Source: Streptomyces luteolifulvus
GTDB taxonomy: Bacteria; Actinomycetota; Actinomycetes; Streptomycetales; Streptomycetaceae
Assembly (NCBI RefSeq): GCF_008806595.1
Contig: NZ_VZRB01000002.1
Coordinates: 310,001-374,000 of the forward strand
Reading direction: 5' to 3'
Length of the DNA stretch: 64,000 nucleotides
Shown: piece by piece, positions 1 to 64,000 of the stretch
How the letters are laid out: every line of letters starts with the position of its first letter
Position numbering within the stretch: the stretch's first letter is position 1
Program-made: the position numbers and the translations under genes
The notes under the pieces: generated by a model
What the model saw: the letters and a program-made list of their open reading frames with translations, nothing else
The model's database searches: none
Told to the model about the DNA's origin: nothing

Positions 1-597
1 GTGCTCCTGCTGGGCATGATGCTCGGCGAGATCGCGCCCGGCGGTGTCGGTTCCGGTCTCTACGGCATGCTGATCATGGCGATCATCGCGGTGTTCCTCG
101 CCGGGCTGATGGTCGGCCGCACGCCCGAGTACCTGGGCAAGAAGATCGGCACCCGCGAGATCAAGCTGGCCGCCTGCTACATCCTCATCACCCCCGCGCT
201 GGTGCTGATCGGCACCGCGGTGGCGCTGGCTCTGCCCGACGGCAAGGACGCCATGACCAACATCGGGGCACACGGCTTCTCCGAGGTCCTGTACGCCTAC
301 ACGTCGGCCTCGAACAACAACGGCTCCGCGTTCGCGGGATTCGGAGCCAACACCGAGTTCTTCAACACGACGCTGGGCCTGTGCATGGCCCTGGGCCGGT
401 TCCTGCCGATGGTGTTCGTGCTGGCACTGGCCGGCTCGCTCGCCGAGCAGAAGCCGATCCCCGACACCGCGGGCACGCTTCGTACGGAGAAGCCGTTGTT
501 CACCGGCCTCCTTGTAGGCGCCATCATGATCGTCACCGGTCTGACGTTCTTCCCGGCCCTCGCGCTGGGCCCGCTCGCCGAAGGGCTGGCGGCATGA
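1..597 (+). CDS. kdpA: KdpA, potassium-transporting ATPase K+-binding subunit, 3' part only
   Basis: This is the C-terminal 198 residues of KdpA, the membrane subunit that binds and conducts K+ in the KdpFABC pump. The frame is already open at base 1, so the true start lies before the window. The visible part has several hydrophobic segments and the family motif [11 protein letters not shown] at about residues 105-115, which belongs to the fourth pore loop of the selectivity filter. The stop overlaps the kdpB start in an ATGA junction, which points to translational coupling. The assignment is secure from this motif and from the kdpB and kdpC genes that follow. Confidence 0.96.
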
Positions 598-2732
598 CCA
601 TCAACACCAAGAAGCAAGAGGACCCGATGTCCACGGTTACCCCGACCCGGGCACCGCACCAGGACGTACCGACCGGGCACAAGCCCGCCGAGGGCCGCGT
701 CGGCGCGGGCCTGTTCGACCCCAGGCAACTCGTCAAGTCACTGCCCGACGCGTTCCGCAAGCTCGGCCCGCGGGTGATGGTCAAGTCCCCCGTGATGTTC
801 GTCGTGCTCATCGGCTCGGTGGTCACCACCGTGCTGGCGATCAAGACCCCGGGCGACTGGTTCGGCTGGGTCATCGCCGCCTGGCTGTGGCTGACCGTCG
901 TCTTCGCCAACCTGGCGGAAGCGGTGGCCGAGGGCCGCGGCAGGGCCCAGGCGGACACGCTGCGCAAGGCCAAGACCGACACCGTGGCGCGCCGACTCGT
1001 CGGGGACTCCGAAGAGCGCGTGCCCGGCACGGAGTTGAAGGTCGGCGACCTGGTCGTGTGCGAGGCCGACGACACCATCCCCGGCGACGGTGACGTCGTC
1101 GAGGGTGTCGCCTCCGTCGATGAGTCGGCGATCACTGGCGAGTCCGCGCCCGTCATCCGCGAGTCCGGCGGCGACCGCAGCGCCGTCACCGGCGGCACGA
1201 AGGTGCTCTCCGACCGGATCGTCATCAAGATCACGACCAAGCCGGGCGAGACCTTCATCGACCGGATGATCAACCTGGTCGAGGGCGCAGCACGGCAGAA
1301 GACGCCGAACGAGATCGCACTGAACATCCTGCTCGCCTCGCTCACCATCGTCTTCCTGCTTGCGGTCGTGACGCTGAAGCCGTTCGCCATCTACGCGGGC
1401 GCCGACAAGCAGACCTCCATGATCGTGCTCACCGCGCTGCTGGTCTGCCTGATCCCGACCACGATCGGCGCACTGCTCTCCGCGATCGGCATCGCGGGCA
1501 TGGACCGCCTGGTCCAGCGCAACGTACTCGCCATGTCCGGCCGCGCGGTCGAGGCCGCCGGTGACGTCTCGACGCTGCTGCTCGACAAGACCGGCACCAT
1601 CACGCTCGGCAACCGCCAAGCGGCCGAGTTCGTGCCGGTGCGCGGGACCACCGAGCCCGAGGTCGCGGACGCCGCCCAGCTGTCCTCGCTGGCCGACGAG
1701 ACGCCCGAGGGCCGCTCGATCGTCGTCCTGGCGAAGGAGAAGCACGGTCTGCGCGAGCGGCACCAGGGGGAGCTCGTCGGCGCCGAGTGGATCGCCTTCA
1801 CCGCCCAGACTCGTATGTCGGGTGTGGACGTCGACGGGCGCAAGGTCCGCAAAGGCGCGGCCGGTTCGGTCATCGCCTGGGTCCAGGAGCAGGGCGGCAC
1901 GGTTGCCGAGGACGCGGACACGACCGCCAACCGGATCTCCGAGGCGGGCGGTACGCCGCTGCTCGTCGCCGTCGAGGACGACCGGGGTGCCCGGATCCTG
2001 GGTGTCATCCACCTGAAGGACGTCGTCAAGGAGGGCATGCGCGAGCGGTTCGAGGAACTGCGCCGCATGGGCATCAAGACCGTCATGATCACCGGCGACA
2101 ACCCGCTGACCGCCAAGGCGATCGCCGAGGAGGCGGGCGTCGACGACTTCCTCGCGGAGGCGACTCCCGAGGACAAGATGGCCCTGATCAAGCGGGAACA
2201 GGCGGGCGGCAAGCTGGTCGCCATGACCGGTGACGGTACGAACGACGCGCCCGCGCTCGCGCAGGCCGACGTCGGCGTGGCGATGAACACCGGTACGTCG
2301 GCCGCCAAGGAGGCCGGCAACATGGTCGACCTCGACTCCAACCCGACCAAGCTCATCGAGATCGTCGAGATCGGCAAGCAACTCCTCATCACCCGGGGCG
2401 CGTTGACGACGTTCTCCATCGCCAACGACGTCGCGAAGTACTTCGCGATCATCCCGGCGATGTTCGCCGTCGCCTACCCGTCGCTGGACAAGCTCAACAT
2501 CATGGGCCTGGCCAGCCCGGAGTCGGCAATCCTCTCCGCGGTCATCTTCAACGCGCTGATCATCATCGTTCTGGTGCCGCTCGCCCTGCGCGGCGTGCAG
2601 TACCGGCCGATGAGCGCCGACCGGATGCTCCGGCGCAACCTCGGCATCTACGGCCTGGGCGGACTGATCGCCCCGTTCATCGGCATCAAGCTCATCGACC
2701 TGCTCATCTCGTTGATCCCCGGGATCGGGTGA
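594..2732 (+). CDS. kdpB: KdpB, potassium-transporting P-type ATPase catalytic subunit
   Basis: KdpB hydrolyses ATP to drive K+ uptake through KdpA. Visible P-type ATPase marks are TGES near residue 180 (actuator domain), DKTGT with the phosphorylated Asp at about residue 331, and TGDGTNDAP near residue 545 (hinge). Hydrophobic helices lie at both ends. The 712-residue length is close to the family norm. I chose the ATG at 594 because it overlaps the kdpA stop. An ATG at 627, with AAGAGGA a few bases before it, is a credible alternative start giving 701 residues. kdpC follows after 6 bases, so kdpA-B-C form one operon. Confidence 0.97.
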
Positions 2733-2738
2733 AGGACC

Positions 2739-3350
2739 ATGAACAACTCCGTGGCAAACACCGGACGCCTGGCATGGGCGGCGCTGCGCATGCTGCTCGT
2801 CCTCACCGTCGTGACCGGCGTCATCTACCCGCTCGTGGTCACCGGCATCGGCCAACTCGCCTTCCATGACAAGGCGAACGGCTCGATCGTCAAGGTCGAC
2901 GGCAAGGAGGTCGGCTCCAGGCTGATCGGCCAGCGCTGGAACATCAAGGGCACCGACAAGCCGGACCCGAAGTGGTTCCACGGGCGGCCGTCCAACAGCA
3001 ACTACGACGCGCTGGCCACCGGTTCCAGCCAGCTGAGCGCCGGCAACCCCGAGCTCGTGAAGATGGTGAAAGCGGCGAAGAAGCAGGTCGCCGAGTTCAA
3101 CGGCGTACCCGAGTCCGAGGTGCCCAAGGACGCGGTCACCGGCTCCGCCTCCGCCATCGACCCTGACATCTCCTCGGACTACGCGGACATCCAGGTCAAG
3201 CGGGTCGCCGAGGCGAACGGCCTGACAGTCGCCCAGGTCGAGAAGCTGGTCAAGGACCACACCGACGGCCGCGCTCTCGGCTTCATGGGCGAGCCGCGCG
3301 TCAACGTCCTCGAACTCAACATCGCGCTCAAGGAACTGGCCGACCGCTGA
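2739..3350 (+). CDS. kdpC: KdpC, potassium-transporting ATPase accessory subunit
   Basis: KdpC is the single-span subunit of the Kdp pump and is thought to aid assembly and nucleotide binding. The 203-residue product has one N-terminal membrane segment at about residues 12-32. The family sequence GRPSNSNYDALATGSSQL follows near residues 85-102, and a polar C-terminal domain ends with the GEPRVNVLELN motif. It begins 6 bases after kdpB, with GAAGGA as ribosome site, and closes the structural operon. A 118-base gap then separates it from kdpE. Confidence 0.96.
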   Translation: MNNSVANTGRLAWAALRMLLVLTVVTGVIYPLVVTGIGQLAFHDKANGSIVKVDGKEVGSRLIGQRWNIKGTDKPDPKWFHGRPSNSNYDALATGSSQLSAGNPELVKMVKAAKKQVAEFNGVPESEVPKDAVTGSASAIDPDISSDYADIQVKRVAEANGLTVAQVEKLVKDHTDGRALGFMGEPRVNVLELNIALKELADR

Positions 3351-3468
3351 TGCCGTTAGCAGCAGGGACAGCGGCCGGGAGTCGGCGGACCGGAACATCT
3401 GGCCCCACCGGCTCCCGCCGCCGCCCTGACGGCCCCGACCCCACCGACGACAGGAAGGCCGCACACCG

Positions 3469-4152
3469 ATGACCCGGGTGCTGGTGGTGGAGGACGATCC
3501 ACAGCTCGTACGAGCCCTCGTGATCAACATGCAGGCACGCCAGTACGGAGTGGATGCCGCGCCGGACGGCGCCACCGCGCTCCGACCGGCCGCCGCCCGC
3601 CAGCCGGACGTGGTGGTGCTCGACTTGGGCCTGCCCGACATGGACGGCGTCGAGGTGATCAAGGCGCTGCGCGGCTGGACCCGGGTGCCCGTGCTGGTCC
3701 TGTCCGCCCGGACGGCGTCCGACGAGAAGGTCGCCGCCCTCGACGCGGGCGCCGACGACTACATCACCAAGCCGTTCAGCATGAACGAGCTGCTGGCCCG
3801 GCTGCGGGCCGCCGTCCGCCGTACCGAAGCTCTGCCGATGGCACCCGAGACGACCATGGTCACGACGAGCGATTTCACCATCGACCTGCTGGCCAAGAAG
3901 GCCACCAGAGGCGGCCGCGACATCCGGCTCACCCCAACCGAGTGGCACCTGCTGGAGATCCTGGTCTGCAACCCCGGCCGCCTGGTCACCCAGAAGCAAC
4001 TCCTCCAGGAGGTCTGGGGGGCAACCTACAGCGACAAGACCAACCATCTTCGGATCTATATGGCCCAGTTGAGACGAAAACTCGAAACGGACCCCTCCCA
4101 CCCCCGCTACCTCATCACCGAGCCGGGCATGGGCTACCGCTTCGAGTCATGA
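3469..4152 (+). CDS. kdpE: KdpE, OmpR-family response regulator
   Basis: This 227-residue regulator has a receiver domain with acidic residues EDD at positions 8-10, the phospho-acceptor Asp at about D52 (VVVLDLGLPDMDG) and the conserved Lys at about K99. The C-terminal winged helix ends LRRKLE...GYRFES, as in OmpR/PhoB proteins. It matches KdpE, which activates kdp transcription at low K+ or turgor. AGGAAGG lies about 12 bases before the ATG. Its partner kinase KdpD usually sits next to it; here the only intact kdpD starts at 9854, 5.7 kb downstream, beyond unrelated genes and a second, degraded kdpE fragment. Confidence 0.95.
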   Translation: MTRVLVVEDDPQLVRALVINMQARQYGVDAAPDGATALRPAAARQPDVVVLDLGLPDMDGVEVIKALRGWTRVPVLVLSARTASDEKVAALDAGADDYITKPFSMNELLARLRAAVRRTEALPMAPETTMVTTSDFTIDLLAKKATRGGRDIRLTPTEWHLLEILVCNPGRLVTQKQLLQEVWGATYSDKTNHLRIYMAQLRRKLETDPSHPRYLITEPGMGYRFES

Positions 4153-4172
4153 CCCGCTCTCGATCCTCCTGA

Positions 4173-4553
4173 CCACACACGATTGCCTGCCTGGTTCAGG
4201 CCGGTGCCTCGCCGTATGCCGTGGTGGACCAGGTCCGGCAGCAACTCGTCGAGATCCTTGGCCTGCGCGCCTGCCGCTTCGAACACGGCACGCTGCTCGG
4301 CCGGCACCCCCGCCTGGAGCAGGACGGCTCGCTGACCGTCGGGCGCGCCAACTGGGACCTGGACAAGGACAGCTGGCCCGGCGAGGAGATCGAGCTGCGC
4401 GCCTCGGTGGGCGGCCGTTACCTCGGCCGGTTCATGCTCCTGCCGGAACCCGGCGCCGTACCACCGCCTCTTCAGGCACGCCTGGTGGCCGTAAGCCTCG
4501 CCGACCACGTCGGTGCCGCACTCGACACCGCAGGGCCGGTACTCGACCGCTGA
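4173..4553 (+). pseudogene. Remnant of a DUF4118/GAF-type sensor protein
   Basis: An open frame of 127 codons runs from just after a stop at 4170 to a stop at 4551. Its first good start is only a GTG at 4221. The product (QQLVEILGLRACRFEHGTLL, then LEQDGSLTVG, then RFMLLPEPG) resembles the soluble GAF-like C-terminal part of Streptomyces DUF4118 membrane proteins, which share membrane segments with KdpD. The hydrophobic N-terminal part expected in that family is absent, and kdpE ends only 21 bases upstream. I infer a 5'-deleted gene. A functional 110-residue cytoplasmic protein from 4221 cannot be excluded. Confidence 0.5.
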
Positions 4554-4618
4554 GCGGGGTCCATCACCCTCACCAGCGGCTTCACCCTTACCAACGAGGG
4601 GCCCCGGACCCGGCCGAC

Positions 4619-5935
4619 TCATGTCGCCTTCGCACCCACACCTCCGACCAGGGCTGTGAAGTAGTCACGGTCCCTCCGGTCATTGAGGTTCACCTCCTCG
4701 TACTCGTGCCGGGGCCAAAGGGGGCGGCCGTCGATCCATGGGACGACGGTGGGCCCGGCGTCGAGCCAGCCGTGCAGATCGACCGTGCCTACCGCTGGGG
4801 GTATACCGCGTCTCGGATGCCTGGGCGTGCCTGGCGGGTTGACTTCCATGGCGGCTTCCGGCAGATCCTCCGGACCTCCGTGGACGGCAAAGAGGACCAG
4901 GACCAGTCCGTCGTCGAGGCCGGGCAACAACACGTAGCGTTTGGGCACGGGAAGGGGCGCCCGAGCGGCCTGCACCAAGCCTTTCACCGCGGGCATCCCC
5001 TGAGTAATCATCCGGCGGCCGAACCGGAGTGCGTTGATGCCGGACAGGGCCGCGAGGATCAGCGGCACCAGGATGTCCTGGTCCTTCGCCAGGAGCCACC
5101 ATGTCAGCACCATCGCGATGGCGAAAGCAGCGTTGACCACGGCTGGCCAGACGTACGAGATCTCCAGCAGGGCCGGCACGCGCCACCAGGGCACGGCACG
5201 GATGTCGGGTTCGCGGCGCGGAGCGGTTCCGTCCTCGTCCTCGATCGCCTGTCGGCGGGCCGCTTCGGCCATGGCCGCGTACGACAGGTCCGGCTCCCGG
5301 CCCTCGATGGGGTGGTCGTCCACGCCGGCCTGCGGCTGCCGGGGCTGCGGCCTGTTCAGGAGCCCCTGTCGTTCCGCCGTCAACACGTCCTTGCGGCGGG
5401 TCCGCTCGGTTCGGGGACGGCGTGCCCACAGCAGGTGCTCGCCGCCGGGCTGCGCGAGCACACCGCCGGTGCGCGCGTCGCCGCACCACCACAGCACGCC
5501 TCCGGGGTCGGGGTTGGCCAGGTGGTATCGCGGCTGCAGCGTCCGGACCGACAGCGGGATCACGTCACCCGTCTGCGGGTGGCGCAATACCGTACGGGGT
5601 TTACCCTGGGATGAAATGGCCACAGCGGAGCAGGCGATCCACGGGTGGGTGGACAAGGACCGCCGCATGCGGCGGTAGTTGACGAGGGCCGCCACGCCGA
5701 CGATGGCGGTGACCGGGCCGCCTCCGACGCAGAAGACGGCGATGTCGTTCAGCCAGCCGATTCCGGCTTCGTCGGCCGGCGGACCGACCATCAACCCAAC
5801 CACGACGGCCCCGAGGCCGCCCCCGAGCCAGGCCCAAGCGCGCCGACGGAACCCGGCAAGAGCGAACGCCGTCCCGGGATACGCGATCCCGGTCGCCGTG
5901 TCCGTCCCTGAGCGTGACTTGCGCAGTGCGGTCAC
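4619..5935 (-). CDS. Hypothetical membrane protein, 438 residues
   Basis: I do not recognise this family. The GTG start at 5935 is preferred because GGAGAAG lies a few bases before it; the frame is open further upstream without a better signal. The product has two hydrophobic segments near residues 30-75 and two more around residues 265-320. Between them is a polar section rich in Arg, with many Pro, and a hydrophilic tail follows. The layout of paired helices around a cytosolic domain is common in actinobacterial proteins of unknown function. It is probably the last gene of the leftward group starting at 8519, after the small membrane protein at 6012-6374. Confidence 0.7.
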   Translation of the reverse strand: MTALRKSRSGTDTATGIAYPGTAFALAGFRRRAWAWLGGGLGAVVVGLMVGPPADEAGIGWLNDIAVFCVGGGPVTAIVGVAALVNYRRMRRSLSTHPWIACSAVAISSQGKPRTVLRHPQTGDVIPLSVRTLQPRYHLANPDPGGVLWWCGDARTGGVLAQPGGEHLLWARRPRTERTRRKDVLTAERQGLLNRPQPRQPQAGVDDHPIEGREPDLSYAAMAEAARRQAIEDEDGTAPRREPDIRAVPWWRVPALLEISYVWPAVVNAAFAIAMVLTWWLLAKDQDILVPLILAALSGINALRFGRRMITQGMPAVKGLVQAARAPLPVPKRYVLLPGLDDGLVLVLFAVHGGPEDLPEAAMEVNPPGTPRHPRRGIPPAVGTVDLHGWLDAGPTVVPWIDGRPLWPRHEYEEVNLNDRRDRDYFTALVGGVGAKAT

Positions 5936-6011
5936 TGCTTCTCCATCTGGTCTGTGATCCGCCCAACGGCCTGGGCGATGTGCGTCGTCCGATGCCGGAC
6001 CCGATCCGGGC

Positions 6012-6374
6012 TCACCACCGCCGCCCACCGGCGGTGCTGGGCATCTCATCAAGTTCCTTCGGTTGAAGAGCCCTTCGGTAGAACCACTCCCCCAGCTGCG
6101 AGCCGCCCATCAGTCCCGCCGCGAACATCAAGAATCCGACCTGCACGATGAACCCGAGAAACGCGGCGTCCTCGGTGTCCAAGCCACTCCACCGCAGCAG
6201 CGGAACGACCAGACCGCCGACCCAGATGACCAGCAGAGCGACGCCCCGTACGCGTATGCCCCACGGAGTGGTCCGGCGCCGGACCCACTTGGGCGCCCGG
6301 CCGCGCAATGAGGCGATCGCCAGGGGCAGGGCGAACGCCGACCAGCCGATCGGCCAAAGCCACAGGAACACCAC
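6012..6374 (-). CDS. Small membrane protein, 120 residues
   Basis: This is a hypothetical protein with three predicted membrane segments: about residues 3-22, 43-62 and 73-92. A basic stretch (RGRAPKWVRRR) lies between the first two and a polar tail follows. The GTG start at 6374 directly follows another GTG, so the exact start is uncertain by a codon or two. It sits 76 bases before the next leftward gene and 90 bases after the flotillin gene, so it probably shares their transcript. No function can be assigned from sequence. Confidence 0.65.
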   Translation of the reverse strand: MVFLWLWPIGWSAFALPLAIASLRGRAPKWVRRRTTPWGIRVRGVALLVIWVGGLVVPLLRWSGLDTEDAAFLGFIVQVGFLMFAAGLMGGSQLGEWFYRRALQPKELDEMPSTAGGRRW

Positions 6375-6464
6375 TCACACTCCACTTCCGGGAAACCACC
6401 CAGCGAGCACAAGCCCGGGCAGCTCAAGGGCCGCCCTGGCTCGCTCCGCTGATCAGTACCTATG

Positions 6465-7898
6465 TCAGCCGGTGATCTCGACCTTCCCGTTGGCCTCGGC
6501 GGGTGCCGTGGTCGCGGGCTGCGCGCCATCAGCGCGCTGGGTGATGCCCTTCAGCAGCTCGGCGAGGTCGACTCCCGTCGTGGAGCTGAGAAGTTCGACG
6601 CCCTGGGCGACGTTGTCGGCGACCGTACGGGAGAGCTGGCTGGCCCCGTCGGTGGAGATCACCGTCATCTTGTCCACCGCGCTGAGCGGCTCGGACGCCT
6701 TGGCGACCACCTGCGGCAGCACCTCGACCAGCATCTGCAGCACGGCCGCGTCGCCGTACTGCGCGAAGGCGTCGGCCTTCTTCTGCATGGCCTCGGCCTC
6801 GGCGGCACCCTTGGCTCCGATCGCGGCGGCCTCCGCCTCACCCTCGATGCGGACCGCTTCGGCGAGGGCGGCACGCTGCGCCTTCTCGCCCTCACCGGTC
6901 AGCCGGGCCCGCTCGGCGGCCGCCTCGGCCTCCTTGACCAGCGCGATGCGGCGGGCCTCGGCCTCCTGCTCGGCCTGGTAGCGGGCGGCGTCGGCGGGCT
7001 TGCGGACCTTGGTGTCCAACTCGCGGTCGGTCAGCGCGGCCTGGCGTTCGGCAACCTTCTCCTGCTCGGCCAAAACCTCCTGGTTCCGCGCCGCCTCGGC
7101 CAGCGGACCCGCGGCCGCGGCACGCGCCGCCGCCTCGTCGGTCTCGGCCTTGATCTCCGCCTGCTTCAGCGCGAACGTCCGCTGGGCGATCGCGATCTCC
7201 TCCTCGGCCTTCAGCCGCGCCTGCTCGGCGGCACGGCGGGCGACGGCCTCGGCGATGTCCGCCTCCTGCTTGGCGCGGGCGGCCTCCGGGCGGCCGAGGT
7301 CCTCCAGGTAGGAGCCTTCGGTGGTGATGTCCTGGATCTGGAAGGCGTCCAGGACGAGGCCCTGCCCGGACAGGCTCGCTTCCGCCTCCTCGGCGACCTG
7401 GCCGGCGAACGCGGCCCGGTCGCGGATGATGTCCTCCACCGACATCCGGCCGACGATGGCGCGCAGCGCGCCCGACAGCACCTCCTGGGTGAAGCCGACG
7501 ATGCCGTCCTGCTGCATCAGGAACCGCTGAGCCGCCGCGCGGATCGAGTCCTCCGTGCCGCCGACCTTGACGATCGCGACCCCCTCCAGGTGGGCCTTGA
7601 CGCCCCGCAGCGTGACCGCGCCGCGCACCGCGACCGGGATGTGCCGCGAGGACAGGTCGAGGGTGAACTTCTGCTGCACAAACGGCACGACGAACACGCC
7701 GCCGCCGACCACGACCTTCTGCCCACTGTTGTCAGTGAACACGCGGCCCGTCTCGGGATCGGTGGCCTTCTTTCCCCGCCGCCCGGTGACGATGAACGCC
7801 TCGCTCGGACCCGCCACCTTGTAGCGGGTGATCACGACAAGACCGAGTAGGACAAGGAGTACGACGACTCCGATCACAGCGATGACAACTGGGCTCAT
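6465..7898 (-). CDS. Flotillin-like SPFH-domain membrane protein
   Basis: The 477-residue product starts with one membrane anchor (about residues 2-25), followed by an SPFH/band-7 domain. A long coiled-coil section rich in Ala, Glu, Arg and Lys (about residues 215-400) follows, with the EAEAxxxA repeats typical of flotillins. Such proteins oligomerise on the inner membrane face and organise membrane domains. The ATG at 7898 was chosen over the open frame to 7964 because GAGGGGGGA precedes it. The upstream gene encodes an NfeD-like protein, the usual flotillin partner, which supports the call and suggests a two-gene unit. Confidence 0.9.
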   Translation of the reverse strand: MSPVVIAVIGVVVLLVLLGLVVITRYKVAGPSEAFIVTGRRGKKATDPETGRVFTDNSGQKVVVGGGVFVVPFVQQKFTLDLSSRHIPVAVRGAVTLRGVKAHLEGVAIVKVGGTEDSIRAAAQRFLMQQDGIVGFTQEVLSGALRAIVGRMSVEDIIRDRAAFAGQVAEEAEASLSGQGLVLDAFQIQDITTEGSYLEDLGRPEAARAKQEADIAEAVARRAAEQARLKAEEEIAIAQRTFALKQAEIKAETDEAAARAAAAGPLAEAARNQEVLAEQEKVAERQAALTDRELDTKVRKPADAARYQAEQEAEARRIALVKEAEAAAERARLTGEGEKAQRAALAEAVRIEGEAEAAAIGAKGAAEAEAMQKKADAFAQYGDAAVLQMLVEVLPQVVAKASEPLSAVDKMTVISTDGASQLSRTVADNVAQGVELLSSTTGVDLAELLKGITQRADGAQPATTAPAEANGKVEITG

Positions 7899-8003
7899 GA
7901 CGAATCCCCCCTCAGCCCTCCCAGGGGACGGCAGATCGATGGGTACAGGTGGACGAAAAGACACCGTCGGCTCCGTGCCGGGTGTGTACAGCAGAGCGGT
8001 CGG

Positions 8004-8519
8004 TCAGCGTTCCACCAGGCGTACGGAGACCGATGTCTGCGACAGCGTCTCCTCCACCCAGATCTCGGCGCCTCGCGCCACCGGGGCGGAACTCTTCGCC
8101 GCGAGCTTCACGGGTTGTCCGGCCAGGTGGACCAGTACCTCGCCGTAGCCGCCTGCCGGGATGGCTGTGACGACGGAGCCGGAAGCACCGATCAGGTCGT
8201 CGTCGCGCGGGGCGGCGCCGGACCGGTCGCTCATCAGGGCACGGCTGAGTCGATACGCGAGCCAGCCTGTGCCGACTCCGACGGGCACGCCGATCGCGGT
8301 GGCGCCGACGGCACCCATCCCGGTGGCGCCCATGGCGATCGCGCCGGAGAAGCCGAGCATGGAGACGAACCCGGCGATGACCGGAAGCGACAGCCAGCCG
8401 TCGAACAGGCCGTCCAGCACGTCGACACCGTCGAAGAGTCCCTCAAGGATGCCGTCGAAGACGAGTGACAGCACGAGGAGTACGACCCCCGCGATGCCCA
8501 GACCGAGAAACCAGGCCAT
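8004..8519 (-). CDS. NfeD-like membrane protein, flotillin partner
   Basis: The 171-residue product has N-terminal hydrophobic segments (about residues 3-22 and 44-90, rich in Gly and Ala). A short beta-rich C-terminal domain of about 65 residues follows (LIGASGSVVTAIPAGGYGEV...), resembling the OB-fold of NfeD proteins. In this family the OB domain is thought to bind or support the neighbouring SPFH protein. The gene lies 105 bases before the flotillin gene on the same strand. The long middle hydrophobic part and short length fit the YuaF/NfeD2 type without a serine protease domain. Confidence 0.75.
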   Translation of the reverse strand: MAWFLGLGIAGVVLLVLSLVFDGILEGLFDGVDVLDGLFDGWLSLPVIAGFVSMLGFSGAIAMGATGMGAVGATAIGVPVGVGTGWLAYRLSRALMSDRSGAAPRDDDLIGASGSVVTAIPAGGYGEVLVHLAGQPVKLAAKSSAPVARGAEIWVEETLSQTSVSVRLVER

Positions 8520-8638
8520 CCGCGGTCACCGCCTCTCCTCGACGCCTTCGTGCTGGTTGACCGCATGTTCGCATGTGGACAAGTGCAAGCACATTGCCTT
8601 GTTCCGGCAGTCTTTACACGGCTTTGATGCCGTGCTCT

Positions 8639-9099
8639 TCACATCCCGTCCGACAGAACACACTCAGGTTCGAGGCGAAGTGCATGGCGTTGGACGATTC
8701 GGGAGATGTCACGTGCGGGGATGATGCCCACCAGGCGCCGCCCGTCGATGACGAGGATGCGCATGCCACTGCCCGGGGAGAGCTTTTCGAGCACGTCTTC
8801 CTTGCCCATCTCGGTCATCCCGCCCAACGCCCACAGCGTGATGCTCTGGACCGGGATGCCTTTCGCCGGGCCACGATCGCGTGCGCGGCCTCATGAGCCA
8901 GCAGACTCCCGAGCAGCAACAGAGCCCCGGCCAGGCCGGCGACCGTGCAGGCGGCGTTCGACTGGTCCGGAACCCTGGCGGGGAGCGTCCGGCTGCCCAG
9001 GCTGTACCCGAACAGCACCACGAGCAGGGGCACGGTCCAGTGGAGGCGCAGCGGCACCCCGAGCAGGCGTCCCATCCGTACCGAGCTGTTCATCACCAT
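8639..9099 (-). pseudogene. Broken M50 site-2 protease with CBS domain
   Basis: The first frame (9099 down) begins like a Streptomyces site-2 metalloprotease: two hydrophobic segments and the zinc motif HEAAH at residues 69-73. After about residue 80 it runs into nonsense and stops. In another frame the expected continuation appears (KGIPVQSITLWALGGMTEMG), then jumps directly into the end of a CBS domain (RILVIDGRRLVGIIPARDIS). So there is a frameshift near 8875 and an internal deletion of the remaining membrane helices and most of the CBS region. Both lesions are visible directly. Loss of the second half of the active site means it cannot be a working protease. Confidence 0.8.
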
Positions 9100-9443
9100 C
9101 TCCTGCGGACGGTGTGGGTCCCCCTACTGACAGTGTCTCCCGTACCGGGGTCCCGGACGCCGGGCATGGATGATTGCGGCCGACAGCGAGGCTCTTCGGC
9201 GGTCGGGGCGTCTCGGGCGAGGTGTCGCTCCATCTGAACTGCGGCGGAGCCGTCGGTACTGCGCGAAACACACCGGGTGGCGCAGAACCCTCCGGGCTGC
9301 TGCAAGTCGGGCGCGGCCGCGTTAGGAAAGCGTCAAGGAAGTGGCCAGGGGCGTAAGAGCCGTGTCAACAGCGGGCTAATCGGCGTTGCGGCGGGGTTAC
9401 TTCTAGAGGTCTGTTCCTTCCGAATCTCGTCTAGGAGCTCGCG
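9100..9443 (+). other. Intergenic region before the second kdp locus
   Basis: No convincing gene was found in these 344 bases. They separate the broken protease gene (leftward) from the rightward kdpF locus, so they should hold the promoters of both. The last 130 bases are less GC-rich than their surroundings and contain the tandem repeats listed separately. AGGAG at 9433-9437 is the ribosome site of the first small gene. Confidence 0.6.
9319..9340 (+). promoter_or_regulatory. Tandem 11-base direct repeats, candidate KdpE site
   Basis: GCGTTAGGAAA (9319-9329) is followed at once by GCGTCAAGGAA (9330-9340), 8 of 11 positions identical. OmpR-family regulators such as KdpE bind direct repeats spaced by about one helical turn, and this pair lies 104 bases before the first gene of the kdpF locus. 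That it is a KdpE operator is inference from position and geometry. Confidence 0.4.
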
Positions 9444-9527
9444 ATGGCCGATGTGGCCTTCGTATGCGCCACGGTCGCGGTGTTCGCGCTGGCGGCTCTC
9501 ATCGCCCGGGGGGTGGGTCGGCTGTGA
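9444..9527 (+). CDS. 27-residue single-span membrane peptide before kdpF
   Basis: A short gene encodes a peptide that is hydrophobic throughout (MADVAFVCATVAVFALAAL...) and ends with basic residues, as a one-helix membrane protein would. AGGAG at 9433-9437 is correctly placed before the ATG. The stop overlaps the kdpF start (GTGA), the arrangement seen for coupled small subunits. From memory, similar short reading frames precede kdpF in actinobacterial kdp operons, though I know of no assigned function. It may be an extra small Kdp subunit or simply a coupling peptide. Confidence 0.65.
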   Translation: MADVAFVCATVAVFALAALIARGVGRL

Positions 9528-9613
9528 GCGCCGAGAACATCGTCGGGCTGATCGTGGCCGTGGCCCTGCTGGGCTATTTGGTCCTCGCGCTGATCTTTCC
9601 AGAGAGGTCCTGA
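9524..9613 (+). CDS. kdpF: KdpF, small stabilising subunit of the Kdp pump
   Basis: The 29-residue product (MSAENIVGLIVAVALLGYLV, then LALIFPERS) has the form of KdpF: one membrane helix containing GLIVAVALLGYLVxALxxPE. KdpF stabilises the KdpABC complex. Here it stands apart from kdpABC. Only 16 bases after its stop the DNA resumes as a degraded 3' fragment of kdpE, so the kdpA, kdpB and kdpC genes expected between the two are missing from this locus. Whether it can serve the KdpABC encoded at the left edge is unknown; a kdpF may also exist just outside the window. Confidence 0.85.
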   Translation: MSAENIVGLIVAVALLGYLVLALIFPERS

Positions 9614-9629
9614 GCACGGCACGGGGCGT

Positions 9630-9797
9630 GGGTACCAGAAGCGTCTGCTTCGGGGCATGTGCGGACCGTCGTACGAGGCGCCTACCGGCAACCTGCGGGT
9701 CCGCGTGACCCGGCAGCGGCGCAAACTGGAGGCAGACCCATCGCATCCACGCCACCTCAGCACCGGGCCGGCCGCGGGACACAGCGTCGAGAGGTGA
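9630..9797 (+). pseudogene. kdpE: Degenerate 3' fragment of kdpE
   Basis: The frame ending at 9797 reads YQKRLLRGMCGPSYE, then NLRVRVTRQRRKLEADPSHP, then RHLSTGP. Over about 50 residues it aligns with the KdpE C-terminal winged helix encoded at 4152 (TQKQLLQEVWGATYS, then HLRIYMAQLRRKLETDPSHP). The end is altered (AAGHSVER in place of GMGYRFES) and the receiver domain is absent. It is therefore the tail of a second kdpE copy left by deletion, just upstream of intact kdpD. The similarity is direct sequence observation; the deletion history is inference. Confidence 0.82.
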
Positions 9798-9853
9798 TCT
9801 CCTTGCTGTCCCGAACCGGCCCGGCGAGCGCAGAACGATCGGAACCCTGAACC

Positions 9854-12418
9854 ATGGCACGCGGCAAGCTACGGATCTACCTCGGTGCGGCGCCTGGCGT
9901 CGGCAAGACCTACGCGATGCTGTCGGAGGCGCACCGCCGCGTGGAGCGCGGCACCGACTGTGCAGTGGCCTTCGTGGAGCACCACGACCGGCCGCGCACC
10001 GAGGTGATGCTGCACGGCCTGGAGCAGATCCCGCGCCGGGAGCTGGAGTACCGGGGCGCGGTGTTCACCGAGATGGACGTGGACGCCGTGCTGAAGCGTC
10101 GACCGGCCGTCGCCCTGGTGGACGAGCTGGCCCACACCAATGTGCCCGGCTCCCGGAATCCCAAGCGGTGTCAGGACGTCGAAGAGCTACTGGAAGCCGG
10201 GATCGACGTCATCACGACCGTCAACATCCAGCACCTGGAGTCGCTCGGCGATGTCGTCGAGTCGATCACCACAGTGCGGCAGCGGGAGACCGTACCGGAC
10301 GAGGTGGTACGTCGCGCCGACCAGATAGAGCTGGTCGACATGTCACCGCAGGCGCTGCGCCGCCGGATGGCACACGGCAACATCTACAAGCCCGACAAGG
10401 TCGACGCGGCCTTGTCGAACTACTTCCGGCCGGGAAATCTGACCGCGCTGCGGGAGCTGGCGTTGCTGTGGACCGCGGACCGGGTCGACGAGTACCTGCA
10501 GCAGTACCGCGGGGAACACGACATCCGCTCCACCTGGCAGGCCCGCGAGCGGATCGTCGTCGGGCTCACCGGCGGCCCTGAAGGACGGACCCTGATCCGG
10601 CGAGCGGCCCGGCTGGCTGAGAAGGGCGCGGGCGGCGAGGTACTGGCCGTCTACATCTCCCGCAGCGACGGGCTGACCTCCGCCTCGCCCAAGGAACTCG
10701 CCGTACAGCGCACCCTCGTCGAGGACCTGGGCGGCACCTTCCACCAGGTCGTCGGCGACGACATCCCGCAAGCGCTGCTGGACTTCGCCCGGAGTGTCAA
10801 CGCCACCCAGATCGTGCTCGGCGTAAGCCGTCGGCGCGCCTGGCAGTACGCCTTCGGGCCCGGGGTCAGCGCCACGGTCGCCCGCGAGTCCGGGCCGGAC
10901 CTCGACGTCCACATCGTCACCCACGAGGAGGCTGCCAAGGGCCGCGGATTGCCTGTGGCACGCGGCGCCCGGCTCGGCCAATCCCGAATCACCGCCGGAT
11001 GGCTGGTCGGCGTGGTCGGCCCGGTGCTGCTCACCCTGCTGCTCACCTCGGTATGGAACACCCGGCCTGCCGACGACGGGCCCGGCTTCGCCAACGAGGT
11101 GCTGCTGTTCCTGACCCTGACCGTGGGGGCCGCACTGCTCGGCGGGCTGCTGCCCGCGCTGGCCGCGGCCACGGCCGGCTCGCTGCTGCTGAACTACTTC
11201 TTCACCCCGCCCACCCACACCTGGATCATCGACGATCCGGCGAACGTCCTCGCCATCATCGTCTTCTTCGCGGTCGGTGTCTCGGTCGCCTCGGTCGTGG
11301 ACCTCGCCGCCCGCCGCACCTACCAGGCCGCCCGGCTGCGCGCCGAGTCCGAGACCCTGTCGTTCCTGGCGGGCAGCGTGAAGCGGGGCGAGGACAGTCT
11401 GGAGGAGCTGCTGGAGCGGGTGCGGGAGACCTTCGGGATGGAGTCGGTGGCGCTGCTGGAACGGGGCGGCGAGGTCGAGCCGTGGACCTGCGCGGGCAGG
11501 GTCGGGACGGCCCGTCCCATCGAACGCCCGGTGGACGCCGACGTCGACATGCCGGTCGGCGACCACCTCGTACTCGCCCTGTCCGGGCGGGTGCTGCCTG
11601 CCGAGGACCGCCGGGTGCTGGCCGCCTTCGCCGCCCAGGCCGCCGTCGTTCTGGACCGCCAGCGGCTGAAGCAGGAAGCCGGACAGGCCCGCGAGCTGGC
11701 CGAGGGCAACCGCATCCGCACCGCGCTGCTCGCCGCCGTCAGCCATGATCTGCGGACCCCACTGGCCACCATCAAGGCCGCGGTCACCTCGCTGCGCTCC
11801 GATGACATCGAATGGTCAGAAGAGGATCAGGCGGAACTGCTGGCGAGCATCGAGGAAGGCACCGACCGGCTCGACCACCTGGTGGGCAACCTGCTGGACA
11901 TGTCCCGGCTGCAGACCGGCACCGTCGCCCCGCTGATCCGCGACGTGGACCTGGACGAAGTGGTGCCGATGGCCCTGGGCGGCGTTCCCGAAGGTTCCGT
12001 CGCCCTGGACATTCCCGAAACCCTGCCGATGGTCGCGGCTGACCCCGGGCTGCTGGAGCGGACTGTCGCCAACGTCGTGGAGAACGCCGTGAAGTACGGC
12101 CCGGAGAACGAGGTCGTCCTGGTCTCCGCCAGCGCGCTCGGCGACCGGGTCGAGCTGCGGGTCGTCGACCGCGGCCCTGGCGTGCCCGACGAGGCCAAGG
12201 AGAGGATCTTCGAGCCGTTCCAGCGGTACGGAGATGCTCCTCGGGGCGCCGGGGTCGGCCTGGGCCTCGCGGTCGCCCGCGGCTTCGCCGAGGCCATGGG
12301 CGGCACGCTCATCGCCGAGGACACCCCCGGCGGCGGCATGACCATGGTCCTCACTCTCAAGAGCACGCCAGGCCGTCCACCGGTACCTCCCGACCTGCCC
12401 GCCCACTTCACCTCCTAA
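9854..12418 (+). CDS. kdpD: KdpD, K+/turgor-sensing histidine kinase
   Basis: The 854-residue product has the full KdpD layout. An N-terminal KdpD domain carries Walker A GAAPGVGKT at residues 11-19 and DELAHTN near residue 90. A universal-stress-like domain spans about 230-365, and four DUF4118 membrane helices about 380-485. A GAF-like region follows, then the phospho-acceptor His at about H631 (AAVSHDLRTPL) and a C-terminal ATPase domain (VENAVKYGP near 742; GVGLGLAVARG). It phosphorylates KdpE. The ATG follows the kdpE remnant by 56 bases. It is the only intact kdpD here and presumably signals to the KdpE encoded at 3469-4152. Confidence 0.96.
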   Translation: MARGKLRIYLGAAPGVGKTYAMLSEAHRRVERGTDCAVAFVEHHDRPRTEVMLHGLEQIPRRELEYRGAVFTEMDVDAVLKRRPAVALVDELAHTNVPGSRNPKRCQDVEELLEAGIDVITTVNIQHLESLGDVVESITTVRQRETVPDEVVRRADQIELVDMSPQALRRRMAHGNIYKPDKVDAALSNYFRPGNLTALRELALLWTADRVDEYLQQYRGEHDIRSTWQARERIVVGLTGGPEGRTLIRRAARLAEKGAGGEVLAVYISRSDGLTSASPKELAVQRTLVEDLGGTFHQVVGDDIPQALLDFARSVNATQIVLGVSRRRAWQYAFGPGVSATVARESGPDLDVHIVTHEEAAKGRGLPVARGARLGQSRITAGWLVGVVGPVLLTLLLTSVWNTRPADDGPGFANEVLLFLTLTVGAALLGGLLPALAAATAGSLLLNYFFTPPTHTWIIDDPANVLAIIVFFAVGVSVASVVDLAARRTYQAARLRAESETLSFLAGSVKRGEDSLEELLERVRETFGMESVALLERGGEVEPWTCAGRVGTARPIERPVDADVDMPVGDHLVLALSGRVLPAEDRRVLAAFAAQAAVVLDRQRLKQEAGQARELAEGNRIRTALLAAVSHDLRTPLATIKAAVTSLRSDDIEWSEEDQAELLASIEEGTDRLDHLVGNLLDMSRLQTGTVAPLIRDVDLDEVVPMALGGVPEGSVALDIPETLPMVAADPGLLERTVANVVENAVKYGPENEVVLVSASALGDRVELRVVDRGPGVPDEAKERIFEPFQRYGDAPRGAGVGLGLAVARGFAEAMGGTLIAEDTPGGGMTMVLTLKSTPGRPPVPPDLPAHFTS

Positions 12419-12434
12419 CAGCCTCAGCGGCCGC

Positions 12435-12853
12435 TCAGGAGCCGGCGTCGCGGTCCCGCCTGGCGTAATCCGCCGGTACGCGCCCCGGGCGTTGACGAGG
12501 CGGGCGATCACCGTACCGAGCAGCGCCGCGACCATCAGGAAGGCGAGCCGCCCCGCATCCGGATACCCCTGCCACGCAAGCTCGCCATGTGGGGGCACCG
12601 CGAAGCCGTTGAGGAACAGCCAGCACACCGCGGCGGTGCCCAGCGCCGCGACGAAGCGGGCGCACACTCCCAGCAGCGCCGCCAGGACGCACAGCACCAG
12701 CAGGGCGTGCAGCGGGTCGGCAAGCCCCTTCGCCGCGCTGAGCGCCCCCACCGTCAGCAGCGCCCCGATGAAGGCCGCCCCCCAGACGAAGGGTGTGGGG
12801 ACAGGCTCGGGTACCGGCCTGACCGCGGCCCGCAACGGTCGCCACTCCACCAT
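12435..12853 (-). CDS. Small membrane protein with lost or shifted stop
   Basis: The ATG at 12853 has AAGGA in position. The first 137 or so residues form a plausible protein with hydrophobic segments at about residues 22-45, 48-80 and 100-120, resembling DUF4118-like helices of KdpD-associated proteins. Beyond RRITPGG the frame has no stop: it stays open to 11816, antisense to the kdpD C-terminus, which is unlikely to be real coding sequence. Each of the other two frames stops within about 15 bases of 12435. I infer a small indel near the 3' end; the end coordinate given is the nearest out-of-frame stop. Confidence 0.5.
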
Positions 12854-13021
12854 GAGCGCATCCTTCCCCGGGTCACCTGCGCTGCTCCCATAACAGCGCC
12901 TCCAGGACGGTTCCGCGCCTGGCGACCGCCCTCTAACGAACTCCGTACGGGCACGGCTTCCCTGGACGCGCGACCCGTGGCGAACGAGCAAACAGCAGCG
13001 ATACGGCGGTTCGCGGTGCAC

Positions 13022-13747
13022 TCAGCTGAGTTCGGCGAAGGACTCCACATCCTGGATCTTGCCGGTGACGACGATGACGTCCCCTTTCTCTATGACCGTC
13101 TCGGCGGTCGCGTAGGTGAAGCCCTCGCCCGGCCGCTTGATGCCGACGACCGTCACCCCGTACTTGCTGCGCACATGGCTCTCTCCGAGTGGTATGCCGG
13201 TGGAGATGGCCGGGGCGACGGTCTTCACCAGGGCGTAGTCGTCGTCGAACTCGATGAAGTCCAGCATCCGGCCGGTGACCAAGTGGGCGACGCGCTCGCC
13301 CATCTCGTGCTCGGGCAGGACAACATGGTGCACGCCCAGGCGTTCGAGGATCTGACCGTGCTGGCGACTGATCGCCTTGGCCCAGATGTTGGGCACATTC
13401 GCCTCCAGCAGATTGGAGGCGATCAGGATGCTGGCCTCGATGTCGGTGCCGATGCCGACCACGGCGCTGCTGAACTCGTGCACGCCGAGCTGGCGCAGTG
13501 TCTCGGGGTCGGTGCAGTCGGCGACCACCGCATGGGTGAGATCGTCGCTGATCCGCTGGACGAGGTGCGGGTCGGTGTCGACACCGAGAACGTCCCAGCC
13601 GCGCCGCATCAGCTCATGGGCCAGCGAGCTGCCGAAGCGGCCGAGACCGATCACGGCCACACGCTGGTCACCGTGCCCGGAGGCGGCGGCGTGCTCGGCG
13701 AGCCGCTTGCGGCGACGCAAGCGCAGGTTGTGCAGGTAGTTAACCAA
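13022..13747 (-). CDS. TrkA/KtrA-type potassium channel regulatory protein
   Basis: This is the cytosolic RCK subunit gating the adjacent TrkH-type K+ transporter. The N-terminal nucleotide-binding fold shows GLGRFGSSLAHEL (about residue 35) and an acidic strand end (GVDTD). A TrkA-C domain follows (KYGVTVVGIKRPGEGF). I place the start at the TTG at 13747, which overlaps the trkH stop and has GAGGAG about 10 bases upstream. The open frame reaches 13801 but lies inside trkH, and no ATG is available near the expected N-terminus. Co-transcription with trkH is very likely. Confidence 0.9.
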   Translation of the reverse strand: MVNYLHNLRLRRRKRLAEHAAASGHGDQRVAVIGLGRFGSSLAHELMRRGWDVLGVDTDPHLVQRISDDLTHAVVADCTDPETLRQLGVHEFSSAVVGIGTDIEASILIASNLLEANVPNIWAKAISRQHGQILERLGVHHVVLPEHEMGERVAHLVTGRMLDFIEFDDDYALVKTVAPAISTGIPLGESHVRSKYGVTVVGIKRPGEGFTYATAETVIEKGDVIVVTGKIQDVESFAELS

Positions 13748-15146
13748 TGACGGGTCGCTCCTCGGGTAGCTCGTAACGGCGCTTGCGCTCGCGCAGGGCA
13801 AGCGCCGAGACCAGGGTGACCGGGCCGAGCCGGCCGACGAACATGAGCACGATGACGATCAGTCGGCCGACGGTCGGCAGGTCACCGGTGATGCCGGTGG
13901 ACAGACCCACCGTGCCGAAGGCCGAGACCGACTCGAACAGCACCTCCTCGAAGGGCTTGTCGACCACGGCGAGCAGAGCGAGGGTCGCCGTCATCACAAA
14001 GCCCACGCCGGCCAGCGCCACGGTCAGCGCCTGCCGCAGCACATGCGGTGCGAGCCTGCGGCCCATCACTGCGGACGTGGGCTCGCCGCGCACCTCGGCG
14101 AGCATCGCCGCACCCAGCACCGCGAAGGTGCTGACCTTGATGCCGCCCGCGGTGCCCGCGCTGCCGCCGCCGATGAACATCAGCATGCAGGTCAGCAGCA
14201 GTGTCGCATCCGTCATCGCCCCGACGTCGACACTGTTGAACCCCGCGGTACGGGACATCGCCGAGTGGAAGAACCCCGCGAGGATCTTCTTGTCCCAGTC
14301 GAACGGGCCCAGCGTGTCGTTGTTCGTCCACTCCAGCACACAGGTCAGCAGCGTCCCGGCGAACAGCAGCACCGCCGTGGTGATCACCGTCAGCCGGAAG
14401 TGCAGAGACCAGCCACGCCGACCCGTGGTGCGGGCACGATTGCGGTGCCGCAGCAACTCCAGCAGCACCGGAAAACCGATTCCTCCGAGAATCACGGCCA
14501 CGGCGACGGGCAGCGTCATCCACGCGTCCTGCGCGTACTTCGTGAGGCTGTCGGCGTGCAGCCCAAACCCGGCGTTGTTGAACGCCGACACGGCATGGAA
14601 GAACCCCAGGTAGGTGGCGTCCCAGATGGACTCGCCATAGCCGAAGCGCAGCCGCAGTGCGAGCACCGCGCCCACCGCGAGCTCCACCGCGAGCGTGCAT
14701 CCGGCGACCCCGAGCAGCACCTTCCGCACGTCCCCGATGTCCAGGCTCTTGGTCTCCGCCTGCGCGGTGAGCTGCATCCGCAGCCGCAGTTTCCCGGAGA
14801 TCAGCAGACCCAGCAGCGAGGCCATCGTCATGATGCCGAAGCCGCCGATCTGGAACAGCACGAGGATCACGCCCTCGCCGAAGCCGCTCCAGTACGTGCC
14901 GGTGTCCACCACCACCAGACCCGTCACGCACACCGCCGAAGTGGAAGTGAACAACGCCGTCACCACGTTGGCGCTCCGGCCGTCCTCGGCGGCGACGGGC
15001 AGCATCAGCAGTACCGTCCCCAGCAGGATCACGGCAGCGAAGCCCATGACCACCGTACGAGCGGGATGCGCCGCCAACAGCGACTGCCACACCCGCCCCG
15101 CGCGCCCAGCCACTCCCGGCCTTCCTGCCTGCCAACGTTCCGTCAA
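13740..15146 (-). CDS. TrkH/KtrB-family potassium uptake protein
   Basis: The 468-residue integral membrane protein has the repeated helix-pore-helix units of the SKT superfamily. Selectivity-type loops are visible at TSTSAVCVTGLVVVDTG (first unit), HAVSAFNNAGFG (second), MSRTAGFNSVD (third) and VSAFGTVGLSTGITG (fourth). It imports K+ together with the TrkA-type protein encoded downstream in an overlapping arrangement. Its position next to kdpD makes 1-15146 a cluster of both inducible and constitutive K+ uptake genes. Confidence 0.93.
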   Translation of the reverse strand: MTERWQAGRPGVAGRAGRVWQSLLAAHPARTVVMGFAAVILLGTVLLMLPVAAEDGRSANVVTALFTSTSAVCVTGLVVVDTGTYWSGFGEGVILVLFQIGGFGIMTMASLLGLLISGKLRLRMQLTAQAETKSLDIGDVRKVLLGVAGCTLAVELAVGAVLALRLRFGYGESIWDATYLGFFHAVSAFNNAGFGLHADSLTKYAQDAWMTLPVAVAVILGGIGFPVLLELLRHRNRARTTGRRGWSLHFRLTVITTAVLLFAGTLLTCVLEWTNNDTLGPFDWDKKILAGFFHSAMSRTAGFNSVDVGAMTDATLLLTCMLMFIGGGSAGTAGGIKVSTFAVLGAAMLAEVRGEPTSAVMGRRLAPHVLRQALTVALAGVGFVMTATLALLAVVDKPFEEVLFESVSAFGTVGLSTGITGDLPTVGRLIVIVLMFVGRLGPVTLVSALALRERKRRYELPEERPVIG

Positions 15147-15329
15147 GGATCCATCAGCACCCGGTCAAGATCCAGCGGGCTACCCTAGCCGAGCTCCGCC
15201 TCGGTGTAACGGGGCAGAAGAGCGTGAGCTCCGACTCCTCGGGCAGCCCGTCCGGCGCCGGATGTCGCCATCCGCATGTGATTTTCAGGCGGCGGGACTG
15301 GCTCTGGGAGTCGCCCGACTCCACTCACG

Positions 15330-15581
15330 GAGCACGCCTGGTTCGCTTCTGCACCTCCCGACACCGTCGACACCATCGCGACGGCCACCGGCATGGGCAC
15401 CGCCACCACCCTGCGCCGCCACTTCGCCCGGACGGTCGGCGTCCCGCCGGACACCTACCGCCGCACCTTCCGCACCCGAACCCGCCCCGGCGCTCACAGT
15501 GTCGGGCGACACCACTGCCTGTGCGATCGTCCTGATGGCGGTCGTCTGCACCAGCCTGTACGTCAACTTCGAGCGGCGTGA
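15330..15581 (+). pseudogene. C-terminal remnant of an AraC-family regulator
   Basis: The frame encodes HAWFASAPPDTVDTIATATG then TLRRHFARTVGVPPDTYRRT. This is the second helix-turn-helix and closing motif of GlxA/AraC-type regulators. Nothing of the N-terminal domain or the first helix-turn-helix precedes it, and no start codon fits. After about 15476 the frame reads on without similarity to 15581. The flanking DNA (15147-15329 and 15480-15617) carries no gene I can support; one short open stretch ending at 15591 is hydrophobic but unrecognised. It is best viewed as debris of a deleted gene. Confidence 0.65.
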
Positions 15582-15617
15582 CCGGCTCTGAGCCGACGCC
15601 GTCGGCAAGGAGTCATG

Positions 15618-15977
15618 ATGGAACCCACCCGCATCACCGCCAACCTCCACGTCCCGGACCTCGCGGCCGCCCGCGCGTTCTACACCGACTACCTCGGCCT
15701 GAGCGTCGAAGGCTTCGATCTGGGCTGGGTCGCCCGCTATCAGACACCCGACGGGCGGGCCGACATCCAGCTCCTGACCCACGACGCGAGCGCGCCCGAG
15801 CTGCCGGTCGTCTCGGTCCGCGTCGGCACGGCCGTCGACGAGGCCTACGCCGAGGCCCGCCGGCGCGGATACGAGATCGTGCACCCGCTCACCGACGAAC
15901 CGTGGGGCCTGCGCCGGTTCTTCGTCCGCGCGCCCGACGGCAATGTCCTCAACATCGCCGGACATCGGGACGACTGA
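15618..15977 (+). CDS. VOC (glyoxalase/bleomycin resistance) family protein
   Basis: The 119-residue product has the single VOC-domain pattern. It opens ITANLHVPDLAAARAFYTDY, has a central region typical of the fold, and ends FFVRAPDGNVLNIAGHR, where the metal-binding Glu of many members is replaced by Asn (N-V-L-N-I). The substrate is unknown; such proteins act as dioxygenases, glyoxalases or drug-binding proteins. AAGGAG at 15607-15612 favours the second of two adjacent ATGs (15618; the other is 15615). It stands alone. Confidence 0.85.
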   Translation: MEPTRITANLHVPDLAAARAFYTDYLGLSVEGFDLGWVARYQTPDGRADIQLLTHDASAPELPVVSVRVGTAVDEAYAEARRRGYEIVHPLTDEPWGLRRFFVRAPDGNVLNIAGHRDD

Positions 15978-16193
15978 GGGATGAGAGCTGGCACCGGGGC
16001 CGATCGGTGCCCTCAGCCGCCCGCCGGGAACAGGGCAGTGACGCGATGATCGCGCGCCGGGTGGGATCTCCCCACCCCTCCCGCCCGAGCCCGGTCCACC
16101 CCGGCCCTGCCGCCCGCCACCGATAGCCTGCACGAGCGATCTCCGTCGGGCGCGACCTGTTCGTGCCGAACTCGGTCGGAAGGTGGGGCAGGA

Positions 16194-17192
16194 ATGAACG
16201 CGACGAGAACCGTGGCCGTCTACTCGCTGGGCGGCACGATCGCCATGACCGCCGATCCCGCGACCGCCGGGGTCGCCCCGGCCCTCTCCGCCCGGGACCT
16301 GCTCGCCGCCGTCCCCGGCCTGGAAGGCCACGGCATCGAGCTGCGGGTGCACGACGTCCGCCGGGTGCCCGGTGCCTGGCTCACCTTCGACGACCTCACG
16401 GAGCTCGGCGCGGCGATCGACGCGGCCCTCGCCGCCGGCGGGGTCGACGGCATCGTGATCACGCAGGGCACCGACACCATCGAGGAGACGGCGTTCGCCC
16501 TCGACCTGCGGCACGGCCATGAGCAGCCGGTCGTCGTCACCGGCGCCATGCGCAACCCCACCATGCCCGGCCCCGACGGACCCGCCAACCTCCACGCGGC
16601 CGTTCTCACGGCGGCCGACCCGCGCCTGCGCGGCGCCGGTGTGGTGGTCGTCCTCAACGACGAGATCCACGCGGCCCGCCACGTCCGCAAGTCCCACACC
16701 ACCAGCCCCGCCGCCTTCACCTCACCGGGCGCCGGGCCCCTCGGCCGGATCGCCGAGAACCGCGTACGGCTGACCTCCGCCCTGCCCCGCCGGCCCGCCG
16801 CCCTGGCGCCGCCGCGACGGCGGGATGTGCGCGTGGGCCTGTACACGGTCGGTCTCGGCGACGACGGCGAGCTGCTTGCAGCGTGGGAGGGCCGCTGCGA
16901 CGGGCTCGTCGTCGCCGCCTTCGGTGTCGGTCATGTGCCGCTGCGGCTCGTCGAGGGTCTGGAACGGTTCTCCGCGCGGGTCCCCGTCGTCCTCTCCTCG
17001 CGCATCGGCAACGGCCCTGTCCTGACCGGGACATACGGCTATCCCGGCTCCGAGAAGGATCTGATCGGCCGTGGGCTGGTCCCGGCCGGCGACCTCGGCC
17101 CGTACCGGGCACGCCTGCTGCTCCATGGGCTGCTGGCGCACGGCGCGGACCGCGAGCTGATCGCCGCGACGTTCGCCGGCCACGCGTACTGA
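16194..17192 (+). CDS. L-asparaginase
   Basis: The 332-residue protein belongs to the bacterial asparaginase/glutaminase family, hydrolysing L-asparagine to aspartate and ammonia. The first catalytic Thr is in GGTIAM (T15) and the second in ITQGTDTIEE (about residue 90). The Lys-containing motif later in the first domain appears as GPDGPANL followed by the ILNDEIHAARHVRKSHTT-type segment. No signal peptide is seen, so it is probably cytosolic (type I-like). GGGGCAGGA directly precedes the ATG. It appears to be a single-gene unit. Confidence 0.92.
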   Translation: MNATRTVAVYSLGGTIAMTADPATAGVAPALSARDLLAAVPGLEGHGIELRVHDVRRVPGAWLTFDDLTELGAAIDAALAAGGVDGIVITQGTDTIEETAFALDLRHGHEQPVVVTGAMRNPTMPGPDGPANLHAAVLTAADPRLRGAGVVVVLNDEIHAARHVRKSHTTSPAAFTSPGAGPLGRIAENRVRLTSALPRRPAALAPPRRRDVRVGLYTVGLGDDGELLAAWEGRCDGLVVAAFGVGHVPLRLVEGLERFSARVPVVLSSRIGNGPVLTGTYGYPGSEKDLIGRGLVPAGDLGPYRARLLLHGLLAHGADRELIAATFAGHAY

Positions 17193-17275
17193 GCCGCGTA
17201 TCGGCGTCCTGGCGGAGATGGCGGCGTGGCGGCGGGCCGCCGATGACAAGCCGGTTAATCTCGTGCCGTTATGGG

Positions 17276-18685
17276 GTGAATCGCCCGTCGAGCCGCCGAG
17301 CCCAGGAGGACCCCATCGCCGGGACGAAGTCGGAAGCCGCGCGGTCCGCGTCCGGGACTCAGCCCCAGGAAGCCGACCAGCTGCGGGCCATGCTGCGCCG
17401 GCCCGAGTACCTCAAGGCGCTGATCTTCTGCGGGCTGATCGGCATTCCCGTGGCCCTGATCGCGTTCTGGTTCCTTGCGGCGCTCCACAGACTGGAGCAG
17501 CTGCTCTGGACGGACTGGCCCAAGGATCTGGGCTGGAAACAGGCCCCCTGGTGGTGGGCGTTCCCCCTGCTGCTGGTGGCCGGAGTGGTCGTCGGCCTGG
17601 TCGTCGCGCGGCTGCCCGGACGCGGCGGGCACATTCCGGCGGGCGGCCTGCACTCGGGCGGGATCACGAAGAACGCGTTGCTCGGTGTCGTCATCGCCGC
17701 CATGGTCGGTCTGCCGCTGGGCGCCGTGCTCGGCCCCGAGGCGCCGCTGATCGCCCTGGGCGGCGGACTGGCCCTCCTCTTCGCGAGCCTGGTGCGGGCG
17801 CCGCAGACCCCGGGGTCGGCCGGGCTGCTCGGCGCGGCCGGCTCCGCCGCGGCCATCTCGGCGCTCTTCGGGAACCCGGTGGTGGGCGCCGTACTGCTGA
17901 TGGAAGTGGCCGGCGTGGGCGGGCCGCAGCTGTTCGCGGTGATGCTGCCCGTGCTGCTGTCCAGCGGCGTGGGGGATCTGGTGTTCACCACGTTCGTCCA
18001 CTGGACCGGTCTGCAGACCGGAAGTCTGGACATCGGCCTGCCCGAGCCGCCGCCGCTCGATGTGGGGGACGTCCTGTGGGTGCTGGTGATGGCGCCCGCC
18101 ATCGCGTTCCTGATCCACTGGGTCTTCGTGGGCGGACGGTTCGTGGCCGGCTTCGTGACGTCCTGGACGGTACGGAACACGACCCTGTGCGCGCTCGGGG
18201 CGGCCGGCTGCATCGCCCTCTACACGGTCGGCACCGGCCGTTCACCGGCCGAGGTCGCCCTGTCCGGGGAGGCCACTCTGGGCGAGCTGGCCCAGGACGC
18301 GGATGCCTGGCCGGTGAGCGCCCTCGTCGCGGTGCTGGCCTTCAAGGGCATCGCGTACACGCTGTGTCTGGGCAGCCTGCGAGGCGGTCCCGTCTTCCCC
18401 GCTCTGTTCCTGGGCGGGGCGGCAGGCGCCCTGCTGGCGCCGCTGCCCGGCTTCGGCCTGGTGCCGGCGATGGCGGCGGGCATGGCGGCGTCGGTGACGG
18501 CGGCCCTGCGGCTGCCCGTCAGCAGCGTGGTCCTCGTCGTCGTGCTGCTGGGCAATGTGGAGACGGTGGCGCTGGTGGTGCTGGCGGCGGTCATGTCCTT
18601 CGTGCTGGCCCAGCTGTTGCCGCAGGGCCCGGGGATTCCCGCGTTCGCCGAGCCGGCCCGCCGCGCGTCCCCCCGGGACGGCTGA
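17276..18685 (+). CDS. ClC-family chloride channel/transporter
   Basis: The protein has about ten membrane segments and ClC signatures: GPEAPLIALGGG (equivalent of the GxExP chloride-binding segment) and GSLRGGPVFPALFLGGAAGA near residue 370. It likely moves Cl- or another small anion. The start is unclear. The GTG at 17276 is the only conventional in-frame start before the first helix but lacks a ribosome site. A perfect AGGAGG at 17304-17309 sits 5 bases before an in-frame ATC at 17315, exactly where a start would be expected. The coding region from about 17315 is certain; the first 13 codons are not. Confidence 0.88.
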   Translation: MNRPSSRRAQEDPIAGTKSEAARSASGTQPQEADQLRAMLRRPEYLKALIFCGLIGIPVALIAFWFLAALHRLEQLLWTDWPKDLGWKQAPWWWAFPLLLVAGVVVGLVVARLPGRGGHIPAGGLHSGGITKNALLGVVIAAMVGLPLGAVLGPEAPLIALGGGLALLFASLVRAPQTPGSAGLLGAAGSAAAISALFGNPVVGAVLLMEVAGVGGPQLFAVMLPVLLSSGVGDLVFTTFVHWTGLQTGSLDIGLPEPPPLDVGDVLWVLVMAPAIAFLIHWVFVGGRFVAGFVTSWTVRNTTLCALGAAGCIALYTVGTGRSPAEVALSGEATLGELAQDADAWPVSALVAVLAFKGIAYTLCLGSLRGGPVFPALFLGGAAGALLAPLPGFGLVPAMAAGMAASVTAALRLPVSSVVLVVVLLGNVETVALVVLAAVMSFVLAQLLPQGPGIPAFAEPARRASPRDG

Positions 18686-18687
18686 GA

Positions 18688-21132
18688 TCACTTCGGCGCG
18701 TCGGACAGCAGCTGTTCGGTCCAGATCGTCTTGCCGTCGCGGGAGTACCGGGTGCCCCACCGCTCGGTGAGCTGTGCCACCAGGAACAGGCCGCGTCCGC
18801 CCTCGTCCGTCGTACGGGCTCTGCGCAGGTGCGGCGAGGTGCTGCTGGTGTCGGACACCTCGCAGATGAGGTGGTGGTCGCGGATGAACCGCAGGGTGAT
18901 CGGCCCGCCGCCGTACCGGTAGGCGTTGGTGACCAGCTCGCTGACGATCAGCTCGGTGGTGAAGCCCATCTCCTCCAGCCCCCACGCGGCCAGCTGGGCC
19001 GCCGTCAGCGAACGCGCCCCGGCGGCGGCCGTGGCCTCCACGGGCAGTTCCCAGGTGACGACGTTCTCCGCCGCGAGGACGCCGGTCCGGGCGATGAGCA
19101 GCGCCACGTCGTCGGCGGCCTGGTCGGGGGCGCGATCGCGCAGCAGCGCGCCCTCCACGACGTCGCAGGTCTCCTCCAGCGAGCGGGCGGGGACGGCCAG
19201 GGCCTCGCACAGATCCGCCAGGCTCTCCTCGGCGTCCCGCTTACGGGCCCGGATCAGACCGTCGGTGTACAGCGCCAGCAGACTGCCTTCGGGCAGGGGC
19301 AGCTCGGCGGCCTCGAACGGCAGCCCGCCCAGCCCGAGGGGCGGACCCGCCGGGATGTCGGGCACCCGGACCTCTCCGGCCGGGCTCACCACGGCGGGCG
19401 GCGGGTGGCCCGCGCGGGCCAGCACACACTGCTGGGAGACAGGGTCGTAGACGGCGTACAGGCAGGTGGCGCCCACGACTTGGGGTGCCTGTCCGTCGGT
19501 CGGCTCCTGCTCCTCGGACAGCCGGTCCACGAGATCGTCGAGGTGGGAGAGGACCTCGTCCGGGGTGAGATCGAGATGGGCCAGGGTGTGTACGGCGGTG
19601 CGCAGGCGGCCCATGGTCGCCGCCGCGTGGATACCGTGGCCGACCACGTCCCCGACCACGAGGGCCACACGGAGCCCCGAGAGCGGGATGACGTCGAACC
19701 AGTCTCCGCCGACGCCGGAGGCGGCGTCGGCCGGGAGGTAGCGGTGGGCGACCTCGACCGCCGGGTGCCCCGGCATCTCGTGCGGGAGCAGGCTGTGCTG
19801 GAGGGTGAGGGCCGCCTGGTGCTGCTGGGTGTAGCGGCGGGCGTTGTCGATGCACACGGCGGCACGGGAGGCGAACTCCTCGGCGACCCTCAGGTCGTCC
19901 TCCTCGAAGGGTTCGAGCCGTTGTGACCGCCACAGGCTGAGCAGGCCGAGCACGAGCCCCCGCGCGACCAGCGGAACCATCATCAGCGAGTGGACGCCCA
20001 GGGCGAGGGCCCGCTCGGCGCGGTCCGGATCGATGGCGAGGAAGGTGGCGGGCTCCTGGAGGTGCGCGTCGAGGACGGGACGCCGCTCGGCCAGGCACCG
20101 GGCCTGAAGGCTGTCCGGCGGGAGGTGGATGACGCGGCCCACGGGATACATCACGTCCGCGTCGTTCGGCAGAGGGGTGCGGACCGCCGCCCGGCGCAGG
20201 GGTCCCAGCACGTCCTGCGCGGGTTCCTCGCCGTGCATGACCGGCTCCAGCAGGTCCACGGAGACGCAGTCGGCGAGCTCCGGTGCGGCCACCTCGGCCA
20301 GCTCCCGCGCCGTCCTGGCCACGTCGAGGGTGGTCCCGATGCGTGCGCCTGCCTCGTTGAGGAGGGCGAGCCGGCGCCGCGCCCGATAGCGGTCGGTCAC
20401 GTCCTCGACGGTCTGTGTCACCCCGAGGATCTGCCCGGTGGAGTCCTCGAGCCGGAACGCCGAGATGGACACGAACAGCTCATGGCCGGGGTCCCGGCGC
20501 AGACGGGCGGGCTGCTCGGTGAAGATCGAGGAGCGGCCCGTCTCCAGCACCTCCCGGAGCTGTCCCTCGACCGTGTCGGTGTCCTGCTGGATCAGGAAGT
20601 CCCTGGTGTGGAGCCCACGGTGCTGCTCGGGCGGGACCTGGCTGAACCCCGCGATCGCCCGGTTCACCCGGAGGAGGCTCAGATCCGGGGCGTGCACCGA
20701 CAGCCCGATCGGCGAGCGGTTGAACAGGCCGTCCAGGACGGACCGGTCGATGTTCCACTGGACGATCTCCTCGGCGGGCGCGGCGACGAGGAACCATTCG
20801 CGGGACGAGTCGTGCTTCGTGATCGGCCGGGCCCGGCACCCGAACTCCACACGCCGGCCGTCACGGTGCCGTACCGGCAGGACCCCGAACCACCCGTCGT
20901 TGGCCACGCACTCCGCCACCGCGTCCATGACCATGTCGTGGTCGCCCGGGTCGACGAGGAAACCGATCGACAGGCGTCCGAGAGCCTGCTCGGCCGGGTA
21001 CCCGAGCAACGCCTCGGCCCGCGCGCTCCAGCCCACGACCCTCCCCCTGCCGTCCAGCACCACCGAGGCGGCGTGCCGCACGGCGAAGGGGTCGTCCGGT
21101 CCTTCGCTGAACCTGGTCACCGGTGTGTCCAT
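18688..21132 (-). CDS. PAS-PAS-GAF-SpoIIE phosphatase with C-terminal RsbW-type ATPase
   Basis: The 814-residue multidomain regulator has PAS domains at about residues 20-135 and 145-265, a GAF domain at about 270-430 and a SpoIIE/PP2C phosphatase at about 450-665 (metal motifs GGDWFDVI and VGDVVGHGIHAAA). A GHKL ATPase domain lies at about 680-810 (LIVSELVTNAYRYGG; GGRGLFLVAQL). Such proteins combine an anti-anti-sigma phosphatase with an anti-sigma kinase, controlling alternative sigma factors in response to light, redox or ligands. The ATG lies 2 bases after the stop of the upstream phosphatase gene, so the two are one operon. Confidence 0.93.
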   Translation of the reverse strand: MDTPVTRFSEGPDDPFAVRHAASVVLDGRGRVVGWSARAEALLGYPAEQALGRLSIGFLVDPGDHDMVMDAVAECVANDGWFGVLPVRHRDGRRVEFGCRARPITKHDSSREWFLVAAPAEEIVQWNIDRSVLDGLFNRSPIGLSVHAPDLSLLRVNRAIAGFSQVPPEQHRGLHTRDFLIQQDTDTVEGQLREVLETGRSSIFTEQPARLRRDPGHELFVSISAFRLEDSTGQILGVTQTVEDVTDRYRARRRLALLNEAGARIGTTLDVARTARELAEVAAPELADCVSVDLLEPVMHGEEPAQDVLGPLRRAAVRTPLPNDADVMYPVGRVIHLPPDSLQARCLAERRPVLDAHLQEPATFLAIDPDRAERALALGVHSLMMVPLVARGLVLGLLSLWRSQRLEPFEEDDLRVAEEFASRAAVCIDNARRYTQQHQAALTLQHSLLPHEMPGHPAVEVAHRYLPADAASGVGGDWFDVIPLSGLRVALVVGDVVGHGIHAAATMGRLRTAVHTLAHLDLTPDEVLSHLDDLVDRLSEEQEPTDGQAPQVVGATCLYAVYDPVSQQCVLARAGHPPPAVVSPAGEVRVPDIPAGPPLGLGGLPFEAAELPLPEGSLLALYTDGLIRARKRDAEESLADLCEALAVPARSLEETCDVVEGALLRDRAPDQAADDVALLIARTGVLAAENVVTWELPVEATAAAGARSLTAAQLAAWGLEEMGFTTELIVSELVTNAYRYGGGPITLRFIRDHHLICEVSDTSSTSPHLRRARTTDEGGRGLFLVAQLTERWGTRYSRDGKTIWTEQLLSDAPK

Positions 21133-21134
21133 CG

Positions 21135-23261
21135 CTACCCACCATCCACCTTCCGGGTGGGGCCGCGCGAGCGGAGCCGTTCGGGGTGGCTGCCGACCGG
21201 GGCCCTGGACCGGCGGGTTCTGGCGAGGAGCACCGCCACGTCGTCCTGGGCCGTGGAGGGCAGCAGCCCGGAGAGGATGCGGTCGCAGATCTCCTCCAGC
21301 GGGCGGTCGAGGTCGCGCAGCGTCACGGCGAGCTGCCGCATGCCCTGGTCCAGGTCTCTGTCCCGGGCCTCGATCAGGCCGTCGGTGTACAGCACCAGCA
21401 GGCCGCCGGGGAGCAGGGAGACCCGCTCGGTCCGGAAGTCCCGGCCGCCCGCCCCGAGAGGTGTGCCCGAGGAGCCGTCGAGGAACGCGATCCGTCCCCG
21501 GGCGTCGACCATCGCCGGCGGCGGATGTCCGGCCCGGGCGATGACGAAGCCGCCGACGGAGGGGTCGTGGACGGCGTAGAGGCAGGTGGCCATCTCGTTC
21601 TCGCCGAGGTCGGCCACGGCGGCGTCCAGGGACAGCAGCATCTCGGCCGGCGGGATCTCGTGCCGGGCCAGTGTCCGCACCGCCGCGCGCAGCTGTCCCA
21701 TGACGGCGGCCGCGTGGATGCCGTGTCCCATGACGTCGCCGATGACCAGGCCGGTCCTGCCGTGCGGGAGGGCGATGACGTCGAACCAGTCGCCGCCGAC
21801 CTCGTGATCGCTGGCGGGCAGGTAGCGCCCGGTCAGCTCCAGGCCGGTCACCTCCGGGAGCGTGCTGTTGGTCAGGCTGCGCTGCAGGGTGAGTGCCGCC
21901 GCTCGCTGGCCGGTGTACATGAGCGCGTTGTCGATGTTGAGCGCCGCCCGGGCGACCAGTTCGTCGATGAGGACGCAGTCCTGCTCGTCGAACCGCTCAC
22001 GGCCGCGGAGCCGTGTGACCACCACGGCGCCGAGCACCTTGCCCCGGGCGACCAGCGGGACCAGTCGTGCGCAGCGGACCTGGGCACTGAGGTACGCGCG
22101 CAGCGGCGCGGCACCGGGGTTGGTGATCAGCGCCGGGATGTCGCTCTGGTAGAGGTTCATGGGACGCCCGTCGGCGATCACGCGCTCGTAGACCGAGCCG
22201 ATCGGGACCTGGAGGGTGTCGCCCACCTGCAGCCGCGCGGTGGGCGCGGAGGGATCGGGGAAGGCGGCCGCGACCCGGCGCACCACGCCGTGGGTGGACC
22301 CGGCGGCCTCGTCCGGTTCCAGCACCGCCGCCAGCAGCTGCACATCGGCGGAGTCGGCCAGCCTTGGCACCAGCACCTGGACGACTTCCTCGGCGGTCTG
22401 GTGCAGGTCGAGTGTGGTCCCGATGCGTGTGCCGGCGTCGGCCAGCAGGGCGAAGCGCTGCCGGGCCCGTTCGGCCTCGATCTGCGCCTGCTGTCCCTGG
22501 GTGATGTCGATCAGGGAGGCGATGAGTCCCAGCCGCCGGCCGGCGCTGTCGACCAGGGGAGCGTACGAGCACGACCAGATCCGGTCGTGCTCGGGATCGG
22601 CCGGGGTGCGGCCGGTGCGGCGGACGTCGACCACCGCTTCACCGCTGTCCAGGACCTGGCGCATCATCGTTTCCAGCTTCGTGGCGTTGACTCCCGGTGC
22701 GACGTCGGCCAGGCGTCTGCCGATGTGTTCGTCCGCGGACACTCCGTTCATCCGCGCCAGCGCGTCGTTGACCCGCAGGAAGCGCAGGTCGGGGCCGAGC
22801 ATGGCGAGTCCGACGGGCGACTGGGCGAAGAGGGACTCCAGCGCGGCGAGCGAGTCCTGTACGGCCCGGTCGGCGGACGTCTCCACGGCGACGGCCAGGA
22901 CGCCCGTCCCGCCCCCGCCCTGCGGGTCCGCGGCCGGGCAGACCCACAGCTCCATCGGTACGAGGTGCCCGTCACGGTGGCGTACCGGCAGCGTTTCGCA
23001 CACCGCCTGGCCCGCGCGGACCTTCCGTGCCAGCCGTGCGGCCGCCTCCCGGTCGGACTCGGGGACCAGCAGCGGGAATCCGTTCCGGCCGAGCATCTGC
23101 TCGGGGGGATAGCCGAGCAGGTCCTGTGCGGCGCGCGACCACTCCACGATGCGCCCCTGTGCATCGGCCCTCCAGAGCAGATCACGGAGCGCCCCCGCAT
23201 ATCCGACCGTGGGCAGGGGCAGATCCGGCGCGTCATGTGTCGGCTCGTGTGTGTCCACCAC
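21135..23261 (-). CDS. PAS-PAS-GAF-SpoIIE protein phosphatase
   Basis: This 708-residue RsbU-type regulator has two PAS domains (about residues 20-125 and 135-255), a GAF domain (about 265-435) and a C-terminal SpoIIE phosphatase domain with GGDWFDVIALPHG and VIGDVMGHGIHAAAVMG. It lacks the C-terminal ATPase domain of its neighbour. It presumably dephosphorylates an STAS anti-anti-sigma protein encoded elsewhere. It is followed after 2 bases by the next phosphatase gene, which has similar domain order; the pair looks like a duplication with divergence. Confidence 0.93.
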   Translation of the reverse strand: MVDTHEPTHDAPDLPLPTVGYAGALRDLLWRADAQGRIVEWSRAAQDLLGYPPEQMLGRNGFPLLVPESDREAAARLARKVRAGQAVCETLPVRHRDGHLVPMELWVCPAADPQGGGGTGVLAVAVETSADRAVQDSLAALESLFAQSPVGLAMLGPDLRFLRVNDALARMNGVSADEHIGRRLADVAPGVNATKLETMMRQVLDSGEAVVDVRRTGRTPADPEHDRIWSCSYAPLVDSAGRRLGLIASLIDITQGQQAQIEAERARQRFALLADAGTRIGTTLDLHQTAEEVVQVLVPRLADSADVQLLAAVLEPDEAAGSTHGVVRRVAAAFPDPSAPTARLQVGDTLQVPIGSVYERVIADGRPMNLYQSDIPALITNPGAAPLRAYLSAQVRCARLVPLVARGKVLGAVVVTRLRGRERFDEQDCVLIDELVARAALNIDNALMYTGQRAAALTLQRSLTNSTLPEVTGLELTGRYLPASDHEVGGDWFDVIALPHGRTGLVIGDVMGHGIHAAAVMGQLRAAVRTLARHEIPPAEMLLSLDAAVADLGENEMATCLYAVHDPSVGGFVIARAGHPPPAMVDARGRIAFLDGSSGTPLGAGGRDFRTERVSLLPGGLLVLYTDGLIEARDRDLDQGMRQLAVTLRDLDRPLEEICDRILSGLLPSTAQDDVAVLLARTRRSRAPVGSHPERLRSRGPTRKVDGG

Positions 23262-23420
23262 AGCGACCTAACCCCCGGGGCGCAGGCCCTGTGCCGGCCG
23301 GTCTCGTCCAACAACGGCGTCGGCACCGAACATTCGGGTAAAGCGCAGATAAGGCGCATTACTGACATAAGCGTATCCGAGGCGCGCGGGACGGCGAAGT
23401 GTGCCCGCCGCCGCTCCGCC

Positions 23421-25535
23421 CTACGGCTCCGCCTCGTGGTGGAGCACGAGGAGCGCGATGTCGTCGGTGCGCTGTCCGGTGGTGCTCGTCTTCGCCAGCA
23501 GGACGTCGATGAGCAGGTCCAGGTCCCGGTCGTCGGCGTGGGCGAGATGGTCCGCGAGCTCGGAGATGGAGTCGTCGAGGTCCACTCCCGGTGTCTCGAC
23601 GAGCCCGTCGGTGTAGAAGGCGAGCATCAGTCCCGGTGTGAGCGGCAGCTCCGTCACGGGGTAGTCGGCGTCGGGGTCGATGCCCAGAAGCGGCCCGGGC
23701 GGCACGTCCACGGGCCGGGTGTCACCGTCGGGCAGCCGCAGGAGCGGCGGCGGGTGGCCGGCGCTCGCCAGCGTGGCGCGTCCGCCGGCGAAGTCGAGGT
23801 GGGCGTAGAGGCAGCTGGTGAACAGGTCGGGGCCGAAGTCGGTGAGGAGCCGGTTGGTCCGGTGGAGGACCTGGTCCGGCGGGGTGCCGAGGGCGGAGTG
23901 GGCGTGGACGCCGGTACGGACCTGCCCCATCAGGGCGGCCGCCGCGACATTGTGGCCCTGGACGTCGCCGATGACGGCCGCGGCAGCGGTGTCGCCGAGC
24001 CTGATCAGGTCGTAGAAGTCCCCGCCGATCTCCATGCCATGGGTCGCGGGCAGATAGCGGGCGGCGACCCGCAGGCCGGCGACCGCGGGCAGGGTGCGCG
24101 GGAGCAGCGCCTGCTGGAGGCCGTGGGCGAGCTCGTGCTTGGTGTCGTAGAGCCGCGCCCGGTCGAGGGCCTGGGCGATGAGGCCGGCGAGCGAGGTCAT
24201 GACGGCGCGTTCCTCGGCCGGGAACTCGCGGGGTTCGTCGTACGACAGGACGCAGATGCCGACGGGCCGGCCGGAGATGATCAGCGGCAGGAAGGCCCAG
24301 GCCCGCTTGCCGCTGACCTGGGGCGCCTCGGGGTAGATACGGCGCATCTCCTCGGGGTGGGAGAAGAAGGCGGGGATACCGCTGCTGAGGGCCTGCCCGG
24401 CCGGGGTGAAGTCGGTGTCGAGGCTCAGGCCGTCGAGGCGTTCGATGGTGCTGGCGGGGTAGCCGCGGTATCCGGCGATCCGCAGCCGGCCGGCGTCGGC
24501 GGTGGACAGGACCAGGCCCTGGGCGCCGAACGCGGGCATGATCTGGTCGGCGATCAGGTCGATGACGTCCTGGACGCCGACGACCTCGGTGAGCCAGGCG
24601 GACAGATGCGTGAGCTGGTGGAGCCGGCCCGCGCGGGCCGGGGCGGCGGTGTGCCCGGTCTGCCGGGGCGCCTGTGCGGGCTGTGCGCCGCTGGGCACGA
24701 TACGCACGCTGATGCCGCTGGCGTCGGGATAGAGGTGAAAGTCCAGCCAGACGTCCGGCGGGCGGCGCGCGGTGAAGACGACGGGCTCCCGGCTGATCAC
24801 CGCGGCGCGGTAGCGGTCCTCGTAGGTGGGGTCGTCGAGCCAGCGCAGGGAATGCCACGGCACGGTGCCGAGCAGCTGGCCCGCGTCGCGGCCGAGCAGA
24901 TCGCAGGCGCCGGAGCTGACGTAGGTGATGTGCCCTTCCAGGTCCAGCGCACAGCTGCCGCCGGGCAGTCGCTCGACGAAGTCGGCGGCGGCCATCGCCG
25001 GGCTCGCGGTCCGTCGCCCGGTGTCCGTGGACAGGACGCGAGGCCGGTCGCCGCAGGCGGGCGGGCTGCCGCGGTCGGCGGCCTCCTCCAGCAGCCGGGC
25101 CAGAAGGCGGCAACGGGAGGCGATATGGCCCTGCTCCCGCCGGGTCATGTGTGCCGGACGGGTGGTCGGCCACATCAGCAGGAGGGCGCCCCACGGCCCG
25201 ACGCCGGTGACGGGCACGGCAGCCAGGGCCAGCGGGTAGGGCAGCGCCAACGCGGTGCGCGGATAGGAGCGGGCCATCTCCCCCTGGCTGCCCACCCACA
25301 CCATCCGGTCCTCGCGGACCGCGTCGGCCACCGGGGCGTGAGCGGCCAGCGGAACCCTCGCCCACGGCTGGGCCAGCTCGGCCGACACCCCGCTCAGCAG
25401 GTGCAGACACAGCGTCTGATCGTCCGGCGCGAGCAGGTACATGGCGCCGATGGACGCGCCGGTCCGGCGCACCGTCTCCGCGAACGCGGCATCCAGTTCC
25501 GCCACGTCGGCGGCCGGACCACCCGCGCCGGTCAC
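23421..25535 (-). CDS. GAF-PAS-GAF-SpoIIE protein phosphatase
   Basis: The 704-residue protein has an N-terminal GAF-like sensor (about residues 1-165), a PAS domain (about 195-300), a second GAF domain (about 315-475) and a SpoIIE phosphatase (about 490-700). The metal motifs are GGDFYDLI and VIGDVQGHNVAAAALM; the usual GHG is GHN here, as in a subgroup of the family. The GTG start at 25535 is preceded by GGGAGG. A gap of 159 bases separates it from the next phosphatase gene at 23261, so it may or may not share the transcript. Confidence 0.92.
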   Translation of the reverse strand: MTGAGGPAADVAELDAAFAETVRRTGASIGAMYLLAPDDQTLCLHLLSGVSAELAQPWARVPLAAHAPVADAVREDRMVWVGSQGEMARSYPRTALALPYPLALAAVPVTGVGPWGALLLMWPTTRPAHMTRREQGHIASRCRLLARLLEEAADRGSPPACGDRPRVLSTDTGRRTASPAMAAADFVERLPGGSCALDLEGHITYVSSGACDLLGRDAGQLLGTVPWHSLRWLDDPTYEDRYRAAVISREPVVFTARRPPDVWLDFHLYPDASGISVRIVPSGAQPAQAPRQTGHTAAPARAGRLHQLTHLSAWLTEVVGVQDVIDLIADQIMPAFGAQGLVLSTADAGRLRIAGYRGYPASTIERLDGLSLDTDFTPAGQALSSGIPAFFSHPEEMRRIYPEAPQVSGKRAWAFLPLIISGRPVGICVLSYDEPREFPAEERAVMTSLAGLIAQALDRARLYDTKHELAHGLQQALLPRTLPAVAGLRVAARYLPATHGMEIGGDFYDLIRLGDTAAAAVIGDVQGHNVAAAALMGQVRTGVHAHSALGTPPDQVLHRTNRLLTDFGPDLFTSCLYAHLDFAGGRATLASAGHPPPLLRLPDGDTRPVDVPPGPLLGIDPDADYPVTELPLTPGLMLAFYTDGLVETPGVDLDDSISELADHLAHADDRDLDLLIDVLLAKTSTTGQRTDDIALLVLHHEAEP

Positions 25536-25653
25536 GAGGCACCTCCCACCAGACGTAAGCGAACTCGTCCTTATGGGACGCTACGCCCAAAAGGGGCGGT
25601 CGGCACACCCTCCGGTGGCCCCGGCCCGCACGCCCGGGCGCCCGGGCATGGCC

Positions 25654-25687
25654 GACGGCCCCGCCGGAGGGTTCCCGCGGGGCCGTC
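25654..25687 (-). terminator. Hairpin downstream of cbtA
   Basis: GACGGCCCCGC (25654-25664) pairs perfectly with GCGGGGCCGTC (25677-25687) across a 12-base loop. It starts 14 bases beyond the cbtA stop on the leftward transcript. There is no clear T run, as is usual in high-GC hosts. Confidence 0.7.
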
Positions 25688-25700
25688 GAAGGGGCGTTTC

Positions 25701-26468
25701 TCAGTGCGGTACCGCAGCGGCCCGCGGGTGAGCGGCCTCCTCGCCGGCTGCTGCCGTACGAGGGGCCAGGGCCCGTTCGGCCAGCACGCCGAAGACCAGG
25801 CCGAACACCGTCCACAGCGTCACCTGGACGGCCAGTGCCGCCAGCCGGAACTGCCACAGCAGGGTGGCCGGGAAGTCCTTCGGGACCTCGTTGTAGGACG
25901 GCAGGAACGCATACGCGAGCCCGACGGCCAGGACGAAGAACGCCCCCGCGGCCAGGGTCGCGTTCCAGTTGCCCAGGCGCGGCGCCAGGCGCTTGCCCAG
26001 GATGACGGCGGCGACCGCGAGCAGCACACTGAGCACCACCATCAGGAAGTACAGGGTGGTCCGCTGGTCGATCGTCTCGGGGTCGCTCGTGGCGGGCGGG
26101 TTGGCGGGGTACTTCAGGAACGGCACGACGTACACGGCGACCAGGCCCGCGGCCGCGAGGAGCAGCGCGCTCGCGCGCGGCCCGAAGCGGCCGACGCGGC
26201 CCAGTGCGAAGCAGTACGCGAGGGCGGCGATGCCGCCGAACGCGACGCCGTAGACGAGCACACCGGTGGACAGGCCGGCGGTGGACTGCATCGTGCGGCT
26301 GACGGCTTCCACGCCGCCGTGCTCGTGGGCGTGCGCCTCCTCGAAGGCGATGGCCGCGTCGACGCGCGACTCGCCGAGGAAGTAGGCGACGACGAGCGCG
26401 AGCAGACCCGCGGCGAGACCCGCGAGCATGCCACGCACCAACAGGTTTCTGACGGTTGCGGAGTTCAT
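25701..26468 (-). CDS. cbtA: CbtA, predicted cobalt transporter subunit
   Basis: The 255-residue protein has about six membrane segments and a His-rich loop after the first helix (EEAHAHEHGG, about residues 42-52), features of the CbtA family. CbtA and CbtB are predicted cobalt uptake proteins, recognised originally by their genomic link to B12 riboswitches. Here cbtB lies directly upstream (22 bases) and a cobalamin riboswitch precedes it, which makes the assignment strong. The transported metal has not been shown by this sequence alone. Confidence 0.92.
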   Translation of the reverse strand: MNSATVRNLLVRGMLAGLAAGLLALVVAYFLGESRVDAAIAFEEAHAHEHGGVEAVSRTMQSTAGLSTGVLVYGVAFGGIAALAYCFALGRVGRFGPRASALLLAAAGLVAVYVVPFLKYPANPPATSDPETIDQRTTLYFLMVVLSVLLAVAAVILGKRLAPRLGNWNATLAAGAFFVLAVGLAYAFLPSYNEVPKDFPATLLWQFRLAALAVQVTLWTVFGLVFGVLAERALAPRTAAAGEEAAHPRAAAVPH

Positions 26469-26490
26469 GGCTGGACGTTCCTCGTCGCTG

Positions 26491-26712
26491 TCAGTGGCAG
26501 GGGAAGCCGAGCAGGTGGCGTGCGTCGTGCACCCACTCGTGGACGTCCTCGCCCGCGACGACGGAGGTGGCGCCCTGCTCGGCGCCGACGAAGTAGAGCA
26601 GGACCAGCATCAGGATGCCGAAGAAGACCGCCCAGGGGACGATCGCGCCGATCGGCAGCTTGGCGGGTACGGCGGTGGGGTTGGTGGTCGGCTGAGCGAC
26701 AGACTGCGCCAT
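26491..26712 (-). CDS. cbtB: CbtB, predicted cobalt transporter subunit
   Basis: The 73-residue protein has one membrane helix (about residues 25-45) and a C-terminal His-rich tail (HEWVHDARHLLGFPCH) with His and Cys suited to metal binding, as in CbtB. AGGAGGG lies a few bases before the ATG at 26712. It forms a unit with cbtA. The leader between 26713 and about 26890 is a cobalamin riboswitch, so adenosylcobalamin is expected to switch off this operon. Confidence 0.9.
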   Translation of the reverse strand: MAQSVAQPTTNPTAVPAKLPIGAIVPWAVFFGILMLVLLYFVGAEQGATSVVAGEDVHEWVHDARHLLGFPCH

Positions 26713-26744
26713 GGCAGGCCCTCCTGGGGAACTCGCGTCCCGTC

Positions 26745-26890
26745 TCGGTGGTGCACAGGACGACGGGGGCGGGTCTGACTGGCCCGCCCCGCACACCTGG
26801 GTGCGCGAGCCGGGATTACAGTGGCGCGACCGTGCCGGACTCTCACCGGCTTCCGCTGAACCGTCGTCGGTGTCCGTCGTGGACACCGCC
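26745..26890 (-). ncRNA. Cobalamin riboswitch upstream of cbtB
   Basis: On the minus strand the leader carries the class hallmarks in order: GGAAGCCGGTGAGAGTCCGG near 26833-26855, then CGCCACTGTAATCCC near 26815-26829 (the B12-box region), then GGCCAGTCAGAC near 26774-26785. These match the conserved core of cobalamin riboswitches (GGxxxCxGGTGxxAxTCCGGxxC; GCCACTG). Boundaries are approximate. It lies directly before cbtB, consistent with control of cobalt uptake by B12. Confidence 0.9.
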
Positions 26891-27004
26891 CGAGAAGGTA
26901 TCGCGAAGCGGGGGCGCGGCCAAGAGCGCACGGGTGCACACCAGGGGCTTCGCCGAACCCGAAGTCCCCACGGCGGCAAGGAAGTCGGGCAGGGGAACGG
27001 ACGG

Positions 27005-27577
27005 ATGACGAGCCGAGTGATGTTGATCTCACCCGCGATCGGTGCGGCGCTCAGGGAGGCCCGGTTCGACGACGGCTGCTCGCTCGACGCGGCCGGACTG
27101 CGGCTCGCGCGGACCGCGGCCGGGGCCGTGCGGGCGGCGGACCGGGGCTGCGTCTCCCCCACGGTACGGTGCCGTGAGACAGCCGGGGCGCTCGGACTGG
27201 ACGCCGTGGTGGTACCGGAGTTGACGGGTCTGGACGTGGGCCGCTGGCGGGGCGCGACGCTGGCGGAGGTGAGCGCGCGGGAGCCCGAGGCCGTCGCCCT
27301 GTGGCTGGCGGACCCGGCGTCCGCGCCGCACGGCGGGGAGTCGGTCCGGGACTTCTGCGACCGGATCGCCGTCTGGCTGGACTCGGCCGCGCGGCCGGCG
27401 GGCCGCACCGTCGCGGTCGTGGACCCCGAGGTCGTACGGGCCGCGGGCGTACGGGCGCTCGGGGCGCCGGAGTCGGCGTTCTGGCGCATCGACGTACCGC
27501 CCCTGACGGCAACCGAGTTCAGCGGCCGCTCCGGGCGCTGGAACCTCCGCGTCGGGCAGCCGCTCGGGCAGGAGTAG
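27005..27577 (+). CDS. Histidine-phosphatase-like protein lacking catalytic histidines
   Basis: The 190-residue protein follows the phosphoglycerate-mutase/histidine phosphatase layout: SLDAAGLRLARTAAG, SPTVRCRETAGALGL, GRWRGATLAEVSAREPEAVA and APHGGESV. The first catalytic motif, normally RHG, reads SPA (LISPAIG, residues 6-12). The second, normally THG, reads DPE (VVDPEVVRAAG). Both active-site histidines are therefore missing and catalysis by the family mechanism is not expected. It is divergent from cbtBA, and true CobC phosphatases belong to the B12 pathway, so a cobalamin-linked regulatory or binding role is possible but unproven. Confidence 0.75.
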   Translation: MTSRVMLISPAIGAALREARFDDGCSLDAAGLRLARTAAGAVRAADRGCVSPTVRCRETAGALGLDAVVVPELTGLDVGRWRGATLAEVSAREPEAVALWLADPASAPHGGESVRDFCDRIAVWLDSAARPAGRTVAVVDPEVVRAAGVRALGAPESAFWRIDVPPLTATEFSGRSGRWNLRVGQPLGQE

Positions 27578-27754
27578 GCGGGCTCTGTCCGGGCCGAACC
27601 GTAGGCCGGAGCATTGTGCGCCACCGCCGCGCTTCTCGCCCTCGTGGCGACGACCCAGCCCGCGTCACAGCGGGCGCGACCCGGGCGTTGGGCCAACTGT
27701 GTGACCCGTCCACGAACCGGCCGACGAGCAGGCCGGATTCCCTAAGATCGTCGC

Positions 27755-28198
27755 GTGGTCGACATCCTCCTCGAACGCACGGTCCCGCTCTCCCTGGACG
27801 AGGCGTGGCGCCGTCTCACACAGTGGCCCCGCCACGGCGAGGTGGTCCCGCTGACCCGCGTCACCCTGGTCACATCCCCGCCGACGCGCGAGGGCACGGT
27901 CTTCGTCGCCCGCACGGGAATCGGCCCGCTCTCCTTCGACGACCCGATGGAGATCACGCTCTGGCACCCCCCGACGGCCGACGACGGCCCCGGCCTGTGC
28001 CGCCTGGAGAAGCGGGGCCGGGTCATCAGAGGCTGGGCCGAAATCGAGGTACGCCCCGGCCCGGGGGGCCGCACACGGGTCCTGTGGCGAGAGGACCTGC
28101 GAGTCCGCCTGCTGCCGGCCTTCGCGGATCCTGTGGTGCGAGGGGCGGCGGGGTATGTGTTCGGGCGGGCGGTGAATCGGTTGCTGAGAGGCGCGTGA
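27755..28198 (+). CDS. SRPBCC (START-like) family protein
   Basis: The 147-residue product begins with a GTG and opens VDILLERTVPLSLDEAWRRL, typical of SRPBCC/polyketide-cyclase-like proteins. These form a beta-grip fold with a deep hydrophobic pocket. The LWREDLRVRLLP strand and C-terminal helix fit the fold. The ligand is unknown. It is flanked by a histidine-phosphatase-like gene and the truncated genes beyond 28270, and shows no obvious operon partner. Confidence 0.8.
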   Translation: MVDILLERTVPLSLDEAWRRLTQWPRHGEVVPLTRVTLVTSPPTREGTVFVARTGIGPLSFDDPMEITLWHPPTADDGPGLCRLEKRGRVIRGWAEIEVRPGPGGRTRVLWREDLRVRLLPAFADPVVRGAAGYVFGRAVNRLLRGA

Positions 28199-28269
28199 GA
28201 AGGATCGCCGAACAGGGTGCGAGCGTACCGCCGAAGGCACATGGCGCACCGGATCCGCTCCCGCGGTCG

Positions 28270-28590
28270 TCAGCCGCGGCCGAGGATCCGGCGGGCTCCC
28301 GCGACGACCGCGGTGGCGAGGATCCAGCCGGAGACGGTCAGGAAGACCGCCACCGCCTTGCCGAAGCCCGTCGGGTCCACGCCCCGCGGTAGCCGAGGCT
28401 CGCGACCGGGACGAGGAGGCCGAAGCTGTACAGGACGGGGTCCCAGGCGCGGCGGGCGTCCGGGCCGGCCGGGCCCGGTGGGTGGTTCCAGAACCACAGG
28501 GACCCCGCGGCCGCCAGCAGCAGGAGCCAGAGCAACGCCCGGCGGGGCGCGTAACCGTAGCCGAACAGGACGTCCTGGACCGCTCCCGGA
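28270..28590 (-). pseudogene. Frameshifted C-terminal fragment of a membrane protein
   Basis: Reading leftward, the frame from about 28590 gives AVQDVLFGYGYAPRRALLWL then a helix (LLLLAAAGSLWFWNHPPGP), typical of the tail of large Streptomyces membrane-associated or pentapeptide-type proteins. After LGYRGAW the sensible reading jumps to another frame (DPTGFGKAVAVFLTVSGWIL, then ATAVVAGARRILGRG) and ends at 28270. One missing base near 28376-28383 accounts for this. The large N-terminal part is absent upstream of 28590, where a rightward gene begins. It is a truncated and frameshifted remnant. Confidence 0.7.
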
Positions 28591-28591
28591 G

Positions 28592-29428
28592 GTTCGTGAG
28601 GCCGCGCTCGGCTGGGGCGCGGCCCGTCACCTCGACGACGCGTGGCTCCACCAGTGGCACCTGGCGCTCCAGGCCTGCTCCCTGATGTTCATCCAGCGCG
28701 AGGGCTTCTCGGACCGGGACCGCTGGTGGTTCTTCCGGCTGGCGGCGCGGGCGTGCTGGGCGTATCTGGAGGCGATGGGGACGGACCGGCCCGTCCGGGC
28801 AACGCTACTTCGCCCTCGTACGCTCTCCGAGGCCGTCGCGGCCCCGTCGTCGGGTGCTGCCCGCGCCCAGGTGAACGGGGCCGCTCCGGCGCAGGCTCCG
28901 GGCGCGGTGAGGCCGGCCGACAGGGCCGCCGAGGGACCGGCCGACAGGCCCGCCGAGAGACCGGCCGACAGGCCGGAAGAGGCCTCGGCGGCGCCCGCTC
29001 ATGACCCGACCCTCGTGCTTCTGGAGGAGATCTGGTCGACCTTCGAGCGTCCGAGCGAGCAGCTGGCCCGGATGCGCGCCAATGGGGTCAGGGGGGAGGC
29101 CGTGGAGTCCGTCAAGACGCGCGCGCTGTCCTTCAGGACCGACCTGCGCAGAGAGTGGAGCACTCCCGAGGCGGCCCGGAGTCGCGTCACCCAGGTCGTC
29201 GGTCTGCTGCGCACGGTGGCGGACCGGGCGACCGACCTGCGCGGCGGTCTGCAGCGGATGTGGGCCGGGCAGGCTCCGACGCGCGAGGTGGATCAGTCAC
29301 GTCTGAAGCTCGCGGACGCCTTGGACGAGTTGCTGACAGCCGTCCGCGACGCCTCCATGGCCGTCAGGAGGGCTCTGGAGGACGACCCTGGGGCGGCAGG
29401 CAGGCGGGCATTTGACGACAGGGCCTAG
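28592..29428 (+). CDS. Hypothetical protein, probably 5'-truncated
   Basis: The frame from about 28592 reads REAALGWGAARHLDDAWLHQ and gives coherent protein to the stop at 29428. A helical N-terminal part is followed by a low-complexity linker made of near-repeats of PADRPAE/DR (about 28910-28985), then a helical C-terminal half rich in Arg, Leu and Glu. No start codon fits the beginning: the frame continues upstream only through DNA antisense to another gene's remnant. The first internal ATG is 28685. I do not recognise the family. It may be the 3' part of a larger gene or start at 28685. Confidence 0.5.
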   Translation, partial: VREAALGWGAARHLDDAWLHQWHLALQACSLMFIQREGFSDRDRWWFFRLAARACWAYLEAMGTDRPVRATLLRPRTLSEAVAAPSSGAARAQVNGAAPAQAPGAVRPADRAAEGPADRPAERPADRPEEASAAPAHDPTLVLLEEIWSTFERPSEQLARMRANGVRGEAVESVKTRALSFRTDLRREWSTPEAARSRVTQVVGLLRTVADRATDLRGGLQRMWAGQAPTREVDQSRLKLADALDELLTAVRDASMAVRRALEDDPGAAGRRAFDDRA

Positions 29429-30576
29429 GCCACCGACCCGATCCGCCCCGCCTCCCCCGAACTCATGTCGTGGTGGATCGGGGTGTGCGCGCCGGTCAGT
29501 GAGACGCCGCTGCCCCCGCGTCGGTCGGCGACGATCTCGGAGGCGATCGACAGCGCCGTCTCCTCGGGCGTACGGGCGCCGAGGTCGAGGCCGATGGGGG
29601 ACCTCAGCCGCGTCAGCTCCAGCTCCGTCACGCCGGCTTCGCGCAGGCGCTCGGTGCGGTCCAGATGGGTCCGGCGGGAGCCCATCGCACCGATGTACGC
29701 CACCGGCAGCCGCAGCGCCAGACGGAGCAGGGGTACGTCGAACTTGGCGTCGTGGGTGAGCACGCACAGGACCGTACGGGCGTCCACGGACGTCCGCTCC
29801 AGATACCGGTGCGGCCACTCGACGACGACCTCGTCGGCCTCCGGGAAGCGGGGGCGGGTGGCGAACACCGGGCGGGCGTCGCACACCGTCACGTGGTGGC
29901 CGAGGAACTTGCCGACGCGGACCAGCGCCGACGCGAAGTCGATCGCGCCGAAGACGATCATCCGGGGCGGAGGGACCGAGGACTCCACCAGGACCGTGAG
30001 CGGGGCCCCGCAGCGCGAGCCCTGCTCGCCGATCTCCAGGGTGCCGGTACGGCCGGTGTCCAGGAAGGCCGCCGCCTCGGCAGCGACCGTGCGGTCCAGT
30101 TCGGGGTGGGCGGCGAACCCGCCCTCGTACGAGCCGTCGGCGTGGACGAGGAGCGCCCGGCCCATGAGGTGCGCGGGGCCCGACACGACCCGTGCAACCG
30201 CCGCCGCCTCCCCGCGGGAGGCGGCGGACAGCGCGGACGCGACCACCGGACGGACCAGATCGCCGGCCCGTACCGGTGTGACGAGGATGTCGATGACGCC
30301 GCCACAGGTCAGCCCGACGGCGAAGGCGTCCTCGTCGCTGTAGCCGAAGCGCTCCAGGACCGGAAGACCGTCCTGCAGGGCCTGTTGGCACAGGTCGTAG
30401 ACCGCCCCCTCCACACAACCGCCGGAGACCGAGCCGATCGCCGTGCCGTCGGCGTCCACCGCGAGGGCGGCTCCGGGCAGGCGGGGCGCGCTGCCGCCGA
30501 CGGCCACCACGGTGGCCACGGCGAAGTCGCGTCCCTGCTCGACCCACCGGTCGAGCTCCTCGGCGATGTCCAGCAT
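29425..30576 (-). CDS. XdhC/CoxI-family molybdenum cofactor insertion protein
   Basis: The 383-residue protein has the XdhC N-terminal motif (VVAVGGSAPRLPGAAL; GSVSGGCVEGAV) and the C-terminal Rossmann-like domain (IVFGAIDFASALVRVGKFLG; YIGAMGSRRTH; GLDLGARTPEETALSI). XdhC proteins bind, sulfurate and insert the molybdenum cofactor into xanthine dehydrogenase. It lies downstream of the permease and dehydrogenase genes on the same strand. GAGGAG precedes the ATG. It meets the rightward gene at 29428 tail to tail with a 4-base overlap. Confidence 0.92.
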   Translation of the reverse strand: MLDIAEELDRWVEQGRDFAVATVVAVGGSAPRLPGAALAVDADGTAIGSVSGGCVEGAVYDLCQQALQDGLPVLERFGYSDEDAFAVGLTCGGVIDILVTPVRAGDLVRPVVASALSAASRGEAAAVARVVSGPAHLMGRALLVHADGSYEGGFAAHPELDRTVAAEAAAFLDTGRTGTLEIGEQGSRCGAPLTVLVESSVPPPRMIVFGAIDFASALVRVGKFLGHHVTVCDARPVFATRPRFPEADEVVVEWPHRYLERTSVDARTVLCVLTHDAKFDVPLLRLALRLPVAYIGAMGSRRTHLDRTERLREAGVTELELTRLRSPIGLDLGARTPEETALSIASEIVADRRGGSGVSLTGAHTPIHHDMSSGEAGRIGSVA

Positions 30577-30670
30577 CTCTCGGTCTCCTCAACAGCGGTT
30601 GTGTGAAGGGCGGTCGGCGGCCGTGACCGTTCCCGCTGAGCAGGTCGGGCGAAGTCCGCCACGGTTGGGC

Positions 30671-30740
30671 AGCGCCCTGAAGGGGCGCGGGGAACTGCGC
30701 GACCAGCCACGACGGCGCCGCAGACGGCCGACGACGTATC
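30671..30740 (+). repeat. Dispersed Streptomyces-type intergenic repeat
   Basis: The segment includes GGGGCGCGGGGAACTGCGCG followed by ACCAGCCACGACGGC. I recognise this from memory as a short sequence found in many intergenic spaces of Streptomyces chromosomes. It lies between the permease and XdhC genes. Function unknown. Confidence 0.5.
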
Positions 30741-30761
30741 GCGGCATTTCCAGCGGAGCGC

Positions 30762-32219
30762 CTAGTGCACGCCCAGCCAGCTCTCAATGGGATTGAGGGC
30801 GAAATAGACCAGGAAGATGCCTGTCAGGCCCCACATGAACGCGCCGATCTCCCGGACCTTGCCCTGAGCGGTCTTGATGGCGGCGTACGAGATGACGCCG
30901 GCCGCGACGCCCGCGGTGATCGAGTAGGTGAACGGCATGATGACGACGGTCAGGAAGACCGGGATCGCGGTGGCCCGGTCGGCCCAGTCGACGTGCCGCG
31001 CGTTCATCATCATCATGGCGCCGATGACCACCAGGGCGGCCGCCGCGACCTCGCCGGGGACGATCGCCGTCAGCGGGGTGAAGAACAGACAGGCCGCGAA
31101 GAACAGACCCGTGACGACCGAGGACAGGCCCGTACGGGCTCCCTCGCCGACACCGGTCGCCGACTCGACGAACACCGTCTGGCCGGAGGCGCCCGCGACA
31201 CCGCCGATCGCGCCGCCCGCGCCGTCGATGAACAGCGCCTTGGACAGGCCCGGCATCCGGCCCTGCTCGTCGGCCAGCTTGGCCTCCGTGCCGACGCCGA
31301 TGATCGTCGCCATCGCGTCGAAGAAGCCGGCCAGCACGAGTGTGAACACGATCATGCCGACCGTCATCGCGCCGACCTCGCTCCAGCCGCCGAACTCGAC
31401 ATGGCCGAAGATCGAGAAGTCCGGCATGGAGACCGCGCTGCCGGGCAGTTCCGGTGCGCCGCTCGCCCACTGCTTGGGGTCGATGACGTCAAGTGCGTTG
31501 AGGACCACGGCGATCAGGGTGCCGCCCACGATGCCGATCAGGATCGCGCCGGGGATGCCGCGTGCCTGCAGCATGAAGATCACGAGGAGGGTGACGGCGA
31601 AGAGCAGGACCGGCCAGCCGGCCAGTTCGCCGGTGGGGCCGAGGGTGACCGGGGTCGCCTTGCCCTGGTGCACGAAGCCGGCCTTCACCAGGCCGATCAG
31701 GGCGATGAACAGGCCGATGCCCATGGTGATCGCGTGCTTGAGCGCGAGCGGGATCGCGTTCATGATCATCTCGCGCAGGCCGGTGGCAACGAGCAGCATG
31801 ATGACCACGCCGTACATCACGCACATGCCCATCGCCTGCGGCCAGGTCATCTGCGGGGCGACCTGGGAGGCGAGGACTCCGGAGACGGAGAGGCCGGCGG
31901 CGAGGGCGAGCGGCACCTTGCCGAAGAAGCCCATCAGCAGCGTGCTGAGGGCGGCCGCGAACGCGGTCGCGGTGATCAGGGCCTGCCGGCCGAGTGTGTC
32001 CCCTGCCGCGTCCTTGCCGGACAGGATCAGGGGGTTGAGGAGGAGGATGTACGCCATCGCCATGAAGGTGGTGACGCCGCCGCGCACTTCGCGCGCGACC
32101 GAGGAGCCTCTCAGGGATATGTGAAAGTACCGGTCGAGCCAGGATCTGCCGGCCGGGACGCGGGTTCCTTCTCCCGCGTCGTCGGCTGTGGTCCTGGGCT
32201 CCAGTGACTGGTGGGTCAT
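30762..32219 (-). CDS. NCS2-family purine permease (AzgA-like)
   Basis: The 485-residue transporter has about 12-14 membrane segments and opens LDRYFHISLRGSSVAREVRG then TTFMAMAYILLLNP. That is the hallmark of the AzgA branch of NCS2 permeases (adenine, guanine, hypoxanthine). Further family marks are GLSVSGVLASQVAPQMTWPQ and VESATGVGEGARTGLSSVVT. It probably imports purine bases by proton symport to feed the xanthine dehydrogenase encoded upstream. The gap of 177 bases after the dehydrogenase gene leaves open whether it has its own promoter. Confidence 0.92.
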   Translation of the reverse strand: MTHQSLEPRTTADDAGEGTRVPAGRSWLDRYFHISLRGSSVAREVRGGVTTFMAMAYILLLNPLILSGKDAAGDTLGRQALITATAFAAALSTLLMGFFGKVPLALAAGLSVSGVLASQVAPQMTWPQAMGMCVMYGVVIMLLVATGLREMIMNAIPLALKHAITMGIGLFIALIGLVKAGFVHQGKATPVTLGPTGELAGWPVLLFAVTLLVIFMLQARGIPGAILIGIVGGTLIAVVLNALDVIDPKQWASGAPELPGSAVSMPDFSIFGHVEFGGWSEVGAMTVGMIVFTLVLAGFFDAMATIIGVGTEAKLADEQGRMPGLSKALFIDGAGGAIGGVAGASGQTVFVESATGVGEGARTGLSSVVTGLFFAACLFFTPLTAIVPGEVAAAALVVIGAMMMMNARHVDWADRATAIPVFLTVVIMPFTYSITAGVAAGVISYAAIKTAQGKVREIGAFMWGLTGIFLVYFALNPIESWLGVH

Positions 32220-32396
32220 GTGGGCCTGCTCCCAAGGTTCATAGGGGCACCCGCGTGTTGCCTCCGGCTACGTGCGGGATTTGGGGAGGTGTGCACGACC
32301 CGGGGGACGGCCCGAGACGAACGGTGGTACTGCGGTGATGCTGGCCGGCGCCGGGGTGGGCGTGGGTGAGCGGTTGCCCGGCAACGGCAGTCGGCG

Positions 32397-34793
32397 CTAC
32401 GCGGTTCCCGTGAGGTGTTCGGGGCGTACCGGCGTCCTGTTCAGCTCCAGGCCCGTGGCGTTGCGGATCGCCGCAAGCACGGCCGGAGTCGAAGACAGCG
32501 TTGGGGCTTCGCCGACGCCGCGCAGTCCGTACGGCGCGTGGTCGTCGGCGAGTTCGAGGACGTCGACCGGGATGGTCGGCGTGTCGAGGATGGTGGGGAT
32601 CAGGTAGTCCGTGAAGGAGGGGTTCTTCACCTTCGCCGTGACCGGGTCGACGATGATCTCCTCCATGACCGCCACGCCGAGCCCCTGGGTCGTACCGCCC
32701 TGGATCTGGCCGACGACGGACAGCGGGTTGAGCGCCTTTCCGACGTCCTGGGCGCAGGCCAGTTCGATGACCTTCACCAGGCCGAGTTCGGTGTCCACCT
32801 CGACGACGGCGCGGTGCGCGGCGAAGGAGTACTGGACGTGTCCGTTGCCCTGGCCGGTGCGCAGGTCGAACGGCTCCGTCGGACGGTGCCGCCACTCGGC
32901 CTCGACCTCGACGGCCTCGCCTTCGAGGACGTCGGCCAGACCGGCGAGGACCTCGCCGCCGTCGGTGACGACCTTGCCGCCCTCCAGGAGGAGTTCGGCC
33001 GTGGCCCAGGCCGGGTGGTAGGTACCGAACCTGCGGCGGCCCATCTCCAGGACCTTCTCCCGGACCAGCTCGCAGGCGTTCTTGACGGCGCCTCCGGTGA
33101 CGTACGTCTGACGCGACGCGGACGTCGAACCGGCGCTGCCCACCTGGGTGTCGGCCGGGTGGATGGTCACCTGGGTGACGCCCAGCTCGGTGCGGGCGAT
33201 CTGCGCGTGGACGGTGACGCCGCCCTGGCCGACCTCCGCCATCGCGGTGTGCACGACGGCCACCGGCTCACCGCCGACGACCTCCATACGGACGCGCGCG
33301 GTCGAGTAGTCGTCGAAGCCCTCGGAGAAGCCGACGTTCTTGATGCCGACCGCGTAGCCGACACCGCGTACGACGCCCTCGCCGTGCGTGGTGTTGGACA
33401 GACCGCCGGGCAGCTGCCGTACGTCCGCGCCCTCGCTGCTCTCCCACTGGCGCTCCGGCGGCATCGGCATCGCCTTGACGCGGCGCAGGAGTTCGGCGAC
33501 CGGGGCCGGGGAGTCGACCGGCTGCCCGGTCGGCAGGAGCGTGCCCTGGGTCATCGCGTTGAGCCGGCGGAACTCCACCCGGTCCATGCCCACCTCGTCG
33601 GCGAGCTTGTCCATCTGGGCCTCGTAGGCGAAGCACGCCTGGACCGCGCCGAAGCCGCGCATGGCGCCGCAGGGCGGGTTGTTGGTGTAGAGGGCGATGG
33701 CCTCGATGTCGACGTCGTCGACGACGTACGGGCCGATGCCGAGCGAGGAGGCGTTGCCGACGACCGCGGGGGACGCGGAGGCGTACGCGCCGCCGTCCAG
33801 GACGATGCGGCACTTGACGTGGGTCAGCTTGCCGTCGCGGGTGGCGCCGTGCTCGTAGTACAGCTTCGCGGGGTGGCGGTGGACGTGTCCGAAGAAGGAC
33901 TCGAAGCGGTTGTAGACGATCTTCACCGGCTTGCCGGTGCGCAGCGCCAGCAGACAGGCGTGGATCTGCATCGACAGGTCCTCGCGGCCGCCGAACGCGC
34001 CGCCGACGCCGGACAGTGTCATACGGACCTTGTCCTCGGGCAGACCGAGCACGGGCGCGATCTGGCGCAGGTCGGAGTGCAGCCACTGGGTGGCGATGTA
34101 GAGGTCGACGCCGCCGTCCTCGGCGGGTACGGCGAGACCGGACTCGGGGCCGAGGAACGCCTGGTCCTGCATGCCGAAGGTGTACTCGCCCTTGACGACG
34201 AAGTCGGCCCTCTTCGCTGCCTCGTCGGCGTCGCCGCGGACGATCGGCTGGCGGTGCACGATGTTCGGGTGCGGGACGTGGCCGATGTGGTGGTCGGTGC
34301 GGTTCTCGTGGACGAGGACCGCGTCCGGGGCGGTCGCGGACGCCTCGTCGGTGATGACCGGCAGTTCGCGGTACTCGACCTTGATCTTCGCGGCGGCGCG
34401 GCGCGCGGTCTCCGGATGGTCGGCGGCGACGATGGCGACCGGCTCGCCGTGGTGGCGGACCTTGCCGTGGGCGAGGACCGGGGTGTCCCGGATCTCCAGG
34501 CCGTAGTTCTTCACGTCGGTCGGCAGGTCGTCGTACGTCATGACGGCGTAGACGCCCGGCGTGGCCAAGGCCTCGCCGGTGTCGATGGACACGATCTCCG
34601 CGTGGGCGACCGTGGAGCGCAGGATCTGGCCCCAGAGCATGTCCTCGTGCCACATGTCGGACGAGTACGCGAACTCGCCGGTGACCTTGAGGACTCCGTC
34701 CGGGCGGAGCGTGGACTCGCCGATGCCGCCCTTGGTCGGGGTGCCCTGGGTGACCTTGGTGGGAGTGCCGAGGGGAGCGCCGTTCTCCGGCAT
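32397..34793 (-). CDS. Xanthine dehydrogenase, molybdopterin-binding subunit
   Basis: The 798-residue subunit binds the molybdopterin cofactor and hydroxylates hypoxanthine or xanthine. Family marks are GEFAYSSDMWHEDMLWGQIL, the moco loops GVGGAFGGREDL and MRGFGAVQACFAYE, and the C-terminal GEAPTLSSTPAVLAAIRNAT region with the expected Glu. The ATG at 34793 follows the Fe-S subunit stop by 2 bases. The open frame extends further upstream but that is inside the Fe-S gene. It is the third gene of the leftward FAD, Fe-S, Mo order. Confidence 0.94.
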   Translation of the reverse strand: MPENGAPLGTPTKVTQGTPTKGGIGESTLRPDGVLKVTGEFAYSSDMWHEDMLWGQILRSTVAHAEIVSIDTGEALATPGVYAVMTYDDLPTDVKNYGLEIRDTPVLAHGKVRHHGEPVAIVAADHPETARRAAAKIKVEYRELPVITDEASATAPDAVLVHENRTDHHIGHVPHPNIVHRQPIVRGDADEAAKRADFVVKGEYTFGMQDQAFLGPESGLAVPAEDGGVDLYIATQWLHSDLRQIAPVLGLPEDKVRMTLSGVGGAFGGREDLSMQIHACLLALRTGKPVKIVYNRFESFFGHVHRHPAKLYYEHGATRDGKLTHVKCRIVLDGGAYASASPAVVGNASSLGIGPYVVDDVDIEAIALYTNNPPCGAMRGFGAVQACFAYEAQMDKLADEVGMDRVEFRRLNAMTQGTLLPTGQPVDSPAPVAELLRRVKAMPMPPERQWESSEGADVRQLPGGLSNTTHGEGVVRGVGYAVGIKNVGFSEGFDDYSTARVRMEVVGGEPVAVVHTAMAEVGQGGVTVHAQIARTELGVTQVTIHPADTQVGSAGSTSASRQTYVTGGAVKNACELVREKVLEMGRRRFGTYHPAWATAELLLEGGKVVTDGGEVLAGLADVLEGEAVEVEAEWRHRPTEPFDLRTGQGNGHVQYSFAAHRAVVEVDTELGLVKVIELACAQDVGKALNPLSVVGQIQGGTTQGLGVAVMEEIIVDPVTAKVKNPSFTDYLIPTILDTPTIPVDVLELADDHAPYGLRGVGEAPTLSSTPAVLAAIRNATGLELNRTPVRPEHLTGTA

Positions 34794-34795
34794 CG

Positions 34796-35386
34796 TCAGA
34801 CCGCCTCTCCCTGCCGGGCGGCCGCGAGGCGGACCGCGTCCATGATCTTCTCGTAGCCGGTGCAGCGGCACAGGTTCCCCGACAGCGCCTCGCGGATGTC
34901 CGCGTCGGTCGGGTTCGGGTTGTTCTCCAGCATCTCGTCGGCTGCGACGAGCAGACCCGGGGTGCAGAAGCCGCACTGGACGGCGCCGGCGTCGATGAAC
35001 GCCTGCTGGATCGGGGAGAGTTCGGTGCCCTCGCCGGTCTGGGAGTCGGAGGCACGGTGGGACGGGCGCGCCTCCCACAGCTGGGCGTCCTGCAACGACG
35101 TACCGCAGGCGCCCGTACCGCATCCTTCGGCACGCTGCCTGGCGAAGTCCGCGAGCCCCTCGACGGTGACGACCTCGCGGCCCTCCACCTGGCCCGCCGC
35201 AACCAGACACGAGCACACCGGCACCCCGTCCAGGCGGACCGTGCACGACCCGCACTCGCCCTGCTCGCAGGCGTTCTTCGAGCCCGGCAGGCCGAGGCGC
35301 TCCCGCAGCACGTACAGCAGGGACTCGCCCTCCCACACGTCGTCGGCTTGCTGCGGACGTCCGTTGACAGTGAAGTTGACGCGCAT
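34796..35386 (-). CDS. Xanthine dehydrogenase, 2Fe-2S subunit
   Basis: The 196-residue subunit carries two [2Fe-2S] clusters. The first is ligated by C40, C45, C48 (CEQGECGSC) and a later Cys (VCSC); the second by CGFCTPG and CRCTGY. Between the two domains there is an insertion of about 40 residues containing GCGTGAC, which adds two cysteines not found in typical subunits. From memory, a similar insertion occurs in other Streptomyces homologues. The ATG overlaps the FAD subunit stop in TGATG. Confidence 0.94.
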   Translation of the reverse strand: MRVNFTVNGRPQQADDVWEGESLLYVLRERLGLPGSKNACEQGECGSCTVRLDGVPVCSCLVAAGQVEGREVVTVEGLADFARQRAEGCGTGACGTSLQDAQLWEARPSHRASDSQTGEGTELSPIQQAFIDAGAVQCGFCTPGLLVAADEMLENNPNPTDADIREALSGNLCRCTGYEKIMDAVRLAAARQGEAV

Positions 35387-36276
35387 CAGGCGGCTCCCTC
35401 CGTGCGAGCGGCGGTGCCGCGGTACGACTCCCAGCTCCAGGTCAGCGTGCGGCGGGCCATGACCCCCACCGCGTGGCGGCGGTAGCTCGCCGTGCCCCGG
35501 ACGTCGTCGATCGGATTGCAGGCGGCGGAGCACAGCTCGGCGAACTGCTGGGCGACCGACGGGGTGATGATCTTTCCGTTGTCCCAGAAGCCGCCCTCGT
35601 CGAGCGCCGCGTTCAGGAACTCCTCGGCGGCCTTCGCCCGGACGGGGGTCGGCGCGGCCGAGCCGATGCCGGTGCGGACCGTACGGGTCTCGGGGTGCAG
35701 GGCGAGGCCGAAGGCGCACACCGCGATGACCATGGCGTTGCGGGTGCCGACCTTGGAGAACTGCTGCGGGCCGTCCGCCTTCTTGATGTGTACGGCCCTG
35801 ATGAGCTCGTCCGCGGCGAGCGCGTTGCGCTTCACGCCGGTGTAGAACTCGTCGATCGGGATCAGCCGGGAGCCGCGCACCGACTCGGCCTCGACCTCGG
35901 CGCCGGCCGCCAGCAGGGCCGGGTGGGCGTCACCGGCCGGGGAGGCGGTGCCGAGGTTGCCGCCGACGCCGCCGCGGTTGCGGATCTGCGGGGAGGCGAC
36001 GGTGTGCGAGGCGAGGGCCAGGCCCGGCAGCTCACCGCGCAGGTTCTCCATGATCCCGGTGTACGGGACGGAGGCCCCGAGCCGCACACTGTCCTCGCCG
36101 ACCTCCCATTCACAGAGGTCGCCGATGCGGTTCAGGTCGAGCAGAAACTCGGGCCGCCGGTGGTCGAAGTTGATCTCGACCATCACATCGGTGCCACCCG
36201 CAATCGGCACAGCGGTCGGATGCGCTGCCTTCGCGGCGAGCGCCTCCTCCCAGCTGGCGGGGCGAAGGAAGTCCAT
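35386..36276 (-). CDS. Xanthine dehydrogenase, FAD-binding subunit
   Basis: The 296-residue subunit transfers electrons to FAD. It opens with MDFLRPASWEEALA and has the FAD motifs PIAGGTDVMVEIN and RNRGGVGGNLGTASPAGD. I chose the ATG at 36276 because it matches the usual N-terminus and has purine-rich AAGAAGAG upstream; the frame stays open to 36351. It is the first gene of the xanthine dehydrogenase operon. Divergent pucR begins 322 bases away, so the shared region should hold both promoters. Confidence 0.93.
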   Translation of the reverse strand: MDFLRPASWEEALAAKAAHPTAVPIAGGTDVMVEINFDHRRPEFLLDLNRIGDLCEWEVGEDSVRLGASVPYTGIMENLRGELPGLALASHTVASPQIRNRGGVGGNLGTASPAGDAHPALLAAGAEVEAESVRGSRLIPIDEFYTGVKRNALAADELIRAVHIKKADGPQQFSKVGTRNAMVIAVCAFGLALHPETRTVRTGIGSAAPTPVRAKAAEEFLNAALDEGGFWDNGKIITPSVAQQFAELCSAACNPIDDVRGTASYRRHAVGVMARRTLTWSWESYRGTAARTEGAA

Positions 36277-36598
36277 GACCGGCTCTCTTCTTCGTCTCGT
36301 GGGGTCGTACGGATCGAGCCAGTTCGTGTGCGGCGGGCCAGGCTCGTTCATGTGGTGTTCACGCGGAGTGGGGTCAGTACACAGCGGTGTGCTCCGACGG
36401 GGTCAGTCACGGAAACCATGAAGGAGTTGGCTGGCCAGGGCGGGCATCTTGTAGATTCGTATGAATGGAGGTCCTCAGTAACCTCCCCGTTTTCCTGTGG
36501 AAACGCGCGACACAGCCGCGTGACCAGGGACACAGCCGGGACACGGTGTGTCCTCACGATCCATCGTAGATTTCGAGACACAGAACGGCGGCGACGAA
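36277..36598. promoter_or_regulatory. Divergent promoter region xdh / pucR with repeats
   Basis: No gene is seen in these 322 bases. Near pucR there is a pair of identical direct repeats GACACAGCCG (36509-36518 and 36529-36538, period 20). The inverted repeat GGACAC-GGT-GTGTCC (36539-36553) follows immediately. Position and symmetry suggest operators for PucR, controlling both the xanthine dehydrogenase operon and pucR itself. This is inference. Confidence 0.45.
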
Positions 36599-38272
36599 AT
36601 GCGGCTGCGCGCACTGCTGGACACCGATGCGCTGGGCCTGCGGCTGCTCGGCGGCGAGGACGAACTCGACCGCACCGTACGCGGCGTGATGACCACCGAC
36701 CTCAAGGACCCCAGCCGGTATCTGTCGGGCGGGGAACTGGTGCTCACGGGCCTGGCCTGGCGCCGGGACGCCGCGGACTCCGAGCCGTTCGTACGGATCC
36801 TGGTGGCGGCCGGGGTGATCGCTCTCGCGGCCGGTGAGGCAGAGCTCGGCGACATCCCGGAGGACCTGGTCGTGGCCTGTGCCCGGCACCGGTTGCCGCT
36901 GTTCGCCGTGCACGAGTCGGTTGCGTTCGCAACGATCACCGAGCATGTCGTACGGCAGGTCTCCGGGGAGCGGGCCGGCGACCTCGCGGCCGTCGTGGAC
37001 CGGCATCGCCGGATGATGACCTCGGGCCCCGCGGGCGGCGGCCCGGACGTGGTCCTCGACCTGCTCGGCTCCGACCTGGACCTGCGGGCCTGGGTGCTCT
37101 CGCCGACCGGGCGGCTGATCGCGGGCCCGAAGGTCGGGGGGCCCGCGCTGCCCGCCGACGTGTGCGCGAAGCTCGCGGCCGAGCAGCTGGCGGCCGCCCG
37201 CACGGGCCGGCGCGGACCGCACCGGCTGCCGCTCGGCTCCACCACGTACTCCCTCTTCCCGGTCCGCAGCAACGGCCGCTCGCCGCAGGCCGCCCGGGAC
37301 GTGCGCGAGACCGTGCTCTCCGACTGGCTGCTGGCCGTCGAGGCGGACGCCGGGGACTGGCCCGAGGAGCGGCTCGACCTGCTCCAGGGCGTCACCCAGC
37401 TGATCGCGGTCGAGCGGGACCGGCGGGACGCGGCGCGCACGGTGCGGCGGCGGCTCGCGCAGGAGGTGTTCGAGCTGGTGCAGGCGGGTGCCGCGCCCGC
37501 CGAGATCGCGGCGCGGCTGCGGGTCGCCGCGCCGGTGCTGCTGCCCGGGCTCGGGGCGGCCCCGCACTGGCAGGTGGTCGTGGCCGGGGTCGAGTGGGAC
37601 GACGCCGGAATCGAGGGCGGCCCGGTCGCCCAGTCGCTCCTTGAGGAGATCCTCGTCGACCCGCTGGCCGCCGGCCCCGAGCATTCGGACCGCATCGCCG
37701 TGGCCCATATGAGCGACGAGGCCGTCGCGCTCGTACCGCTGCCCGCGGTGTCGAGCGAGCACGACGGCTCCGAGGAGGGAATCCTCGCCGAGGCGCTCCT
37801 GGAGTCCGTACGGGACCCGCTGGCGGCCGGTCTGGACGACGACGGCCGGGTCACGCTCGGCGTCAGCGCGGCCGTGCACTCGGCGGAGGGGCTGCGCGGG
37901 GCCCTGGAGGAGGCACGGCACGCGCGGCGGGTGGCGGCGGCGCGGCCCGGCCGGGTGTGCGCGGCGGGGCACCAGGAGCTGGCCTCGCACGTCCTGCTGC
38001 TGCCGTTCGTCCCCGACGACGTCCGCCGCGCCTTCACGGCCCGGCTGCTCGACCCGCTGCGGGACTACGACCGCCGTCACCGCGCGGAGCTGATTCCGAC
38101 GCTGGAGGCGTTCCTGGACTGCGACGGCTCCTGGACCCGCTGCGCGAGCCGGCTGCATCTGCACGTCAACACGCTGCGCTACCGGATCGGGCGGATCGAG
38201 CAGTTGACGAGCCGTGACCTGTCCCGGCTGGAGGACAAGCTCGATTTCTTCCTGGCGTTGCGGATGAGCTGA
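36599..38272 (+). CDS. PucR-family purine catabolism regulator
   Basis: The 557-residue protein has an N-terminal PucR domain (about residues 5-130) opening LRALLDTDALGLRLLGGEDE then LDRTVRGVMTTDLKDPSRYL. A central GGDEF-like/CdaR region follows. The C-terminal helix-turn-helix reads CASRLHLHVNTLRYRIGRIE. PucR-type proteins activate purine utilisation genes in response to pathway intermediates. The ATG at 36599 fits the domain start better than the one at 36548. Divergence from the xanthine dehydrogenase operon strongly supports this role. Confidence 0.92.
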   Translation: MRLRALLDTDALGLRLLGGEDELDRTVRGVMTTDLKDPSRYLSGGELVLTGLAWRRDAADSEPFVRILVAAGVIALAAGEAELGDIPEDLVVACARHRLPLFAVHESVAFATITEHVVRQVSGERAGDLAAVVDRHRRMMTSGPAGGGPDVVLDLLGSDLDLRAWVLSPTGRLIAGPKVGGPALPADVCAKLAAEQLAAARTGRRGPHRLPLGSTTYSLFPVRSNGRSPQAARDVRETVLSDWLLAVEADAGDWPEERLDLLQGVTQLIAVERDRRDAARTVRRRLAQEVFELVQAGAAPAEIAARLRVAAPVLLPGLGAAPHWQVVVAGVEWDDAGIEGGPVAQSLLEEILVDPLAAGPEHSDRIAVAHMSDEAVALVPLPAVSSEHDGSEEGILAEALLESVRDPLAAGLDDDGRVTLGVSAAVHSAEGLRGALEEARHARRVAAARPGRVCAAGHQELASHVLLLPFVPDDVRRAFTARLLDPLRDYDRRHRAELIPTLEAFLDCDGSWTRCASRLHLHVNTLRYRIGRIEQLTSRDLSRLEDKLDFFLALRMS

Positions 38273-38328
38273 GGTCACACCGTCAGGGGGCCGGGCGGGT
38301 ACCGAATCCGGTCAGCGTCCCTCGACTT

Positions 38329-38344
38329 TGTGAAATACTTCACC
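38329..38344. promoter_or_regulatory. Rex- or Crp-like palindrome
   Basis: TGTGAA-ATAC-TTCACC matches the Streptomyces Rex operator form (TGTGAA-N4-TTCACA) at 11 of 12 arm positions. It also fits the CRP pattern TGTGA-N6-TCACA at 9 of 10. It lies 83 bases before the TPR gene start and 57 bases after pucR. Confidence 0.45.
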
Positions 38345-38426
38345 CACCCCCTTGGCCGGGGCCCTGGAATCGTGCTGAGATGCCGCCACCACTCAACAGC
38401 TCGATGGCGTGCTCGGGGAGGGCAAG

Positions 38427-39197
38427 GTGGCGTATACCGCCATGTCTGGTAACGGAACGACCGGTGACGATCCACTCCAGACCGCGGTATGGCGGCTGCG
38501 CTCGCGCGCCTGCTGGGCCGACGCGGCGGACCTGCTCCAGCCGGTGACCGCCGCCGCGGCGCTGCAGCGGGCCGGTCTGCTCGTGGAGCGGTGTCTGTAC
38601 ACCGAGCAGGGCTGGGAGGAGGCCGAGGACGCGCTGCGCACGGCGGAGGCCCTGGCCCACGGGGACGACGAGCGGGGCGCGGCCGCTTGTGAACGCGGGC
38701 AGCTTGCCTACGCGGCCACCCTGCACGGGGTACGGGACCGGGCCGACGAGGCGCGGGCCGCGCTCGGGCGGGCGGCGGCGCTGATCCCTCCGGGGGCGCC
38801 GGCGCGGGCACTGCTGGACTTCCGGCGCGGGCTGCTCGCGGAGAACCTCGCGCGCTCACCGCAGGCGGCACGGGCGGCGTACCGCCGCGCCCACGCGGGG
38901 GCCACCGCACACGACGACCCGCTGCTGCTCTCGTTCACCTGGCGGCACCTGGCCGGACTCGCCCTGCGGGACGGCGAGCTGGCGGAGGCGCGGCACGGGT
39001 TCACCGAATCCCTGCGGATCCGGGAGGAGTTGGGCTACCTCGTGGGTACGGCGCCCGCGCTGGCCTCCCTGGCCGACGCGGAGAGCGAGCCGGAGGCCTC
39101 ACGGCTGCGGGAGGAGGCTCGCCGCCTGTTCCGGCTGCTGGGCGGCGTCCCGACATGGCTGGCCAGACAGCTGGCCCCACCGGCGGCGACGGCGTAA
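38427..39197 (+). CDS. Tetratricopeptide-like helical repeat protein
   Basis: The product of about 256 residues is almost entirely helical and rich in Ala, Arg and Leu. It has spaced repeats typical of TPR proteins (AAALQRAGLLVERCLYTEQG; LAYAATLHG; HLAGLALRDGELAEARHGF). Such proteins mediate protein-protein contacts; no enzymatic motif is visible. I place the start at the GTG at 38427, which follows GGGGAGGG, with ATG 38442 as an alternative. A Rex/Crp-like palindrome lies upstream, suggesting redox or cyclic-nucleotide control. Confidence 0.7.
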   Translation: MAYTAMSGNGTTGDDPLQTAVWRLRSRACWADAADLLQPVTAAAALQRAGLLVERCLYTEQGWEEAEDALRTAEALAHGDDERGAAACERGQLAYAATLHGVRDRADEARAALGRAAALIPPGAPARALLDFRRGLLAENLARSPQAARAAYRRAHAGATAHDDPLLLSFTWRHLAGLALRDGELAEARHGFTESLRIREELGYLVGTAPALASLADAESEPEASRLREEARRLFRLLGGVPTWLARQLAPPAATA

Positions 39198-39574
39198 CCG
39201 CCCCGGGCCGGCCGTCAAGCGGCGGGCAGCCGTTGCCGCTGGGGCGAACGGGGGTCCCCCGAGCGAAGCCGAGACTGACGGCGCCCTGGCGGCCCCGGCA
39301 GCGGCGCCCTGCCGTCAGGCCGCCCCGACCCGCCGCTGAGCGGACCACCAAGCTCGGGGCAGTCGCCGTCGGGGGGCCACAGGTGCAGGCGGCGCGCAGG
39401 GCGGGCGCGACCCACCCCCGACACCGGAACCCCGCCATCAGGCACGCCGCCGAGCGAACCATCAAGCTCCAGGCAGTCGTGCCGCCAGGGGCGGCGCAGG
39501 TGGGCGCAGGCCGCGCCCGGTCGGTGCCGGGCCGCGCGACCGACCCCCCGGACCCGGCAGCGGCGCCGCCCTGC
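39198..39574. repeat. Gene-free region with imperfect direct repeats
   Basis: No gene is supported here. Two related segments of about 42 bases (39332-39373 and 39446-39489) share GCCGC(T/C)GAGCG, ACCA(C/T)CAAGCTC and GGCAGTCG in the same order. GC-rich sequence between and after them also resembles itself (CAGGTG followed by GGCGCAGG-like motifs). The TPR gene and the GntR gene converge on this region. Confidence 0.5.
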
Positions 39575-40282
39575 TCAGCTCGCGCCCGCGAAATGCTCCG
39601 CCACCAGCGAGCGCACCACGTCCACGTCCCGGGCGATCAGCGCGTCCAGCAGAGCCGTGTGTTCCGCCGCGTCCGCCAGCAGCTCGGCGCGGCCGTGCGG
39701 CGCTGGCCCGCCCATCAGGGGCCACTGTGCCCGCCGGTGCAGGTCCCCGGCGATGTGGACGAGCTGTTCGTTGCCGGACAGCTCCAGCGCCGCCCGGTGG
39801 AAGGCCCGGTCGGACTCGGCGTACGTCGCACGGCAGCCGGAGGACGCGGCGCGCACGGTCGCGTCGGCGAGCGGCCGTAGTTCCGCCCAGCGCTCGGCCG
39901 GCACCGTGCGGGCCAGCCGGAGCATCACCGGGACCTCGATCAGCGCGCGGACCTCGGCCAGCTCCGCCAGCTCCCGCGCTCCGCGCTCGATCACCCGGAA
40001 CCCCCGGTTGGGGACCACCTCGACCGCGCCCTCCAGGGCGAGCTGCTGCATCGCCTCACGGACGGGCGTCGCGGAGACGCCGAAGCGGTCGCCGAGGGCG
40101 GGGGCCGAGTAGACCCCGCCCGGTGTCAGCTCGCCCGCGACCAGGGCGGTGCGCAGGGCGTCGAGGATCTGGCCGCGCACGGAGGGCCGCTGGACGACGG
40201 CGCGGGGCCGTGGAATGGGCTGCTCACTGTGCGTGTGCTCGCCGCGTGCGGCGCCCTGCGGGGCACATCGTTCCCGGTCCAC
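39575..40282 (-). CDS. GntR-family regulator, FCD subfamily
   Basis: The 235-residue regulator has an N-terminal winged helix (VRGQILDALRTALVAGELTP then FGVSATPVREAMQQLALEGA) and a C-terminal all-helical FCD ligand domain. His and Asp of the metal-binding pocket are visible (SDRAFHRAALELSGN; EHTALLDALIARD). Members sense organic acids, often with a bound metal. The GTG at 40282 gives an N-terminal extension of about 33 residues, and a later start is possible. No target gene is adjacent apart from the intergenic region at 40283-40842. Confidence 0.88.
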   Translation of the reverse strand: MDRERCAPQGAARGEHTHSEQPIPRPRAVVQRPSVRGQILDALRTALVAGELTPGGVYSAPALGDRFGVSATPVREAMQQLALEGAVEVVPNRGFRVIERGARELAELAEVRALIEVPVMLRLARTVPAERWAELRPLADATVRAASSGCRATYAESDRAFHRAALELSGNEQLVHIAGDLHRRAQWPLMGGPAPHGRAELLADAAEHTALLDALIARDVDVVRSLVAEHFAGAS

Positions 40283-40494
40283 GTCCTAGGCCCGCACCTG
40301 CTGCGGAACCCGGACGGCGCCCGAGGGAAGATCGGCAAGCCCCGGAATCCCCGTCCCGGAGGAGCCCTGCGCGCCCTGTTTCACGGGTCCTCCTCCGGAC
40401 GTGTCGGTACTTGGGGTCATTACGGCTGGTTGTTACTCGTCCGTCAAGCACCTTAGGCGGAGAAGCCGGTAGTTCAAACCCGGGCGACTTCTGG

Positions 40495-40513
40495 TAAGGC
40501 AAGGCTTGCCTTT
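40495..40513. promoter_or_regulatory. Iron-box-like palindrome (IdeR/DmdR type)
   Basis: AAGGCAAG-G-CTTGCCTT (40496-40512) is a perfect inverted repeat with 8-base arms. It fits the AGGnnAGGCTnnCCT core of the IdeR/DmdR1 iron box, with 13 of 19 positions equal to the consensus I recall. It sits 213 bases before the GntR start and 330 before the DUF2637 start. Binding is inferred. Confidence 0.5.
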
Positions 40514-40640
40514 TCGTCATGCGTTCACAAGCGCCTTCGTCCCGCATCCCGCCCCGCCCCGGCGCGCGCCTCCCGTAGGATCGCCCGCGAACCAATCGCC
40601 CGCCGGTTACAGCTGATTCACAACTTCCTCACTTGCCGCG

Positions 40641-40665
40641 GGAACTTTCCGTGGAACCATCCGTC
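40641..40665 (+). promoter_or_regulatory. Candidate ECF (SigE-type) promoter
   Basis: GGAAC at 40641-40645 and CGTC at 40662-40665 are separated by 16 bases, the geometry of Streptomyces SigE promoters. It is 178 bases upstream of the DUF2637 gene on the same strand. The motif is short, so chance is possible. Confidence 0.3.
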
Positions 40666-40842
40666 CGGGTAGTCTTATTCGAACTCAACTCCCGCCCCTC
40701 AAGCGGCAGTTCGAGCAGAACGCTGCCCTGGGCATCCCCTTGCACTTCCTTGGCGGCCTCTTGCCCCGAAACCCCCTGAGGGCCGGTGGGATTGGGCCAC
40801 TATGGCGGGCGTTACGCCCTATCCCAATGCAAGGGACCCCAG

Positions 40843-41886
40843 ATGAGACTGACCGACATATCGCTGAACTGGCTGCTTCCGGGCGCCGTACTGCTCCTGG
40901 GCATGCTGGCGGCGGTTGCGGTGCTGGCGCGCGGTAAGCGCTCCTCGGGGAAGGACGCGAGCGCGGACGACTCGTGGGAGCGCAGCGAGGAGCGCCGCAG
41001 GCGCAAGGAGGCCATCTACGGCACGGCCTCCTACGTCCTTCTGTTCTGCTGTGCGGCCGTGGCCGCCGCGCTCTCCTTCCACGGCCTGGTCGGCTTCGGC
41101 GAACAGAATCTCGGCCTCTCCGGCGGCTGGGAGTACCTCGTGCCGTTCGGCCTGGACGGCGCGGCCATGTTCTGCTCCGTGCTCGCGGTGCGCGAGGCAA
41201 GCCACGGTGACGCGGCGCTCGGCTCCCGGATCCTCGTGTGGACGTTCGCGGGCGCCGCGGCCTGGTTCAACTGGGTGCACGCGCCCAGGGGCCTCGGCCA
41301 CGCGGGCGCCCCGCACTTCTTCGCCGGCATGTCCCTCTCCGCGGCCGTCCTCTTCGACCGCGCGCTGAAGCAGACCCGCCGGGCCGCCCTGCGCGAGCAG
41401 GGCCTGGTGCCGCGTCCGCTGCCCCAGATCCGTATAGTCCGCTGGCTGCGGGCCCCCCGTGAGACCTACAGGGCCTGGTCGCTGATGCTTCTGGAAGGCG
41501 TGCGCAGCCTGGACGAGGCGGTGGACGAGGTCCGCGAGGACCAGCGCCAGAAGGACGCGGCCCGGCAGCGGCGCCGCGAGCAGGAGCGGGTCGAGCGGGC
41601 CCAGCTCAAGGCGATCAGCCGGGGCCACCGCGGCTTCATCGGCCGGGCCGGCGGACGCGAGCTGGAGGCTCAGGCCACCCTGGAGCGGGCCACCGCCACG
41701 GTCTCTGCGGAGCCCGCCATATCAACGCCCGAACTGCCCGCCCGGTCACGGCCCTCCCTGCAGCCGGTCCGCAAGAGTTCTGAGTCGCACACGGTCGACC
41801 TCACCGCGGAGGACGACACCATGGCCCTGCCGCGTCTGGACTCCCTGGAGCGCAAACTCAAGGACCTGGAGCAGCAGTTCGGCTAG
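40843..41886 (+). CDS. DUF2637 membrane protein, SpdB-like
   Basis: The 347-residue protein has an N-terminal helix (about residues 10-28), a charged loop, then three to four helices at about 60-185 (YLVPFGLDGAAMFCSVLAVR; AAAWFNWVHAPRGLGHAGAP). A long basic, Glu/Arg-rich cytosolic tail ends in LDSLERKLKDLEQQFG. The helix pattern is DUF2637, found in actinobacterial chromosomes and in transfer regions of integrative elements (Spd proteins). No other transfer gene is nearby, so a chromosomal role is likelier here. AAGGGA precedes the ATG. A strong terminator follows. Confidence 0.85.
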   Translation: MRLTDISLNWLLPGAVLLLGMLAAVAVLARGKRSSGKDASADDSWERSEERRRRKEAIYGTASYVLLFCCAAVAAALSFHGLVGFGEQNLGLSGGWEYLVPFGLDGAAMFCSVLAVREASHGDAALGSRILVWTFAGAAAWFNWVHAPRGLGHAGAPHFFAGMSLSAAVLFDRALKQTRRAALREQGLVPRPLPQIRIVRWLRAPRETYRAWSLMLLEGVRSLDEAVDEVREDQRQKDAARQRRREQERVERAQLKAISRGHRGFIGRAGGRELEAQATLERATATVSAEPAISTPELPARSRPSLQPVRKSSESHTVDLTAEDDTMALPRLDSLERKLKDLEQQFG

Positions 41887-41917
41887 AAGTCTCAGGCGGT
41901 CACCGGGCGCCGGGACC

Positions 41918-41959
41918 ACGGGAAGGGGCGTGACCCACAAGGGTCACGCCCCTTCCCGT
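41918..41959. terminator. Strong bidirectional terminator hairpin
   Basis: A perfect 19-base-pair stem (41918-41936 with 41941-41959) closes on the loop ACAA and ends in a short T run. It lies between the rightward DUF2637 gene and the leftward RsbW-like gene, whose stop is at 41961, so it can end both transcripts. Confidence 0.92.
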
Positions 41960-41960
41960 T

Positions 41961-42443
41961 TCAAGCCAATCCGGCATCGAGCTCGAACCACACCGCCTTT
42001 CCGACCCCGTGGGTCCGCACGCCCCACGAGTCCGCCAGGGACTGCACCAGGACGAGGCCCCTGCCGTGCGTACTGTCGTCGGCGTTCGGTACGCGCAGTC
42101 TGGGTCTGCGGGGCACGAAGTCCCGTACCTCCACCCGGAGTCCACGGGGCCCCACGGTGGCGGTCAGCACGGCGTCATGGTCGGTGTGGACGAGTGCGTT
42201 GGTGACGAGTTCGCTGGTGAGCAGTTCCGCTGTCTCCGATCGTCCGGGCCTCCCCCAGGTCCGTAACAGCTCACGCAGGGCCTTGCGTGCCTCGGGCACC
42301 GCCCGCAGGTCCGCCCGCCCGAGTCTGCGCCTGAGCTGCGGTGCCGGCGCCCGTTCCATGGGGCTCGCGGCCTCGTCCTCCACCATCTCCACCGAGAAGG
42401 CCCCGACTGTCGTGGGACCGCCTCCTCGCACCTGCCTCTTCAT
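41961..42443 (-). CDS. RsbW-like ATP-binding regulatory protein
   Basis: The 160-residue GHKL ATPase has the N box LLTSELVTNALVHTDHDAVL at about residues 77-96 and the G box HGRGLVLVQSLADSWGV near residue 128. These are the marks of the many small anti-sigma-factor-like kinases of Streptomyces. No cognate sigma or anti-anti-sigma gene is adjacent. It starts at the ATG at 42443 and ends inside the terminator hairpin. Upstream DNA (42444-42708) has no gene but contains a perfect 13-base tandem repeat. Confidence 0.88.
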   Translation of the reverse strand: MKRQVRGGGPTTVGAFSVEMVEDEAASPMERAPAPQLRRRLGRADLRAVPEARKALRELLRTWGRPGRSETAELLTSELVTNALVHTDHDAVLTATVGPRGLRVEVRDFVPRRPRLRVPNADDSTHGRGLVLVQSLADSWGVRTHGVGKAVWFELDAGLA

Positions 42444-42635
42444 GACCCCCGCCCGCGTGCCGATGTCGATGCCCCTCCTGCTCGAACACGTTCACGGGAT
42501 CCATGCCCCGTGGGGCACGGGCCAGTCATGTCGAATCATCAACGACCAGGTGTTCGGCCACGGGTGCGGCGGTCTTGGACGGCTGATGCACGAATGGAGC
42601 GGCGAAACTGGCCGGAATCCGCCGCCGGTTCGACG

Positions 42636-42661
42636 GACCGTCAGTACAGACCGTCAGTACA
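42636..42661. repeat. Perfect 13-base tandem repeat
   Basis: GACCGTCAGTACA occurs twice without a gap (42636-42648 and 42649-42661). It lies about 195 bases upstream of the RsbW-like gene and about 48 bases beyond the poxB-like gene's stop, both leftward. It could be a regulator binding pair in the RsbW-like gene's promoter region. Confidence 0.7.
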
Positions 42662-42708
42662 GCTTGTTGACGGCCGGTCCTTCAGCCTGGCCTCGGTCTC
42701 CGGTCGGA

Positions 42709-44451
42709 CTAAGGCCGCGGCACATTGCGCAGGTTGGAGCGGGCCATCTGGAGCATCCGGCCCACCCCGCCGTCCAGCACGATCTTCGACGCGGACAGGG
42801 CGAAGCCGGTCACCATCTCGGCGCTGATCTTCGGTGGGATGGAGAGGGCGTTGGGGTCGGTAGCGACGTCGACGAGGGCCGGACCCTTGTGCCGGAACGC
42901 TTCCTTCAGCGCCCCGGCGAGCTGTCTGGGCTTCTCGACGCGGATGCCGTGGGCACCGCAGGCGCGGGCCACGGCGGCGAAGTCGGGGTTCTTGTTCGTG
43001 GTGCCGTAGGAGGGCAGTCCCGCGACCAGCATCTCCAACTCCACCATGCTCAGGGAGGAGTTGTTGAAGAGGACGACCTTTACCGGCAGGTCGTGCTGGA
43101 CGAGGGTGAGGAAGTCGCCCATCAGCATGGAGAATCCGCCGTCGCCGGACATTGACACGACCTGGCGGCCGCGATCGGTGAACTGGGCGCCGATCGCCAT
43201 CGGCAGCGCGTTCGCCATCGAGCCGTGGGAGAAGGAACCGATGACGCGGCGGCGGCCGTTGGGCGAGATGTAGCGGGCGGCCCATACGTTGCACATTCCG
43301 GTGTCGACCGTGAAGACCGCGTCCTCGTCGGCGAGTTCGTCGAGCACGGAGGCCACGTACTCGGGATGGATCGGCACATGCTTGTCGACCTTGCGGGTGT
43401 ACGCCTTGACGACCCCTTCCAGCGCGTCCGCGTGTTTCTTGAGCATCTTGTCGAGGAAGCGCCGGTCCTCCTTGGGCTTCACGCGCGGAAGGAGACAGCG
43501 CAGCGTCTCCTTCACATCGCCCCACACGGCGAGGTCCAGCTTGGAGCGGCGGCCCAGGTGTTCGGGCCGGACGTCGACCTGGGCGATCCCGACGTCGTCG
43601 GGCAGGAAGGCGTTGTACGGGAAGTCGGTGCCGAGCAGGATCAGCAGATCGCACTCATGGGTGGCCTCGTAGGCGGCGCCGTAGCCGAGCAGACCGCTCA
43701 TGCCGACGTCGAACTTGTTGTCGTACTGGATCCACTCCTTCCCCCGCAGCGCATGCCCCACAGGCGACTTGATCTTCTCGGCGAGCTCCATGACCTCCGC
43801 GTGCGCGCCCGCCGTTCCGCTGCCACAGAACAGGGTGACCTTGCCGGCCTCGTCGATCATCTCGACGAGTCTGTCGATCTCGGCGTCGCCGGGGCGGACG
43901 GTGGGGCGGGAGGTGACGAGGGCGGTCTCGACGGGCTTGTCGGGGGCGGGTTGGTCGGCGATGTCGCCGGGCAGGGAGACGACGCTGACGCCGCTGCGGC
44001 CGACGGCGTGCTGGATGGCGGTCTGGAGCAGCCGCGGCATCTGCTTCGGGCTGGAGATCAGTTCGCTGTAGTGGCTGCACTCGGCGAACAGCCGGTCGGG
44101 GTGGGTCTCCTGGAAGTAGCCGAGGCCGATCTCGCCGGAGGGAATGTGGGAGGCGAGGGCGAGGACTGGCGCCATCGAGCGGTGGGCGTCGTACAGGCCG
44201 TTGACGAGATGGAGGTTGCCGGGCCCGCAGGAGCCGGCGCAGGCCGTGAGCCTGCCGGTGATCTGCGCCTCGGCGCCGGCGGCGAAGGCGGCGGTCTCCT
44301 CGTGGCGGACGTGCACCCAGTCGATGGCGGCGTTGCGGCGGACGGCGTCCACCACGGGGTTGAGGCTGTCGCCGACGACACCGTAGAGGCGCTTGACCCC
44401 GGCGCGGACGAGGATGTCGACGAACTGTTCCGCGACACTCTGCTTGGCCAT
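42709..44451 (-). CDS. Thiamine-diphosphate enzyme, pyruvate dehydrogenase (PoxB)-like
   Basis: The 580-residue protein opens VAEQFVDILVRAGVKRLYGV VGD with the catalytic Glu in VRHEETAAFAAGAEAQ (about residue 50). A middle FAD/NAD-like domain follows (VTLFCGSGTAGAH). The ThDP-binding motif is MSGDGGFSMLMGDFLTLVQH then KVVLFNNSSLSMVELE. This pattern fits pyruvate:quinone oxidoreductase (PoxB), which converts pyruvate to acetate and CO2 at the membrane. Acetolactate-type or oxalyl-CoA-type activity cannot be excluded without alignment. It is a single-gene unit. Confidence 0.88.
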   Translation of the reverse strand: MAKQSVAEQFVDILVRAGVKRLYGVVGDSLNPVVDAVRRNAAIDWVHVRHEETAAFAAGAEAQITGRLTACAGSCGPGNLHLVNGLYDAHRSMAPVLALASHIPSGEIGLGYFQETHPDRLFAECSHYSELISSPKQMPRLLQTAIQHAVGRSGVSVVSLPGDIADQPAPDKPVETALVTSRPTVRPGDAEIDRLVEMIDEAGKVTLFCGSGTAGAHAEVMELAEKIKSPVGHALRGKEWIQYDNKFDVGMSGLLGYGAAYEATHECDLLILLGTDFPYNAFLPDDVGIAQVDVRPEHLGRRSKLDLAVWGDVKETLRCLLPRVKPKEDRRFLDKMLKKHADALEGVVKAYTRKVDKHVPIHPEYVASVLDELADEDAVFTVDTGMCNVWAARYISPNGRRRVIGSFSHGSMANALPMAIGAQFTDRGRQVVSMSGDGGFSMLMGDFLTLVQHDLPVKVVLFNNSSLSMVELEMLVAGLPSYGTTNKNPDFAAVARACGAHGIRVEKPRQLAGALKEAFRHKGPALVDVATDPNALSIPPKISAEMVTGFALSASKIVLDGGVGRMLQMARSNLRNVPRP

Positions 44452-44513
44452 GACGGCGTACCCCTTCGGTCTCCGAGGATCCCTCCGGTTCCATCAATCC
44501 ACAGCGAGCGCCG

Positions 44514-46067
44514 TCACGCCTCCCACACGGCGGCGGCCGTACGGTCGTCCGCGTACCCCTTGACCCTGACCTGGACGTCGGCGAGGTAGGCGGCGAGCCC
44601 GGGCGGAGCGTGTCCGGACCACCGGCCGGTCAGGTAGCCGCACAGCTCGGGCTCGCCGCGCAGGGGCTCGGCCAGGCCGTCCGTGCACATCAGGAGCGTG
44701 TCACCCGGACGGGCGATGGAGGCGCGGAAGCGGAAGGGTTCGCGGGGCGGCTCGGGGGCGGGTTCGTACGGGCTCGGGGGCGTCGGGATGCCCAGGTCCA
44801 TGGTGAGCCGGTCGCCCTCGGGCGTCTCGGCGGGCAGTGAGCCGAAGCCGACGACCGGGTCGCCGGTGACGTCGGTGACCCGCGGCTCGATGTCCTGCCA
44901 CTCTCCGTCGCGCAGCCGGAAGAGTCCGCCGGTGCCGACACCGAAGAACACACGGGTACGGCAGCCGGGGTCGGCGGGCAGGAGGAGGCAGCGCAGGGTG
45001 GCCGCGTACTCCTCCGGGTCGATGCCCCGTTCGGCGGCGCCGGCGCGGAGTCTGCCGAGGCTGCGGTCGGTGAGGCGGTGCAGTCCCGACTTCAGTTCGC
45101 CGCGGCGGCCGGCCCTGATGTCCTCGGCGAGCCGGGCATGGCTGCGGCCCACGGCCCGGCCGATCCACTGACACGCCTCGGCGGCGGCCCGGTGGGCGCC
45201 CGGCGTGGCCCGCGCCCCGGTCGCCATCGCGACCAGGACCAGCGCCTGGTCGCCCGCGCCGAAGCGGGCGGTGAGCAGGGAGTCGCGTCGCGGCTCGCCC
45301 CGGAACCTCGCCGAGTCACCGCGTACGGAGGCGGCCCGCAGCGTGGACGCCCCGTACCGGGCGCCGTCGAGCACCGTGTCCGCGACCAGGTCGTCCAGGT
45401 CGTCGGGGTCGGCGGGCGGGAGAGCAGTTGGCTCGGCGTCGTAGGTGGGCGGCCCGGAGCCGACGTAGCCGGAGGGCGGCGGCGGGAGCGTGGGGAGGTC
45501 CACCTGGGTGGCCGTGCGGACTGCCTCGCCGGAGAGCATGCGGGCGGGAGCGGTGCCCGGCGGACGCCCCTGTGCGGCGGGGCCGGCTTCCGCGGCCTCC
45601 ACGGCGTCGGCGATGGCGTCGCGGCGGGAGTCGGCTCCGGCGTCGCGGACGACCACGGTGTCCGTCCGCGCGGGCGCGGCGGGGGGCGGCGGTGTGTCGG
45701 GGGGCATCGGGGAGGCGGGGACCGGGGTGAGCGGCGTCTGCGTGGACGGACCGTCGCCGGTCGCGGACGCCGTCCGTCCCCGGGGCGCCCGTCCGGCGAA
45801 TCCCGGCGGGACCGGTCCCGGCGGGAAGGTCGCCTGGACCGGGGGTGCGGCGGGAGGAGGCTCCCACGGGGCGCGCCGTGGCGCGGACTCCGTGCCGCGC
45901 GGCGCGTCGGCCGCGGACGCCTCGTCCATCGCCCCGACGGCCGAGGCGTAGCGGTCGTCGAGTGAATCGGGCGCGGCCGTGGGCCCGGTGTCCTCGATGG
46001 AGTCGTCGTACAGCTGCCCCCACCAGTCGTCCTCATGACCCGTGGGACTTCCCCCCTGCTGGCTCAT
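44514..46067 (-). CDS. PP2C-like protein with long Pro-rich N-terminus
   Basis: The 517-residue product has an N-terminal half that is low-complexity and rich in Pro, Ala and Asp (about residues 20-210). The C-terminal half resembles a PP2C-type phosphatase: DSLLTARFGAGDQALVLVAM, GDTLLMCTDGLAEPL near residue 455 and an acidic DDRT near the end. Some metal-binding Asp residues are not obvious, so activity is uncertain. The ATG at 46067 has GGGGG before it. It lies 63 bases upstream of the poxB-like gene on the same strand, so the two may be co-transcribed. Confidence 0.75.
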   Translation of the reverse strand: MSQQGGSPTGHEDDWWGQLYDDSIEDTGPTAAPDSLDDRYASAVGAMDEASAADAPRGTESAPRRAPWEPPPAAPPVQATFPPGPVPPGFAGRAPRGRTASATGDGPSTQTPLTPVPASPMPPDTPPPPAAPARTDTVVVRDAGADSRRDAIADAVEAAEAGPAAQGRPPGTAPARMLSGEAVRTATQVDLPTLPPPPSGYVGSGPPTYDAEPTALPPADPDDLDDLVADTVLDGARYGASTLRAASVRGDSARFRGEPRRDSLLTARFGAGDQALVLVAMATGARATPGAHRAAAEACQWIGRAVGRSHARLAEDIRAGRRGELKSGLHRLTDRSLGRLRAGAAERGIDPEEYAATLRCLLLPADPGCRTRVFFGVGTGGLFRLRDGEWQDIEPRVTDVTGDPVVGFGSLPAETPEGDRLTMDLGIPTPPSPYEPAPEPPREPFRFRASIARPGDTLLMCTDGLAEPLRGEPELCGYLTGRWSGHAPPGLAAYLADVQVRVKGYADDRTAAAVWEA

Positions 46068-46257
46068 GCCCCCAATTGTCCACCGCACGGGCCGGTTGAA
46101 AACGGGGCATCCGGAAAATCCCGCTCGCCATTCCGCGCGGGACGGTGTGCCGGCCAGGGTGGGGCCGACCCGTGCGAGAGCGGGGGCCGGTGGCCCGGAA
46201 CGACCCGTGTGACCTGGCTGACCTGCACTTTCTCCGGTACTCCGGCACTCTGGTCAG

Positions 46258-46749
46258 ATGGGAGTGTGGGACCTCGTGCTGGTCGGCCTGGTCCTCCTGC
46301 TCGGCCTGTGCGGAGTACTGGTGCCCGGGCTGCCGGGGTCGTGGCTCGTGTGGGCCGCGGTTCTGTGGTGGGCGCTGAAGGATCCGCAGCCGGTCGCGTG
46401 GTGGGTCCTGGTGGGCGCGACCGTCGCGCTGTTCCTCTCCCAGGTGGTGCGCTGGGCGCTGCCTCCCCGGCGGCTGCGCATGAGCGGCGCGACGCCCCGG
46501 ATGGCGGTGTACGCGGGGGTCGGGGCGCTCCTCGGCTTCTTCCTCATACCGGTGCTCGGCGCCATCCCCGGGTTCATCGGCGGCGTCTACCTCTCCGAAC
46601 GCCTCCGGCTCGGCCGCCACCGCGAGGCGGTCGCCGCCACCCGGACCGCGATGCACTCGGGCGGCTCCAGCGTGCTGGCGGAACTGTTCACCTGCCTGCT
46701 GATCATGGGGGCGTGGATGGGGGCGGTGTTCTGGGGGTCCGGGGCGTAG
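46258..46749 (+). CDS. DUF456-family membrane protein
   Basis: The 163-residue protein has four to five hydrophobic helices. The opening MGVWDLVLVGLVLLLGLCGV then LVPGLPGSWLVW is typical of DUF456. The conserved Gly-rich segment GVGALLGFFLIPVLGAIPGF and the ERLRLGR turn also fit. The family's function is not known. It begins 190 bases after the divergent PP2C-like gene's start and stands alone on the plus strand before the PPOX gene. Confidence 0.85.
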   Translation: MGVWDLVLVGLVLLLGLCGVLVPGLPGSWLVWAAVLWWALKDPQPVAWWVLVGATVALFLSQVVRWALPPRRLRMSGATPRMAVYAGVGALLGFFLIPVLGAIPGFIGGVYLSERLRLGRHREAVAATRTAMHSGGSSVLAELFTCLLIMGAWMGAVFWGSGA

Positions 46750-46811
46750 GGCCTCGGGCCTAGGGCGAGCATCCGATGCGCCCGCCGGCGAGGCGTGTTT
46801 GGCTGGCCGTC

Positions 46812-47198
46812 ATGACCGAATTCAGCGCGGCCGAGCGCGCGTACCTCAGGTCGCAGCGGCTGGGGCGACTGGCCACCGTCGACGCCCACGGGCAGCCGCA
46901 GGCGAACCCCGTCGGCTTCTTCCCGCAGGACGACGGGACCATCCTGGTGGGCGGCCTCGCGATGGGCCGCACCAAGAAGTGGCGCAATCTGCAGAAGAAC
47001 CCCAAGGTCGCCCTGGTCGTGGACGACATCGTCAGTCTGCGGCCGTGGCGGGTACGCGGCGTCGACATCCGGGGCGAGGCGGAACTCCTCGTCGGCCCGC
47101 ACGAGCTGGGCCCGCACTTCAGCGAGGAGGTCATCCGCATCCACCCGCGGCGGATCCACAGCTGGGGGCTGGAGGCCCGCCCGGAGAACGCGGGTTAG
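46812..47198 (+). CDS. PPOX-class, probably F420-dependent, oxidoreductase
   Basis: The 128-residue protein has the split beta-barrel pattern of pyridoxamine-phosphate-oxidase-like proteins. The opening FSAAERAYLRSQRLGRLATV followed by GQPQANPVGFF and TKKWRNLQKNPKVALVVDD is typical of the actinobacterial F420-binding group. The substrate is unknown. The ATG at 46812 fits the family N-terminus better than an upstream start at 46776. Its stop overlaps the convergent ogt stop by 4 bases. Confidence 0.85.
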   Translation: MTEFSAAERAYLRSQRLGRLATVDAHGQPQANPVGFFPQDDGTILVGGLAMGRTKKWRNLQKNPKVALVVDDIVSLRPWRVRGVDIRGEAELLVGPHELGPHFSEEVIRIHPRRIHSWGLEARPENAG

Positions 47199-47770
47199 AG
47201 AGCGCCTTCCAGCGTCAGCAGCGTGGTCTTGCGTTCCAGTCCGCCCGCGTACCCGGTCAGGGAACCGTCGGCGCCGATCACCCGGTGGCACGGGCGGAGG
47301 ATCAGCAGCGGGTTGGCGCCGATCGCGCCGCCCACGGCCCGTACGACGGCCCTGGGGGCACCGATCCTGGCCGCGATCTCGCCGTACGTCGTGGTGCCGC
47401 CGTAGGGAACGGAGTCGAGCGCGCCCCACACCCGCTCGCGGAACTCCGTGCCCGCGGCCCGCAACGTCAGCCGGAACTCCTTGAGTTCACCGGCGAAGTA
47501 GGCGGCGAGCTGTTCCCCTGCCGCGCGGAAGGGTCCGGGGTCGTGCCGCCAGCCGTCCTGGACGCTGCGGCCGCCCTTCTGGCCGGGCACGGACAGCGAG
47601 GTCAGGGCGCCCGCCGGGTCGGCGGTGAGGAGGAGCGGGCCGAGTGGGCTGTCGATGCTCGTCCAGTACGTCATGGTCCGGCCGGTCACTTCGGTCACGT
47701 CTCTCATGCCTGTCCCGTCTGTCATGCCCGTCCCATCTGTCACGCCCGTCATGTCCGTCATGCCTGTCAT
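47195..47770 (-). CDS. ogt: Methylated-DNA-protein cysteine methyltransferase
   Basis: The 191-residue protein removes O6-alkyl groups from guanine by irreversible transfer to its own Cys. The active site is RPCHRVIG with the acceptor at about C161, and a helix-turn-helix segment (TTTYGEIAARIGAPRAVRAV-like) precedes it. The start at 47770 overlaps the upstream ada-alkA stop (TGATG) and has GGAG 5 bases before it. Between 47770 and the usual family start (ATG 47674) is a stretch of Met/Val-Thr-Gly/Asp repeats. Starting at 47707 or 47674 would give a normal-length protein. Confidence 0.92.
   Translation of the reverse strand: MTGMTDMTGVTDGTGMTDGTGMRDVTEVTGRTMTYWTSIDSPLGPLLLTADPAGALTSLSVPGQKGGRSVQDGWRHDPGPFRAAGEQLAAYFAGELKEFRLTLRAAGTEFRERVWGALDSVPYGGTTTYGEIAARIGAPRAVVRAVGGAIGANPLLILRPCHRVIGADGSLTGYAGGLERKTTLLTLEGAL
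47690..47770 (-). repeat. 9-base tandem repeats at the start of ogt
   Basis: On the minus strand about nine degenerate 9-base units of the form (A/G)TGACxGxC run from 47770 down to about 47690. They encode M/V/G-T-G/D triplets. Four in-frame ATG codons result in the repeats before the family-type start. No such repeats occur elsewhere in the window. Confidence 0.85.
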
Positions 47771-49173
47771 CACCACTCCAACTCCCCTGCTGCACGCAGG
47801 TGTTGCACGGCATAGGAGCGCCAGGGGCGCCAGCTGTCGGGGACGTCCACGCCGGGCGGGGCGACGTCCGGGTCGCCGAGGGCACGGGTGCGGACGGCGG
47901 CGGCCGTACGGGCGTCCATGCCGGGCAGCGCGAGCAGCGCGTGCTCCGCGTCGTCCCGGTCGGCGCCCGGGTCCAGCCGTACGACACCGTCGGCGAGGGC
48001 GCCGGTGAGCGCGCCCGGAGGACCGTCCGGCTCTGCCTCGGCGAGGACGGCCGGTTCGGGGAAGACATGGGTGAGGCTGCCGCTGGGGGCGTCCAGCACC
48101 TTGCCGTACCGCCGGACCAGCCGCTCGGCCTCGGCCGGGCCGGCCAGCGCACGCACGGCCAGTTCCTCGGGATCGGCGGCACCGGGCGAGCGCAGTCCGG
48201 GCCGGGCGGCGACCAGTGGGGCGAGCCGTGTGTCGGCGCCGAGCCGCTCGTCGACGGCGTACGGATCGGCGTCGAGGTCGAACAGCCGCCGCAGCCGTCC
48301 GACGGCGGTGGTCAGATCGCGGGGGTCGGTGAGCTGGAGGCGGGCGTCCAGCCAGCCGCCGGGGTGGGCGGCGCCGGGCACCGCCCTCGGGGCGCCGGGC
48401 CGCTCGTCGACGGCGACGATGCCGGTCCCGTGGGGCAGCCGCATCGTACGACGGTAGGTGCGCCGCCCGGGCGGCCCGCTCACCTCCTCCACGCCGGGCA
48501 CGGCCTCGTGGGCCAGCAGGTCGAAGACGGCGCCGGCCTGGTACTGCCCCCGGTGTGCGAGCCGCAACGGGATCCCGGCGGCCGGGGTGACCGCACGCCG
48601 CGAGGTCCGGCCGCCGCGGGGCGCGGTGGCCCGCAGCTCGCTCGGTGTCGCGGCGTACACCGCACGGACCGTGTCGTTGAACTGCCGCACGCTGGCGAAC
48701 CCCGACGCGAAGGCGATCCCGGTGACCGCCAGGTCGGTGGTCTGGAGCAGGACGCGCGCGGTGTGCGCCCGCTGGGCCCGGGCCAGGGCGACGGGGCCGG
48801 CGCCCAGCTCGGCGGTGAGCTGCCGCTGGACCTGCCGGGCGCTGTAGCCCAGCCGTGCGGCGAGGCCGGCCACGCCCTCGCGGTCGACCACGCCGTCGCC
48901 GATCAGCCGCATGGCCCGCCCCACGACGTCGGCCCGTACGTTCCAGTCCGCCGACCCCGGTACGGCGTCCGGCCGGCACCGTCGGCAGGCCCGGAAACCC
49001 GAGCCCTGCGCGGCGGCGGCCGTCGCGAAGAACCGTACGTTGTGCCGTTTCGGCGTCATCGCCGGGCAGCTGGGTCGGCAGTAGATCCCGGTGGTCCGGA
49101 CGGCGAAGAAGAACTCGCCGTCGAACCGGGCGTCTCTGCTCCGCACCGTCTCGTACCTGGTGTCCTCGTCCAT
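47770..49173 (-). CDS. Ada-AlkA fusion: methylphosphotriester sensor and DNA glycosylase
   Basis: The 467-residue fusion has an N-terminal Ada zinc domain (C32, C36, C63, C66 in YCRPSCPA and ACRRCRP). An AraC-type helix-turn-helix follows at about residues 85-190 (GLAARLGYSARQVQRQLTAE; FASGFASVRQFNDTVRAVY), then an AlkA-type 3-methyladenine glycosylase domain. In that domain the helix-hairpin-helix appears as LPGMDARTAAAVRTRALGD with the catalytic Asp in PPGVDVPDS. It senses and repairs alkylated DNA and probably activates its own operon with ogt. The ATG at 49173 fits the family. Confidence 0.93.
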   Translation of the reverse strand: MDEDTRYETVRSRDARFDGEFFFAVRTTGIYCRPSCPAMTPKRHNVRFFATAAAAQGSGFRACRRCRPDAVPGSADWNVRADVVGRAMRLIGDGVVDREGVAGLAARLGYSARQVQRQLTAELGAGPVALARAQRAHTARVLLQTTDLAVTGIAFASGFASVRQFNDTVRAVYAATPSELRATAPRGGRTSRRAVTPAAGIPLRLAHRGQYQAGAVFDLLAHEAVPGVEEVSGPPGRRTYRRTMRLPHGTGIVAVDERPGAPRAVPGAAHPGGWLDARLQLTDPRDLTTAVGRLRRLFDLDADPYAVDERLGADTRLAPLVAARPGLRSPGAADPEELAVRALAGPAEAERLVRRYGKVLDAPSGSLTHVFPEPAVLAEAEPDGPPGALTGALADGVVRLDPGADRDDAEHALLALPGMDARTAAAVRTRALGDPDVAPPGVDVPDSWRPWRSYAVQHLRAAGELEW

Positions 49174-49327
49174 CACGCGTTCCAGTTTCCGCCTCGGGCG
49201 GGCGTGCCGCTGGCGGAAATCGGACGTGCAGATGACCACCAGCCCGTCCGGCGTTCGAGGAGGAGGCCGTTCAGGCCGGAGCGGGGGCCGGGGGCGGCAG
49301 CCCCAGGGAGGTGACACCGGTGCCGGA

Positions 49328-49347
49328 TGACACCGGTGCCGGTGTCA
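49328..49347 (-). terminator. Hairpin after rsgA
   Basis: TGACACCGG (49328-49336) and CCGGTGTCA (49339-49347) form a 9-base-pair stem around TG. Related copies of GACACCGGTGCCGG flank it (49311-49360). It lies 15 bases beyond the rsgA stop and could end that transcript. There is no T run. Confidence 0.5.
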
Positions 49348-49361
49348 CCAGTGCCGGTGAC

Positions 49362-50453
49362 TCAGCGCCAGCGCCCCCGCTTCGCCTCCATCGCCGCCCG
49401 GCCCTCCGCCCCCTTCCGCTTCCAGTCCCTGCGGATCTCGGCGCGAAGCCTCGCATCCGTCTTCGCGACGATCCGCTGATTCTCCCGCAGCAGCTTGCGA
49501 TAGCTGTCCAGCCGCCGCTCGGGCAGCTCACCGGAGTCGATCGCGGCCAGCACCGCGCACCCCGGCTCCGCATCGTGCGCGCAGTCGTGGAAACGGCAGT
49601 CCGCCGCCAGATCCTCGATCTCGGAGAAGACCTGCCCGACGCCGCTCCCGGCGTCCCAGAGCCCGACGCCCCTGAGCCCGGGCGTGTCGATCAGCACTCC
49701 GCCGCCGGGCAGAGCGAGCAGGTTGCGCGTGGTGGTGGTGTGGCGTCCCTTCCCGTCCACGTCCCGTGTGGCCCGGACATCCATCACGTCCTCGCCGAGC
49801 AGCGCGTTCGCGAGCGTCGACTTGCCCGCTCCGGACTGACCGAGCAGTACGGACGTACCGCCGGAGACGACGGCGAGGAACACCTCGAGCCCGTCGCCGT
49901 CCAGGGCGCTGACCGGCAGGACCGGCACCCCGGGCGCGGACGTCTCCACGTCCTGCACGAGATGCCCGAGCGTGACGGCGTCCGGCACGAGGTCGGCTTT
50001 GGTGAGGACGACGACGGGCTGCGCCCCGGACTCCCAGGCTAGGGCGAGGAACCGTTCGATGCGGCCGAGGTCGAGTTCGACGGCCAGCGACACGGCGACG
50101 ATCGCGTGGTCGACGTTGGCGGCGAGGATCTGCCCCTCGGACCGCTTGGAGGAGGTGGAGCGCACGAAGGCGGTTCGGCGTGGCAGACACGTCCGTACGT
50201 AGCGCGGGTTCCCGCCGGGTTCGAGGGCGACCCAGTCGCCGGTGCACACGACCCGCAGCGGGTCGTGCGGGGTGACGAACGCGGTGTCGGCCCGCACGAC
50301 CCCGTCGGCGGTGATCACGTCGCACTGCCCGCGGTCGACCCGGACGACGCGTCCGGGCAGCAGCCCTTCGGGCTCGTGGGGGGCGAACTCGTCCGCCCAG
50401 GCCTCGTCCCAGCCGTAGGGAGCGAGAGCCGAGAAAGCTGAGGTGGAAGTCAA
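49362..50453 (-). CDS. rsgA: RsgA, ribosome small subunit-dependent GTPase
   Basis: The 363-residue circularly permuted GTPase aids 30S subunit maturation. It shows an OB-fold N-terminus (GRVVRVDRGQCDVITADGVV), the permuted G motifs (LTKAD, then GQSGAGKSTLANALLG, then DTPGLRGVG) and a C-terminal zinc motif. That zinc motif reads CRFHDCAHDAEPGC, with C and H ligands spaced as in RsgA. A 72-base leader containing a possible short coding sequence precedes it. No ribosomal gene is adjacent. Confidence 0.94.
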   Translation of the reverse strand: MTSTSAFSALAPYGWDEAWADEFAPHEPEGLLPGRVVRVDRGQCDVITADGVVRADTAFVTPHDPLRVVCTGDWVALEPGGNPRYVRTCLPRRTAFVRSTSSKRSEGQILAANVDHAIVAVSLAVELDLGRIERFLALAWESGAQPVVVLTKADLVPDAVTLGHLVQDVETSAPGVPVLPVSALDGDGLEVFLAVVSGGTSVLLGQSGAGKSTLANALLGEDVMDVRATRDVDGKGRHTTTTRNLLALPGGGVLIDTPGLRGVGLWDAGSGVGQVFSEIEDLAADCRFHDCAHDAEPGCAVLAAIDSGELPERRLDSYRKLLRENQRIVAKTDARLRAEIRRDWKRKGAEGRAAMEAKRGRWR

Positions 50454-50525
50454 GGGAAACCCTTCACAAGGGCGGCCCCGGCATCGCGCGCACGGCGCGG
50501 AAGGTGTCGAGAAGGTGACGAGATG

Positions 50526-50597
50526 TCAGCCGGAGGCCACGGAGGTGGACTTGATGAACTTCTGGATGCGGGCAGCGCCCATCACGACGACAGCCAT
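50526..50597 (-). CDS. Possible 23-residue leader peptide upstream of rsgA
   Basis: A short frame encodes MAVVVMGAARIQKFIKSTSV then ASG and stops 72 bases before rsgA. GGAGG lies 8 bases before its ATG and most codons end in G or C. The peptide is amphipathic with a basic centre. It may be a regulatory leader of rsgA or an independent small protein. The opposite strand of the same DNA also carries a short frame with a GGAGG site (50554 onward), so neither is certain. The rest of 50454-50831 holds no gene I can support. Confidence 0.4.
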   Translation of the reverse strand: MAVVVMGAARIQKFIKSTSVASG

Positions 50598-50831
50598 CGG
50601 TCACACCTCCCGTTCCGTTCCGTACGACTGACGGCGGCAGCCAACGGCCACCGCTCGAAGTCCGCTCAGGATAGGGACACCCGTCGGCAGGACACCACCC
50701 GTTTTCCGCTCTCCCGCGGGCCGGGTCCGCGACGGGACCGTCCGGCCCCCGCGGTGCCCCGTCCGGCCCATCCGCGCACCGGCCGCCGGGCCGGACGATG
50801 AGGAGGTCATCGGCCGACGAAAGGGCATGCG

Positions 50832-53528
50832 ATGTCCGCCATCCCCGTATCCGGCGACCGGGTGCACGCGCTGCTCGTCGACGGCACGACCGTGTGCGTA
50901 CGGCCGGCCGGGCCGGGCGACCACGACGCCGTGCTGCGGCTGTACACCGGAATGTCGGACGCGAACCTGCGCCGGCGGTTCTTCACCCTCAGCCGGCGCT
51001 CCGCCGAGCTGGCCGCCGCCCGGGTGACCCGGCCCGCGGACTCCGGCTATCACGCCCTCGTCGCCGAGCACGGGGGGCGGATCATCGGCATCGCCGAGTA
51101 CCAGAAGGACGCGCGGGCGAGCGGCGACAGCGCCGAGATCGCGCTCGCCGTGAGCGACGGCCGGCACCGCCGCGGGGTGGGCACGCTGCTGCTGGAGCAT
51201 CTGGTCTCCGCCGCCCGCGCCCGCGGCATCAGGACGTTCACCGCGGACGCCCTCGCCGACAACCACGACGTGCTCAAGGTCTTCGCCGACCTGGGCCTGC
51301 GCGCCGTACGGCAGTTCGACGGGCCGGAGGTCCACTGTCTGATCCCGCTCGACGACACGGAGGACTACCGCGTGTCCGTCGAGGGGCGCGGGCGGGCCGC
51401 GGACGTGGCGAGTCTGACGCCGCTGCTGCGGCCGGAGTCGGTGGTGGTCGTCGGGGCGGGCCGCAGTCCGGGCTCGGTCGGCCGGGCGGTGCTGCGCAAT
51501 CTGCGCACCGGCAGGTTTCCGGGCCGGCTGTTCGCGGTCAACCCGAAGGCCGCGACGATCTGCGGGGTGCACGCCTACCCGTCACTCGCCGCGCTGCCGC
51601 TGGTGCCGGACCTCGCGGTGATCGCCGTACCCGCCGCGGAGGTCGCCGAGGCGGCCAAGGAGTGCGGAACGCTCGGTGTGCGGGCCCTGCTGGTGGTCTC
51701 CGGCGGGCTCGACGCCTCGCAGGCCACGGCGCTGCTGGCAGCCTGCCGCAACCACGACATGCGCCTGGTCGGCCCCAACTGCCTGGGTCTGGCCAATACC
51801 GAGGAGGCGGTGCGGCTGGACGCCACCTTCGCCGCCGCCCATCCCGAACCGGGCACGGCCGGAGTGGCCGTGCAGTGCGGCGGCGTAGGCATCGCCCTGC
51901 TCGGCGGGCTGGAACGGCTCGGCATCGGCGTCTCCAGCTTCGTCTCGCTCGGCGACAAGTACGACGTCAGCGGCAACGACCTGCTGCAGTGGTGGGAGTC
52001 GGACGGACGCACCGGTCTGGCCCTGCTGCACCTGGAGTCCTTCGGCAACCCGCGTGCCTTCTCCCGCACCGCCCGCCGTGTCACCCGCCGTATGCCGATC
52101 CTGACGGTCGACGCGGGCCGTACCGAGGCGGGCCGGCGTGCGGCCGCCTCGCACACCGCGGCGGCCGCCACCACGACCATGACCCGGCGGGCGCTGTTCA
52201 CCCAGGCCGGGATCACCGCCACCCGCACCGTCCCCGAACTCCTGGAGGCGGCGGCCCTGTTGCATGCCCAGCCGCTGCCCCCGGGCAGCCGCGTCGCGGT
52301 GGTCACGAACGCGGGCGGCGCGGGTGTGCTCGCCGCCGACGCATGCGCGGAGGCCGGGCTGACCCTGCCGGCGCTGCCGCCGCAGCTGGTGGACGACCTG
52401 CTCCGGGTACTGCCCCGGGCCGCCACCGCCGGCAACCCCGTCGACACCACCGCCGCCGTGTCCGAGGAGCAGCTGCGCGCCTGCCTGGACCGGCTGGCCG
52501 CCGACGACGCCGTCGACGCCGTCCTGGTCGCGCTGGTGCCCACCGCGGTCGCCGCGGCGACCGGCGACGTCCTCGTCCGGTCCCTCACGCATGCCCCGGA
52601 CCGCCGCTCCCGTACGACGGCCGCGATCCTCCTCGACCAGGAGACCCCCGTACGGCTGCTGCCGACCGACACCGGCCAGATCCCCGCGTACGCCGATCCG
52701 CAGGCCGCCGCCCGTGCCCTCGCGCACGCCGCCGAGCGGGCCCGGTGGCTGGCCCGGCCGCCCGGCACCGTCCCCGAGCTGGACGACGTCGACACCGACC
52801 GCGCCCGCGCGGTGGTCGCCGCCCATCTGGAGCACCACCCGGACGGCGGCTGGCTCGACCCGCGCACGTGCGCCGAACTCCTCGGCTGCTACGAGATACC
52901 CCAGGTGCCGTGGGCCTGGGCGGAGAGCGAGGACGAGGCCGTGCTGGCCGCCGATCGCCTCAAGGGGCCCGGCGGACAGGTCGTGCTCAAGGCGCACTGG
53001 CCGGGGCTGATCCACAAGACGACCGAGCACGCCGTCCGTCTCGATCTGCGCGGCGACGCCCAGGTCCGTGCCGCGTACCGGGATTTCGAGCTCCGCTTCG
53101 GCCATGTGATGACCGGTGCGGTGGTGCAGCCGCTCGCCCCACGCGGCATCGAACTGTTCGCGGGCGTGGTGCAGGACGAGGTGTTCGGGCCGCTGGTGCT
53201 GTTCGGGCTCGGCGGCACGGCCAGCGAGGTGCTCGCCGACCAGGCCGCACGGCTCGCCCCGCTCACCGACCACGATGTGCACGACCTGATCACCGCACCG
53301 CGGTGCGCGCCTCTGCTCTTCGGACTCGACGCACCGGGACCGGTGGATCTGGCGGGCCTGGAACAGGTCCTGCTGCGTCTGTCCCGCATGGCGAGCGACC
53401 TGCCGCAGCTCGCGGAGGCCGACCTCAACCCGGTCCTCGCCCTTCGCGACCGTGTCACCGCGCTCGACGCCCGCGTCCGGCTGCTGCCGCGCGACGCCCA
53501 CGACCCCTATCTGCGCAGGCTCCGCTGA
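50832..53528 (+). CDS. GNAT acetyltransferase fused to NDP-forming acyl-CoA synthetase-like domains
   Basis: The 898-residue protein has an N-terminal GNAT domain at about residues 20-170 (IALAVSDGRHRRGVGTLLLE acetyl-CoA loop). A CoA-binding Rossmann domain follows at about 195-320 (VVVVGAGRSPGSVGRAVLRN), then succinyl-CoA-synthetase-like domains and a C-terminal ATP-grasp domain (VVLKAHWPGLIHKTTEHAVR). This composition matches the Pat-type protein lysine acetyltransferases that modify acyl-CoA synthetases. The domain order here, GNAT first, is the actinobacterial arrangement. It is monocistronic, with a universal stress gene 149 bases downstream. Confidence 0.9.
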   Translation: MSAIPVSGDRVHALLVDGTTVCVRPAGPGDHDAVLRLYTGMSDANLRRRFFTLSRRSAELAAARVTRPADSGYHALVAEHGGRIIGIAEYQKDARASGDSAEIALAVSDGRHRRGVGTLLLEHLVSAARARGIRTFTADALADNHDVLKVFADLGLRAVRQFDGPEVHCLIPLDDTEDYRVSVEGRGRAADVASLTPLLRPESVVVVGAGRSPGSVGRAVLRNLRTGRFPGRLFAVNPKAATICGVHAYPSLAALPLVPDLAVIAVPAAEVAEAAKECGTLGVRALLVVSGGLDASQATALLAACRNHDMRLVGPNCLGLANTEEAVRLDATFAAAHPEPGTAGVAVQCGGVGIALLGGLERLGIGVSSFVSLGDKYDVSGNDLLQWWESDGRTGLALLHLESFGNPRAFSRTARRVTRRMPILTVDAGRTEAGRRAAASHTAAAATTTMTRRALFTQAGITATRTVPELLEAAALLHAQPLPPGSRVAVVTNAGGAGVLAADACAEAGLTLPALPPQLVDDLLRVLPRAATAGNPVDTTAAVSEEQLRACLDRLAADDAVDAVLVALVPTAVAAATGDVLVRSLTHAPDRRSRTTAAILLDQETPVRLLPTDTGQIPAYADPQAAARALAHAAERARWLARPPGTVPELDDVDTDRARAVVAAHLEHHPDGGWLDPRTCAELLGCYEIPQVPWAWAESEDEAVLAADRLKGPGGQVVLKAHWPGLIHKTTEHAVRLDLRGDAQVRAAYRDFELRFGHVMTGAVVQPLAPRGIELFAGVVQDEVFGPLVLFGLGGTASEVLADQAARLAPLTDHDVHDLITAPRCAPLLFGLDAPGPVDLAGLEQVLLRLSRMASDLPQLAEADLNPVLALRDRVTALDARVRLLPRDAHDPYLRRLR

Positions 53529-53677
53529 GCCGGTGGGGTGCCGGGCGGCGCAGGGCCGTTAGGCCCTGGAGGTAGGTCACAACGGTCCCTTCTGATGCGG
53601 GTGCCCACGCGGGGACGCTGGTGGTGCAGGGGTCCCGTGCCCGCGTGTGCGATCACCGATCCGGGGAGGTGTCGGCC

Positions 53678-54586
53678 GTGCTTCGCCCTGTTGTCGTAGG
53701 ACTGGACGGTTCGCCCGAGAGCCTCGCCGCCGCGGAATGGGCGGCCGGGGAGGCACTGCGGCGCGGACTGCCGCTGCGCCTGCTGCACGCGTGGGAGGGC
53801 GGTATGGCGCCCGACGAGCCGGAACTTCCCGAGCTCGCGGCGCCACGCCTTAGGGCGCGGCGGATTCTGCGCGGCGCCCTGGACCGGCTCGACGAACGCC
53901 GGCCGCAGGTCCATATGAGCGCCGAGCAGGTGACCCGGCCCGCGGTGGAGGCCCTGGTCGCGGCGGGCGACGAAGCCGAGCTGCTGGTGCTGGGCAGCCG
54001 GGCGTTCGGCGGCATCGGCGGGTTCATGGCGGGGTCGGTGGCGCTGGCGACGGTCGCCCGCGCGGTGCCCCCCGTCGTCCTGGTACGGGCCGGGCAGCGA
54101 GTCGAGGACGAGCATGTGCCGGACGCGGAGGGCCTGCGGTCGGCGCGCACGCCGTACCGCGATGTCGTGGTGGGCGTCGACCCGGCACGTCCCAGCGACG
54201 AACTGCTCGCGTTCGCCTTCGAGAGCGCGGCCTTGCGCAAGGCTCCGCTGCGGGTGGTGCACGCCTGGCAGCTGCCGTACGTGCCCGCTGCGCTGGAGTC
54301 GAGGGCGCGCAACGCGGTCGGGGCGGCCGCTGAGCGGGCGCTGGCCTCCGCGCTCGGGCCGTGGCGGGAGAAGTATCCCTCGGTGGAGGTCTGTGAGGTG
54401 GTGCGGGAAGGCAGTCCGGCGGAGCAGTTGCTGCACGTCTCGCGCGACGCCGGACTGCTGGCCGTCGGCCGCAGGATCCGCCGGGCCAGGCTCGGCGCGC
54501 ACATCGGCCCGGTCGCCCACGCGGTGCTGCACCATGTGCGGTGCCCGGTTGCGGTCGTGTCGCACGACTGGGCCCCGCACGGGTGA
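53678..54586 (+). CDS. Universal stress protein with two UspA domains
   Basis: The 302-residue protein has two UspA-type units at about residues 1-135 and 155-300. The first has VVVGLDGSPESLAAAEWA and the nucleotide loop GSRAFGGIGGFMAGSVA. The second has VVVGVDPARPSDELLAFAF and a less typical loop (VGRRIRRARLGAHIGPVA). Such proteins bind ATP and help survive stress or hypoxia. I chose the GTG at 53678 because GGGGAGG precedes it at the right distance; the frame is open to 53621. Confidence 0.9.
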   Translation: MLRPVVVGLDGSPESLAAAEWAAGEALRRGLPLRLLHAWEGGMAPDEPELPELAAPRLRARRILRGALDRLDERRPQVHMSAEQVTRPAVEALVAAGDEAELLVLGSRAFGGIGGFMAGSVALATVARAVPPVVLVRAGQRVEDEHVPDAEGLRSARTPYRDVVVGVDPARPSDELLAFAFESAALRKAPLRVVHAWQLPYVPAALESRARNAVGAAAERALASALGPWREKYPSVEVCEVVREGSPAEQLLHVSRDAGLLAVGRRIRRARLGAHIGPVAHAVLHHVRCPVAVVSHDWAPHG

Positions 54587-54602
54587 GCCGCCTTCTGGGG
54601 CG

Positions 54603-56087
54603 TCAGGCCTTGGTGCAGCTGTGCCCGTTCAATTCGAAGTCGTACGCCGGGGAGTTCTTGCCCTGCCAGGTCGCCAGGAAGCCGAAGGAGAGCGAACCGT
54701 CCGCGGGAACGGCCTGGTTGTAGTCGGTGGCGGTGGCTACGACACGGTCGTCGTTCTGGGTGAAGCGCGCGTCCCACATCTGGCTGACCTGCTGGCCGTC
54801 CCGGAAGGCCCAGGCGACCCGCCAGTCGTCGAGGGCCTGGGCGGTGGTGAAGGTGACGGTGGCCTGGAAGCCGTCGGGCCACTGGTTGACGAGCTGGTAC
54901 CGGACCTCGCAGGTGGACTGTTCGCTCTCGGTGGGCTCCGGGGCGGCGCCGCCGGTGGCCGAGCCCTGGGGTTCGGGGTCGGAGTTCTTCCCCTGGGGCG
55001 GAGGGCCGGACGTAGAGGAAGCGCTCGGCGCGGGTTCCGGGGACGACGTCGGCGAGTTGGAGGGCAGCGGGTCGACGGACGGCACGGACACGCGCGGGTC
55101 GGCCACCGGCTGGCGGTCGGCCGGGTCGACGGGGGCCGCGGCTCCGGTGCCCTCGCCGCCGAAGGGCATCAACGAGACGGCGAGCGCCAGCAGGGAGACC
55201 AGGACGGCCGCCACCAGGAGGCCGTTGCGCAGGACACGCGTCCTGTGCGCCCCGGAGTGCGGCTCCCCGCCCGGTGCGTCGGCCGGTTCCGGGCGTCCGG
55301 CGCCGAGGCGGACGTCGGCGGCCCGGCGGCGCCGCTCCAGATAGGCGAGCCCGCCCCAGCCGATCACGCCGCCGGCGAGGGCCCCGGGCAGTCCGCCTGC
55401 GTGCAGCCGCAGACAGGCCGCCGCCTCCGCGCAGTCCACACAGCGGGCCAGGTGGCCGGAGAGGTCCGGCGGGGTGTCGGCGGCGGGTGACCGGGTGACG
55501 GCGTCGAGCAGCCGGGCGTAGCTGCGGCACTGCGCGTCCATCGGTGTGTCGAGGTGGCTGCGGTGGCAGCGGTCCCGGAACAGGCCGCGCACCTGCGTGA
55601 GTTCGTCGGCCACGGTGGCGGGGTCGTGGCCGAGCCGGCGGGCGACGACGGGCAGCGGCAGCGCCTCGACCTCGGTCAGCCACAGCAGCGCGGCGTCCGG
55701 TTCCTGGAGGTCGCGCAGACCGCGCAGGGCGATCGGGCGCTGCAACGGCGGTCCGGTGTAGCGCGCGGCCTTGTCCGAGTGGAGCCACAGCCGCAGTTCG
55801 GGGTCGAGCCGGTGTCCCTCGCCCCGGTCCTCCCAGAGGGCCGCCGTGGTACGTACGGCGGTCAGCAGCAGGGGGATCATGGGCAGTCGGGCCGGGCGGC
55901 GGCCTGCGCCGCGGGAGGGGACGGTCTCACGGGCCTCGCGCATACCGAGGGCGAACGCCTCGGTGGCCAGCTGTGGGGCGGCGGCGGAGCCGGCCGTGCA
56001 CAGATCGGCGTAGGAGAGCACGGCGTCCCAGCACTCGGAGAACAGCGCGGCCTCGGCGGCGTCCTGGGGGGTCGGCAGGTCGGGCAT
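54603..56087 (-). CDS. Membrane protein joining sigma-region-4-like HTH, zinc finger and external CBM2
   Basis: This 494-residue protein has an unusual order. A cytosolic N-terminal part ends in a sigma-70 region-4-like helix-turn-helix (about residues 133-176: ALLWLTEVEALPLPVVARRL). A short anti-sigma-type zinc-finger-like motif HLARCVDCAEAA follows at about 212-223. Then come one membrane helix (286-308), a Pro/Ser-rich linker (310-390) and a C-terminal carbohydrate-binding module of family 2 (392-491) with conserved Trp residues (NQWPDGFQATV, DDWRVAWAF, TWQGKNSPAYDF). AGGAG precedes the ATG. The layout suggests a cellulose- or chitin-sensing membrane regulator. It is monocistronic. Confidence 0.85.
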   Translation of the reverse strand: MPDLPTPQDAAEAALFSECWDAVLSYADLCTAGSAAAPQLATEAFALGMREARETVPSRGAGRRPARLPMIPLLLTAVRTTAALWEDRGEGHRLDPELRLWLHSDKAARYTGPPLQRPIALRGLRDLQEPDAALLWLTEVEALPLPVVARRLGHDPATVADELTQVRGLFRDRCHRSHLDTPMDAQCRSYARLLDAVTRSPAADTPPDLSGHLARCVDCAEAAACLRLHAGGLPGALAGGVIGWGGLAYLERRRRAADVRLGAGRPEPADAPGGEPHSGAHRTRVLRNGLLVAAVLVSLLALAVSLMPFGGEGTGAAAPVDPADRQPVADPRVSVPSVDPLPSNSPTSSPEPAPSASSTSGPPPQGKNSDPEPQGSATGGAAPEPTESEQSTCEVRYQLVNQWPDGFQATVTFTTAQALDDWRVAWAFRDGQQVSQMWDARFTQNDDRVVATATDYNQAVPADGSLSFGFLATWQGKNSPAYDFELNGHSCTKA

Positions 56088-56366
56088 GAGTCTCCTGCAT
56101 CCACAAGCGAAGTCAACTCGCCATATCGGCAATGGAGTTGGGGGAAACCTCGCGGCAGGCCACGAGCCTTTCACGGTCTCCGCACAACTGACAAGCGGCA
56201 TGTTCACATGCTGTACCGGCCTTGACGAGCCACCACTTGGGCGGCCCGCCGGCCGGAATGCACGACTCCGATGGTGCTACGAGAATTGCACGAGGGGAAC
56301 GCCAAGAAGTATCGATGCCGGTCCACTCAGAGGTGAGTTCGTACCGGCATCGTTACCGGCTCGGGA

Positions 56367-57686
56367 TCACACCTCGGCCGGCTCCTGTGCCGGGAGGCTG
56401 TCCATGAAGGAGCTGACGGAGAAGACGGCACGGCCGGGGCCGGGCGGGCCGTAGCCGGGAGGCGAGGACAGACCGAAGTCGTCCATGGTGGCGCGATAGG
56501 CCTCCAGCAGCCGGATGTGGTACTCCAGCGGCGCGCCCTGGGGGTTGGCCTTGCCGAGCGGGGTGGTGGGCTCGGGGCACCAGGTGGTGAAGCGGGGCGT
56601 GATGCCGTGCGACATGAAGAAGCGCAGGCCCTCGGTGGTCGACGCGATCGCCTCGTCGACCGAGGTGAAGCCGAAGGGCTCGGCCATCTCCACGCCCGCC
56701 ACGAAGTTGGGGATCACATTGCGGGCGCCGAACACGTCGGCCGAGTCGAGGATGCGCCGGTGCCACTCGTCACGGCCGACGTAACGCTCCTTGCCCGGGC
56801 AGTACAGCTCGAACAGACGGCGGTCCCACACCTCGTAGTTGGGGTGGTAGATCTGCACGCCGTAGTCCTTGAAGCGCTGGACGTCGTCCTTGGGCAGCGC
56901 CTGTGCGACGACCTTGCCGATCCAGCGGCCCGGGAAGCGCTCCTCGATGGCCTTGGCGTACTGGCCGTAGAAGTCGGCCTCGTCGCGCCCGGCGACCGTC
57001 TTGGTGATGGCGCCGCCGGTGAGGGTGTAGGCGGTGGACGCCTTCGCGGTGTCGTACCGGTCGATGATCTCCAGGGCTTCGAGGACCTCCTCGACGTCCT
57101 TGACTCCTGTATACGGTCGACCGGCGGCCTTGTGCTGTCGCCAGTTGTGGTTGATGTCGCAGTACTGGCACTCCTCCTTGGCGCCGAAGTACTGGCAGAC
57201 CCGGAAGACGGTGAGGTAGATCAGGTAGCCCCACTGGATGGTGGGGGCGACCTCCATGACGGACTTCCCGTTGGCGAGGGTGTGCCGGTAGTACTCGGGC
57301 ATGGGGGGCACGCCGACGTCGGAGATCCGCTTCCCGTCGAGGTAGAGCCCGAGCATGCCGTCCTCGTCGGCGGCCACACGGTACGGCGAGGCGGGGTTCA
57401 CGCGGACGGAGACGACGGTCCGCCGCAGGTCGTACGGGCCGCCGGTGAGAATGATCTCCTCCGGCGGGCGCCTGAGCGCCGCCTCACCGAGCTCGGGGAG
57501 GGTGCCGTGGTCGAAGGAGAAGATGAAGTACGACTTCGGCTTCACCTCGCCCTGCTCGTTGTCGCTCAGGGCCGACGGGTCGAAGGCAACCCCGCCACGG
57601 AGCAGGTCCTCCTTGAAGACGGCTTCCCGCGGCACATGCGGGAACCGCTCCATCAGATCCTCGACCAGCGCGGTGCGGCTGCCCAT
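56367..57686 (-). CDS. Radical-SAM-like protein with CX8CX2C cluster motif
   Basis: The 439-residue protein has the general radical SAM layout. An N-terminal beta-rich part of about 150 residues is followed by cysteines C164, C173 and C176 (RVCQYFGAKEECQYCDINHN). Then comes a barrel with typical segments (TLTGGAITKT, the GGE-like position; NFVAGVEMAEPFG near residue 315). The spacing CX8CX2C differs from the standard CX3CX2C. The function is unknown to me; the gene stands alone. It starts at the ATG at 57686 behind GGAGGAGAT. Confidence 0.8.
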   Translation of the reverse strand: MGSRTALVEDLMERFPHVPREAVFKEDLLRGGVAFDPSALSDNEQGEVKPKSYFIFSFDHGTLPELGEAALRRPPEEIILTGGPYDLRRTVVSVRVNPASPYRVAADEDGMLGLYLDGKRISDVGVPPMPEYYRHTLANGKSVMEVAPTIQWGYLIYLTVFRVCQYFGAKEECQYCDINHNWRQHKAAGRPYTGVKDVEEVLEALEIIDRYDTAKASTAYTLTGGAITKTVAGRDEADFYGQYAKAIEERFPGRWIGKVVAQALPKDDVQRFKDYGVQIYHPNYEVWDRRLFELYCPGKERYVGRDEWHRRILDSADVFGARNVIPNFVAGVEMAEPFGFTSVDEAIASTTEGLRFFMSHGITPRFTTWCPEPTTPLGKANPQGAPLEYHIRLLEAYRATMDDFGLSSPPGYGPPGPGRAVFSVSSFMDSLPAQEPAEV

Positions 57687-57915
57687 CCGTATCTCCTCCA
57701 GGGTCAGGCGTACGACTCCTCACGGTATGCCCCCGGGCCCGCGTGACCGGCGCCGGGTCCCCCTCGCGACCGCGTGTTGGGGCCTCGGCAACTGCCGCAG
57801 GCCGGCGCTCTGACTCGTGTCCGGATTGGTTCACGACGATGAGGGCGGGGCAGCCGAGAGGCCATCTGACGACCCCGACTGGACTGAGTCATGAAAAAGG
57901 ATGCCATCCATATAC

Positions 57916-57943
57916 TTGACCGATTCCAGAATAGATGTACGGT
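57916..57943 (+). promoter_or_regulatory. Candidate housekeeping promoter before the RsbW-fur pair
   Basis: TTGACC (57916-57921) and TACGGT (57938-57943) are 16 bases apart and match the HrdB-type consensus. The surrounding bases are AT-rich compared with the window. The promoter lies 38 bases before the chosen RsbW-like start at 57981, which argues against starts further upstream. Confidence 0.55.
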
Positions 57944-57980
57944 GGGAACCGACTGGATTCACCTCTCGAAGGTGTGCCTC

Positions 57981-58454
57981 ATGTACCGCGCAATGATCTC
58001 CGACGCTCCGGTGACTGTGAGGAACGTGCAAGCGTTCGTGGCCGGGCCCTGGATGTTGCCCTGGTCCCCCATGGCATGCGCCCAAGCGAGGTCGGCCATA
58101 CGCGACGTACTGGCCCGATGGGACCTGAGCGGTCTCGTCCCGACCACCGAACTGCTGGTCAGCGAGTTGGTGTCCAATGCGCTGCGGCATGCCGTCGGCC
58201 CACTGGGCCTCACACTCGAGGGCGTGCCCGATGTGCGCTGTCTGGTCTCCGACGGCTCTCGGGCCATTCCGCGCCCGACCGACGCCGGCCCCGAGGAGGA
58301 GACCGGCCGCGGACTCGTGCTCGTGGACATGCTGGCCGCACGCTGGGGCTGGGAGCAGCGGCCCGTGGGCAAGAGCGTGTGGTTCGAGCTCTCCGTGGAC
58401 ACTGACCCGCTCGGCTGGGGCCGAGGCGCAGGGACGACTGGAAGGCCGGGGTGA
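57981..58454 (+). CDS. RsbW-like ATP-binding regulatory protein
   Basis: The 157-residue GHKL-type ATPase has the N box LLVSELVSNALRHAVGPLG at about residues 53-71 and the G box TGRGLVLVDMLAARWGW at about 106-122. The opening has the WxLPWSPMA segment seen before the domain in similar Streptomyces proteins. The start at 57981 is supported by AAGG and by a promoter just upstream; the frame is open to 57891. Its stop is one base before the start of a Fur-type regulator, implying coupled expression. Confidence 0.85.
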   Translation: MYRAMISDAPVTVRNVQAFVAGPWMLPWSPMACAQARSAIRDVLARWDLSGLVPTTELLVSELVSNALRHAVGPLGLTLEGVPDVRCLVSDGSRAIPRPTDAGPEEETGRGLVLVDMLAARWGWEQRPVGKSVWFELSVDTDPLGWGRGAGTTGRPG

Positions 58455-58455
58455 C

Positions 58456-58914
58456 ATGACGATCGCGACCGACGCCGAGGAGCCCATGGCGCTGGCCGCG
58501 GCACGGCTGCGCACGGCAGACCTGCGGGTGACCGCCCCGCGCATGGCCGTCCTCGTGGCTGTCCAGGAGTCGGCCGGCCACCTTGACGCCGATGCCCTGC
58601 GCGAGCGCGCCCAGCGGGTCACCGGCCGGCTGTCCCTGCAGGCCACCTACAACGTGCTGCGCGCCCTCACGGACGCCGGTCTCGTTCGCTGCACGCTGAT
58701 CCCCGGTCACCCGGCCCGTTACGAGACCGAGCGCCACGACAATCACCACCACTTCGTGTGCCGCCGCTGCGGCACCATCCGTGATGTGGTGTGCGCGTTG
58801 GGAACGGCCCCTTGCATGGACCCGCAGCTGCCGGAGGAGTACGACACACAAGAGGCCGCAGTGACGTTCTGGGGCCTGTGCCCCGACTGCCGGACGGACG
58901 CTCAGGCACCCTGA
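58456..58914 (+). CDS. Fur-family transcriptional regulator
   Basis: The 152-residue regulator has an N-terminal winged helix (LRTADLRVTAPRMAVLVAVQ; GRLSLQATYNVLRALTDAGL) and the Fur metal-binding signature HDNHHHFVCRRCGTIRDV. A C-terminal CPDC pair completes a CxxC/CxxC zinc site. Among Streptomyces proteins this resembles the FurA/CatR group, which controls catalase genes in response to peroxide, but no catalase gene lies here. It follows the RsbW-like gene after one base, so both share a transcript. Confidence 0.92.
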   Translation: MTIATDAEEPMALAAARLRTADLRVTAPRMAVLVAVQESAGHLDADALRERAQRVTGRLSLQATYNVLRALTDAGLVRCTLIPGHPARYETERHDNHHHFVCRRCGTIRDVVCALGTAPCMDPQLPEEYDTQEAAVTFWGLCPDCRTDAQAP

Positions 58915-58980
58915 CGCCCTCTCCTGCCGGAAGCAGGTGCCTGCGGTCCGGACACCGGCAGGTGCGCCTGCCGTCGACGG

Positions 58981-59682
58981 TCAGTCCGGGGCGTCGGCCT
59001 CCTCGACCGGTGGCATGAACGCGCGCAGCCACCGCTCCGTCTGAGCGACGTGCGCCTGTGCCGCACCGGCCGCGGCGACGGGGTCGCGGTCGGCGATGGC
59101 GGTGGCCAGGACGCGGTGGTCGTCGTCGCTCTTGCTGCGCAGCTGGGGGCCTTCGGGCAGGGTGAAGACCTGGTACTTGCGGGAGCGGGCGCGGAAGACC
59201 GCCAGCAGGGAGGCCAGGGTGGGGTTGCCGCCGACGCGGGCGATTTCCGCGTGGAAGCGGTGGTCGAGTTCGGAGGCTTTGGCGGGGTCGTCCGTGGCCT
59301 CCATGTCCTCGATCAGGGCGAAGAGCGTACGCACGGTCTCCGGCGTACCGCGGGCCGCCGCCTGGGCGGCGACATGGGCCTCCAGGACGCGCCGGATCTC
59401 GTAGACCTCCAACAGGCCGGACAGCGGGAGGAGTTCGAGGGTCAGGGAGAGGCTTCCGATGACGTCCTCGGGCCTGAGCTGGGAGACGTAGGTGCCCGAG
59501 CCGTGCCGCGGCTCGACGACGCCCAGGGCGGCGAGCATCCGTACCGCTTCGCGCAGCGATCCCCGTGAGACGCCCAGTTCCTCGCAGAGTTCGCCCTCCG
59601 GCGGCATGCGCTCGCCCGGACCCAGGTGTCCAGTGGCGATCATGTGCCGTAGGCCGTGGAAGGCCTTGTCGACTGCGGACAT
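58981..59682 (-). CDS. GntR-family regulator, FCD subfamily, of the downstream transport operon
   Basis: The 233-residue repressor-type protein has a winged helix at about residues 7-70 (GERMPPEGELCEELGVSRGS) and an FCD ligand domain (about 95-215; DHRFHAEIARVGGNPTLAS, with His and Asp for metal). AGAGGGAA precedes the ATG at 59682; the frame is open to 59772. It is divergent from the aminotransferase/ABC operon. A perfect 21-base palindrome lies between them, 96 bases before its start, so it most likely controls that operon and itself. Confidence 0.92.
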   Translation of the reverse strand: MSAVDKAFHGLRHMIATGHLGPGERMPPEGELCEELGVSRGSLREAVRMLAALGVVEPRHGSGTYVSQLRPEDVIGSLSLTLELLPLSGLLEVYEIRRVLEAHVAAQAAARGTPETVRTLFALIEDMEATDDPAKASELDHRFHAEIARVGGNPTLASLLAVFRARSRKYQVFTLPEGPQLRSKSDDDHRVLATAIADRDPVAAAGAAQAHVAQTERWLRAFMPPVEEADAPD

Positions 59683-59777
59683 CCGTTCCCTCTTCTTCCC
59701 CTGACGGGCCTGCGATTCACACGGCAGCCCCCTGCGAGCACCGTAGCGAGTCAGCAGATGCCCCGCACGCATCGCCC

Positions 59778-59798
59778 GAAAGTCATCTGATGACTTTC
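59778..59798. promoter_or_regulatory. Perfect 21-base palindrome, candidate GntR operator
   Basis: GAAAGTCATC (59778-59787) and its exact complement GATGACTTTC (59789-59798) flank a single T. FCD-type GntR proteins bind palindromes with a TCATC-n-GATGA core of this kind. It lies between the divergent gntR gene and the aminotransferase operon. Confidence 0.8.
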
Positions 59799-59831
59799 AC
59801 TGTAAGACCCCTTGTGTCCGAGGAGGAAGCC

Positions 59832-59915
59832 GTGCAGGATGCCGATTCATCATACGACTCAGGAGCGGTCCGACGTTCCATGGAGCCTGTCCTGCCCAGA
59901 TGTGGAGTCATGTGA
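59832..59915 (+). CDS. Possible 27-residue leader peptide coupled to the aminotransferase gene
   Basis: A GTG at 59832 follows AGGAGG by 5 bases and opens a short frame (MQDADSSYDSGAVRRSMEPV, then LPRCGVM). Its stop overlaps the aminotransferase GTG start in GTGA. The strong ribosome site and overlapping stop suggest that it is translated and couples translation of the next gene. The sequence itself has no recognisable domain. An ATG inside the operator (59790) would give a longer version. Confidence 0.45.
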   Translation: MQDADSSYDSGAVRRSMEPVLPRCGVM

Positions 59916-61153
59916 GCGAGACCGAGGTCAACACCGCGCCGCGCCCCCTGCTGCTGGCCGACGGCAGGCCCGCCGAGCGGGCGTGGTCGCTGGATCCGGC
60001 CCTCAAACACCTGAACCACGGGTCCTTCGGGGCGGTTCCGCTGGTGGCTCAGCAGCGGCAGGACATGCTGCGTGCGGAGATGGAACGCTCGCCCGTGGTG
60101 TGGTTCCCGGCGCTGCCGGGGCGGCTCGCGGGCACCCGTGTCGAGCTCGCCGCCTTCCTGCACGTCTCCGCCGACGACCTTGCCCTGGTGCCGAACGCCA
60201 GCGCAGGTGCGAGCGTCGTCTACGCCGCTCTCCCCCGCCGTCGTGGCGGGGAGATCGTCGTCACCGACCACGGCTACGGTGCCGTCACGATGGGCGCCGA
60301 GCGGCTGGCACGTCGCTGGGGCGGCCGGGTCCGTACCGCGCGGGTGCCGCTGGATGCGGACGAGGACCAGGCATACGAGGCCGTGGCCGGCGAGCTCGGC
60401 GAGGCCACCGACCTCGTCGTCGTCGACCAGATCACCTCGGCGACCGCGCGCCGGCTGCCGGTGGAACGGATCGGCGCGGAGGCGCGCCGGCGCGGCATCC
60501 CGGTGCTCGTCGACGGCGCTCACGCGCCCGGACTCGTCGAAACCCCGCTCGCCGACGCGACGTACGACTTCTGGACCGGCAACCTGCACAAATGGGGCTG
60601 TGCCCCGCGCGGCACCGCGGTCCTCGTCGCCCACGGCCCACTGCGTGACGGTCTGTGCCCGCTGATCGACTCGTGGGGCGCCGGGGATCCCTACCCCGAC
60701 CGATTCGACCAGCAGGGCACGGTCGACGCCACCGCCTACCTGGCCGCTCCGGCGGCCCTCGCCTTCGTCGAGGACACCTGGGGCTGGTCCGCCGCCCGGC
60801 GCTACATGGACGACCTGGCCGGCTACGGCGCGGAGGTGATCGGTGCCGCCCTCGGGGAACTGACCGGTGCGGACAGCCGAGTTGACGTCGGGATGCCCGT
60901 GCCCGGTATGCGCCTGGTGCGACTGCCCGAAGGCCTGGCGGCCGACCGGATCGAGGCCGACGCCCTGCGTGACCGCGTGGCCCGTGAACTGGACGTGGAG
61001 GCGGCCTTCACCAGCTTCGCCGGCGTCGGCTATCTGCGCCTGTCCGCCCACGTCTACAACACCACCGCCGACTACGAGTACTTCGCCGAGGAATGCGTCC
61101 CCGTCCTCGGCCAGTGGGCCCGAGAAACCCCAGGGAAGAGGTCAGCACCATGA
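59912..61153 (+). CDS. Class V PLP-dependent aminotransferase, isopenicillin N epimerase-like
   Basis: The 413-residue enzyme opens LNHGSFGAVPLVAQQRQDML, the pattern of the isopenicillin-N-epimerase/cysteine-desulfurase-like branch of class V aminotransferases. The Lys that binds PLP is in DFWTGNLHKWGCAPRGTAVL (about K226), preceded by DGAHAPG with the Asp and His of the cofactor site. The substrate is unknown. GGAG precedes the GTG start. Its stop overlaps the start of a sugar-binding lipoprotein gene (ATGA), so the enzyme probably acts on a compound imported by that transporter. Confidence 0.9.
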   Translation: MSETEVNTAPRPLLLADGRPAERAWSLDPALKHLNHGSFGAVPLVAQQRQDMLRAEMERSPVVWFPALPGRLAGTRVELAAFLHVSADDLALVPNASAGASVVYAALPRRRGGEIVVTDHGYGAVTMGAERLARRWGGRVRTARVPLDADEDQAYEAVAGELGEATDLVVVDQITSATARRLPVERIGAEARRRGIPVLVDGAHAPGLVETPLADATYDFWTGNLHKWGCAPRGTAVLVAHGPLRDGLCPLIDSWGAGDPYPDRFDQQGTVDATAYLAAPAALAFVEDTWGWSAARRYMDDLAGYGAEVIGAALGELTGADSRVDVGMPVPGMRLVRLPEGLAADRIEADALRDRVARELDVEAAFTSFAGVGYLRLSAHVYNTTADYEYFAEECVPVLGQWARETPGKRSAP

Positions 61154-62466
61154 GAAGAAGCACGATGAGACGAAGGACGGCAGCTCTCGCGCTCGGTACG
61201 GCCGCCGCGACGATCCTGGCCGGCTGTTCCACCATGAGCCCCGACGCGAGCGGAACGGTCACGCTCAACATGGTGGAGAGCCTGACGAACCCCGCCCGTA
61301 CCGACCTGCTGAAGGATCTGATAGCCGACTTCGAGCGGCAGCACCCCAAGGTCAAGGTCAACCTCATCTCCCCGCCCACCGAGCAGGCCGACCAGAAGCT
61401 CCAGCAGATGCTCCAGTCCGGCAGCGGCGTCGACGTCCTGGAGGTACGGGACATCACCGTGGGGCCCTGGTCGAACAATGGCTGGCTCTACGACATGAAC
61501 AAGGACCTCGATGGCTGGAAGGGCTGGCAGGCGTTGACGGAGAACGCCGTCAACGCCTCCAAGGACGCCAAGGGCCGCACGTACTTCATCCCGTACGGCT
61601 TCTACGGTCTGAGCCTCTTCTACCGCACCGACCTGATCAAGAAGGCCGGCTTCAGCAAGCCGCCCGCCACCTGGGAGGAACTGCTGCAGCAGGCGTCAGC
61701 GATCAACCAACCGGCCACACGGCGCTATGGCTATGCCTTCCGCGGCGGCGCCAACGCCCACAGCAACGCCACCGCCGTCATCGAGGCGTACGTCGCCGAC
61801 CAGGTCGACCCGGCCAACGGCTACAGACTCAGGAGCGGCCGTACGATCTTCTCCGCGCCCGAGGCGGAGGACGCCCTGGCGACCTATCTGCAGCTGTTCG
61901 AGCAGGCGTCCCCCAAGTCCTCCGTCGCATGGGGCTATCCGGAGATGGTCGAGGCCTTCTCCAACGGGTCCACGGCCTTTCTGCTGCAGGACCCCGAGGT
62001 GATCGCCACCGTCTCGCAGTCCAAGGCGATCTCGACGCGTCAGTGGAGCACCGCTCCCCTGGTGGCCGGGCCGGGAGGCAAGACCGTCCAGCCGCTGGCG
62101 ACGGCCGGGTGGGGCGTGGCGAAGGGCAGCGGGCACAAGGAGGCGGCCGTGGACCTGGTCGAGTTCCTCTCCCAGGGCGAGGCGTCGACGAACTTCACCA
62201 AGAAGAACAGCCTCGTGCCGATCCTCAAGTCGGCCACCGGCGACCCCTTCTACCGGACCGGCCCGTGGGCCAGCTACGTCACCATGACCGAGCACCCGGA
62301 GAAGTACCTGGTGGTGACCCAGCCGCGCGGCGTGGCGTGGTGGACCGAGTGGCAGCAGAAGGCCGACACGGACGTCCAGAAGATGATCCTCGGCAAGACG
62401 AAGCCCAAGGAGCTGCTGGCGGGCTGGGACGCGTACTGGACCGAGAAGTGGCAGCAGGAGCAGTAG
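61150..62466 (+). CDS. ABC transporter extracellular solute-binding lipoprotein
   Basis: The 438-residue protein belongs to the family-1 (MalE-type) solute-binding proteins. An N-terminal basic signal sequence ends in a lipobox (ILAGCS), so it is anchored to the outer face of the membrane. Typical segments are DLIADFERQHPKVKVN, GSGVDVLEVRDITVGPW and PLATAGWGVAKGSGHKEAAV. It binds a sugar or sugar-like compound for import. It overlaps the aminotransferase stop and is followed after 2 bases by the first permease gene. Confidence 0.93.
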   Translation: MRRSTMRRRTAALALGTAAATILAGCSTMSPDASGTVTLNMVESLTNPARTDLLKDLIADFERQHPKVKVNLISPPTEQADQKLQQMLQSGSGVDVLEVRDITVGPWSNNGWLYDMNKDLDGWKGWQALTENAVNASKDAKGRTYFIPYGFYGLSLFYRTDLIKKAGFSKPPATWEELLQQASAINQPATRRYGYAFRGGANAHSNATAVIEAYVADQVDPANGYRLRSGRTIFSAPEAEDALATYLQLFEQASPKSSVAWGYPEMVEAFSNGSTAFLLQDPEVIATVSQSKAISTRQWSTAPLVAGPGGKTVQPLATAGWGVAKGSGHKEAAVDLVEFLSQGEASTNFTKKNSLVPILKSATGDPFYRTGPWASYVTMTEHPEKYLVVTQPRGVAWWTEWQQKADTDVQKMILGKTKPKELLAGWDAYWTEKWQQEQ

Positions 62467-62468
62467 GC

Positions 62469-63461
62469 ATGTCCGTCGCGTCCACACCGACGAAGGCGGC
62501 CACGCCTGGCACGGGCAGCGCCTCCCGCAGGGGAGGCGCCCCCCGAGGGCGGGGCCGCAGGCGGGAGTTCACCTCTCGGCGCGGCCTGCAGATCGCCGCC
62601 TACATGGCGCCGGCCGCCGTCTTCGTGGCGGTCTTCACGTACTACCCGATGCTCGCGGGCGGTCACATGGCCTTCCGCAACTGGAAGCTGACCGACCTGA
62701 CCGACACGTCCTGGGTCGGCCTGAAGAACTTCCGCGACGTCTTCGCCGACCCCGCCTGGGGCACCGTGCTGGGCAACACCGCGGTCTGGGTGATCGGTTC
62801 GATCGTCCCTCAGCTGGTGATCGGCTTCGCTCTGGCCCTGTGGCTGCGCCGCCGCTTCCGCTTCCGCGGCCTGTACCAGGCGCTGATCTTCTTTCCCTGG
62901 GCGATCTCCGGTTTCCTCATCGGCATTCTCTTCCGGTGGCTGTTCAACAGCGAGTTCGGCGTCGTCAACGACCTGCTGCAGAAGGCCGGTCTGATCGACG
63001 AGCCGATCGCCTGGCTGGCGGATCCCGACACGGCGATGGCGGCGGTGCTGATCGCCAACGTCTGGTACGGCGTCACCTTCTTCGCGATCATGATCCTGGC
63101 CGCCCTCCAGTCGATCCCCGACGAGTTGTACGAGGCGGCGGCACTGGACGGAGCCGGCAAGGTGCGCACGCTCTTCCGGATCACCGTCCCCTACATCCGG
63201 ACCACACTGGCACTGACCGTGCTGCTCCGGGTGATCTGGATCTTCAACTTCCCCGACCTGATCTTCGGGATGACCGCCGGTGGGCCGAACAACGAGACAC
63301 ACATCGTGACCACCTGGATGATCAAGATCACGCAGCAGGGCGACTACGGCAGGGCCTCCGCGCTCGGCCTCCTCGTGATGGCCGCGCTGCTGGTGTTCGC
63401 CGTGTTCTTCCTCCTGGCCACGGGAGAGAAGAAACGAGAGAAGAAAGGGGCGAGGCCGTGA
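62469..63461 (+). CDS. ABC transporter permease, MalF-type
   Basis: The 330-residue membrane protein has six predicted helices after a basic N-terminal tail of about 35 residues rich in Arg and Gly. The coupling EAA-type loop is ELYEAAALDGAGKVRTLFRI at about residues 215-235, which contacts the ATPase subunit. It is the first of two permeases for the solute-binding lipoprotein. Its stop overlaps the next permease start (GTGA). Confidence 0.94.
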   Translation: MSVASTPTKAATPGTGSASRRGGAPRGRGRRREFTSRRGLQIAAYMAPAAVFVAVFTYYPMLAGGHMAFRNWKLTDLTDTSWVGLKNFRDVFADPAWGTVLGNTAVWVIGSIVPQLVIGFALALWLRRRFRFRGLYQALIFFPWAISGFLIGILFRWLFNSEFGVVNDLLQKAGLIDEPIAWLADPDTAMAAVLIANVWYGVTFFAIMILAALQSIPDELYEAAALDGAGKVRTLFRITVPYIRTTLALTVLLRVIWIFNFPDLIFGMTAGGPNNETHIVTTWMIKITQQGDYGRASALGLLVMAALLVFAVFFLLATGEKKREKKGARP

Positions 63462-64000
63462 TCGGCAAGGAGACCGCGGGCGGCCGGGCCGTCCGGTTCA
63501 CCTTCCTCGGGGTGTGGTTGCTCTTCACCGTCTTTCCGCTCTACTGGATCACCGTCACCTCGCTCAAGGCACCCGGCGACATCTTCCGCTTCCCGATCGC
63601 CTACTGGCCCGAACACTTCTCGCTGGAGAACTACAGTGGCCTGTTCGGCACGGCCGACTTCGGGACCTACCTCACCAACAGCCTCGTGGTCGCGGTGGTG
63701 GCGGGCGCGGCCGCCACGGCGATCTCGATGCTGTCGGCGTATGTGCTGGCCCGCTTCGAGTTCCGCACCAAGTCGGCCCTGCTGATGGCCGCCCTGGTCA
63801 CCCAGATGATCCCGTCGTTCATCGCGCTGGGACCGCTCTACCTGCTGATGACCGACCTGAAGCTGGTCGACAACCGCCTCGGACTGATCCTCGTCTACAT
63901 CGCCGTGTGCATCCCCTTCTGCACGGTGATGCTGCGCGGCTTCTTCGAGAACATCCCGGACGCGCTGGAGGAGGCCGCCATGATCGACGGGCTGTCCCGG
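63458..64000 (+). CDS. ABC transporter permease, MalG-type, 5' part
   Basis: The GTG at 63458 overlaps the previous stop and the frame runs off the window end after 181 codons. Hydrophobic helices (FLGVWLLFTVFPLYWITVTS at about residues 15-34, and further ones near 75-160) and the start of the coupling loop (NIPDALEEAAMIDGLSR) identify the second, MalG-type permease. The ATPase gene is not within the window; in actinobacteria such operons often rely on a shared MsiK-type ATPase encoded elsewhere. Confidence 0.93.
   Translation, partial: MIGKETAGGRAVRFTFLGVWLLFTVFPLYWITVTSLKAPGDIFRFPIAYWPEHFSLENYSGLFGTADFGTYLTNSLVVAVVAGAAATAISMLSAYVLARFEFRTKSALLMAALVTQMIPSFIALGPLYLLMTDLKLVDNRLGLILVYIAVCIPFCTVMLRGFFENIPDALEEAAMIDGLSR

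Follow-up and report, generated by a model that had tools for sequence, protein, structure and literature searches.

Complementary kdp half-operons of different kinase lineages in Streptomyces luteolifulvus, with a second KdpD that likely serves the KdpE of operon 1

The partners of a two-component system are normally adjacent and co-evolving, and by a general idea duplicated pairs lose complementary halves, after which the survivors must cross-pair. In a 64,000-nucleotide stretch of Streptomyces luteolifulvus DNA, called the window here, a kdp pump operon that has kdpE and no kdpD lies 5.3 kb from a second, decayed kdp locus that has an intact kdpD. In this study, we asked how this arrangement arose and which regulator the second kinase serves. 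Our reading, with a probability of roughly 0.7, is that the two loci are complementary half-operons of different kinase lineages and that the second kinase likely now serves the KdpE of operon 1.

Operon 1 has the order kdpX-kdpF-kdpA-B-C-E and, like the second locus, lies on the forward strand. It starts in the left flank with a 27-aa ORF (kdpX1, L018 4755) and kdpF1 (L018 4835); a sequence-only reading that preceded this analysis had proposed to check this flank for another kdpF, which was found some 1.2 kb before base 1. The start of kdpA is 1.07 kb outside the window on the left (L018 4933), and the 3' part of the gene occupies 1..597. It is followed by kdpB (627..2732, start set by homology), kdpC (2739..3350; PF02669, 229 bits), which is the sole kdpC detected in the genome, and the intact response regulator gene kdpE1 (3469..4152), whose product is 98% identical to KdpE1 of the relative G350. 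The gene order bears out the claim of kdpABC and kdpE at the left without an adjacent kdpD. KdpE1 has receiver and winged-helix domains above the Pfam cut-offs, and its best NCBIfam family is KdpE, at a score below the equivalog cut-off (245 vs 325 bits). Its residues L40P, Y193H, and V196I were seen in 0 of 53 other Streptomyces KdpE of the set; KdpE1 may be weakened. It retains the residues that align, by count, with R193, R200, and T215 in 6lgq chain D, which we take to be E. coli KdpE. These three are named as DNA-contact residues of E. coli KdpE in an excerpt of PMC3264566.

The second locus begins with kdpX2 (9444..9527), a 27-aa hydrophobic peptide ORF ahead of kdpF that is 70% identical to the copy preceding kdpF1. 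This ORF is absent from the sequence-only reading, and the name kdpX was coined in this analysis; profile searches assigned kdpX2 to no Pfam or NCBIfam family. Among 14 relatives in which kdpF or the ORF was found at a search threshold of E 1e-3, at which short ORFs may be overlooked, nine had both, three had kdpF alone, and two had the ORF alone. As previously read, kdpF2 follows at 9524..9613; its product is a single-helix peptide, as KdpF should be, and scored above PF09604 (35.7 vs 21.2 bits) and TIGR02115 (37.1 vs 26.85). The degraded kdpE 3' fragment placed at 9630..9797 was also recovered, its translation being 55 KdpE-like residues and a stop. This stump keeps the 3' 55 codons; the start, the receiver domain, and the initial third of the DNA-binding domain are gone. 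Among NCBIfam families it matched KdpE best (PRK10529, positions 173-220 of 225, E 1.4e-5), at 24.6 bits, far under the whole-protein cut-off of 325, and its score against the Pfam DNA-binding domain is below cut-off (21.5 vs 26.2 bits). A search of the genome with the window KdpE matched the stump (E 9.7e-9; 47% across residues 174-226). As it has neither a receiver nor a complete winged helix, the stump was classed as a KdpE pseudogene and not as KdpE. It is separated from kdpD2 by 57 nt (9797..9853) that are likely the translation start region of kdpD2. The kdpA, kdpB, and kdpC genes are missing from this locus, as had been noted, and kdpC occurs just once in the genome.

The kdpD2 gene (9854..12418) was rightly described as intact, with every expected domain present in Pfam searches. 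The N-terminal KdpD domain, Usp, the DUF4118 membrane domain, HisKA, and HATPase_c all exceeded their cut-offs, and the catalytic motifs were present in the alignment, judged by eye. KdpD2 scored under the NCBIfam KdpD equivalog cut-off (PRK10490, 515 vs 1123 bits), though this was its best family; as the model is presumably built on proteobacterial KdpD, the shortfall limits the word equivalog and not the domain make-up. A small ORF at 12435-13021, like the gene that lies behind D1, looks DUF4118-like by eye, but no Pfam match came from the tested pieces, and the label is therefore given no weight here.

The order of losses was read from relatives. In G350 (L188), X-F-A-B-C-E-D1 is followed by X-F-stump-D2. 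In Streptomyces albicerus (L109), whose contig begins within kdpB, B-C-E-D1 is followed by X-F-stump-D2, and in G097 X-F-stump-D2 is kept and the first operon is gone at that place. G350 and S. albicerus thus share the remnant and retain the other copy with its own kinase, which marks the second locus as a decayed duplicate and agrees with the earlier proposal of two copies with complementary losses. Since the broken locus is common to four species, kdpABC and the 5' portion of kdpE were lost before these species separated. One class of Streptomyces kdp operon has kdpE followed by kdpD, so a stump followed by kdpD is expected from an internal deletion. Of the four species, only that of the window has a first operon that is otherwise preserved but lacks kdpD1. 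Window positions 3900-4182 and 4181-4485 match L188 6256-6538 and 9765-10069, and a similar jump was found against L109. The flanking matches overlap by two bases (4181..4182, no strand assigned), the deletion scar, and no D1 remnant lies between them at the junction. The 110-aa ORF at 4221..4553, which has no Pfam family and is on the forward strand, is what is left, at the 3' end, of the gene found after kdpD1 in the relatives. As shown by this comparison, one deletion of about 3.2 kb in the window lineage took out kdpD1 along with the 5' part of the gene after it, and the loss of kdpABC and most of kdpE from copy 2 came before it. Because D2 coexists with another operon-borne kinase in three relatives, it was first kept for a reason besides replacing D1. 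A link to neighbouring TrkA-TrkH as the cause of D2 survival was weakened by G350, in which trkA and trkH are broken and D2 is intact; in its L189 stretch (8.1 kb), only trkA residues 191-259 and trkH 6-97 were detected.

Two loci that are close together and complementary in gene content could also come from a single operon split by insertion or inversion, and a rearrangement of one copy had been offered as an option. However, kdpX and kdpF are each present twice, and both kinases stand side by side in G350 and S. albicerus. One clade of D1 and D2 was rejected (p-AU 0.0147), and kinases that are not sisters speak against one split operon. The stump, too, is closer to KdpE lineages other than E1: the DNA of the G350 stump is 71-73% identical to E1 from the window and from two relatives and up to 80% identical to others, and by identity counts, 55 decayed codons carrying little phylogenetic signal, it resembles the KdpE of separate D-E units. 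A split operon is hardly credible on these grounds. The earlier suggestion of different ancestral copies as the source of the kinase and the regulator is supported. A recent tandem duplication of operon 1 was rejected as well, because D1 and D2 are not sisters and the second kdpX-kdpF is as near to those of other genomes (best 86%, G097 aside) as to copy 1 (84%). We also considered that kdpD1 might be missing through an assembly error, as the genome is a draft of 105 contigs and D1 and D2 of G350 share 81% DNA identity and exact words of up to 38 bases. Collapse of D1 and D2 would, however, give a hybrid kinase and not a junction of unrelated bases outside both genes; the first 13 kb are free of N, and no third kdpD was found in this assembly, which is rated 99.98% complete. 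Such an error is very improbable.

The second locus is preceded by two predicted KdpE sites on the forward strand, box A (9320..9336, CGTTAG-N5-CGTCAA, 19.7 bits) and, 32 bp after it, box B (9352..9368, CGTAAG-N5-TGTCAA, 21.8 bits). The matrix was trained on 31 other operons, with both window-genome copies left out. The 6-5-6 direct-repeat pair at 32-bp spacing was found before kdpX in 29 of these 31 operons, and both boxes are retained before each of the two kdp copies of the window genome. Those at 9320 and 9352 are the sole sites in the window that exceed 10 bits; box B of the G350 second locus has decayed to 9.0 bits. Of 58 separate kdpD units, 31 are preceded by a weaker single box (at least 15 bits), as against 0 of 21 kdpD closely following kdpC or kdpE and 4 of 1512 control stretches; the remaining 27 separate units scored below 15 bits, the lowest at 2.9. 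The E. coli KdpE site, as given in the excerpt of PMC3264566, consists of two 6-bp direct repeats with 5 bp between, the same layout as that predicted for Streptomyces, whereas the sequence differs (CGTAAG/CGTCAA here, TTTATA/TTTACA in E. coli). From these patterns, we infer that the box pair represents KdpE sites. Scans of 9200-9960 gave no sigma-70-type promoter consensus, a pattern that does not span all Streptomyces promoters, and no intrinsic terminator by a simple scan; no Rfam family reached the gathering threshold within the window.

We next consider whether KdpD2 is functional and for which partner. The kdpF2 gene and the stump are decaying while kdpD2 is kept under purifying selection. 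kdpF2 is intact in the window and decaying in relatives, with changes at codon positions 1+2 and 3 of 7:1, 9:2, 5:4, 8:3, 8:3, and 10:6 in six species pairs and a start codon replaced by GTA in G097, and the stump has changed in length in both S. albicerus and G097. Together with the absence of kdpABC, this decay would fit a KdpD2 that is an inert leftover being lost. Against this, the kdpD2 frame is open from end to end in each of the four species, its dN/dS is 0.075-0.127 (six pairs; 0.061 for D1, one pair), and the 57-nt gap before it has 0/57 changes among the window, G350, and S. albicerus (four in G097), which makes an inert leftover improbable. As the partner of KdpD2, KdpE1 is likely on the basis of similarity. 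kdpD2 is the kdpD nearest to kdpE1 (5.7 kb), and in the phosphotransfer domain the window D2 is identical to G350 D1 at 90 of 100 positions, including those around the histidine. The kinase of G007 is sister to the D2 lineage (SH-aLRT 95) and its KdpE falls in the group holding E1 (18 rows, SH-aLRT 96); the two are adjacent in one operon, so this pairing occurs in nature. However, a complete kdpD3-kdpE3 pair is present on another contig (C21), the copies of kdpD/kdpE/kdpC being 2/2/1 in the window genome and 3/2/1 in each of G350, S. albicerus, and G097. The statement that the surviving kinase and regulator must still pair was therefore too strong, since this full pair could serve either partner. 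KdpE1 might be served mainly by KdpD3, or KdpE3 might have taken the pump promoter, and KdpD2 would then be a spare kinase with another partner. KdpD3 could phosphorylate KdpE1, and its phosphotransfer domain is about equally like that of G350 D1 (88 of 100); the three private KdpE1 residues are at positions fixed in the 53 others, and D2 has persisted beside other operon kinases in three relatives. On the other side, D2 lies less than 6 kb from KdpE1 and has the same promoter type, and KdpE1 keeps the aligned DNA-contact residues and a low dN/dS (0.112 vs G350). We regard service by the third pair as unlikely.

If KdpD2 serves KdpE1, phosphorylated KdpE would bind the box pair, and the old kdp promoter would drive kdpX-kdpF-stump-kdpD2 as a single transcript. 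When potassium is short, KdpD2 would phosphorylate KdpE1 in trans, and KdpE1 would then raise both the kinase that activates it and the pump operon, each from a separate copy of one and the same promoter. We propose more tentatively that one deletion swapped the sensor, with KdpE1 passing from its master D1 to a kinase of another lineage and a positive loop closing in trans on two KdpE-driven promoter copies. D2 and D1 are only 68% identical in the membrane sensor, and D2 has six extra residues in the presumed first extracytoplasmic loop that are absent in seven aligned non-D2 kinases.

The gene families and domains are the same as in the KdpD/KdpE and KdpFABC systems of E. coli and actinobacteria; unlike in these, the kinase found near the pump operon and the regulator there stem from two different operon copies. 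According to an excerpt of PMC6584805, Francisella tularensis SchuS4 has a kdpE pseudogene beside an intact kdpD, and in that genus KdpD is reported to phosphorylate a regulator encoded elsewhere. The present locus is like that orphan KdpD, as excerpted, in its intact kdpD beside a broken kdpE; the Francisella regulator belongs to another system (PmrA/QseB), whereas here it would be a paralogous KdpE 5.7 kb off, and the kinase here still has a kdp promoter region of its own. Compared with the general idea of complementary loss, the living relatives G350 and S. albicerus give the order of events here, and it is descent, not recent tandem duplication, that sets the kinases apart. In its excerpted text, a 2023 review describes KdpDE in Streptomyces as unanalysed (PMC10117811), and among the openly licensed literature matches listed (titles and abstract starts) none described this arrangement or a Streptomyces KdpE site. 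The outcome includes a concrete predicted KdpE site for Streptomyces. The sister species represent the state before, with their own kinase present, and the window the state after, with its own kinase deleted and a foreign one kept, so an exchange between paralogous kinases and regulators is directly testable with existing strains. If the sensor swap is true, the signal at which this strain switches its potassium pump would differ from that of its sister species.

The source genome is a 9.03 Mb draft of 105 contigs. kdpA of operon 1 crosses the left edge of the window, and with its remainder in the stretch reaching further left (L018) the complete order reads kdpX, kdpF1, kdpA, kdpB, kdpC, kdpE1. 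We use the name kdpX for a 27-aa ORF ahead of kdpF; such an ORF lies ahead of kdpF in many Streptomyces operons and matched no Pfam or NCBIfam family. No kdpD was found in operon 1, in either the window or L018. The second locus begins 5.3 kb after the end of kdpE1 with kdpX2 (9444-9527, a hydrophobic 27-aa peptide, MADVAFV...), which overlaps the start of kdpF2 (9524) by 4 bases and is followed by a kdpE stump (9630-9797) and kdpD2 (9854-12418). The best family of the stump was KdpE (NCBIfam PRK10529, E 1.4e-5), and it was 47% identical to residues 174-226 of the window's own KdpE (E 9.7e-9). A kdpD3-kdpE3 pair is complete on another contig, C21; its identity to kdpD and kdpE of the window is 82% and 75%, respectively. 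kdpC has one match in the genome. A 94-aa ORF on the minus strand (8815-9099) shows a HEAAH motif by eye and is perhaps a cut site-2-protease-like gene; a Pfam search gave no match, and its counterparts in the relatives G350 and G097 are interrupted as well.

Layouts were annotated in 20 relatives, in 20 further stretches and at 79 kdpD loci, the latter two sets both including S. albicerus TRM68295. One common layout is kdpX-F-A-B-C followed, mostly past a gap, by kdpD-kdpE, or kdpD-kdpE alone; the other is kdpX-F-A-B-C-E-D. Since kdpE precedes kdpD in the latter, a stump followed by kdpD is the expected leftover of an internal deletion in that layout. The order kdpX-F-stump-kdpD was found at 1 of the 79 loci, that of S. 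albicerus; some of the 79 lie on contigs that end before kdpD. As a query, window 9600-9853 gave some match in 205 of 392 genus genomes; among the matches listed, only the window's genome and G350 matched at full length, and G097 matched over 138 bases adjoining kdpD.

Other kdp loci also showed irregular forms. At G091:C1:1787000-1806900, kdpX-F-A-B-C-E has no kdpD found adjoining, while the same genome keeps kdpX-F-A-B-C-E-D elsewhere; loss of kdpD from an E-D operon may therefore have happened more than once. One decayed locus (G165:C1:323000-342900) retains kdpX-kdpF before broken kdpA pieces, and another (G075:C8; 1 of 28 loci checked) retains the pair without kdpA; kdpX-kdpF may outlast the remainder of the operon. 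At G172:C1:6557000-6576900, kdpX-F-A-B-C-E-D is followed by a second kdpE, of the other lineage, and a partial kdpD on the opposite strand. Streptomyces noursei B-3066 has an additional kdpF-like ORF ahead of kdpX-F-A-B-C-D, and no kdpE was found in that stretch.

Comparison with the relatives gave the order of the losses. G350 carries X-F-A-B-C-E-D1, intervening genes and then X-F-stump-D2; in S. albicerus, whose contig begins inside kdpB, B-C-E-D1 is followed by X-F-stump-D2. G097 has X-F-stump-D2, lacks the first operon between its flanking genes, and has an X-F-A-B-C-E-D operon on a different contig. Because the copy-2 remnant is present in all four species, copy 2 decayed before they separated, and kdpD1 was lost later in the window. 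This deletion left a sharp junction: window 3900-4182 and window 4181-4485 each match a separate piece of G350, from which arithmetic gives a deletion of 3,228 bases, and a pair of pieces in S. albicerus gives 3,185. No kdpD1 remnant was found between the flanking matches. The deletion truncated the next gene, which already has a stop in both relatives, to a 110-aa ORF (4221-4553). Behind the second locus of G350, trkA and trkH are broken and kdpD2 is intact.

The descent of the kinases was examined in a tree of 58 KdpD sequences, built by a quick method with SH-aLRT support only. The four D2 kinases formed one clade (100) with the kinase of relative G007 as sister (95), and D1 of G350 and S. 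albicerus fell in a separate group, mostly of E-D operons, with weak support (80). Forcing D1 and D2 into one clade cost 48 log units (p-AU 0.0147). At the DNA level the G350 stump shared 71-73% identity with E1 of the window and two relatives, and up to 80% with KdpE of other units. These results uphold the sequence-only reading that the surviving kinase and regulator stem from different copies.

We then compared window D2 with G350 D1 by domain. Identity was 200/226 in the N-terminal KdpD domain, 114/129 in Usp, 91/133 in the membrane sensor, 100/119 between the membrane and phosphotransfer domains, 90/100 in the phosphotransfer domain and 109/141 at the catalytic end. G350 D1 and window D3 gave a like pattern (phosphotransfer 88/100, membrane 96/131), which indicates that a faster membrane domain is general. 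Six extra membrane-domain residues are common to the four D2, absent in 7 other aligned kinases and replaced by gaps in 90% or more of 54 other kinases; as judged from the hydrophobic stretches, they would sit in the first extracytoplasmic loop. In G007, a D2-lineage kinase and an E1-group regulator occur together in one operon. Window KdpE1 (3469-4152) carries L40P, Y193H and V196I, each private and absent in 53 other KdpE; these residues would weigh against pairing of D2 with KdpE1, and possibly reflect weakening or retuning after the loss of kdpD1. Y193H and V196I lie on either side of a retained residue that aligns with the DNA-contact arginine R193 of E. coli; the counterparts of R200 and T215, named in the available text of PMC3264566, are retained too.

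We trained a 17-base matrix on the 160 bases 5' of kdpX in 31 operons; both copies of the window and G350 were left out, as was copy 2 of S. albicerus and of G097. The trained box was CGTAAGRGANNCGTCAA. The two best sites lay exactly 32 bp apart in 29 of the 31 operons, which match their own matrix by construction; of the remaining two, one had 64 bp and one a single box. Spacing was also 32 in 6/6 untrained rows, with scores of 22.1 and 23.0 bits for copy 1 of both the window and G350, and, for copy 2, 19.7 and 21.8 (window), 19.7 and 20.9 (S. albicerus), 21.4 and 18.6 (G097), and 18.6 and just 9.0 bits (G350). The two copy-2 boxes were the only sites above 10 bits in the 64-kb window; the counts in three simulated windows were 0, 2 and 0, with no site reaching 12. 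Allowing one mismatch, 13 box matches occur in the genome, compared with 7 for the reversed control; the three kdp units account for 5 of the 13. Of 79 judgeable kdpD in these loci, 58 lacked kdpA, B, C and E in the 400 bases upstream. A single box of at least 15 bits stood before 31 of the 58, the other 27 scoring lower, down to 2.9. Such a box preceded none of 21 kdpD following kdpC or kdpE, including D1 and D2 of S. albicerus, and occurred in 4 of 1512 control stretches. According to the available text of PMC3264566, the E. coli KdpE site consists of two 6-bp direct repeats with 5 bp between; the Streptomyces box has the same layout but different letters, and we predict that it is the KdpE site. 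The boxes, paired 32 bp apart ahead of the pump operon and single, often weaker, ahead of separate kdpD-kdpE units, make up a predicted KdpE regulon motif for Streptomyces.

Selection was estimated by NG86 in six species pairs among the window, G350, S. albicerus and G097. dN/dS was 0.075-0.127 for D2, 0.061 for the one D1 pair, and 0.112-0.172 for KdpE1, three of whose pairs use KdpE of G097's separate operon. Changes in kdpF2 split 7:1, 9:2, 5:4, 8:3, 8:3 and 10:6 between codon positions 1+2 and position 3, and G097 reads GTA at the start codon. The stump of S. albicerus shows length changes of one base each, and that of G097 a larger loss. Its uncorrected divergence was 0.153 (window-G350), 0.182 (window-S. 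albicerus), 0.068 (G350-S. albicerus) and 0.305-0.365 (pairs with G097), against D2 dS of 0.154, 0.166, 0.144 and 0.240-0.261; the stump thus changed at about the silent rate or faster in 5 pairs and slower in 1. The 57 nt directly 5' of kdpD2 are identical in three species and carry 4 changes in G097. By arithmetic, the chance of 0/57 changes between the window and G350 is ~8e-5 if this stretch changed as fast as the stump and ~1e-3 if it kept to the D2 third-codon rate, and these 57 nt are likeliest the kdpD2 start region.

The genes themselves are of known families. The available text of PMC10117811 describes KdpDE in Streptomyces as widely conserved yet unanalysed, and that of PMC6584805 records an orphan KdpD adjoining a kdpE pseudogene in Francisella. 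Among the papers listed by literature searches on Streptomyces KdpDE, KdpE sites, kdp duplication or pseudogenes and partner swap, none reported the present arrangement. Made up of ordinary genes, the arrangement documents partner loss with unusual completeness and yields a testable prediction of partner exchange between kinase and regulator.
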